The notes beneath the pieces are model-generated. The model saw only the letters and a list, made by a program, of their open reading frames with translations. It ran no database searches and was not told the DNA's origin. The translations under genes were made by a program, and so were the position numbers. This document shows, one piece after another, positions 1-31,374 of a DNA stretch of 31,374 bases. The stretch comes from a virus. The stretch covers positions 1 to 31,374 of IMG/VR virus record IMGVR_UViG_3300021373_003163; one strand, written 5' to 3'. Numbering within the stretch: the first letter of the stretch is position 1; every line of letters starts with the position of its first letter.

Positions 1-146
1 CACCTCCCGAGGAGCGACCGTCCGGGCGTCGGGGAGGATGGAGGCGGGGAGGGTGGGGGTGTTGAGGCGTCCAGCGGTGCTGGTCTGAGGCGATCCACCG
101 GCCCAGATCGTGTTGCATCCGCCACCCACTGCGAACCCTGCCGACG
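1..146. repeat. Left copy of the contig-end overlap
   Basis: Bases 1-146 match 31229-31374 at 144 of 146 positions. The differences are at 14 (G here, T at 31242) and 128 (A here, G at 31356). Joining the ends through this overlap keeps the methyltransferase frame open, which supports a circular or circularly permuted genome. Both mismatches change an amino acid of that gene, so the two copies may be strain variants or two units of a repeat inside the gene rather than one sequence read twice. Confidence 0.9.
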
Positions 147-546
147 GATCGCCACGCATTGAACAGTTCGCCATCAGAGCCCACCGCGCCACCTCCCGAG
201 GATCGACCGGGGGCGCCTTGACCGGCCCCTCTGCCCGCAGCCGTTCCCACAGCGCGCGTGGGTCTTCGTCCTTCCATCCCCGGATGATCGCCGCCGCTTT
301 GCTCCTCAGATCGGCGTCTGTGTAGCTGGTCAGCAGGAGGCGGCACCCGTCGTCCGGCTCACACCACAGATAGCGGGCGGCACCACTGCCGGAGCGGAGT
401 CCCAGGGTGCGCAGGATCGCCTGTGCATACCCCTGTTTATTGCCCATGCGGGAGACAGGCGGGCGGGCGTTCTTGCCACCGTGCAGGCGCAAACTGAGTG
501 CAGCGGTCCCGGCGCACAGCTCGACGAATAGGGGCAGAGCGGTCAT
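1..546 (-). CDS. DNA adenine methyltransferase, N-terminal part (continues at window right end)
   Basis: Reading leftward from ATG at 546, 182 codons stay open to base 1 and continue in frame at 31228 down to a stop at 30725, giving a composite protein of about 349 residues. Residues 7-17 (FVELCAGTAAL) look like the SAM-binding motif I. SRMGNKQGYAQAIL, just after residue 30, resembles the N-terminal motif of D12-class enzymes. The catalytic DPPY lies in the other part, at about residues 259-262. The order motif I, variable region, DPPY is that of alpha-class N6-adenine methyltransferases; the substrate assignment is inferred. The start overlaps the stop of the upstream HTH gene as ATGA. The gene sits between the small-terminase-like gene and the large terminase and may protect phage DNA from host restriction. 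Confidence 0.85.
   Translation of the reverse strand, partial: MTALPLFVELCAGTAALSLRLHGGKNARPPVSRMGNKQGYAQAILRTLGLRSGSGAARYLWCEPDDGCRLLLTSYTDADLRSKAAAIIRGWKDEDPRALWERLRAEGPVKAPPVDPREVARWALMANCSMRGDPSAGFAVGGGCNTIWAGGSPQTSTAGRLNTPTLPASILPDARTVAPREV
23..209 (-). repeat. Methyltransferase internal repeat, unit 1
   Basis: This unit encodes a segment starting VDPREVARW and ending LPASILPDAR. Its edges are nearly identical at DNA level to those of unit 2 (31047-31248): 181-209 equals 31220-31248 (29 bases) and 23-53 equals 31047-31077 (31 bases). The roughly 120 bases between the edges are quite different. The unit lies between motif I and DPPY, where alpha-class methyltransferases carry the target-recognition region. 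Confidence 0.8.
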
Positions 547-959
547 TCCTCGCCGCTTCCAATCTGGGCGGCCTCGGCGGCGAGGGCTGCGGCGAGGTCT
601 TGATCGCTGAGCATAGACACGCCGCCGCTGATCTCCAGCCGATCCGGCGGCGTCATTCCGCACAGCTTCATCGTGATTTCAGCGGCGCGGATCTGCTGTG
701 TGGTAGCTGGCTCGCCTTGAATCGTCTTGACCATCAGCCGGGCGGCATCGGCGGCGCCGCCGTTGAGTATCCGCTGAGCCCGAGCCACGCTGAGCTGCTG
801 GAGGTCTTTCAAGTCGGCGGCGAATTCTGGATCTCGCAATCGCCGGTAGATCGTCGGGTTGCTCACGCCGATCGCTTTTGCAACCTTGCGCGCCGACAAC
901 CCTTTAGCCAGCAGCCTAAGCGCCTTTTCGCGTTGTCCTGGGCTCCATTGTGCTCTCAT
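543..959 (-). CDS. Helix-turn-helix protein, probable small terminase subunit
   Basis: This is a 138-residue protein. Its N-terminus (WSPGQREKALRLLAKG, then SARKVAKAIGVSNPTIYRRL) is a clear helix-turn-helix of the kind found in Hin-like and phage small-terminase proteins. The rest is helical and charged (RAQRILNGGAADAARLMVKT), which would suit oligomerisation. It stands two genes upstream of the large terminase in the same direction, so a small terminase that recognises the packaging site is the best reading. A transcriptional regulator is the alternative. The stop overlaps the methyltransferase start as ATGA. Two exact DnaA-box-like repeats lie 20-50 bases upstream and could also be its binding site. 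Confidence 0.65.
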   Translation of the reverse strand: MRAQWSPGQREKALRLLAKGLSARKVAKAIGVSNPTIYRRLRDPEFAADLKDLQQLSVARAQRILNGGAADAARLMVKTIQGEPATTQQIRAAEITMKLCGMTPPDRLEISGGVSMLSDQDLAAALAAEAAQIGSGEE

Positions 960-980
960 CTGATCTGAACTCCAGCGAAG

Positions 981-1009
981 TTATCCACAGCCTTCAAAGG
1001 TTATCCACA
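981..1009 (+). promoter_or_regulatory. Pair of direct repeats matching the DnaA box
   Basis: The 9-mer TTATCCACA occurs at 981-989 and 1001-1009, start to start 20 bases apart, inside the shared 11-mer GTTATCCACAG. It is an exact match to the bacterial DnaA box. The pair spans the 3' end of the lipoprotein gene and the 34-base gap before the HTH gene. Possible roles are a host-DnaA-dependent origin, DnaA titration, or a terminase binding site. The match is seen; the role is inferred. Confidence 0.6.
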
Positions 1010-1458
1010 GGGTTGTCAACAACCACACCGTAGCTCTGATCCGTCGTCTGGAGCCAACACGCGCCGATGTCGCCGGGTTGCTCTGGAGCGGCGACCAGAC
1101 ACAAGGCATACCCGCGATCACTGCTCAGCCGATCGACGTGCTCGCCGTCGCCGGGCCATGTACAGGCCTGCTCTTCGGCGACGATCCAGAGACTCAACCA
1201 CGGCACGTCACAGCCGACCTCAACAATGCACGCCGAGCCAGCCAGGTCATACCGGGCGGCGAGCTCCAGCCCAGACACCACGACCTCCAGCGGCTCGCCA
1301 GTCGAGCACGGATCCAGCCCGATCATATCCACCGATCCACACTCACCGGATGAACGGTCAATAGGTGCTATGGGCTCCGCTGTGGTACCTGTGACGGCTT
1401 CTGATGGCTTCGGAGTGTGCTGATACTCCGAAGCGACGCAAGCGAGCAAGAGCAGCAT
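994..1458 (-). CDS. Putative small lipoprotein, cysteine-rich
   Basis: The start at 1458 is chosen because GGAGGC sits seven to eight bases upstream; a GTG at 1560 has no such site. The 154-residue product begins MLLLLACVASE, so a lipobox-like LLAC falls at residues 4-7. The signal is unusually short and lacks the usual positive residues, so lipid modification is uncertain. The mature part begins with a Thr/Pro/Ala-rich linker and then has several cysteines in a compact acidic domain (GSACIVEVGCDVPW, YALCLVAAPE). No family is recognised. It is the first gene of the leftward block, next to the AT-rich control region. Phage lipoproteins in such positions are sometimes superinfection-exclusion factors; that is only a suggestion here. 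Confidence 0.6.
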   Translation of the reverse strand: MLLLLACVASEYQHTPKPSEAVTGTTAEPIAPIDRSSGECGSVDMIGLDPCSTGEPLEVVVSGLELAARYDLAGSACIVEVGCDVPWLSLWIVAEEQACTWPGDGEHVDRLSSDRGYALCLVAAPEQPGDIGACWLQTTDQSYGVVVDNPVDNL

Positions 1459-1547
1459 TACAGAGCCTCCATAGCTGACGGGTCGATAGTTCACTGTGAC
1501 ATATACCTCAGCACCGCCCCGATCCGTCGGATTGCCGCCGTTTTTAT

Positions 1548-1560
1548 ATATGTGCGACAC
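1548..1560. promoter_or_regulatory. Operator-like dyad, copy 1 (imperfect)
   Basis: ATATGTGCGACAC shares the core ATATGTGCGACA with the two dyads inside the inverted repeat, but its right arm is ACAC instead of ACATA. It overlaps a TATATA tract upstream of the lipoprotein gene, so a bound protein could block leftward transcription. Confidence 0.4.
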
Positions 1561-1599
1561 TGGAAACCCGCTTGGATGCTGGCGTTTGATTTAATCTCC

Positions 1600-1643
1600 T
1601 ATTTTTGATCATTTATGGGATCGGGTATGTCGCACATATGTAA
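1600..1643. repeat. 44-bp perfect inverted repeat, left arm
   Basis: The 44 bases are the exact reverse complement of 1835-1878. Similarity continues inward with about a quarter of positions differing (1644-1690 against 1788-1834), leaving a core of about 97 bases. A TGATCA, the ATCGGG stretch and one dyad lie in each arm. Confidence 0.95.
1626..1638. promoter_or_regulatory. Operator-like dyad, copy 2
   Basis: TATGTCGCACATA is a perfect dyad of TATGT and ACATA around CGC. It lies inside the left arm of the inverted repeat and is mirrored in the right arm. One of the phage Xre-type proteins is a candidate binder. Confidence 0.45.
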
Positions 1644-1834
1644 ACTACTTAGAACGCCAACTATCGAATATTCGCATTTATTTTGGCATATTCCCGCCCG
1701 CTCGGCTGAGAGGCTGGTTTCACACGTAGAACCATACATATACTTATAATTATATATTTTTAGGCCATAAAGACAGAACACCGGTAAATGCCTAAAATAA
1801 ATACCAATATTCGATAAAGAGCGTTGTAAGTGAC

Positions 1835-1878
1835 TTACATATGTGCGACATACCCGATCCCATAAATGATCAAAAATA
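1835..1878. repeat. 44-bp perfect inverted repeat, right arm
   Basis: This is the exact reverse complement of 1600-1643. No transposase or recombinase gene lies between the arms or elsewhere in the window, so these are not obvious insertion-sequence ends. Confidence 0.95.
1840..1852. promoter_or_regulatory. Operator-like dyad, copy 3
   Basis: TATGTGCGACATA is the mirror copy of the dyad at 1626-1638. It faces the early gene block, so the two copies place equivalent sites toward the leftward and rightward genes. Confidence 0.45.
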
Positions 1879-2042
1879 CCTCAAAACGAACAAAAACAGC
1901 CGACATCGCACGGCGAACCACGACAACCACGCGCCGATTATTCACCACGCCAATATTTACAGCCGTGCTCAATATTCCGGCTCGGTAGTTCTTGCGGCAA
2001 AACCTCGCGCCGGGTAGTCTGCTGGAGCACCTCGGAGGATCT

Positions 2043-2255
2043 ATGTCTGCTCACGCCGCCCAGCTCCGGCGAATCCGTCGCCGCCGAGGCTCCAGCAATG
2101 CCGAGATCGCCGACCTGGCGGGCATCGCTCGGGCCACACTCTCGAATATCGAGGCCGGGCGCTGTAGGCCCAGTGTGCCGGCGCTGGCTCGACTGCTGGT
2201 CGCGCTGGAGGTTTCCGACGCGGAGATCGCCGAGATCGTCCGCAGCTACGCGTAA
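2043..2255 (+). CDS. Xre-family helix-turn-helix regulator
   Basis: A 70-residue protein starts at ATG 2043 behind GGAGG at 2034-2038; an upstream in-frame start at 1992 lacks such a site. Residues 5-62 form a classic Xre/Cro domain: LRRIRRRRGSSNAEIADLAG, then IARATLSNIEAGRCRPSVPA with the recognition helix, and LARLLVALEVSD. It is the first gene of the early block, next to the AT-rich control region with three dyads, so it probably regulates one or both divergent transcripts in a Cro-like way. A strong hairpin follows the stop. Confidence 0.85.
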   Translation: MSAHAAQLRRIRRRRGSSNAEIADLAGIARATLSNIEAGRCRPSVPALARLLVALEVSDAEIAEIVRSYA

Positions 2256-2260
2256 ACAGA

Positions 2261-2293
2261 GAAGCCGCCGAGGTTACGACCCTCGGCGGCTTC
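2261..2293 (+). terminator. Strong hairpin, terminator or attenuator
   Basis: GAAGCCGCCGAGG (2261-2273) pairs perfectly with CCTCGGCGGCTTC (2281-2293) around a 7-base loop. No T-run follows on the + strand, so it may be an attenuator, an mRNA-stabilising stem or a factor-dependent terminator. It separates the regulator gene from the replication genes. Confidence 0.6.
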
Positions 2294-2308
2294 AGAATTC
2301 CCACCAAT

Positions 2309-2319
2309 GCACACAGGAG
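2309..2319 (+). promoter_or_regulatory. Shared ribosome-binding leader GCACACAGGAG
   Basis: GCACACAGGA(G) precedes the helicase start by 8-9 bases and recurs at 6964, 7679, 8244 and 9454 on the + strand and at 29249-29259 on the minus strand. The AGGA part is a Shine-Dalgarno core; the shared GCACAC upstream of it is not explained by pairing to 16S rRNA. It fixes the starts at 2328, 6981, 7698, 8264, 9472 and 29243. Confidence 0.75.
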
Positions 2320-2327
2320 AGAAAACG

Positions 2328-4238
2328 ATGTCACTGACAAATACCACAGCCGCCGGAGGCGTGCCAATCCACGGGCTAAGGGCGTGGCAGGCCGCCGCGC
2401 TACCGCTGGCGCTTGACAACCTCGCCGCCCAGCTCGCCGGAACCGCTGAGCCGGGCCTGATCGCCGCTTGCACGGGAGCGGGCAAGAGCCGGCTGATCGG
2501 TGAGATCCTCGCCGCCCGCGTGCCGCGACTGCTCGCCGACGAGGTCGCGGTGATCACCACGCCTACACAGCGCCTCGTTAGGCAGCTCTCAGCGACCGCC
2601 CGCCAGCACCTCGGCGAGCCGGTCGATTGCCACTATGCCCGGCGCAAGTGGCGCGCGGCCCGCGTGATTGTGTGCTGCAATGCCTCGGCGCCCGGCCTGG
2701 CGGCGAGGTTGACCGCCGAGGGCAAGGGGATCGGGCTGTGGATTGCCGATGAAGCGCACCGCACTGAAACGCCCGAGATCCACCGATTCGCCGAGGCCGC
2801 GCCCGCTGTGACCGCGCTCGCCGTGACGGCGACACCGTACCGCGCCGAGGCCGCCGAATCGCTCCGGCTGTGGTCTGATCTGCTGTACCGCTACAGCCCA
2901 TCCGAGGCCCTCGCCGACGGCGTGTTAGTGCCCTGGCGTGCGGTGCCATGGACGGGCGATGCCGATACCGAGATCGACCCCGCCGCGCTGGCGATGATCC
3001 GTGAGCACCTCGCCGGCGGCCTCGCCGGGCCCGGCACCGTAAACGCCCTGAGCTGTGACGACGCCGAGCAGTTCGCCGCCCAGCTCGCCGCCGAGGGCAT
3101 CGCCGCGCGGCCCATCCACAGCCGATTGACCGACCGTGAGCAGGATCACCGGATCGAGCAGCTCCGGAGCGGTCAGATCGGCGTGCTGGTCTATCCGTCG
3201 CTGCTCTCTGAGGGCGTGGATTTCCCGTGGTTGCGGTGGGGATGCCTCCGGCGCCCGGTTAAATCCCGCGTCCGCTTCATCCAAGAGCTCGGGCGATTCC
3301 TGCGGACCACGCCGGGCAAAAGCGAAGCCGTGATTCTTGACCCGCTCGGGCTGCTCGAGCAACACGCCACGCGCGTTGATGCCGCGCTGGGCTGGATTCC
3401 CGACGCCGAGCAGCCCGAGCCGCTGGAGGTCGATGATCTGGAGGATCTCGATCCAGCAGACGACGAATACGAGATCGAGCCGCGCCGAATCGTGGCGCGT
3501 GTCGCCGATGCCCTCGGCGCCTATGCGCGGACGCTGCTCTATCTGGCGATTGCGGACGGGCAGATCGATCCCGCTCTTGCACCACAGGGCGGCGCCTGGC
3601 GTCGGCGACCGGCAAGTGACAAGCAGGCCCGGTATCTCGGCGTGCTGGCGAATCAGGATCGCAACCTTGATCCCGAGCACGCCGCCCCGATCCGAGCCGC
3701 CGCCGCTGCTGGTCTGATCCCGTCGTGCGGTGCCGCTGGCGACCTGATCACGCTGCTGAAAGGGCTCGCCGAGCCGTGGACGCCCGGCGCTCGCCTCAAG
3801 CCGCTGAGCGCCGAGGCCCTCAAAGCCGCCGCCGTCGCTGTTCAGAGCGAGCCGATCTATGTCGCCGCTGCTCAGCGCGGCGGCGTGGTCGCCCTCGCCG
3901 CCGTCCGCGCCGGTCAGGTGCTCGCCAGTAAAGCCCGAGCCGTCGGCGTCGGCGTAAACCCGCTTGCCGCCGAGATTGCCGCCGTGCGATTCGGCGCGGT
4001 CGCCGCCGTCCGCGCCCGAGCTCCACAACCAATGGTCGTCGCGACCTCCAGCCGCCCCGCTGCTGACCGGATCAAGAATCGATCCCGCGCTGGGCATCCG
4101 CAAATACACGCCGCGCTTGTGAAGTACCACGCCGCCGGCATCACTCACGACCTCAAGATCCTCATGAAATCAGACGACAACCCTGCACAATCGGCGGCGT
4201 GGGCCGCCGTTCACCGTGCCGCCCGAGGTCAGAAATGA
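2328..4238 (+). CDS. Superfamily 2 DEAD/DEAH-type helicase
   Basis: This is a 636-residue ATP-dependent nucleic-acid helicase. Motif I CTGAGKS is at about 48-54, motif II DEAH at 141-144, motif III TATP at 167-170, motif V LLSEGVDFP at 292-300 and motif VI QELGRFLRT at 319-327, so both RecA-like lobes are intact. The C-terminal part, after about residue 380, has an acidic stretch (VDDLEDLDPADDEYEIE) and a long Ala-rich region of unknown role. The start at 2328 follows the shared GCACACAGGAG leader. The stop overlaps the primase start as ATGA, which ties it to the replication operon. The family is close to DNA-repair and phage-origin SF2 helicases; duplex unwinding for phage replication is inferred from context. 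Confidence 0.9.
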   Translation: MSLTNTTAAGGVPIHGLRAWQAAALPLALDNLAAQLAGTAEPGLIAACTGAGKSRLIGEILAARVPRLLADEVAVITTPTQRLVRQLSATARQHLGEPVDCHYARRKWRAARVIVCCNASAPGLAARLTAEGKGIGLWIADEAHRTETPEIHRFAEAAPAVTALAVTATPYRAEAAESLRLWSDLLYRYSPSEALADGVLVPWRAVPWTGDADTEIDPAALAMIREHLAGGLAGPGTVNALSCDDAEQFAAQLAAEGIAARPIHSRLTDREQDHRIEQLRSGQIGVLVYPSLLSEGVDFPWLRWGCLRRPVKSRVRFIQELGRFLRTTPGKSEAVILDPLGLLEQHATRVDAALGWIPDAEQPEPLEVDDLEDLDPADDEYEIEPRRIVARVADALGAYARTLLYLAIADGQIDPALAPQGGAWRRRPASDKQARYLGVLANQDRNLDPEHAAPIRAAAAAGLIPSCGAAGDLITLLKGLAEPWTPGARLKPLSAEALKAAAVAVQSEPIYVAAAQRGGVVALAAVRAGQVLASKARAVGVGVNPLAAEIAAVRFGAVAAVRARAPQPMVVATSSRPAADRIKNRSRAGHPQIHAALVKYHAAGITHDLKILMKSDDNPAQSAAWAAVHRAARGQK

Positions 4239-5281
4239 CCGGCGCCCGATGGATTGAAGACGCACGCGCGCTGACCGTCGCCGAGGCCGCCCGGCTGCTC
4301 GGCGTGACGACCGCCCGATCCGGGATGGCGTGCCCCGCGTGTCAGGCCGCCCGGCGAGGCAAACGGGACAAGCGCCCGCCCGCGACATTCGGCGCGCGGG
4401 GCTGGCGTTGCTGGAGCTGCTCGGCGGCGGGCGATGCCCTGGATCTGGTCAGCTATTCCCTGACCGGGCGCAAGCTCAGCGCCGACCACGCCCAGCAGAC
4501 CACCGTCCGCGCGTGGCTGGTCGATCAGGGCATCACAGCCGCCCACGCCCAGCCCAGCCGCCCACGATTGCGCGCGATACCCGCCGAGCCGCCGCCGTCC
4601 GATGATTGGCCCGAGCGCGGCGAGGTTGATCGATTCTGGGCGGCGTGTCGCCCGGTCGCTGACGATCCGGCGTGTCTGGCGTGGCTGACTCGGCGCTATG
4701 GCGAGCACGCGGGGCGGATCGTCGCGCTGCTGGATCACCTCAGCGCGGCGAGGTCTATTCCCACGACCACAGCGGCGCGGTTTGCTCGATTCGGCGGGCG
4801 CCGCTGGAGCGAGGCCGGCTATCGGCTGGTTTTCCCCCTATCCGACGCCGACGGGCAGATCCGGAGCGTCCGCGCGCGCGATGTCAGCATCCGCGCCGAC
4901 AATCGCCAGCCTAAAGCAGTCCCGGCGACGGGTTACGGGTGTCGCGGCTTGATCCTGGCGTGCGATCGGGCTCGGGCGATGCTCAGCGGGGCGCCGCTCC
5001 CGGCGAGCTGGCCGCCGGGCCGGTTGCCTCGCGTTACGGTTGTCGAGGGCGAGACGGATTGGATGGCGTGGCTCAGCCGCCGTCATACAGTGACCGATCC
5101 CGCCCTGATTGGCGTCTATTCTGGCGGCTGGATTCACGACCACGCCGCCGCCCTTCCTCACGGCACGATCTTGACCGTCCGAACGGACGACAACGCCGCC
5201 GGCCATCGGTACGCCGAGGGCATCGCGCGGACAATCGAACAGCGCCGCGATCTCACCCTTCTCAGAGCAGGTATCCAGTGA
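4235..5281 (+). CDS. DnaG-like primase with zinc ribbon and TOPRIM domain
   Basis: This 348-residue protein would make RNA primers for DNA synthesis. A zinc ribbon is formed by C33, C36, C59 and C62 (CPAC, then CWSC), followed by GDALDLV, as in CHC2-type primase N-termini but with four cysteines. A TOPRIM core shows VVEGETD at 269-275 and RTDDNAAG at 316-323, giving the acidic metal-binding residues. It is shorter than a bacterial DnaG and has no fused helicase. The start overlaps the helicase stop (ATGA) and its own stop overlaps the next start (GTGA), so the three replication genes are probably translationally coupled. Confidence 0.88.
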   Translation: MTGARWIEDARALTVAEAARLLGVTTARSGMACPACQAARRGKRDKRPPATFGARGWRCWSCSAAGDALDLVSYSLTGRKLSADHAQQTTVRAWLVDQGITAAHAQPSRPRLRAIPAEPPPSDDWPERGEVDRFWAACRPVADDPACLAWLTRRYGEHAGRIVALLDHLSAARSIPTTTAARFARFGGRRWSEAGYRLVFPLSDADGQIRSVRARDVSIRADNRQPKAVPATGYGCRGLILACDRARAMLSGAPLPASWPPGRLPRVTVVEGETDWMAWLSRRHTVTDPALIGVYSGGWIHDHAAALPHGTILTVRTDDNAAGHRYAEGIARTIEQRRDLTLLRAGIQ

Positions 5282-6864
5282 ACCACACCACAGCACACAC
5301 TACAGACGACGCCGAGCGACTGATCGCCGGCACGCTACCTACTGACCCCGCCGCCGAGGGCTACGACCTGGCGGGCCGCTGGCGGATGCCCGAGCCGCTC
5401 GCCGACGCGCCCGCCCCGCCGCCGCCGTTTCCGCTGGAGGCTTTGCCGGGCTGGCTCGGGCGATACGTCGCCAGCGTGTCTCATGTCACACAGACACCGC
5501 CCGACCTCGCCGCGCTGCTGGCGCTTTCCTGTCTCGCCGTCGCCAGCGCGAAGCGAGCCCGTGTCGAGGTGATCCCCGGCGTGTGGTCTGAGCCGCTGAA
5601 TTTGTACGCAGTGTGTGCGATGTCGGCGAGCGAGCGTAAAAGCCCAGTTTACAACGCTATGACCCGCCCGATCCGCGTCTATCAAGCCGCCGAGGCCGCC
5701 CGCCTCGCGCCACAGATCGCCCGCGCTGAGCTGGATCGGCGGATTCTGGAGGGCCGGCTAACCGCCGCTGAGAAAGACGCGATCAGCCTCAAAAACAAGC
5801 TCGAGCAGGCCGACGCCCGGCACCGGGCCCTCGCGCTCGCCGAAGAGCTCGCCGACCTTCCGGCGGCGACTCCGCCGCGACTGCTCGCCGACGACGTGAC
5901 GCCGCAAAAACTGGCGACAATGCTGAGCCAGCACGGCGGGCGAATGGCGATCCTGAGTAGTGAGGGCGACATTTTTGCCACAATCGCCGGGCGATGGAGC
6001 GGCGGATCGGCGGATATGGGAGTGTTTCTGAAAGGGTATAGCGACGCCCTTTTGCTGGTCGATCGGTCGTCCCGAGCGTCTGAGGTGATCCCATGGCCCG
6101 CCCTGACGATCGCCTTGACGGTACAGCCATCCGTCGTCCGCGAGATCGCCAGCTCGCCGGAGATGAGATCGCGCGGTCTGCTGGCGCGGTTTCTCTGGGC
6201 AATCCCGCCGAGCATGGTCGGGCGGCGCGAGGTGCTCAGAGCTCCAGCAGCACCCGAGGGCGCCGACGAATACGACGCCGCGATCCGCGCGCTGCTCGAA
6301 ATGCCCGCCGATCCGGCGGCGGATGAGGACGCCGATCGGCGCTTGATCCCGCTGAGCGCCGCCGCCGCTGAGCACCTCCACAGATTCCGCGAGATGATCG
6401 AGCCACGCCAGCGCGCGTATTCTGACCTGGCGGACCTCGCCGACTGGGCGGGCAAGCTGCCCGGAAACGCCGCCCGCGTGATGGGCCTGCTACACCTCGC
6501 CGAGCACAGCCGGGCCGCCGAGCCGTGGACGCTGCCGATCTCCGGCGACACCGCCGCCGCCGCCCTCCAGATCGCCCGCTGGGCTATTCCCCACGCTGAA
6601 GCCGCCCTGACACCGCGCCACAGTCAACACGATGACGCTGAACACGTGCTGGGCTGGCTACTTGCACAGCCCGCTGACATTCTGACCCAGAGCCAGATCC
6701 ATAGAGGCGCTCGGCGGCGTGGGTGGACCGTCCGCGACAATCTCGCGCCGATCCTCCAGACCCTCGCCGATCGACACTGGATCCGCCGATACACGCCGCC
6801 GAAGACCGGGCGCGGACGCCCCGCGAAGCGCTGGCAGATAAATCCGCTGGCTCGGGCGCTGTAG
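5278..6864 (+). CDS. DUF3987-family protein, replication-associated ATPase-like
   Basis: This is a 528-residue protein. The start is GTG 5278, which overlaps the primase stop; no better start with a ribosome site is seen upstream. After a Pro-rich leader (about 41-52) the core matches the DUF3987 pattern often found next to or fused with phage primases: LALSCLAVASAKRARV, the Walker-A-like SASERKSPV at 116-123, and the Walker-B-like ILSSEGDIF further on. The P-loop lacks the usual paired glycines, so ATP binding may be weak. The C-terminus has a winged-helix look (ILTQSQIHRGARRRGW, PILQTLADRHWIRRY). It probably acts with the primase and helicase; the exact role is unknown. Confidence 0.75.
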   Translation: MNHTTAHTTDDAERLIAGTLPTDPAAEGYDLAGRWRMPEPLADAPAPPPPFPLEALPGWLGRYVASVSHVTQTPPDLAALLALSCLAVASAKRARVEVIPGVWSEPLNLYAVCAMSASERKSPVYNAMTRPIRVYQAAEAARLAPQIARAELDRRILEGRLTAAEKDAISLKNKLEQADARHRALALAEELADLPAATPPRLLADDVTPQKLATMLSQHGGRMAILSSEGDIFATIAGRWSGGSADMGVFLKGYSDALLLVDRSSRASEVIPWPALTIALTVQPSVVREIASSPEMRSRGLLARFLWAIPPSMVGRREVLRAPAAPEGADEYDAAIRALLEMPADPAADEDADRRLIPLSAAAAEHLHRFREMIEPRQRAYSDLADLADWAGKLPGNAARVMGLLHLAEHSRAAEPWTLPISGDTAAAALQIARWAIPHAEAALTPRHSQHDDAEHVLGWLLAQPADILTQSQIHRGARRRGWTVRDNLAPILQTLADRHWIRRYTPPKTGRGRPAKRWQINPLARAL

Positions 6865-6893
6865 CCGCCGAGCTGCTGGAGGTTGAATAAATA

Positions 6894-6930
6894 AAGCGAT
6901 ATCGGTTTGCACGATAAACCGATATCGCTT
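6894..6930 (+). terminator. Perfect 15-bp hairpin after the replication operon
   Basis: AAGCGATATCGGTTT (6894-6908) pairs with AAACCGATATCGCTT (6916-6930) around GCACGAT. It lies 29 bases after the DUF3987 stop and is followed by AATCTATTTG, a weak T-rich tail. It is likely to end or attenuate the replication transcript. Confidence 0.7.
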
Positions 6931-6936
6931 AATCTA

Positions 6937-6962
6937 TTTGTGCGGGACGGAAACCGCACAAA
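6937..6962 (+). promoter_or_regulatory. Second hairpin, upstream of the small-gene group
   Basis: TTTGTGCGG (6937-6945) pairs with CCGCACAAA (6954-6962) around GACGGAAA. It directly precedes the shared ribosome-binding leader of the next gene and may protect the 5' end or affect its translation. Confidence 0.45.
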
Positions 6963-6980
6963 CGCACACAGGAACACACA

Positions 6981-7268
6981 ATGACCGACACAATCGCAGA
7001 CCAGATCGCCGACCGATTCGACAACGACGGCGAAAACTTTCTTGATGATAACGACAACTGGATCACGGAGGTGCTTGACCGCGCCGCCGTGGGCGTTGAC
7101 ACCCACCGGGACAGCACAATTTACACCCTCAAGGATTTCAGCATGATCGCGGTGAACGACTCCTTCTGGGACACCTTGACGCTTCGCGACGGCGCCGAGG
7201 GCTGGGGACTGTACGGCTCCTCCGGCGATCTGTACGTCCGCACAGACTCCCGTGGTGTGATCGACTGA
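6981..7268 (+). CDS. Small acidic protein of unknown function
   Basis: A 95-residue, strongly acidic protein (DNDGENFLDDNDNW) starts at 6981 behind the GCACACAGGA leader. No motif, membrane segment or known family is seen. The C-terminal half (DTLTLRDGAEGWGLYGSSGD) looks like beta structure. Acidic early phage proteins are often host-takeover factors or DNA mimics, but nothing here proves that. Confidence 0.7.
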   Translation: MTDTIADQIADRFDNDGENFLDDNDNWITEVLDRAAVGVDTHRDSTIYTLKDFSMIAVNDSFWDTLTLRDGAEGWGLYGSSGDLYVRTDSRGVID

Positions 7269-7286
7269 TCCACCATCGACTGATCC
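7260..7286 (+). repeat. Short direct repeat around the stop codon
   Basis: ATCGACTGATCC occurs at 7260-7271, including the stop of the preceding gene, and again at 7275-7286. It lies just upstream of the ribozyme. A C-rich hairpin (CCCCG 7286-7290 with CGGGG 7296-7300) follows and could compete with the outer part of ribozyme stem III. Confidence 0.5.
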
Positions 7287-7296
7287 CCCGCCCTCC

Positions 7297-7358
7297 GGGG
7301 CATGGTCTGGCGCTGTCGCTGCGTCACTGATGAGCCCGCAGCAGGGCGAAACCAACCC
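7297..7358 (+). ncRNA. Hammerhead-type self-cleaving ribozyme (type III arrangement)
   Basis: All conserved core elements are present in order. UGG plus U at 7303-7306 pairs with A plus CCA at 7351-7354 to form stem III. The cleavage trinucleotide GUC is at 7305-7307. Stem I is TGGCGC (7308-7313) with GCGTCA (7321-7326), one G-U pair and a 7-base loop. Next come CTGATGA at 7327-7333, stem II GCCC (7334-7337) with GGGC (7344-7347) around GCAGCA, and GAAA at 7348-7351. Stem III can extend with GGG (7298-7300) and CCC (7356-7358) across a small bulge. Cleavage is predicted after C7307, leaving the downstream mRNA with its ribosome site (TGGAG at about 7362) and the ATG at 7375. Hammerheads are known from phage genomes; activity here is inferred from the motif. 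Confidence 0.85.
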
Positions 7359-7374
7359 ACCTGGAGCACACACC

Positions 7375-7668
7375 ATGATTCTACCCGTCGCACTGTACAC
7401 CACTACCATCGGCCCAACCGGCCAGCAGGTCTCTGATGGCTGGCTCTCGGCTGGCACCGAGATTCGAGACATCGACGCCACCATTGGCGGCTCTGACATC
7501 ACCGTCACCATCACCATCGGCGGCGGGCTCGCTCCCGAGCAGGTCCGCATGACACCCGCAGAGCTGGCCACATTTGCCGGCCATGTAGCGTTTGAGGATT
7601 CCGCCGCTGCTGACTACCTCCAGCACACCGCAGAGCAGGCCGCTGAGGAAATGGGATGGCAGGCGTGA
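7375..7668 (+). CDS. Protein of unknown function downstream of the ribozyme
   Basis: This 97-residue protein starts at 7375 behind TGGAGCACACACC. An in-frame ATG at 7330 lies inside the ribozyme core and lacks a ribosome site. The protein is predicted to be beta-rich at the start (SDITVTITIGGGL) and has a helical acidic C-terminus (QHTAEQAAEEMGWQA). No family is recognised. Its 5' untranslated region carries the hammerhead, so its message is expected to be cut from the upstream gene. Confidence 0.7.
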   Translation: MILPVALYTTTIGPTGQQVSDGWLSAGTEIRDIDATIGGSDITVTITIGGGLAPEQVRMTPAELATFAGHVAFEDSAAADYLQHTAEQAAEEMGWQA

Positions 7669-7697
7669 ACACCAAAGAGCACACAGGAATACACACA

Positions 7698-7895
7698 ATG
7701 GCCGATTACACACACTGCGGACGCTGCAGCCTCGGCGCTATCTTCTCCCACGACCACAGTCACCTCGTTATCGTGGTCGCTGACTCCGGCGAGGTGCTCG
7801 GCGCCGATGCTGACGGCGACTTCTCCCGGTTTTGGTTTAGCGACGGCGGCGAGCTGGTCGACGGCGACACCGACACCGCCCACGCGATCCGATGA
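7698..7895 (+). CDS. Small acidic protein with a CxxC pair
   Basis: A 65-residue protein starts at 7698 behind a GCACACAGGA leader at 7679. It begins MADYTHCGRCS and has a histidine-rich HDHSH; with the CxxC this could bind zinc, though a second cysteine pair is missing. The rest is acidic (GADADGDFSRFW). Function unknown. Its stop overlaps the next start as ATGA. Confidence 0.65.
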   Translation: MADYTHCGRCSLGAIFSHDHSHLVIVVADSGEVLGADADGDFSRFWFSDGGELVDGDTDTAHAIR

Positions 7896-8092
7896 AGCGC
7901 GACACCGCCGAGGGCGGCCCGAGCAGACGACCGGGCCGCCCTCGGCGATCAGACGACCAGCGGCGCAAACAGGTTGCCGTCAGAATGAACGTCGCCGAGC
8001 GGGCCGCCGCCGAGCGCCTGGCGGCCCGCTGGAGCTGCTCGCTTAATGAAGCAGTGATCCGCGCGATCATTGCATCGGATCGGGCCGAATGA
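7892..8092 (+). CDS. Small basic DNA-binding-like protein (ribbon-helix-helix type)
   Basis: A 66-residue protein starts at ATG 7892, overlapping the previous stop. The N-terminus carries RRPGRPRRSD, an AT-hook-like core. The following KQVAVRMNVAERAAAERLAA and CSLNEAVIRAIIA match the strand-helix-helix pattern of Arc/MetJ-type proteins. It is probably a small regulator. Its stop overlaps the next start as ATGA. Confidence 0.65.
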   Translation: MKRDTAEGGPSRRPGRPRRSDDQRRKQVAVRMNVAERAAAERLAARWSCSLNEAVIRAIIASDRAE

Positions 8093-8280
8093 TCGACAAC
8101 GCCGCCGAGGCGCTCGCGCTCGCCGTTGCCCTGCTCGGCGAGCGCGCGACACGCCAGCCCGAGCCGGAAGCGGCGACACCGCCGCGCGGTCAGCGGGTAG
8201 ATTTCGCCTCGCAAAATGGCGAAGCTTGCGATAAAACCACCACGCACACAGGAGCACCACACAATGACACGACAAAATGA
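8089..8280 (+). CDS. Small protein of unknown function
   Basis: This is a 63-residue frame. Its start overlaps the preceding stop (ATGA), and its last codons run over the leader and start of the next gene. The N-terminal helix (AAEALALAVALLGER) is followed by a polar tail. The coupled start supports expression; the polar tail covering the next leader makes it less certain than its neighbours. Confidence 0.5.
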   Translation: MIDNAAEALALAVALLGERATRQPEPEAATPPRGQRVDFASQNGEACDKTTTHTGAPHNDTTK

Positions 8281-8959
8281 CGCCGGGATCGTTCGCCTCG
8301 GCGGCAAGAACTACCACACCGTAGCGAAGCGGATCGGCGACTTCCGAGCAGCTCACCCGATTGACGCCGGCTGGGCGGTCGTGACCGATCCCGTGACGGT
8401 CACAGACGAGATCGTGATGTTTCGCGCCGCGATTGTCGATCCCGAGGGCCGAACCGTCGCCGTCGGATACGCCGAAGAGCGCCGCACAAAAGGGCGCGGA
8501 GTCAATGCGACTTCCGCGCTGGAGAACTGCGAATCGAGCGCGATCGGAAGGTGCCTCGCCGCTGCTGGATACGTCGGCTCGGGATCGTATGCATCCGCCG
8601 ATGAAGTGATCGCGGCTCGGGCTCGCCGCGCCGTGCTGGAGGCCGCGCCGAGCTCCACAGCGCCGACGGCGCCCGCCGAGCCGCCGCCGGTCGTGGTCGG
8701 GCCGGATAGCCCTGGCGGCGTGCCGGTGCCGGAGGAATACAGCGAAGAGCACGATCCGAGCTGGGCCGGCGAGCGTGTCGGATTCTGTACCGCGATCCAG
8801 CGCGACACCGGCACCGGCTACGACGCCCTTACCGCGTGGCTGGAGGGCCACGGATTCCCACGCCCGAGCCACGCGCCGAGGGCCTGGCGGGCTGATCTGT
8901 ACAAGTGGCTGAAGTACGGCGGCGGGGCGGCTACAGTCGCCGAGCAGGCCGCGACATGA
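8264..8959 (+). CDS. Putative single-strand annealing or ssDNA-associated protein (ERF/Rad52-like)
   Basis: A 231-residue protein starts at 8264 behind GCACACAGGAG; an earlier in-frame ATG at 8216 has no such leader. The N-terminal domain contains FRAAHPIDAGWAVVTD, FRAAIVDPEGRTVAVGYAEE and NATSALENCESSAIGRCLAA with AGYVGSGSYASADE. The last part resembles the SALENAETSAIGRAL signature of ERF-type and similar phage annealing proteins. A Pro-rich linker follows, then a small C-terminal domain (TGYDALTAWLEGHGFPRP). It would act in phage recombination or replication, in line with the RusA-like resolvase on the other strand. Family placement is from pattern memory only. Confidence 0.55.
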   Translation: MTRQNDAGIVRLGGKNYHTVAKRIGDFRAAHPIDAGWAVVTDPVTVTDEIVMFRAAIVDPEGRTVAVGYAEERRTKGRGVNATSALENCESSAIGRCLAAAGYVGSGSYASADEVIAARARRAVLEAAPSSTAPTAPAEPPPVVVGPDSPGGVPVPEEYSEEHDPSWAGERVGFCTAIQRDTGTGYDALTAWLEGHGFPRPSHAPRAWRADLYKWLKYGGGAATVAEQAAT

Positions 8960-9219
8960 CGCCAGCGGCGCGGCGGATCGGCGAGCTGCTGAGCCGGGAG
9001 CGGCTCGCCGCTGGCTATACCGTCGGCGAGCTCGCCGCGCTGGCGTTTGTCGAGCGGCGCGAGATCCGCCAGCGCGCCGACGGCGAGCATTTCGGCGCAC
9101 CTCGGCGAACCGTCGCGCTGATCCGGCTGTGCCGCGCCAGCTATGGCACGCTGGAGCACGCCGAGGCCCTCGCGCTGTCTATCCACCGTCAGCGCGTGAG
9201 CAGTCGCGGCGACGGGTAG
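8956..9219 (+). CDS. Small Xre-like helix-turn-helix protein
   Basis: An 87-residue protein whose ATG overlaps the preceding stop (ATGA). RRIGELLSRERLAAGYTVGE and LAALAFVERREIRQRADGEH suggest a degenerate Xre-type domain, followed by a helical tail. Its 3' end overlaps the last 31 bases of the opposite-strand repressor-like gene. Regulator function is inferred. Confidence 0.6.
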   Translation: MTPAARRIGELLSRERLAAGYTVGELAALAFVERREIRQRADGEHFGAPRRTVALIRLCRASYGTLEHAEALALSIHRQRVSSRGDG

Positions 9220-9413
9220 ACAGTGATCGGCACTTGAAGCACGTCCACGATCCGCTGTAGCGTGTCAGCAGACATGCCCGCGCCCGATTCGATGTTGTGG
9301 ACGTGGGATTGGCTGAGCCCGGTTTTTTTCGCCAGCCTATAGCCGCTGATCCCCTGTTCCGACCTTGCTTTTACGATTTGCTCGCCAATACTGGCGGGCT
9401 TTTTATTTGTCAT
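9189..9413 (-). CDS. Xre-family repressor-like protein on the opposite strand
   Basis: This 74-residue protein reads against all other early genes. It contains a textbook HTH: IGEQIVKARSEQGISGYRLA, then KKTGLSQSHVHNIESGAGMS and ADTLQRIVDVLQVP. Its DNA is less GC-rich than its neighbours. It faces the rightward gene at 9472 across a 58-base interval with a promoter-like sequence, an arrangement like the CI/Cro region of temperate phages. It overlaps the previous gene tail-to-tail by 31 bases. With no integrase in view, it could be an immunity repressor of a non-integrating phage or an early-to-late switch. Confidence 0.8.
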   Translation of the reverse strand: MTNKKPASIGEQIVKARSEQGISGYRLAKKTGLSQSHVHNIESGAGMSADTLQRIVDVLQVPITVYPSPRLLTR

Positions 9414-9417
9414 GCGA

Positions 9418-9447
9418 TTGACTCCGTGTATCGGTCACAGCTATATA
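9418..9447 (+). promoter_or_regulatory. Candidate rightward promoter
   Basis: TTGACT (9418-9423) stands 18 bases before TATATA (9442-9447), upstream of the leader and start at 9472. It overlaps the start of the divergent repressor-like gene, so binding by that repressor could control both directions. The -10 element matches the consensus only partly. Confidence 0.45.
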
Positions 9448-9471
9448 TACCATGCACACAGGAGAGAAGAC

Positions 9472-10098
9472 ATGGACCCCGCCGATATCCAGGCCCTCAT
9501 CATTGATATTATGGCTTGCGAAGACACGATCGCCGCCGCCGCCGACCTGCTCGGCGTCAACCCGACCGACCTTGACGACGCGATCGAAGTTGCGACCGCC
9601 GCTCAGCTCGCCGTGCTCGACTACCTCGCCGGCACGCCAGAGACGGTCAGCCCGATCGACATGCTCGATCTGACCGACGCTACGCTTGACCGCACCTCGC
9701 GCGGCGAGCGCCTTTCCTCCCGGCTTTCATGGTGGGCGGCAATCCTCGCCGTCTGCCCTCTCCAGCGCGGCGACACCGCCCCGCGTGGAAGCCTTGTTAC
9801 CCCGCCTATCTCCGCCGCGCCCGCGTCGGATCGGCGAACCCTCAACCGCACGATCCGCAGCCTTACGCGGATCGTATGGGGCGCGTCCATGATGCGAGAT
9901 CCCGACCTCGCCAGCATGACCGCCCGCCGGTATCCGCTCGGCGACCTGGCGCCGGTCTTCGGCGAGGTGCTCGATTGCGCCCGCGATGATCTCCGATTCG
10001 CCCGGCGAGCTGCTCAGCTTCGCGCCGCCGTGGATGCCTACGCCGCGACGGGCCGCGACCACGCGGGCGCCGCCCTCGCCGCTGAGCTGGGCGTATAA
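9472..10098 (+). CDS. Protein of unknown function, upstream of the sigma-like gene
   Basis: A 208-residue protein starts at 9472 behind GCACACAGGAG. The N-terminus (DTIAAAADLLGVNPTDLDDA) looks like a helix-turn-helix segment and the remainder is helical. The Arg-rich middle (SDRRTLNRTIRSLTRIVWGA) could contact nucleic acid. No family is recognised. It has its own promoter-like sequence and its stop overlaps the sigma-like start (TAATG), so the two are coexpressed and may work together. Confidence 0.65.
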   Translation: MDPADIQALIIDIMACEDTIAAAADLLGVNPTDLDDAIEVATAAQLAVLDYLAGTPETVSPIDMLDLTDATLDRTSRGERLSSRLSWWAAILAVCPLQRGDTAPRGSLVTPPISAAPASDRRTLNRTIRSLTRIVWGASMMRDPDLASMTARRYPLGDLAPVFGEVLDCARDDLRFARRAAQLRAAVDAYAATGRDHAGAALAAELGV

Positions 10099-10865
10099 TG
10101 CGCGCCCGTATTGCCCGCCCTGAGCACCTCGCGCCCGTTCCCCACGCCGACACACACGCGCGGCTGCTGGAGGCCATAGAAGCCGGCGACACCGCCGCCG
10201 AGCACGCCGCGCGCTGGTCGCTGGTCATGACCGTGCGCGCGCTGGTCTATGCGAAGGTCCACAAACACTCTCAGCACGCCGAAGACATCGGATCGGCGCT
10301 GCTGATCCGGCTCGCCGAGAACGTCCACAAGTGGAATCCACGCCGAGGCCGGCTGACGACATTTAGCCGCGCTGTGGTCATGTCCGCGCTGAGCGACGGG
10401 CGAGAACTGCGATCCGTGTCGGGCCCGATCGTCACTGTGCCCTGTGTCCGCCGCCGGCTGGTCAGACTGAGCCAGCGGTATAGCCTGGCGGATGCCGCCG
10501 CCCAGACAAACCGCTCGCCCGAGGCCGCCGCGCGGATGCTGGCGATCAGCACGACGCGGATCGACGCGCCAGCGCCAAACCAGCGCGGCGGGCGCTTGCT
10601 TCTCTTGCATGAGGTGCTCGCCGACACCGCCCAGCCCAGCGGCGAGCAGGTCGCCGACGCCGCCCGGCGTGCCGCTCAGCTTCGCGCCGCTGTAGCGCTG
10701 CTGGGGGACCGCCCGCGCGTGATGCTGGAGCGATTCTATGGGCTCGGGCGCCCGCGCGAATCCAGCGCCGAGATCGGCGAGACTGAGGGCGTGACACGCC
10801 AGCGGATCGATCAGATTCTCAAACAGGCCCGCGCTGAGCTCGCCGAGCTGCTGGAGGAATCATGA
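10098..10865 (+). CDS. Sigma-70-like RNA polymerase sigma factor
   Basis: This is a 255-residue protein. Residues 61-100 (AEDIGSALLIRLAENVHKWN, then RGRLTTFSRAVVMSALSD) follow the sigma region 2 pattern of core binding and -10 recognition. Residues 200-250 (LLGDRPRVMLERFYGLGRPR, ESSAEIGETEGVTRQRIDQI) match region 4, with a helix-turn-helix for the -35 element. Regions 1 and 3 are reduced or absent. Late in the early block, it would be suited to redirect host RNA polymerase to phage late promoters. The ATG overlaps the previous stop (TAATG) and its stop overlaps the next start (ATGA). A non-sigma HTH regulator is the alternative. Confidence 0.75.
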   Translation: MRARIARPEHLAPVPHADTHARLLEAIEAGDTAAEHAARWSLVMTVRALVYAKVHKHSQHAEDIGSALLIRLAENVHKWNPRRGRLTTFSRAVVMSALSDGRELRSVSGPIVTVPCVRRRLVRLSQRYSLADAAAQTNRSPEAAARMLAISTTRIDAPAPNQRGGRLLLLHEVLADTAQPSGEQVADAARRAAQLRAAVALLGDRPRVMLERFYGLGRPRESSAEIGETEGVTRQRIDQILKQARAELAELLEES

Positions 10866-11131
10866 TCGCCGATGCTCTGGAGGCCATCGCCGCCACAATA
10901 GACGACGCCACGATCCACGGGAGCGCCGAAGCGGTCGCCGGGCTGACAGACGCGCTCGGCGAGCTCGCCGAGGTGCTGGAGCCGCTCGCCGAGGTGCTGG
11001 CCCATCCCGAAAACCGGGAGCACCTCGCGCGCTGGCTCGCCTGGCTACACGCCAACGGCCCGGCGACCTCCAGCCCGCCCGCCGAGGTGACGGCGCTGGT
11101 TGACCTGCTCGCCGCTGTGGAGGTGCTGTAA
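10862..11131 (+). CDS. Small helical protein of unknown function
   Basis: An 89-residue, acidic, helix-rich protein (ADALEAIAATIDDATIHGSA, LGELAEVLEPLAEVLAHPEN). Its start overlaps the sigma-like stop as ATGA, so it could be a partner of that factor, for example an anti-sigma or an accessory protein, though there is no direct sign of this. Its stop overlaps the next start as TAATG. Confidence 0.6.
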   Translation: MIADALEAIAATIDDATIHGSAEAVAGLTDALGELAEVLEPLAEVLAHPENREHLARWLAWLHANGPATSSPPAEVTALVDLLAAVEVL

Positions 11132-11214
11132 TGGACTGGATCGCCATCTCCCAGCAGCTATTAATCGTGGCGTGCGTCCTGTTCTGCTACCACGTAGCAA
11201 CCGAGCCGTATTAG
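11131..11214 (+). CDS. 27-residue single-membrane-span peptide
   Basis: An ATG at 11131 overlaps the preceding stop (TAATG) and opens 27 codons ending TAG at 11212-11214. The product has one hydrophobic helix (LLIVACVLFCYHV) between a short polar start and a short tail. It is the last rightward gene. It could be a small membrane effector or an antiholin-like peptide. The coupled start and the clean membrane helix are the only support. Confidence 0.45.
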   Translation: MDWIAISQQLLIVACVLFCYHVATEPY

Positions 11215-11224
11215 CGGGCCGCTG

Positions 11225-11374
11225 CTATCCCTTGCGCCGCTTGATCTGCTCGACATCGCCGCCGGGCTGTGTCCGGCTCTCGGCGATGCTCAGCACGCGC
11301 TCAGCGGCGCGACGGGCCCGCCGCTGAGACTCGCGCCACAGCTCCAGCGATTCAAGCGCCGAGATTCGGATCAT
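11225..11374 (-). CDS. 49-residue basic protein, last gene of the late block
   Basis: The ATG at 11374 overlaps the stop of the upstream membrane protein (ATGA) and opens 49 codons to TAG at 11225-11227. It is an Arg-rich helix (ESLELWRESQRRARRAAERV) with a polar tail. Function unknown; the position next to lysis genes suggests a role there. It ends 10 bases from the end of the rightward block, tail to tail. Confidence 0.5.
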   Translation of the reverse strand: MIRISALESLELWRESQRRARRAAERVLSIAESRTQPGGDVEQIKRRKG

Positions 11375-11862
11375 GATTCCTCCAGCAGCTCGGGCAGGCG
11401 CTCCAGCGCCAGCGCAAACAGGTCATTTGTCCGGGCCTGACCGACAATCAGAGCGTCGATCGCCTCCAGCAGTACCGCGTCAACCACGACCAGATCAGAA
11501 GCGGCCTCGGGCGGGCGCTGCTCGATCTTGCCGATGCTGGCGGCGAGGGCATCGATCCCCGTGACGATGGACGCCACGCGCGGATCGCGGATTCGCGCGA
11601 CCTCAGACGCCGGAGCGCCCCGCGTGTATCGCCACGCGCCGCCCACTGCCATCCCGAGCCCGATCAGGGCGTTCATGAGGATCGGCCATGGGAAACGATC
11701 GGCGGGGTAGTCGCCCTCCTCGTAGTATCGGATCGTCGCCGTCGGGATGGATTCCAGAGACTCGCCGACCTGCTCGACAACCTCGGGATCAATGTCGCCG
11801 GCCTCGGCGGGCGCGGCGTCTTCGGCGAGCGCCCGAGCCAGCAGCAATAGCAGCACGATCAC
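11371..11862 (-). CDS. Membrane protein of the lysis region, holin or spanin candidate
   Basis: This is a 163-residue protein with a GTG start at 11862, overlapping the upstream stop as GTGA. The N-terminus (IVLLLLLARALAEDAAPA) looks like a cleavable signal or a first membrane helix. A second hydrophobic segment lies in the middle (PILMNALIGLGMAVGGAW), with a helical cytoplasmic or periplasmic C-terminal half. It lies two genes downstream of the endolysin, so a holin or related lysis protein is likely. No family signature is recognised. Confidence 0.55.
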   Translation of the reverse strand: MIVLLLLLARALAEDAAPAEAGDIDPEVVEQVGESLESIPTATIRYYEEGDYPADRFPWPILMNALIGLGMAVGGAWRYTRGAPASEVARIRDPRVASIVTGIDALAASIGKIEQRPPEAASDLVVVDAVLLEAIDALIVGQARTNDLFALALERLPELLEES

Positions 11863-12308
11863 GACTGATCACCGGGCCCGGTGATCTCGCCGAGGCTCTT
11901 GACCGGCGGCGCCGAGCGTAGGATCGGCGCGCGGGATCGCGTCGGCGCGGACACAGCCGCCGCCCTCATCTTCGCGCGGTGCCGGTGCAAGGTGCGACCG
12001 TCACGGCGGGCGATTCGGCCCGCTCGGGACATGGCGCGCTCAATGAGGCCTTCCTCAAGCATGGCGAGCAGGGCATCGATCCCGGCATCGCTGGCGGCCT
12101 CGAGCGCGGGGCTGGAGGGCTCGATCAGCGCGTCAAGCAGATCCCGAGCCAGCGGGACGGCCTCTTCGATGTCAAATCGGATAAATCGGCTGATCCGCTC
12201 CCGGCTCCATCCACGCTCGGCGAGCAGGTCGGCGCGGTCCTGGAATTTCAGCCGCACCCGCTCCCACCATCTCAAGATCGCGTCGTCGGATTCTGTCATT
12301 CGGCCCAT
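11859..12308 (-). CDS. Protein of unknown function, lysis region
   Basis: A 149-residue protein starts at ATG 12308 behind AGGAGCACACAA; upstream in-frame codons would overlap the endolysin end. It is helical (DAILRWWERVRLKFQDRADL, ERISRFIRFDIEEAVPLARD) with a basic, Pro-containing C-terminus. It sits between endolysin and the membrane protein. It could be a structural or packaging helper or a cytoplasmic partner in lysis; no motif decides. Confidence 0.6.
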   Translation of the reverse strand: MGRMTESDDAILRWWERVRLKFQDRADLLAERGWSRERISRFIRFDIEEAVPLARDLLDALIEPSSPALEAASDAGIDALLAMLEEGLIERAMSRAGRIARRDGRTLHRHRAKMRAAAVSAPTRSRAPILRSAPPVKSLGEITGPGDQS

Positions 12309-12318
12309 TTGTGTGCTC

Positions 12319-13053
12319 CTATGCCTGGCGGCGTGCAAGCATCGCCGCCGCCGTTCTGGTTTTCTCGATCCGATCGTCGCGACCATTCAGCCCGCCGTTG
12401 ATCCGGCGCGTGATCGCGTCCACGTCGCCCGCGTCGGCGAGGGCGTTTAGCCCGTGATCCAGCCAATAGAGGCCCGCTGAGAGAAATCCGATCAGCGGTG
12501 TCGCCAGCAGCTCGGGATGACTTTCAGCCGGCACGCCGAGCGCCCGCCCGACGCGCCGATAGTTCGCCCGCCCGGTCGTCTGGATAGGCCCGCGCCCCTT
12601 GTAGCGGCGACCGTCGCCGGGCTGGAGGTTGCCCAGATCGGCGCGGCCCTCGTATGCCGCGCCGCTGGCGTATTCCTCCAGCGTGGCGAATCCCGCCGAT
12701 TCGTGCGCGAGCTGGCCGATCAGAAATGCCGCGCGGTGCTGGTCGGCGACCACGTATTGCAAGCACAAATTCAGCCCGCCGAGCCACTGCAACGGGTTGC
12801 CGCGCTCGCCGAATCGCGGAAACGCGCCGAGCACCTCGGCGAGCGTGAGGGCCGGCACGCCGCGCCGGAGCTTCGCGACATCGCCGAGCAGCACGGCGAG
12901 GGCCTCGACTGGATCCAGGCCGCGCGCCCGCCGTGAGCTCTGCTGGGCGGCCTCCAGCGCCGCCCGCGTCTTTGGACCCCAGATCCCATCAATGACGCCG
13001 GGTTGATAGCCCAGCCGCGATAGCGTGAGCTGTAGCTGAAGGATCTCAGACAT
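12319..13053 (-). CDS. Endolysin: peptidoglycan-binding domain plus GH19 lytic domain
   Basis: A 244-residue cell-wall hydrolase. Residues 1-35 (LQLQLTLSRLGYQPGVIDGI, WGPKTRAALEAAQ) are a type 1 peptidoglycan-binding repeat. Residues from about 65 on match glycoside hydrolase 19: AFLIGQLAHESAGFATLEEY with likely catalytic Glu118 and a second Glu near 126-127, RRYKGRGPIQTTGRANYRRV, and ITRRINGGLNGRDDR. ATG 13053 is chosen because it overlaps the preceding stop by eight bases; the extension to 13101 would overlap more. No signal peptide is seen, so a separate holin is needed for release. Confidence 0.92.
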   Translation of the reverse strand: MSEILQLQLTLSRLGYQPGVIDGIWGPKTRAALEAAQQSSRRARGLDPVEALAVLLGDVAKLRRGVPALTLAEVLGAFPRFGERGNPLQWLGGLNLCLQYVVADQHRAAFLIGQLAHESAGFATLEEYASGAAYEGRADLGNLQPGDGRRYKGRGPIQTTGRANYRRVGRALGVPAESHPELLATPLIGFLSAGLYWLDHGLNALADAGDVDAITRRINGGLNGRDDRIEKTRTAAAMLARRQA

Positions 13054-13567
13054 CGGCACGCCAGCGGCCCGGCCCGACGCCCTCGGGCGCGCGGATCGCA
13101 AGATACGGGCCGTTTCGTTCGCCCTCGGCGGTCCTTACGCCGTGCGGAAACGCCGACCGATACCACCGATCAGCATCGGCGAGCTCGATCACGACCCACG
13201 GATCCAGATAATCGCCATCTTCGGCCATTGGCGGCAATCTGAGCGCGCGGCGGTCTTGATCAGCAGTCGCGCCGTGAGTTAGCCGGTACAAACCCCACTG
13301 AGGCCCGTCTACCGGCGGCGGCTCGGGATCAATCGTCCGGCGGGCTCTCTTGACGCGATCCTCTCCGGCGATAGCCTCGGCGACAACCTCGCCGGGCTCG
13401 ACCAGCTCGCCGACGACGGCGCGCGCTTTGATCGCGGCCTCTTCAAATGCTCGCCGGTCGCCGCGAATGATCGATCGCATCCGCGCTTTAGCGGCGAGGG
13501 CCTCGGCGCGCCCGTTTCCGAACATCCGCCGAAGTAGAGTCAGCAATGGCGCGGGAATGGAGATCAT
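13046..13567 (-). CDS. Protein of unknown function before the endolysin
   Basis: A 173-residue protein with ATG 13567 preceded by AAGGGA. The N-terminal half is helical and basic (LLRRMFGNGRAEALAAKARM), the middle is acidic, and the C-terminal part (DYLDPWVVIELADADRWYRS) looks globular. It lies between tail fibre and endolysin, so it may be a tail-tip chaperone or lysis accessory. Not recognised. Confidence 0.6.
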   Translation of the reverse strand: MISIPAPLLTLLRRMFGNGRAEALAAKARMRSIIRGDRRAFEEAAIKARAVVGELVEPGEVVAEAIAGEDRVKRARRTIDPEPPPVDGPQWGLYRLTHGATADQDRRALRLPPMAEDGDYLDPWVVIELADADRWYRSAFPHGVRTAEGERNGPYLAIRAPEGVGPGRWRADV

Positions 13568-13598
13568 GATTATCCCTTATATTACACACAGCGGACGA

Positions 13599-14702
13599 CT
13601 ACGCGCCGCGCTCCAGATCATCGGCCCATAGCGCCCACGTATCAAAATCAGCAGTCCGCGCGCTTATGCTGTGTCCAGTCGCCGCAATGACCGGCGCCAG
13701 CTCTGTAGAGGTGCTCGGCATCGCGCTATTGGCCCACGGGATCTCGCCGCCGGTATCTACCCACGCGCCCGAGCTCCTGACGATGAACTGAATCCCGCTC
13801 GCCGTCGCCCTCCAGCCGATAGTCTGCCAATTTGCATCCGCCAGCACGCCGAGATCCACCGTGGTTTCCGTGGATCCATTTCGGACCACGCCGAGCCAGT
13901 TACCGAGCGTTGTTGCACTATTACTGCTCACGCGGACGCCGATCCCGCTATTGCTGTTTACCCCGCTTGGATCGGGCCATGTCTTCGATTTCTCCCAGAC
14001 GCCCGTCCATACGGTTTGTTGATTTAGTGTCGAGCTGCTGATCCGCACCTTGCACGCGAAATAGACGCCCTCGCCGGGCTGACCGTATAGCGGCGTGATC
14101 CCGCTGGCGTTGTCTTCGCCGAGATAGTGAACGCGCCCGCGTGGATTGCTCGCCGACGCGCCCGACGATCCGCCGCCGAGCCGCATGACGCCGGCCTCAC
14201 GCCAGCCGGTGCCGGTGCTGACCGGCTGTAGCGACTGCGTACCTGACGATATCGCAGTGGACGACCAGCCCAGCATCCCCCATTCGCCGTCTTCTGTAGT
14301 CCGCCCGATCCAATCCTCGACAACCCACAGCCGCCCGAATGGGTCAAGGCTGGAGCCGCCGCCGCCGCCGCCGCTGCTGGCGGCCCACGTCACGCCAGCC
14401 GCCGCCGAGCTGCTGGCGGTTAGCACGTAGCCGTCTGAGCCCGGCGAGACGCGGATCCATGCCCGACCCTTGGCGACCAGCAGATCGCCGAGCGTCGGCG
14501 CGCTGAGCGGCACTGTGGGAATCTCCATTGTCTGATCGGCCCGGCTGCTCGGCGTCCGCAGCAATAGCCGCCCGTCCCGAGCTCGGATCGCCAGCGTAGC
14601 CACGCGCGCCAGCCGGCGAGCCAGCCCAGACAGCACCGGCACCGCCAGGCCCTCGGCGGCTGAGCCGCGCGGGCGATCGTCGTCAGTTCTGGGCATAGTC
14701 AT
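13599..14702 (-). CDS. Tail fibre or receptor-binding protein with lectin-like C-terminus
   Basis: A 367-residue virion protein. Residues about 60-120 (APTLGDLLVAKGRAWIRVSP, GSDGYVLTASSSAAAGVTWA) match the collagen-like or fibre-shaft linker common in phage fibres, followed by a run of seven glycines with nearby serines. The C-terminal 200 residues (GVYFACKVRISSSTLNQQTV, DADFDTWALWADDLERGA-like end) look like a concanavalin/LamG-type beta-sandwich used to bind sugars. It starts at 14702, overlapping the end of the upstream tail gene; a second ATG six bases later is possible. It is the last tail gene, as expected for host-range proteins. Confidence 0.7.
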   Translation of the reverse strand: MTMPRTDDDRPRGSAAEGLAVPVLSGLARRLARVATLAIRARDGRLLLRTPSSRADQTMEIPTVPLSAPTLGDLLVAKGRAWIRVSPGSDGYVLTASSSAAAGVTWAASSGGGGGGSSLDPFGRLWVVEDWIGRTTEDGEWGMLGWSSTAISSGTQSLQPVSTGTGWREAGVMRLGGGSSGASASNPRGRVHYLGEDNASGITPLYGQPGEGVYFACKVRISSSTLNQQTVWTGVWEKSKTWPDPSGVNSNSGIGVRVSSNSATTLGNWLGVVRNGSTETTVDLGVLADANWQTIGWRATASGIQFIVRSSGAWVDTGGEIPWANSAMPSTSTELAPVIAATGHSISARTADFDTWALWADDLERGA

Positions 14703-16257
14703 CGCTCGGGCTGGAAGGCGTGATCATCAGTGTGATCTGTGTCCGTCCGCTGATCGGGTCAGCGTGGTATTCGGTGATCATCGCCGCGCGGGCGCTGTAG
14801 CCGTCTGAGGTGCTGACCAGCCGCCCGCGTGCTCGGGCTGTGGTGAGCGTGCCCACGTCGCCCTCGGCGAGCCCGTGAAGCGCCCCGCGGAGCGTCAAGC
14901 GGACAACCTCGGGCGGATAGTGGCACCAATCGGCGAGCAGCCCGGCGAGCATGGTCCGGACCTTGACTTCATTGTCTCTGATCTGGTCGGCGAGGTTGTA
15001 AATGATCTCATCTCGGGCCGGTAGAACCGTGACCGGTAGGATTGACTCAGCGCTATTCGCGGCGCTGTCGATTTGTACGCGATTGTATGAGAATTTACAC
15101 GCTGGATCGTACCAATGAACGTCTACATACCCGTCGATCATGTCGTCCGTAATCGTAAACGAGGGTAGATCGTAGCTCGCTAAACTCTGAGCAGCCCACG
15201 CCGCGATCTGCCCTTGTCTGGTACACAGCCCGATCCCTGATTCGCTGAGCAGCGACGACAACCAGACCAGCCCATCCGGCACGGGATCGTCTATTGCAAA
15301 CCGCCAGTCATACGCGCCCGTCTCCGGCGTCAATATCTCGCGCTTGACGGATCGGATTCGCTCTAAATCGATCCATCCCTGATCTATCGCAAATCCAGAT
15401 TGCACCGGGTAAACGTCATATACTCCATTTGAGCCTGTGCCCGTCGAGCAGAGCAATTGCAGCGCGATGATCAGCGGATGATCATCAAAATATACCGAGC
15501 TGATCGCAGTGTTGCCGCTGGCGGCGTTTTTGCTGCTGGTCGTCCCGAGCTGGGCTGTGGTGCTTACGCCGGTCAAGGTGTTGCCCGACTTACCGGTGAA
15601 CGTCAGATAGATCACGGCGCCGTCGTTATCCTCGATTCTGAGCGCGCCCGTGCCGCCGATCGTCTCAAATCCCGCCGCGTTGGTGAGGGTTAGTGAGGTG
15701 CTGGAGCCGTTGATCCAGCTGCTCGCCGTCGTGGTTTCCGTCCCGGCGAGGTCGTGGAATAGGCGAGTCTGAGGCAATCCCGAGCCGTCAAGAGAGGCAT
15801 AAGGGCGGCTTCGGAGAGCATAAAGCAGGTCGTACACTTCCAGTGTAAGCACGCGCGGCCCGGTGCTGGTCACAGCCGACAGCACGCCGAGGCCGAATCG
15901 GAGATAGCCGCCGATGTCAGCAGCGCCCGCCGATACCAGCACCTCCACAAGCGCGCCGCGCCGGAGCCTGGCGGCGATGTCCTGAGCGCGCCCAGCATCC
16001 ATCACAGCGGGCAGCACGACCACAACCGACCACGCGCCCGCTCCCCGCTCCCAAGACCTCGGCGATAGCGTCGTGCCGGTGCCGGTCAGGCTGGCGGCGT
16101 CAAGTGTCAAGTCGGGCCCGAGCGCGGGATCGCTGGCGGCGAGGATACTACCGGCGCTGATCCCGGCGCCGCTGAGCTGGCGACCGATTCGCAGGGCAAC
16201 GGACATGCCGATCCGGCTGCTCTCTTGCGCGGCGATTCGCGCGGCGGGCCATGTCAT
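14683..16257 (-). CDS. Tail tip or baseplate-hub-like structural protein
   Basis: A 524-residue protein whose start overlaps the upstream stop (ATGA). The N-terminal region (RIGRQLSGAGISAGSILAAS) is followed by beta-rich segments and by VRLTLRGALHGLAEGDVGTL and YHADPISGRTQITLMI near the end. This pattern is seen in siphophage tail-tip proteins that follow the distal tail gene. No enzyme motif is seen. It may join the tail tube end to the fibre. Confidence 0.6.
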   Translation of the reverse strand: MTWPAARIAAQESSRIGMSVALRIGRQLSGAGISAGSILAASDPALGPDLTLDAASLTGTGTTLSPRSWERGAGAWSVVVVLPAVMDAGRAQDIAARLRRGALVEVLVSAGAADIGGYLRFGLGVLSAVTSTGPRVLTLEVYDLLYALRSRPYASLDGSGLPQTRLFHDLAGTETTTASSWINGSSTSLTLTNAAGFETIGGTGALRIEDNDGAVIYLTFTGKSGNTLTGVSTTAQLGTTSSKNAASGNTAISSVYFDDHPLIIALQLLCSTGTGSNGVYDVYPVQSGFAIDQGWIDLERIRSVKREILTPETGAYDWRFAIDDPVPDGLVWLSSLLSESGIGLCTRQGQIAAWAAQSLASYDLPSFTITDDMIDGYVDVHWYDPACKFSYNRVQIDSAANSAESILPVTVLPARDEIIYNLADQIRDNEVKVRTMLAGLLADWCHYPPEVVRLTLRGALHGLAEGDVGTLTTARARGRLVSTSDGYSARAAMITEYHADPISGRTQITLMITPSSPSDDYAQN

Positions 16258-17096
16258 TTAATCCACCGTGACCAGCTCGGAATATCCACACGGCTGACAA
16301 CGCCTTCAGGAGCCGGATCAAAGTCCGGCGGCGGGCGATAGTTTACGGTCTGATCAAGCGTGATCTGACCCGGTGATCTGGGCTGATCCTGTGTCGATAC
16401 CTGCTCAGCGACGGCATAAAGCGCCCGATAGGCGGCGGGATACTCCAGCCCGATCAGGTTGAGTCTGTACTCAAGCCGGCGGTTATTTTGAGTCAGGATC
16501 GGGCGCCCGTCGCTGTGCTCGCCTGAGCCGAAGAGCACCGGGTAAAAATCCCGAGCCACGACCAGCGCGCCCGCGCCGAAGCTGAAATCCGAGCCGTCGC
16601 CGATGGTCACGATCGCGCCGGATCGGCTGGTGAACGTGTCGTGATGGATTCTGAGATCCGGGTTTCCGTCGGCGATCCTAACTTCATCGCCGCTGGACAG
16701 ATCGCCCGAGCTTGACCACGATCCAAACACCGATCCGCCCGCTTGCACAGTGAGCGCCGTGTCGCCGTGGCTGATCGGCGAGGTCGTAAAAAAACCAGCG
16801 GCGAGGGCGTGATCGTGGGCGAATCCAAAAACACCGCCCGCTTGAACGTGGCTTTGTAGACTCAGCAGCCGGCGAATAATCGGCGCGTGCGTGGCGCTGT
16901 TTGGATCCAGCCCCTTGCACTCAATCATGACCTCGGTATAGCCGCCGAGGTCGGTTCTGTGTGGCGTGCCGCCAATCGGCGAGACATCCTGAGCAACCCG
17001 GATCGGCTGTGGATCCAGGTCTGTTACCCATGGCAGATCGATCCGCTGAAGCGAAGTTGCCCCGCGTGGCTGCCAATAGATCGCCGGGTTTCCCAT
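16254..17096 (-). CDS. Distal tail or tail-tip structural protein
   Basis: A 280-residue protein. It lies directly after the tape measure gene, sharing TAATG with its stop. It is beta-rich, with segments such as YTEVMIECKGLDPNSATHAP and PVLFGSGEHSDGRPILTQNN. The position matches the distal tail protein of siphophages, but I do not recognise a specific family. The stop overlaps the next start. Confidence 0.55.
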   Translation of the reverse strand: MGNPAIYWQPRGATSLQRIDLPWVTDLDPQPIRVAQDVSPIGGTPHRTDLGGYTEVMIECKGLDPNSATHAPIIRRLLSLQSHVQAGGVFGFAHDHALAAGFFTTSPISHGDTALTVQAGGSVFGSWSSSGDLSSGDEVRIADGNPDLRIHHDTFTSRSGAIVTIGDGSDFSFGAGALVVARDFYPVLFGSGEHSDGRPILTQNNRRLEYRLNLIGLEYPAAYRALYAVAEQVSTQDQPRSPGQITLDQTVNYRPPPDFDPAPEGVVSRVDIPSWSRWIK

Positions 17097-18721
17097 TATG
17101 CGCGCTCTCTCAGGCCGCCCGGCCCGGTTGCAAGGTCTATTTGCTGAGCCGTGCCGAAGATGCCCGGCTGTCTGAGCTCTACGGACATTCTACCGCGCCG
17201 AGGGTTGCGCCCGGCGAGGGCCGCCGCCAGCGCGGGCGTGGCGTTTGTCGTGGTCAGGCTCGGCGTGGATGCTGCTCTAAACGCGCTCGCCGCGCTCTGC
17301 ATCTCTTCGCGTTGCTCCATTTCGGCCTGATGCGCGGCGAGGATCGCGGCCTCTTGTGACGCGCTGAATTCCTTACCGGTGTCTTTGGTGCCGCGATTCG
17401 GGAATATCATCGCGAATAGCTCTGATACCAGCCCGCCGATAGCCTCGGCGAGCGCGCGAGGGAGGTTCAAGGCAAGCGCCAGCGCAAAGTCAACAACCAA
17501 CGGCCCGAGGATATCCGGCAATCGCTCCAGACCGGCTAAAATCGCATCCGCCAGGCCGCCGAACATTGCCTCAAGCTGCTCATCTGATTTGCCGCCGAGC
17601 GAAGCCAGCCCGCCGAGGCCGCCCGCAATCGCCCCGCCGACACCGGGAATCATGCCCAGCAGCGCCAGCGGATCGCCGCCGGTCGCCAGGACATCGCCGA
17701 CGCCCTGTGTGATTTCTACGGCGCGGATCTGGCGCGCCGCGCGCTCGCCGGCCCGCTCGATTTCGTCGCCGAGGGCTGACCAGTTCACTTCCTCGAGCTG
17801 AGCGACCAGCCCGGCGCCGAGGGACGTTAGCTCTTCCTCCATCACTTTGAAGCGCTGGATCGCCATCGCCGCCTCTTGCTCGGCGAGCTGCTTAGCGAGG
17901 GCGGCGGCTTGCGCCTCTTCGGCTTCCTTTGCTGCGGCGGCGCGCATCTTTGAAGCCTCGGCGGCGTCTTGCTCGGCAAGCGCCTGTTGTCGGGCGCCTT
18001 CAATCGCGTCTTTTACGGCCTCTTTACCTCGGATTAGCTCAGTATTGCGATCCTTGATCGCCTGATTGTGCTTGCGGATTGCGTCGGCGGATTCGCCCTC
18101 TACGCCGATCAGCCGGATCTGACGCTCGGTCATTTCATCGATCCGCCGATTGAAGTCGGCGATCTTGATATCGGCCTCGGTAAACTCGCCGTTCATCACG
18201 CTGAGCTCGTCTGTGATCCGCTTGTTTACCGCGTCCAATTCATCGCCGATCTGAGCGGCGGTATTGAGCTGCTTACCGTGCTCCTCAAGCTTTCGATCCA
18301 GCTCGTCTAATTCTTCTCCGAGCTCTCTTGTTACTTTTGTGATCTTTACAAAAGCAAGCGCCAGCGCCAGCGCGGCAATACCCATCGGGCCCATTGCTGC
18401 CGGTAGCGCCTTTAAAGCTGCTGCAAGCTTAGGAACGGCGACTTTTAAAGTGACAAACGTCATGACCATCGATCCGATTTCAGGATTGACAGTGCTAATC
18501 GCCCGAGCGAGCCCACTAACGCCGCCGCTCAGCCCCTTGACACTACCGCCAGCAGAGCTGGCACTTTCTCCGGCGCCGTCTGTACCCTCGGCGAGCCCGT
18601 CCATTTCGGCGCGTGTTTCCTCCAGCTCTTCGCGCAAGCCGGCGACGATCTCAGACAACGCCGTGACGGCGGCTTGACCGTCGCCCGTTTCGATCTCGAT
18701 CACTTCCTGGATTGGATCCAT
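17096..18721 (-). CDS. Tape measure protein
   Basis: A 541-residue protein that would set tail length and help DNA pass into the cell. Residues about 15-50 are a coiled coil, followed by Gly/Ser-rich linkers (GAGESASSAGGSVKGLSGGV). Next come hydrophobic segments (MGPMGIAALALALAF), a long charged coiled coil at about 130-310 (AEASKMRAAAAKEAEEAQAA), and a second hydrophobic block (LGMIPGVGGAIAGGLGGLAS). It lies after the two tail chaperone frames, as usual. It is short for the family, implying a tail of modest length. Confidence 0.85.
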   Translation of the reverse strand: MDPIQEVIEIETGDGQAAVTALSEIVAGLREELEETRAEMDGLAEGTDGAGESASSAGGSVKGLSGGVSGLARAISTVNPEIGSMVMTFVTLKVAVPKLAAALKALPAAMGPMGIAALALALAFVKITKVTRELGEELDELDRKLEEHGKQLNTAAQIGDELDAVNKRITDELSVMNGEFTEADIKIADFNRRIDEMTERQIRLIGVEGESADAIRKHNQAIKDRNTELIRGKEAVKDAIEGARQQALAEQDAAEASKMRAAAAKEAEEAQAAALAKQLAEQEAAMAIQRFKVMEEELTSLGAGLVAQLEEVNWSALGDEIERAGERAARQIRAVEITQGVGDVLATGGDPLALLGMIPGVGGAIAGGLGGLASLGGKSDEQLEAMFGGLADAILAGLERLPDILGPLVVDFALALALNLPRALAEAIGGLVSELFAMIFPNRGTKDTGKEFSASQEAAILAAHQAEMEQREEMQSAASAFRAASTPSLTTTNATPALAAALAGRNPRRGRMSVELRQPGIFGTAQQIDLATGPGGLRERA

Positions 18722-18722
18722 G

Positions 18723-18977
18723 TCACACCGCCCGCGCTTGTCTGGTAATCGTGATCGGCGGGGTCAATCCCTTGCCGCCGGTCTGAGCTTTCCACTGCTC
18801 GATCAGCTCTTCCTCAGCATCCATAGACTCTGCCAGGCCCGCGAAATAGCAAACCGAATCCACGGCGAGGGCTTCAAACCGGTCAGCAGACAGGGATAGG
18901 AGCTGGCTCGGGCGCGATCCGTATGCCCGGCCCATCCGATCCAGCAGCGCCGCCCGATTCGAGTTGTCCTGGAAATC
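18723..18977 (-). CDS. Tail assembly chaperone, frameshift-extension frame
   Basis: From about 18977 to the stop at 18723 this frame encodes about 84 good residues (DFQDNSNRAALLDRMGRAYG, SRPSQLLSLSADRFEALAVD). These resemble the second frame of phage tail-chaperone pairs. The frame stays open upstream to 19205, but that part reads like antisense shadow. Relative to the gene ending at 18883 it is +1, equal to -2. It is either reached by ribosomal frameshifting or starts independently at ATG 18935. It ends one base before the tape measure start. Confidence 0.7.
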   Translation of the reverse strand, partial: DFQDNSNRAALLDRMGRAYGSRPSQLLSLSADRFEALAVDSVCYFAGLAESMDAEEELIEQWKAQTGGKGLTPPITITRQARAV

Positions 18978-19509
18978 GCGCCACGCGCTCGAGCGCCTCC
19001 CCGATTCGCGCGGCGGCGGCGAGGTAGGCGCCTTGCAGGGTGTTGCGGTCCATGATGCCGACCCAAATCCGCCGAGGCTCGGCGCCGTCGTATCCGCTCG
19101 GCGACTGCTCGCCGATGTCGTGCACCAGCCGGCACGGCGAGGGCTCGCCGTCTTCAATGGCGATGGAGCGAACCGAACGGATCGCGATCCGCTGTAGCCG
19201 AGCAATGATGTCGGCGGCCTCTTCTGTGGTTGTCTCTTCGGCGCGGCGCCCCTTGCTATCGCGGGCCCTCACGGCCTCCAGAGCCTCGGCAAGCGCCGGA
19301 TTACCAGCAGCACCGGGCCGGGAGCGTAGAAGGCGCTGAGCGGACGACAGGAGCATGTCGAGCACCTCCGGCACCTCAAGCGCCGCCGATGGATCGAGCA
19401 CCTCCAGCCCCCACGATACCTCGCGCCCCTTGATCCGCTGGCGGATCGTGGTCTGTGTCGCGGCGGCGAGCAGCTCGCCGAGCGGGTCTGTGTGCGTGGT
19501 GGTGCTCAT
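18883..19509 (-). CDS. Tail assembly chaperone, first frame
   Basis: A 208-residue protein starting at 19509, sharing TAATG with the tail tube gene. Its first 178 residues are well-formed and helical (SAALEVPEVLDMLLSSAQRL, TEEAADIIARLQRIAIRSVR, RIGEALERVARF). The last 30 are Gly/Pro-rich and look like a non-coding tail. That fits termination of the short product G, with a fraction of ribosomes shifting at about 18976-18978 to give a G-T-like fusion of about 262 residues. The gene order tail tube, chaperones, tape measure is the normal one. Confidence 0.75.
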   Translation of the reverse strand: MSTTTHTDPLGELLAAATQTTIRQRIKGREVSWGLEVLDPSAALEVPEVLDMLLSSAQRLLRSRPGAAGNPALAEALEAVRARDSKGRRAEETTTEEAADIIARLQRIAIRSVRSIAIEDGEPSPCRLVHDIGEQSPSGYDGAEPRRIWVGIMDRNTLQGAYLAAAARIGEALERVARFPGQLESGGAAGSDGPGIRIAPEPAPIPVC

Positions 19510-20492
19510 TAGTTCGCCGTGCCGCTGCTGGAATCGTTGACGATCTGGATCGTCAGGGCGTTGTCTGAGCCGTCAGGGTAGCCACTCCATACGACATTCT
19601 CGGCGATGCCGTCGCCGCTGCTGATCCCCTGTGGCGGATAGGCGGTGATCCGAGCGTTTCGCAGTGTGACGGTCCCGGCGAGGTTGCCCGCTCCGCTGAG
19701 CGCAAGCGTGAGATCCTGACCTGACACGTCATTCTTGCGGTGATTGTTATACAGCGTGTCGCCGTCTTCAATCCGAGCGACGGTCATTGTAGGCGGCGAC
19801 ATGGACGACCGGATCGCGGCGACGACATCGCGCGATCCAACCTTGCGCACGGGTGAGAATCCGTTTTCAACCTCAAGCGTAAGCTGACGGTTGACAACAT
19901 AGGTTGCAGAATTCCAGCCCAGATCGCTGGCGTCGTCTTCGGCGATAATGTTTGTCGCCAGGGCGCCGAATGATCCAAACGTCGCCGTCCCGGCGCTGGC
20001 GCGGTCGGCGGATGCTTTGAACGCGACTACGTCGATCTCGATCGTCGCTTCGCGGCCTTGCTGGAGCACGACGCGAAACGCCGGGAAATAGCAGCCGGTG
20101 AAGACCTCAGACACGCCGCTATCACCTCGGATCAGTTCGATCGTGTGGTGATGGATCGTTGTGCCGCGATTGTACTTGTGCGTGTATGGGCCCGATCCAG
20201 TGGTGACGACCGCCGCCGCTCCCATGCATCCGAGCAGCCACAGCCCGAGGCCGTCGTAAGTCATGGGCAAGGTGATCTTGCCGGTGACGGTGTTGTTCTG
20301 CCGGATCACGTCTGACGGATCGGGCCCGGTGCCGACGCCAGGCCGGAGCGTCTCGATATTGCGATAGTCGTACTGCTCGACAAACCCGCTGACGGACATC
20401 GGGATCGCCCAGTTGGTACGGCTCACCGGCGTGCCGGCGGTAGTCTCGGCGCCGATGCCAACGGCGGTAACGAGCGGTGATCTGAGAGGCAT
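19509..20492 (-). CDS. Major tail tube protein
   Basis: A 327-residue protein placed before the tail chaperones and tape measure. The sequence is beta-rich with features common in siphophage tube proteins: VTAVGIGAETTAGTPVSRTN near the start, NTVTGKITLPMTYDGLGLWL, and GSGPYTHKYNRGTTIHHHTI. The C-terminal section (GQDLTLALSGAGNLAGTVTL) may be an added surface domain. Its stop overlaps the next start as TAATG. Confidence 0.85.
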   Translation of the reverse strand: MPLRSPLVTAVGIGAETTAGTPVSRTNWAIPMSVSGFVEQYDYRNIETLRPGVGTGPDPSDVIRQNNTVTGKITLPMTYDGLGLWLLGCMGAAAVVTTGSGPYTHKYNRGTTIHHHTIELIRGDSGVSEVFTGCYFPAFRVVLQQGREATIEIDVVAFKASADRASAGTATFGSFGALATNIIAEDDASDLGWNSATYVVNRQLTLEVENGFSPVRKVGSRDVVAAIRSSMSPPTMTVARIEDGDTLYNNHRKNDVSGQDLTLALSGAGNLAGTVTLRNARITAYPPQGISSGDGIAENVVWSGYPDGSDNALTIQIVNDSSSGTAN

Positions 20493-20495
20493 GGA

Positions 20496-21308
20496 TCAAG
20501 TCTCCAGTGTGGTTTTTATTTTGACAATGATTCGTTGATCGTAGACTTTGCGCGGCTCGTTTGAACCATCCACCGGATCGTCAGGGTTGCTGATCCCGAC
20601 CTTGCACCATTGCGTATAGTCGGTCGCCGTCGTGCCGCCCTTTAGAATGGAGCGGACAAACCGCCCGCTTAGATCGTACCGCGTGTAATTCGTGTTCCAT
20701 AGCGAGGTAGCCACGGTCCCGGTTTCACCGCTGACCTCAACCCAGCTCGGTTCGTCATACGCCGCCGAGCCGTTGATCTCCGTGCTGGCGCCGTCCAGCA
20801 GATGAGCGATCGAGATCACGATCTCGTTTTCATCATCCGCCGATTTCTGTTGAATCATTCGCGGCTGACTATCGCCAGGTAGGGCGGGCGGAATGACCAG
20901 CGCCCCGCGAATCCGGCCCGGCCAGCACCTCGCCGGGAGCGCGCTTGAGGGCGTGAAGGGCGTAGCGGGATCGCCTGCAACCGTGTCGGCGGTGTCGAAA
21001 TAGATCCACAAGAGATGGATCCGAGGTTTGCTTGATCCCCTGTCTAGTCCGGCGTTGTCGATGTCGATCTGTGCCGTCTTGCCCGCATAGTTCCAAGAGC
21101 CGCGCGCGTGGGCGATCTCAGTCATGCCGTCGCTTTGCGTCACGATGATGTCGAATCCATCGGTCTGAACATTCGCCCAGAATTCCGCGTGCTGTGCCGC
21201 CAGCTCAAGCGACACGTCATACGAGCCCGGCGAGCCGCCGGCGGAATCGATCACGCTGATTGCCATCCGCCGCCGCCACGTTGTAGAGCCGTCGCTATAC
21301 CAGGCCAT
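20496..21308 (-). CDS. Virion protein with a DUF2341-like pattern
   Basis: A 270-residue protein. It begins WYSDGSTTWRRRMAISVID, followed by HAEFWANVQTDGFDIIVTQS and DGMTEIAHARGSWN. This order of a paired tryptophan start, then FW and DI(I/R)hT, resembles the DUF2341 domain of beta-sandwich surface proteins. It lies between the tail terminator and the tail tube genes with 2-3 base gaps, so it is probably part of the tail or neck. Such proteins may decorate the virion or bind glycans; that is inferred. Confidence 0.55.
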   Translation of the reverse strand: MAWYSDGSTTWRRRMAISVIDSAGGSPGSYDVSLELAAQHAEFWANVQTDGFDIIVTQSDGMTEIAHARGSWNYAGKTAQIDIDNAGLDRGSSKPRIHLLWIYFDTADTVAGDPATPFTPSSALPARCWPGRIRGALVIPPALPGDSQPRMIQQKSADDENEIVISIAHLLDGASTEINGSAAYDEPSWVEVSGETGTVATSLWNTNYTRYDLSGRFVRSILKGGTTATDYTQWCKVGISNPDDPVDGSNEPRKVYDQRIIVKIKTTLET

Positions 21309-21310
21309 GA

Positions 21311-21796
21311 TCAGCCCTCCAGAATCGCGGTGATATTGATGTGTCCGAAGACGATCCCGCCGCTCGGGTGATTGGCCTCGGCGCCGTCAAGGCTGGTCAG
21401 CTCCAGCGCGACGGATTGAGCAAGCCGGGTAGATCCGGTGTCGAGCCGGTGATTCTCCAGAATCGCGCGGGCGATGTCGTCGCCGAGGTCGGCGGCGGCG
21501 TTAAGCCGCCCCGCGCGCGTGTCGCCGTCGGCATCGGTCGGCTTGACATACCCCGCCACGCCGACGCGAAGCCGCTTCCTATAGCCTCTCAGGCTCGCCG
21601 GGCCGCTGTGCTCGTATCGGCATCGGTCGGTCCATATATAGACGCTCGGGACCACCTCGGGCCCGTCGCGCGGCGGCATGCTGACCTTGACCGCGCCCGC
21701 CGCGCTGAGGTCGTACACATACGGCGCTGAGCCGTCCACGCTGGGCAATAGCGTGTCGCGCAAGAATTCCAGAATCGCCCGCGTAGATGTCGCCAT
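21311..21796 (-). CDS. Tail terminator or completion protein
   Basis: A 161-residue protein located after the HK97 gp10-like gene and before the tail genes. The fold pattern (TRAILEFLRDTLLPSVDGSA, RVGVAGYVKPTDADGDTRAG, GDDIARAILENHRL) is as in tail terminator proteins, with a central polar strand region and a helix. The assignment rests mainly on order. Confidence 0.6.
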   Translation of the reverse strand: MATSTRAILEFLRDTLLPSVDGSAPYVYDLSAAGAVKVSMPPRDGPEVVPSVYIWTDRCRYEHSGPASLRGYRKRLRVGVAGYVKPTDADGDTRAGRLNAAADLGDDIARAILENHRLDTGSTRLAQSVALELTSLDGAEANHPSGGIVFGHINITAILEG

Positions 21797-21797
21797 G

Positions 21798-22244
21798 TCA
21801 GCGGCCCTCTTTCATGAGCGCGACGAATTCGTCATGCAGAGCGCCGGGCAGCTCGGCGGCGCCGGCCTCCATCGCGGGCCGAAGATAGGGCCGGGCCGGG
21901 ATCGTGACCTGGCGAACCCTTGCCCATCCGTACCGCCCGAGGAAGTGGAGATATCCATCTCCGGCGGCCTGGATTGTGCCGCCGTGCTCATGAATCGCGG
22001 CATACCTGACCGTCGGCGATCCGGCGGTCGCCTCAATTCCGGCGCCGCTGGAGCCGCTGATCGTCACAACCTCCAGCGTCTCGAGCAGGTCGCCGGAGCG
22101 TTGTTGTAGGACGCGCCCGCTGAGGTTTTCGGTCGCCTCATCGCGGACGCGATCCGCTGCTCGCTCCACAGCCGGATGAAGCAGGCCCGGCATATTGCTG
22201 GCGAGCCGCTCCAGCACGGCGACATATTCGGCGAGGCCGCTCAT
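21798..22244 (-). CDS. HK97 gp10-like head-tail completion protein
   Basis: A 148-residue protein with typical gp10-family features: AVERAADRVRDEATENLSGR, the central RYAAIHEHGGTIQA and the end IPARPYLRPAMEAGAAEL. The family closes the head-tail joint. The start overlaps the upstream stop by four bases (ATGA). Confidence 0.85.
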   Translation of the reverse strand: MSGLAEYVAVLERLASNMPGLLHPAVERAADRVRDEATENLSGRVLQQRSGDLLETLEVVTISGSSGAGIEATAGSPTVRYAAIHEHGGTIQAAGDGYLHFLGRYGWARVRQVTIPARPYLRPAMEAGAAELPGALHDEFVALMKEGR

Positions 22245-22876
22245 ACAAGCGAGCTCGATAAAATGTAATCGCCGAGCATTTCGGCGACGTGGGCGGGCAT
22301 TGTCTCGCCTCGGTACGTCGTGACCAGATTGCCCTGATTGATATTCGTTGTGCCGCGCCTCTTCGGCAGCTCGTATAGGTGCATCACCAGCTCGGCGGCG
22401 GCCTGCTTGAGTGTCTCCGGCGCGGTCGTGTCAGCCCATCCCGCCGTCACTACAGCCTTGATCAGTCGCGGCGAGCGTGACCACGATCCATGGGCGCTGG
22501 ATTGGCTCAGGTAGATCACGTTTCCACCGTCGCCGCGCTGGCTATAGTCGCTCGGCGCGACCAGCGAAGAGGCGCTAAACTCCTCGGCGGTGTCGTCGTG
22601 AATCGAGGTAATCACCGTCAGCGGCGACATGGCGACCAGCAGCCGGCGGTGATTGCTCGGATCGACCTCCAGCCAGCCCGATCCGCTGTAGATCGTATAG
22701 CTGGCGGATTCCATCGTCCGCGCCGAGGTGCTCGCCGGGCGCGGATACCCGCAAAACGTGGCGATCATTCCGTCAGCGCGGGCGATCAGGGTAGTGAGCT
22801 TCGCTGTGGTGCCAGCGTTGCTCGATAGCTCAGACGCCGATCGCGCGATCGCCTCGGCGACGGTGATCAGCGCCAT
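22241..22876 (-). CDS. Head-tail connector (gp6-like adaptor)
   Basis: A 211-residue protein. It contains ITVAEAIARSASELSSNAGT, IARADGMIATFCGYPR, and ETLKQAAAELVMHLYELPKR near the end. This is the pattern of gp6-like DNA-packaging adaptors, which ring the portal. It sits between capsid genes and gp10-like protein, as expected. Confidence 0.75.
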   Translation of the reverse strand: MALITVAEAIARSASELSSNAGTTAKLTTLIARADGMIATFCGYPRPASTSARTMESASYTIYSGSGWLEVDPSNHRRLLVAMSPLTVITSIHDDTAEEFSASSLVAPSDYSQRGDGGNVIYLSQSSAHGSWSRSPRLIKAVVTAGWADTTAPETLKQAAAELVMHLYELPKRRGTTNINQGNLVTTYRGETMPAHVAEMLGDYILSSSLV

Positions 22877-22878
22877 GA

Positions 22879-23355
22879 TTACCCCTTTGCGTCGGCGAGC
22901 AGTGTAGCGGCCCGCTGAGCGGCGGCCTCGGCGGCGTCCGCTCCAGCCGGCCCGGCGAGCCAGCAGAAGATCCCAACTACCGCGAGCCGGTCGTCATGAT
23001 CGCCCGAGCGGATCGACTTGACGCCGTTTCGCCCGAGCAGCGTTGCCGCTGTCTTGTCTGGTAGCTGTGGCAGACCGTGAAGCGCCCGAGCCGGATCAGT
23101 CGGAAACAACCGCGCCCGCTCCATCACAGCGTCCTGAGATCGCTTGAGCGATGCCGGGAGCCTGGCGGGCGGTGCGGATGCCTCGCCGCTGAGCACCTTG
23201 ATCGAGCCCGCCGGAGCGGACGCGATCACGGCGGCGGCACGCTCCGGCGTCGTGACGACCTTTTCACCCGCCGCGAAGCTCTGTCCCTTCATTCGGAACA
23301 CCTCGCGAAGATGATCGGGCACGCTCGGCGCCGGGTTGTACTGGATCGTAACCAT
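22879..23355 (-). CDS. Protein of unknown function in the head module
   Basis: A 158-residue protein. The start (TIQYNPAPSVPDHLREVFRM, GQSFAAGEKVVTT) resembles small phage head proteins that sit between the capsid and the connector, but the Ala-rich C-terminus is not distinctive. The start shares one base with the upstream stop. Confidence 0.55.
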   Translation of the reverse strand: MVTIQYNPAPSVPDHLREVFRMKGQSFAAGEKVVTTPERAAAVIASAPAGSIKVLSGEASAPPARLPASLKRSQDAVMERARLFPTDPARALHGLPQLPDKTAATLLGRNGVKSIRSGDHDDRLAVVGIFCWLAGPAGADAAEAAAQRAATLLADAKG

Positions 23356-23747
23356 CAGAAGCGCATCCGATCGAAGGTCGCGATCACGGTGCCGGCGACT
23401 GCCACGCCCGAGCTGACCTGAGCCACCCGGAAACTGAACGGCTCGGCGGCGCTGATCTCCAGATCGCCGCCGGTTGCAGTCAGCGCGAGGCTATCGATGG
23501 TGCCCTGAGTCAAGGCACCGCCGCCGCCGTCGGCGGTCGTTCGCGCGGCGGTCAGGGCAGTGGAAGCGCCCCGAAATGCCTGGAGACTGGCGTAGTTGCT
23601 GGCGTGGGCGGCGCTGGTTTCATTCGGCATGAACTTGATGCTGGAGATCTTCCAGGTTTCACCGGTTGGTGGGACCAGATAGACGCGCGCCGGGCCGCCG
23701 GCTCCGGCGATCAGGGGAAACTGCTTGTTTACGGTGTCAGCAGACAT
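23355..23747 (-). CDS. Head-associated small protein, decoration-like
   Basis: A 130-residue, beta-rich protein directly after the major capsid gene (GARVYLVPPTGETWKISSIK-like start, GDLEISAAEPFSFRVAQVSS). Small beta-rich genes here are commonly capsid decoration or stabilisation proteins. No family is recognised. Confidence 0.6.
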   Translation of the reverse strand: MSADTVNKQFPLIAGAGGPARVYLVPPTGETWKISSIKFMPNETSAAHASNYASLQAFRGASTALTAARTTADGGGGALTQGTIDSLALTATGGDLEISAAEPFSFRVAQVSSGVAVAGTVIATFDRMRF

Positions 23748-23761
23748 TGAAGAGCTCCGAA

Positions 23762-25342
23762 TCAGAGGTTGTAAAGGACGGCGACGGGCTTTTCAGTGCT
23801 GATCACCTCGGGAGTCAGCACGGATCGGCGAGTCATGCCGATGTACTGGGCGCCGCGCTCGGGATACGACACGTCGAAATCGTCCGATCCGGCGTCGTGC
23901 TCGTAGTGAGCATAGGCGGAGATGTCGGCGTAGACTGCGATGGATCCGGCGTTGCTTCCGGTGTACAGGCCCGAGGTGGTGTCGAACTGGTTCGGGAGCA
24001 TCTGAGAGATGATCACCGGGGTGTTGCCGATGCGCCCGAGCTCGCCAGTCTGGAGGGTAGCGCGCGGCCCGGCGACATCCACAGTCGTGAAGTCGGCGAG
24101 CGGCAAGAGCTGAGTGTACAGCGCGTGAAGACCGGTCATCATGGCGACATCGCCGCCGGCCCGGTTTCCGAGCAGTTCAATCGCGCCGAAATGGTCAGCC
24201 GCCGAGAAGGTGCCGCCCGCGCTGGCGGTGTTGCTGTCGTCGTGAGCACGACCGCGAAGGCCGATCCAGAACTTGAGCGCCGAATCGGAGCCGTCGAGAT
24301 CGCCAGCGGCGTACATGCCGCCCATGGTCCACGTTGCGAGGGCGTCCATGTGAGTGCCGGCGGTGTCACCGTGAAGGAATGCCATCTCAAGGGAGTCAGC
24401 ATCGCCCATCATAAGCCAATCCATCACGAATCCGATCGGGTCGGCGAGGATCAAGCCGTTGTCAGTCGCCCACAGGCTATCAAGCAGCGCGGTAACGGTG
24501 CGGTTGACCACGCTGATCGTAGCGTCGGAAGTGGTGAAGTTGTTCAGCGGGAATCGGCTGGGATCGCTCTGGGTTGCGCCGCGAAGCTTCGCGAGGGCGC
24601 GACCGGTGACGATCGGTGCCTTGAATGAAGTGCTCGGCGCCTGGCGAGTCTGAATCAGACCGGGGATACGGCGAGCGAGATCAGTGGGACGGCGAACCGC
24701 GCTGATCGTCGGGTTCTGGATCAGCTCGCCGCCCTTGCCAGCGGAGCCGTCGATCACGCGCTTGAGGGCGGCGGGGTCGCTGAGAACCGACCGGAACCAC
24801 GCTCCAGACTTGCCGCCGAGGTTGCGGGCGGCGTCGGTGAACGCGCCCCACTGGCGAGCGACCAGCTTGTGACTCCAGACCGATCCGGCGCTGCCAGAGC
24901 GACCGGCGAGCCGATGGGCCACGGCGAGGGCCTGATAGGCGCGGATCAGATCGTCGTGCTGGCGGCTGACGCCCACGGGCGCGTCAAGCAGGCCCCGGAT
25001 GCTCTTGATCTGAACAGAACCGTCAGGGCGGGCGGTACGCTGCTCGACACTCCCGAGCCGAAGCGAGCCGTCAGCGTTGAGGAAACGGCGATCCACGTCG
25101 CTCGCATCGCCGGCGGGCATCCACTGTGCAGACGCTTCCTTCTGAGCGGCGGTCAGCTTGCGCTCAGCATCGCCGATCATGCGCCGGAGCTGGGCGGCGT
25201 CTTCGGCGCGCTCAGTATCCAGGTGCTTGATCGCTGAGCGATGCTGATTGAGCATCGTAACGACCTGGCGGGCAGAGGTGCCGCTGTCAACGGCGACGAC
25301 ATCGCCCAGAATGGTATCGAGATCCTGATCTTCTGCGGACAT
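23762..25342 (-). CDS. Major capsid protein, HK97 fold, with N-terminal delta domain
   Basis: A 526-residue protein. Residues about 1-80 are a charged helical delta domain (HLDTERAEDAAQLRRMIGDA) that should be cut off by the protease upstream. The mature part carries HK97-like segments, for example RFPLNNFTTSDATISVVNRT, ADPIGFVMDWLMMGD, MGGMYAAGDLDGSD and the end ERGAQYIGMTRRSVLTPEVI. The start is behind AGGAG. Gene order portal, protease, capsid is the HK97 order. Confidence 0.88.
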   Translation of the reverse strand: MSAEDQDLDTILGDVVAVDSGTSARQVVTMLNQHRSAIKHLDTERAEDAAQLRRMIGDAERKLTAAQKEASAQWMPAGDASDVDRRFLNADGSLRLGSVEQRTARPDGSVQIKSIRGLLDAPVGVSRQHDDLIRAYQALAVAHRLAGRSGSAGSVWSHKLVARQWGAFTDAARNLGGKSGAWFRSVLSDPAALKRVIDGSAGKGGELIQNPTISAVRRPTDLARRIPGLIQTRQAPSTSFKAPIVTGRALAKLRGATQSDPSRFPLNNFTTSDATISVVNRTVTALLDSLWATDNGLILADPIGFVMDWLMMGDADSLEMAFLHGDTAGTHMDALATWTMGGMYAAGDLDGSDSALKFWIGLRGRAHDDSNTASAGGTFSAADHFGAIELLGNRAGGDVAMMTGLHALYTQLLPLADFTTVDVAGPRATLQTGELGRIGNTPVIISQMLPNQFDTTSGLYTGSNAGSIAVYADISAYAHYEHDAGSDDFDVSYPERGAQYIGMTRRSVLTPEVISTEKPVAVLYNL

Positions 25343-25353
25343 GGACGCCGCTC

Positions 25354-26226
25354 CTATTTGAAGAGGTCGCCGAGCGTATGCCCGGCGGGGTTGTTGTTGT
25401 TGTCGCCGGCCTCGGCGAGTAGTGCGGACAGCTCAGCACGGGCGGCGCGCTGAATATAGGCCGTCACGCGAGGATCGCGGGCGGCGATGAACAGGAGCCG
25501 ATCCATGGAACCAGACCGGATCGCGCCTTCGATCGTGGCGTCGTCGGCGCGCAAGAGCGGCCCGAGGTCGTCAAGCGCGCGGCGCTGGGCGTGCTCCAAA
25601 CTTACGGCGTCGGCTTGCGCCGGGATGGTCACAAGCGAAGCCTCAAGCAGCCGATTCGGCGCGGCTTCAGAGCCCATGACGTAGCCCTCGGCGGGCATAC
25701 CACACTCATCCTCGGCGGCCTCGCGCCAGTTTGGATCAAGCGGATCGAGCTCTGAGCGGCGGACCTTCTCACCTGGAATCCAGCCGATCGACGTGGATCG
25801 AAGCAGGCCGGCGCGGACCTGCTCGGCGACATCGCGCCCAAGGGCGGTAACACCGGGCAGATAGGACCGACCGATCAGCGCCTCGCCGCTGTAGCTGGCG
25901 GTGTCAACCTCGGCGACGGCGAGCGCGCGCCACTGCCCGGCGAGGGCGTCCCGATTGTGGTTGTAAAGCACCGGCACGCCCGGCCCGCCCTGAGCACCTC
26001 GAGACAGATCCCAGTGCATCTGGACGATGTGACCGTCCGTTGCTTCGCGCGGCGTGCTGAGTACCCACGCCGGATCGGCCTCGGCGGCGAGCTCGCCGCC
26101 GGTAGTTGGATCCAGCAGCACGACCGCGCCGCGCTCGCTGGTATCGGTCAGCAGCGATCCGGTAATCGCATAGCCGCGCCCCTGTAGCAGTCGAGACAAG
26201 CGAGCGGATCGTGTCAGGGCATCCAT
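25354..26226 (-). CDS. Prohead maturation protease (HK97-type serine protease)
   Basis: A 290-residue protein. Catalytic-site signatures of the U35/S78 type are visible: VPVLYNHNRDALAGQWRALA supplies the His, RSTSIGWIPG the Ser, and EASLVTIPAQADAVSLEHAQ is the following conserved stretch. The C-terminal tail (GDNNNNPAGHTLGDLFK) may act as scaffold-like delivery peptide. The ATG at 26226 follows AAGAGG. It cleaves the delta domain of the capsid protein during head maturation. Confidence 0.85.
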   Translation of the reverse strand: MDALTRSARLSRLLQGRGYAITGSLLTDTSERGAVVLLDPTTGGELAAEADPAWVLSTPREATDGHIVQMHWDLSRGAQGGPGVPVLYNHNRDALAGQWRALAVAEVDTASYSGEALIGRSYLPGVTALGRDVAEQVRAGLLRSTSIGWIPGEKVRRSELDPLDPNWREAAEDECGMPAEGYVMGSEAAPNRLLEASLVTIPAQADAVSLEHAQRRALDDLGPLLRADDATIEGAIRSGSMDRLLFIAARDPRVTAYIQRAARAELSALLAEAGDNNNNPAGHTLGDLFK

Positions 26227-26259
26227 GGCGCCTCTTAAGTTTGGGGCTTCTATCGAGCC

Positions 26260-26288
26260 ACTATACCGCTGTGTGCCGCTTGTGACAT
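26260..26288 (-). promoter_or_regulatory. Candidate internal promoter before the protease gene
   Basis: On the minus strand ATGTCA (26288-26283) stands 17 bases before TATAGT (26265-26260), in the 84-base gap between portal and protease, the longest gap in the head region. It could boost capsid expression. Confidence 0.35.
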
Positions 26289-26310
26289 TGCATAGCTGAC
26301 AGCGATACCC

Positions 26311-27768
26311 TCACTTCGCGGCGACCGCTTCCACGATCAGACCTTGCCGCCCGAGCCTCCGGAGGCCCTCGACAATCGCGGCGCGCTCTGGATCGTCGCC
26401 GGTCGCTGGCTCGGGCGTGGACGGCTCGACATCGCCGAGCGGTGCCGGCCCGGTGCCGGGCGTCGGCGTGGCTTGCGCTGGAGGTGCCGACGCTTGACCC
26501 TCGGGCGCCGGCAAGTCAAGGCCCTCGGCGGCGGCGGCCTGCTCAGCCGACCAGCCCAGCGCGACCAGCTTACCCGCCCGATCGATCGCCTCGCTTCGCG
26601 CGTAGATATTGCCGGGATGGGTTGAGAGGTCAAAGCGGCACGTCACCTGATCGGCCCGGCCTGACCAGCGCCCGCCAGCGTTGCGGGCAAACTGCTGAGC
26701 CAGCGGACGAAATAGCGCTGACTCCAGCAGCGCGACGATCCCGGCGTCCATGTCGGCCTGAGCTCTGTACTGCTGTACCGCCGTGGCAAATGTCGAGGCC
26801 TCGGCGCCGAGCGCGATCGGCACCGTCCCGAGGCTCTGGAGCGTCTTCCGCTCCGTCGCGGCAAGCAGCTCTTTGCTCTGAAGGTCGGCGGGTTTGAATC
26901 CGGCGTCTTTGATGTCCAGATGCCCGCCGAGCACAAACACGCGCCGATCCGAGCCGCCGCCGCTTAGGGCTTCGCTCACTTGCTCGGCGATGGCTTCGCG
27001 ATTTGATTTGCTCTTGAGAAATCCAAGCGTGGTTGCATCTTTACCCGTGACGACCAGATCCACGCCGCCCTGTTGAATCTTCGCGGCGGTCTGCTTGAGG
27101 GCGTATTCTTCGGCGTCAAGCATCGGCGCGAGGGCCTGACACGCGCCAAGTCCGAATTCACCGTCAGCGCCCGCCGAGGCGCTCAGCATCTTGATATGAG
27201 CGACGGATCGCCGTGGGTAGTCGCGCCCGGCGAATCCCTGACCAAATCGCCAATACTCGCCGTCCGCTTTTGTGACCAGCGAAGCGCCGACCGGGTGAAC
27301 GCGTTGCAGGCCGGCGATTAGCTCGCCGGAGCCAACCGGCACAACGTAGGCATCTCCGGCGGCGATCAAGTCGGCGATCACTTGCGCCCAGACAATGACG
27401 CCAGGCCGGGCCGGGAATAGCGCGCCGAGGTCGTCGGGGTCTGGTGTCTGTAGCAGTCTCAGCAACGCGGCAACCCACGGAATCCGCTCCGGCTCCAGCG
27501 GGATCGCCGTCTTCGGATCAAGCCCTCGATAAACGCGGATCGGAAACCGCGCCAACGTCAGCGACCGGCGCGTGACGGCGGCGTACACCGTCGGCGAGGT
27601 GCTCAGCCGCGCCAGCTCGGCGGCGGCGTTGTGATTGCGGGCAACCCGGCGCGACGACACGCCGAGCGACGGCGGCGGCGTCCGCGCGGCGCTCGGTAGC
27701 AGGGCGCGGACGTATGACACAGCCCGCGCAAGGGTTGACGGCGGGCGGCGGGCGGGGAGATCAGACAT
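26311..27768 (-). CDS. Portal protein
   Basis: A 485-residue protein forming the dodecameric DNA entry port. HK97-type portal patterns are present: ARLSTSPTVYAAVTRRSLTL, VIADLIAAGDAYVVPVG, RSVAHIKMLSASAGADGEFG, and AATERKTLQSLGTVPIALG with ATFATAVQQYRA. The C-terminus is Pro/Ala-rich and disordered. The start overlaps the upstream membrane-protein stop by eight bases. Confidence 0.9.
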   Translation of the reverse strand: MSDLPARRPPSTLARAVSYVRALLPSAARTPPPSLGVSSRRVARNHNAAAELARLSTSPTVYAAVTRRSLTLARFPIRVYRGLDPKTAIPLEPERIPWVAALLRLLQTPDPDDLGALFPARPGVIVWAQVIADLIAAGDAYVVPVGSGELIAGLQRVHPVGASLVTKADGEYWRFGQGFAGRDYPRRSVAHIKMLSASAGADGEFGLGACQALAPMLDAEEYALKQTAAKIQQGGVDLVVTGKDATTLGFLKSKSNREAIAEQVSEALSGGGSDRRVFVLGGHLDIKDAGFKPADLQSKELLAATERKTLQSLGTVPIALGAEASTFATAVQQYRAQADMDAGIVALLESALFRPLAQQFARNAGGRWSGRADQVTCRFDLSTHPGNIYARSEAIDRAGKLVALGWSAEQAAAAEGLDLPAPEGQASAPPAQATPTPGTGPAPLGDVEPSTPEPATGDDPERAAIVEGLRRLGRQGLIVEAVAAK

Positions 27769-28135
27769 GCTCTGTATTTAGCACCTCGCCGGGCGGCGGG
27801 GCTACCTTGCCGCCCGGCGGGCGCGGTCGTGCGGCGTCATTGCATTGCAGTGGTGGATCTGTGTCCCGGCGGCGAGCCCGAGCAGCATTACGGCGACCAG
27901 CTCGGCGCGACTGTAGCGGCGGCGTCTCACTGGTCAGCCGCCAGGAGCGCCCGATCGCCCGCGCGATTCTCGCTATCGTCCGCACTCCATAGTGACCAGT
28001 CGCGACCGTCCACACGATCGGTATCCACCATTCCGGCAGGATTGCCGACGCACCGCCCGCCAATAGCAGCGGAGCACCGATCATGAGGATCGGATCGTCG
28101 CGCGTCGGGATTTCCCACCATCCGAATAGAGCCAC
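27761..28135 (-). CDS. Small membrane protein with two hydrophobic helices
   Basis: A 124-residue frame from GTG 28135 whose stop overlaps the portal start. Residues 17-34 (ILMIGAPLLLAGGASAIL) and 37-52 (WWIPIVWTVATGHYG) are membrane-like, with a basic, Pro-rich tail. A holin role is possible. The start lacks a clear ribosome site, and the upstream part overlaps the next entry in another frame, so the true N-terminus may be reached by a frameshift. Confidence 0.5.
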   Translation of the reverse strand: MALFGWWEIPTRDDPILMIGAPLLLAGGASAILPEWWIPIVWTVATGHYGVRTIARIARAIGRSWRLTSETPPLQSRRAGRRNAARARRRDTDPPLQCNDAARPRPPGGKVAPPPGEVLNTEHV

Positions 28136-28259
28136 GCCGCAAGCTACCGCGCGGCGTGCTGGCTTCGCGGATCGAATGTATGCCCGGCTCCATCGGCTCG
28201 GGCGGCACCTCGGCGAGATCGCCCAGCAGCAACGGCCAAAATGGATCGGAGATAATCAC
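27927..28259 (-). CDS. Overlapping frame with coupled start, possibly fused to the membrane protein
   Basis: A GTG at 28259 overlaps the upstream stop (GTGA). The first 42 residues (MIISDPFWPLLLGDLAEVPP, EPMEPGIHSIREASTPRGSL) look genuine. The rest, to 110 residues, overlaps the two-helix protein in another frame and looks like shadow. One explanation is a +1 frameshift or sequencing indel near 28135 that joins this start to the membrane protein. Confidence 0.4.
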   Translation of the reverse strand: MIISDPFWPLLLGDLAEVPPEPMEPGIHSIREASTPRGSLRRGSIRMVGNPDARRSDPHDRCSAAIGGRCVGNPAGMVDTDRVDGRDWSLWSADDSENRAGDRALLAADQ

Positions 28260-28504
28260 CGCTCAGTATCGCTCATGATTTCGCCGCCCAACTTCCACAG
28301 CGCGGCGCCGAGGGCATAGGCGCCGAGGGTATCCGGCGAGCCCGCCAGGCGATACACGCGCCCGCCGCTCGGCGCGGTCATTGTCACCACAGAGATCACG
28401 CCCTCGACTTCCAGCCCGGCGGCGGTGTCGAGGTCGCATGTCGCCGCCGCCAGTCCAGCGGCGAGGGCCGCGCCGAGCCGGGCGCGTAGTCGGTACGGTG
28501 TCAT
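28256..28504 (-). CDS. Small protein of unknown function
   Basis: An 82-residue protein. Its start overlaps the preceding stop (ATGA) and its own stop overlaps the next start (GTGA). The sequence is Ala/Gly-rich (LGAALAAGLAAATCDLDTAA, GVISVVTMTAPSGGRVYRLA). No motif is seen. Confidence 0.6.
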   Translation of the reverse strand: MTPYRLRARLGAALAAGLAAATCDLDTAAGLEVEGVISVVTMTAPSGGRVYRLAGSPDTLGAYALGAALWKLGGEIMSDTER

Positions 28505-28773
28505 TCCAGATCCAGGTCAGGGGTATAGGTCGGCTGATCGAGCAGGTCGTCAAACAGAGCCGGCGGCGAGCGCCACGATCTCACGTCGGCGTCGGGATCG
28601 GTCAGCACGTCAGCATCAGGACGGGGTGCGCAGATGTCGGCGTGGTTGCACGGCGAGCAGAGTTGGTAAGCCGCGCCGGGCGGCGGCTGCTCACTAGGCC
28701 GGTAGGTGATCTCCCGGTCACAGTGTCGGCAAGAGTAGCGGCGGATCTGCGGGGCGATAGAGAGGCGCGTCAC
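28501..28773 (-). CDS. Small zinc-ribbon-like protein
   Basis: A 90-residue protein. CRHCDREITYRP and LCSPCNHADIC give two CxxC pairs, suggesting a zinc ribbon for nucleic-acid binding. The C-terminal half is acidic (DADVLTDPDADVRS). The GTG start overlaps the RusA-like stop. It may help the resolvase or the terminase. Confidence 0.65.
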   Translation of the reverse strand: MTRLSIAPQIRRYSCRHCDREITYRPSEQPPPGAAYQLCSPCNHADICAPRPDADVLTDPDADVRSWRSPPALFDDLLDQPTYTPDLDLE

Positions 28774-29243
28774 GGTGTCACCTCCAGAGCGGAGATCGTG
28801 ACGTGCGCGCCGACGCGGGCGGGATCGTGGCTGGCGTGTAGGCTGACGTGCAGACGGCTTACAAGGGTATCGTCTACCAGCGCGCCGCCCTTTACAAGCG
28901 CGTCAAGCACGCTTCCGGCGGCGTTGTCGGCGTCGGGTTTGCCCATCCATGCAAACGGCTCGCCGCCGTCGGCTGGCGGCTTCCACAGCGCGCGGCGGGC
29001 GGTGCTCGACTTGGCGGGCCGGCTCTTCGGCGCCGGGAGCACCACGGACACGTGGACGGCGACGGCGTGATCGATCACGGCGAGGTCACGCGCCGAGCTC
29101 ACGCGCGCCGAGCGGACGGCGAAAACCGCGCGCGTCGTCCATTGCTGATAAACGCGGGGCATGTATGTTCCCCGGCTGGTCACGCGCGGGCGCGGTTTGC
29201 CGGGCGTCTTACCGGGTATGAAAGCGGCAAATATTGGCGTCAT
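28770..29243 (-). CDS. RusA-like Holliday junction resolvase
   Basis: A 157-residue protein. GKTPGKPRPRVTSRGTYMPR near the start and KPDADNAAGSVLDALVKGGA with LVDDTLVSRLHVSLH match the RusA pattern, where the Asp residues in the second stretch bind metal and cut junctions. ATG 29243 follows the shared GCACACAGGAG leader. It could remove branches from replicating DNA before packaging by the terminase encoded upstream. Confidence 0.8.
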   Translation of the reverse strand: MTPIFAAFIPGKTPGKPRPRVTSRGTYMPRVYQQWTTRAVFAVRSARVSSARDLAVIDHAVAVHVSVVLPAPKSRPAKSSTARRALWKPPADGGEPFAWMGKPDADNAAGSVLDALVKGGALVDDTLVSRLHVSLHASHDPARVGAHVTISALEVTP

Positions 29244-29294
29244 CTGGGCTCCTGTGTGCCCGAATAGTTTAGCCCAGCCGATACATTCCAGAAA

Positions 29295-30728
29295 TCACAG
29301 CCCGGAATATTGCGCCCGATATTGCACGGCGTAGCGAAGAGCATCCGCGCCGTGATCGTCCCTCTTCACCGGGATCACGTTCTCCGGCGAGCTTCGCGAG
29401 TGATGCCGGTAGTTTTCGAGCTCTTCGATTAGCACCGGGCAATCTTCCGTCACGACCAGTCTCGGCGCGACCAGCTCGCCGGTAATCGGATCGATGGTCT
29501 GAAGTAGCGCTTCTACAAGCGTAATCCCGCGCGTCACAGAGCCGGGCCCCTTGACCGCTGGAGCAACCCACCAACCGAGCTCGGCGGCCTCGGCGATGGC
29601 GCCGGGGTCTTCAGAATCCGCCACGCGGTACACCTCGCCGCCGAGGTCGCCCGCGTGTGTCTCAGCGTCTATCGCCATGGATACCAGCCGGCGCGAGGTC
29701 AGGCCGGGCGCGGTCAGCTCGATTCGCGGCGCCAGCTCTCGATACACGATCAACTGACCGGCGGGCGATTCGGCAATCCAGAGAACGTGAGGCGCCCGCG
29801 ATCCCCAATCTACAGCGACGATCCGAGGCCAGGCGCTCGGCGGCGAGCAAGCCGGGACGACATGAGCACCGCGCGAGAATGGATAGATCCGGCCCTCGAC
29901 ATCGCCGAAGACGCCGCGATCCCGGCTGGCGCGGCTCCATTCCGGCTGGCTCGATAGCATAAGCTGTCGCATCTCTTCTGATATGTGCGGATTGTCGGCG
30001 CCGTGCAGTGTGCGCATGGCTACCCACGGCGGCGCCGCCCTGACCAGCTCCTCATACAGCCAATCCCGCGTGCCGCGAAGCGGCGTAACGCTCATGAACG
30101 CCTGACCCTCCAGATCGACCAGCCGGGACAGACCAGCGGCGAGACAGTCGTAACTATTCGGCTGTTCGTCACAGATCAGCCCGCCAATAGCGGCGCCCTC
30201 CCATGTCTGATCGTCGTGGTCATATTGTCGATACGCTTTTGACGTGATCAGCCCCTTGCCGCCCGTCCCGGCAATCACCGCTTCGGCCTCGCTATCGCTA
30301 TTCCACGACCGATAGCGCGATCCAGCGGGTAACCATCGCCGGATCTTCGGACGGATCTGCTTCCGCGCCGCGGCGAACGTCGGCGAGGCCACCCAGACCT
30401 CACAGGGCGCCGGGCGGATTAGACCCTCGGGCAGCCCCGCCCGAGCCAGAAAACGGCGAACCCATGGTACCTCGCGCCGCCCGTCGCGGATCACTGCGTC
30501 ACGCCCAGCAGCGCACAGGATCGCATACATCGCGGCGAGCTCGCTCTTGCCCGTCCGATTGCCGCCGACACACAGCCCGAGCAGCACGCCAGGCGCCGAC
30601 ATCATCCGGAGCGCCTCGCGTTGGCTGGTTCTCGGCGGCGAGTGATGCCACAGGTCAGCATAAGCCAGCGGCGCGAGGGCCTGACGGCGCCGGGCCTCGG
30701 CGAGCAGGGCGCGCGCTCGGGCGGTCAC
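29295..30728 (-). CDS. Terminase large subunit (ATPase and nuclease)
   Basis: GTG 30728 overlaps the methyltransferase stop as GTGA and gives 477 residues; an ATG at 30770 would overlap by 46 bases and is less likely. Walker A GGNRTGKS is at 55-62, Walker B GLICDEQP at 183-190 with the catalytic Glu, and the motif III-like SVTPLRGT at 213-220. The RNase H-like nuclease shows AVDWGS at 305-310 and KRDDHGADALRY at 455-466. The protein cuts and translocates DNA into the prohead through the portal. The next gene, RusA-like, is 51 bases away behind its own leader. Confidence 0.93.
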   Translation of the reverse strand: MTARARALLAEARRRQALAPLAYADLWHHSPPRTSQREALRMMSAPGVLLGLCVGGNRTGKSELAAMYAILCAAGRDAVIRDGRREVPWVRRFLARAGLPEGLIRPAPCEVWVASPTFAAARKQIRPKIRRWLPAGSRYRSWNSDSEAEAVIAGTGGKGLITSKAYRQYDHDDQTWEGAAIGGLICDEQPNSYDCLAAGLSRLVDLEGQAFMSVTPLRGTRDWLYEELVRAAPPWVAMRTLHGADNPHISEEMRQLMLSSQPEWSRASRDRGVFGDVEGRIYPFSRGAHVVPACSPPSAWPRIVAVDWGSRAPHVLWIAESPAGQLIVYRELAPRIELTAPGLTSRRLVSMAIDAETHAGDLGGEVYRVADSEDPGAIAEAAELGWWVAPAVKGPGSVTRGITLVEALLQTIDPITGELVAPRLVVTEDCPVLIEELENYRHHSRSSPENVIPVKRDDHGADALRYAVQYRAQYSGL

Positions 30729-31374
30729 GCCGTCACACTGAATAGCGCCGACTGGATCGAAGGGCGCCACGCGGGCGGGCGGTTCATCGTCAAATACTCG
30801 CGCTGCTGTTTTGAGAAGGTTCGTTTTTGTCCGACGCGCTCCCCTGTAATTTCTACATGATGCCAGCCCAGCTCTGCCAGCGGCTCAGCCTCGGAGATGA
30901 CCACCCACGCGCCAGCACTCGCCCATCGCTCGGCGAGCTCACAGACCGCCCCTCTTCCGAGGTCGTGAGCGTAGCCGGTGGTATTGACGTAGGGCGGATC
31001 GATGTAGACCACCGAGCCGGGGGGTAGCTGTGGTGGGTCGATGTCGCGGGCGTCGGGGAGGATGGAGGCGGGGAGGGGATCGGGCACGCGATCCAGCGCG
31101 TCGAGTAGCTCGGGGATGGAGGTACAGAATGACTCCCCGCCGTGGGTTGATCCGCCCTGGCCGGTGTTTTTGAAGTCGGGTCCGACGTTGATCAGACGGT
31201 TTGCTGTGACAAGCCGTATCCACCGCGCCACCTCCCGAGGATCGACCGTCCGGGCGTCGGGGAGGATGGAGGCGGGGAGGGTGGGGGTGTTGAGGCGTCC
31301 AGCGGTGCTGGTCTGAGGCGATCCACCGGCCCAGATCGTGTTGCATCCGCCACCCGCTGCGAACCCTGCCGACG
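30725..31374 (-). CDS. DNA adenine methyltransferase, C-terminal part (starts at window left end)
   Basis: This part continues the gene of 1-546 through the circular join; 31229-31374 repeats 1-146. It carries the second VDPREVARW unit and then the catalytic SVVYIDPPYVNTTGY (DPPY at about 259-262 of the composite). After it come SAGAWVVISEAEPLAEL and GQKRTFSKQQREYLTMN, which match the later motifs of phage N6-adenine methyltransferases. The stop TGA overlaps the large terminase start as GTGA. Confidence 0.85.
   Translation of the reverse strand, partial: SAGFAAGGGCNTIWAGGSPQTSTAGRLNTPTLPASILPDARTVDPREVARWIRLVTANRLINVGPDFKNTGQGGSTHGGESFCTSIPELLDALDRVPDPLPASILPDARDIDPPQLPPGSVVYIDPPYVNTTGYAHDLGRGAVCELAERWASAGAWVVISEAEPLAELGWHHVEITGERVGQKRTFSKQQREYLTMNRPPAWRPSIQSALFSVTA
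31047..31248 (-). repeat. Methyltransferase internal repeat, unit 2
   Basis: This unit has the same edges as 23-209 (29 and 31 identical bases) but a different and slightly longer core (NRLINVGPDFKNTGQGGS). A third stretch with the same right edge is present in the overlap copy at 31251-31281. Whether the true gene has two or more units cannot be decided from the window. Confidence 0.75.
31229..31374. repeat. Right copy of the contig-end overlap
   Basis: This matches 1-146 with two differences (31242 T against G, 31356 G against A), which give Asp instead of Ala and Ala instead of Val in the methyltransferase. Confidence 0.9.

Follow-up and report, generated by a model that had tools for sequence, protein, structure and literature searches.

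A candidate RNA-processing cassette between two small phage genes: a GC-rich hairpin beside a predicted type III hammerhead ribozyme

What does a hammerhead ribozyme do for a phage when it lies between two of its genes? The role of bacterial and phage hammerheads has been described as an open question (PMC6155905). We took it up at one locus of a virus record (IMG/VR, IMGVR_UViG_3300021373_003163) whose whole 31,374-nt stretch, here called the window, encodes a phage terminase, portal and helicase. The hammerhead ribozyme (HHR) is placed between two co-directional phage genes, at 6981-7268 and 7375-7668, with a short GC-rich hairpin just ahead of it. Our reading, which we consider probable, is that positions 7286-7354 form an RNA-processing cassette, a 3'-guard hairpin plus a type III HHR, that would split an early transcript in two. 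Its elements and surroundings are as follows.

6981-7268, + strand: upstream small gene, 95 aa (open reading frame with Shine-Dalgarno sequence; stop codon 7266-7268)
7286-7300, + strand: GC-rich hairpin CCCCG-CCCUC-CGGGG, ending 7 nt before the predicted cut, without a U-tract; proposed to guard the upstream message at its 3' end
7303-7306, + strand: stem III, 5' strand UGGU, 4 bp with ACCA 7351-7354 (RF00008 alignment, phage model, covariation)
7307, + strand: C17; self-cleavage predicted on its 3' side (7307/7308) from its position in the conserved GUC/core
7308-7326, + strand: stem I hairpin, arms 7308-7313/7321-7326, 6 bp including G7310-U7324, loop UGUCGCU
7318-7320 (GCU) with 7340-7342 (AGC), + strand: putative loop I-loop II kissing contact, 3-bp Watson-Crick (covariation)
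7327-7333, + strand: catalytic core CUGAUGA, invariant in the phage HHR alignment
7334-7347, + strand: stem II hairpin, arms 7334-7337/7344-7347 (GCCC/GGGC), 4 bp, loop GCAGCA
7348-7350, + strand: catalytic core GAA, invariant in the phage HHR alignment
7351-7354, + strand: stem III, 3' strand ACCA (phage covariance model; covariation)
7363-7366, + strand: Shine-Dalgarno GGAG of the downstream gene, just 3' of the ribozyme
7375-7668, + strand: downstream small gene, 97 aa (open reading frame inside the listed 7330-7668)

Inspection of the sequence revealed a complete type III HHR at 7303-7354 on the + strand with all core bases present. An earlier note on this DNA had described a full hammerhead core and three correctly paired stems, including a G-U pair in stem I and a four-pair stem II; all of this was confirmed. 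In the RF00008 alignment stem III is open and stems I and II are closed by loops. By its structure the element is a real type III hammerhead, and its self-cutting is predicted. The core alignment also bears out the cut position that had been proposed, predicted at 7307/7308, 67 nt upstream of the ATG at 7375, and self-cleavage after C7307 is very likely. Exactly one match to a type III descriptor was found in the window, compared with none in 300 dinucleotide shuffles (both strands). With types I-III all searched, the window holds this one HHR and no several-HHR array. Minimum free energy (MFE) folding was rejected as evidence for the HHR, as the z-score of about -0.4 is not significant and the MFE picks another fold (-31.1 kcal/mol, versus -25.2 kcal/mol for hairpin plus HHR, with tertiary contacts lying outside the folding model).

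The earlier note had also named the Rfam models as a check, with a missing hit above threshold counting against the ribozyme. At the gathering cut-off the Rfam scan did return no match for the window HHR, but below it the type III family RF00008 aligns end to end, at 30.4 bits against a gathering cut-off of 48.5. With 4227 families searched, the E value is 7e-5 when 250 nt are scanned and 0.0089 for the full window. A phage covariance model trained on 21 other hammerheads from phages, neither the window nor its nearest relative being among them, scored the window HHR at 64.8 bits (E 3.9e-18) and matched nothing else in the whole window. When 12 loci rich in type III HHRs were scanned, none of their type III HHRs passed the RF00008 cut-off, and the sole matches were two type II sites in L022. 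Because no type III HHR in these rich loci passes, the weak part of the failed Rfam check is the RF00008 type III threshold; this cut-off misses phage hammerheads of the window kind. The window HHR shares with RF00008 type III the conserved core, the open stem III, the closed stems I and II, the GUC and a loop-loop contact, and is unlike it in scoring under the gathering cut-off, in its short stem II (4 bp) and in its 3-bp Watson-Crick kissing contact.

Relatives gathered by pattern scans of IMG/VR provided many phage contigs with the same ribozyme, and 23 sequences sharing stem-loop lengths were used for covariation. Standard pairs fill 98.5% of the pair cells of this alignment, and in 12 of the 17 pairs both partners have changed. 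Stems I, II and III and the kissing contact all covary, and the signal is lost when partners are slid by one to three columns. One pair of the kissing contact appears as GC, CG, AU and GU, and another as CG, UA, GC and UG. The covariation points to a loop I-loop II contact in type III phage HHRs.

Conservation around the locus bears on which gene the element serves. In the nearest relative, L011, orthologs of the upstream and downstream genes are 83% and 70% identical, and the conserved block starts at the hairpin and includes all of stem III. Within this 69-nt cassette the two phages differ at five positions, every one in a loop and outside the kissing bases; were the substitutions placed anywhere, the chance of all of them falling in loops would be small (p about 2e-4). 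In L011 the hairpin and ribozyme stand before the upstream-gene ortholog and after an unrelated gene, one gene further upstream than in the window, and the downstream-gene ortholog has an ordinary short leader with no HHR directly upstream. A further downstream-gene ortholog (L025, 67% identical) has no ribozyme there. In L082, two near-identical copies of hairpin plus ribozyme occur 227 nt apart around a short ORF, and their hairpin arms differ solely by pairing-preserving changes. Given the shift in L011, the double copy in L082 and the absence in L025, these comparisons indicate that hairpin and ribozyme are a unit that is not tied to one gene. Identical hammerheads at this spacing are found at L082:10180 and 10407 and at L089:3186 and 3413; such pairs might conceivably set free a small, defined RNA, possibly circular.

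A role tied to the downstream gene, as the earlier note had framed it, did not hold up against the cassette position in L011, the ribozyme-free L025 gene and the diversity of downstream genes. Genes downstream of other phage HHRs mostly lack a PHROG match and include a few ATPases; anti-restriction proteins account for 2 of 88. A gene-specific role was rejected more broadly, with upstream and downstream genes mostly matching no PHROG and sharing no family. In the window itself, neither the upstream nor the downstream gene has a PHROG or Pfam match, and searches against cultured phages matched neither the HHR region at the DNA level nor the downstream gene at the protein level.

We turn to the hairpin. 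The C-rich hairpin that had been noticed at 7286-7300 is real, and its tail, CAUGGUC, lacks the U-tract of an intrinsic terminator. The hairpin pattern was first seen in the upstream flanks of most loci and was tested afterwards. At 75 independent sites, folding was at background except in the segment ending exactly at stem III, where the mean MFE was -7.4 kcal/mol versus about -3.5 kcal/mol elsewhere. By a first hairpin definition, 33 of 36 gene-following sites had the hairpin versus 6 of 39 others. In a held-out set of 37 further independent sites, fetched later with another pattern, this definition gave 17/25 versus 4/12 (p=0.077), and an energy-based hairpin call with a wider gene rule gave 24/29 versus 2/8 (p=0.004). 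A greedy gene caller, which misplaced genes, weakened the contrast (p 0.002 and 0.12); the longest-ORF rule is reported beside it.

The final set comprised 103 cleaned phage type III sites from about 100 phage contigs, 67 of them gene-following and 36 not, with redundancy removed by shared 12-mers only; a hairpin was called at -8 kcal/mol or better when ending within 5 nt of the ribozyme. Such an abutting hairpin was present at 51/67 gene-following but 6/36 other type III HHRs (p=6e-9), a result that depends on these definitions and comes from a non-random sample, the contigs having been chosen by motif patterns, many being fragments and the gene calls being simple. As a control, gene junctions without a ribozyme were examined in the same contigs at matched positions, and 57 of 425 had a hairpin (p=3e-25). 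The suggestion that the HHR separates messages is upheld, and the hairpin tracks the presence of an upstream gene. Within HHR arrays, a 3'-end hairpin accompanied 59 of 69 later HHRs versus 22 of 36 of the 5'-most ones. A scan of genome contigs gave seven loci; two have independent type III HHRs by the descriptor, neither in a clear hairpin cassette. The hairpin-less type III HHRs of L052, L062, L094 and L100 have in common, immediately ahead of them, a similar stretch of the form GTGAAGCGGCAA...AAGTGTC, a conserved leader of another kind.

Types I and II provided a comparison for which the prediction was made before the test: they should need no extra hairpin, because their 5' product ends in the closed stem III plus one base. 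A descriptor search of the same contigs yielded 65 type II and 48 type I matches, with none in shuffled sequence; the gene-following sites left once these were clustered number 41 for type II and 23 for type I. Three first-pass 'type III' matches fitted type II too, and the final set assigns dual-fit sites to type II. The median gap from stop codon to ribozyme was 1-2 nt for types I and II versus 29 nt for type III (p=4e-15). An additional hairpin next to the ribozyme was found at 10 of 64 type I/II sites (p=2e-12 versus type III). Stem III of types I and II is strong, often with a UUCG-type loop. At gene-following sites a strong hairpin would stand at the end of the upstream product for 56/67 type III, 38/41 type II and 18/23 type I HHRs; since the descriptor of types I and II itself partly requires a hairpin, the informative features there are the strength of this hairpin and the absent extra one. 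Eleven of the 67 gene-following type III HHRs have no strong hairpin at the 5'-product end, and 7 of 36 type III sites lacking a close upstream gene have one. Dense arrays separate consecutive small genes in L057, L165, L176, L073, L127 and L153; L057 carries eight hammerheads in one contig, most directly after a gene, and some array contigs mix types I, II and III.

These data suggest a rule for all topologies, to which we give slightly better than even chances: after cutting by an HHR between phage genes, the 3' end of the upstream message would carry a GC-rich hairpin a few nucleotides away from the cut, which types I and II supply through their own closed stem III and type III through an added hairpin, in one cassette. 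Ribozymes would thus replace terminators, yielding hairpin-capped single-gene messages while leaving transcription unstopped.

For the window, the mechanism that we envisage begins with a transcript through 6981-7668, in which the hammerhead would fold through stems I-III and the kissing contact between loops I and II and would cut itself after C7307. Splitting of the message in this way is likely. The upstream message would then end in the hairpin and a 7-nt tail with a 2',3'-cyclic phosphate, a capped end of the same shape as one made by a terminator, and the hairpin would shield it from 3'-to-5' exonucleases. We lean towards such protection, by analogy, because of the malE-malF precedent, in which an intergenic structure guards the upstream message after cleavage within the operon (PMC5927463). 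The downstream message would carry a 5'-OH and a 67-nt leader in which the hairpins of stems I and II and the Shine-Dalgarno sequence lie. In this manner a single promoter would serve two genes whose messages have lifetimes of their own. Where decay runs 5'-to-3' (RNase J), a guard at the 3' end would be less important.

Several other explanations have to be weighed against this one. The HHR might act mainly on the downstream gene, trimming its leader and leaving a 5'-OH that alters stability or translation, with the hairpin incidental or a leftover terminator. The distance from cut to start codon is indeed narrow among phage type III HHRs (median 69 nt, quartiles 65-77), about one third of these HHRs have no close upstream gene and would affect only a leader, and transcript 5' ends of haloviruses HF1/HF2 have been mapped to the cut of an HHR that directly precedes a helicase gene (PMC3088659). 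However, such a role leaves unexplained why the abutting hairpin occurs mainly where a gene lies upstream and is absent in types I and II; moreover, the downstream genes are not conserved, and the window's downstream gene is present in L011 and L025 with no HHR immediately ahead of it. We regard it as unlikely. That the hairpin instead serves ribozyme folding or regulation, by insulating it from upstream RNA and ribosomes or by competing with stem III to set the cleavage rate, is more doubtful still. The hairpin adjoins stem III, and the stem III strand of the window could be tied up if 7278-7281 joined 7304-7307 in an extended pairing. Yet the competition that the earlier note had proposed finds little footing: hairpin and stem III do not overlap in the window, and across phages the hairpin region pairs with the 3' end of the 5' product to no greater extent than swapped tails do, 30 of 200 swaps being as high. 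Invasion of the stem III strand by the hairpin was rejected on this ground, as no general pairing with this strand emerged from tail-swapping. In addition, type III HHRs with no upstream gene mostly lack the hairpin, and types I and II lie within 0-4 nt of stop codons, uninsulated.

It is very improbable that the hairpin is a plain terminator of the upstream gene and that the ribozyme belongs to a separate downstream transcript. Terminator-like loops are seen (UUCG is common), and a few loci (L048, L053, L146) have true U-tracts, but a run of four T occurs in just 1 of 56 hairpin tails of phage type III HHRs, and a scanner calls a terminator at 6894-6930 and none at 7286. For these two reasons the hairpins adjoining type III HHRs are not ordinary terminators. 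The hairpin also abuts the ribozyme rather than the stop codon, and a promoter has no room before stem III. If the hammerhead had decayed or become inactive and served no function today, this would accord with the patchy presence, two downstream-gene orthologs having no HHR there, and with the Rfam score under the gathering cut-off. Against this stand the intact core, the full phage-model score, the pairing kept across phages and the confinement of the L011 substitutions to loops, and we consider decay very improbable too. Cleavage that splits the message beside a guarding hairpin remains our preferred reading.

How does the proposed cassette relate to known systems? The glmS ribozyme is a self-cleaving RNA in a bacterial leader that leaves a 5'-OH product, needs a metabolite and regulates one gene. 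The window HHR resembles it as a predicted self-cleaving leader RNA with a 5'-OH product, and differs in that no ligand is indicated and an upstream gene is involved. As at malE-malF, a hairpin without termination activity would guard the cleaved upstream message, but there cellular nucleases cut, whereas here a built-in ribozyme would cut at a fixed distance (PMC5927463). Perreault et al. (2011) reported clustered bacterial and prophage HHRs that cleave in vitro and in E. coli, in arrays where often, though not always, several HHRs flank the genes of one transcript, and proposed processing of polycistronic phage RNA (PMC3088659). The window is like the Agrobacterium tumefaciens ardA array of that study in that HHRs lie between small phage genes and presumably process polycistronic RNA; in ardA-type prophage arrays, stem I-stem II pseudoknots were described, and anti-restriction genes occur there as here (PMC3088659). 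Unlike the ardA array, the window has a single type III HHR and a hairpin next to it. No terminator is named in the main text of that paper, where the word 'hairpin' occurs twice, neither time for such a structure (PMC3088659).

Message processing itself was thus proposed in 2011; what may be new here, with priority uncertain, is the hairpin beside type III HHRs and the topology rule, of which we found no mention in the open-access papers searched. With the hairpin rule, a loose notion of processing becomes something definite to look for, namely an upstream message whose 3' end is capped, and the cassette of hairpin and HHR would be a ready-made part for operon splitting.

Other features of the window were observed in passing. 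At 1600-1878, two 85-nt arms, 88% complementary and 109 nt apart, form a long imperfect hairpin with sub-threshold microRNA-precursor matches in Rfam. A long inverted repeat at 6886-6963, terminator-like on both strands (6894-6930) and followed by a 9-bp hairpin (6937-6962), directly precedes the gene at 6981, and L011 has a similar layout of different sequence at about 5030-5110. Small ORFs at 8905-9219 and 9189-9413 overlap on opposite strands, and the latter, judged from its sequence, resembles an XRE-type regulator.
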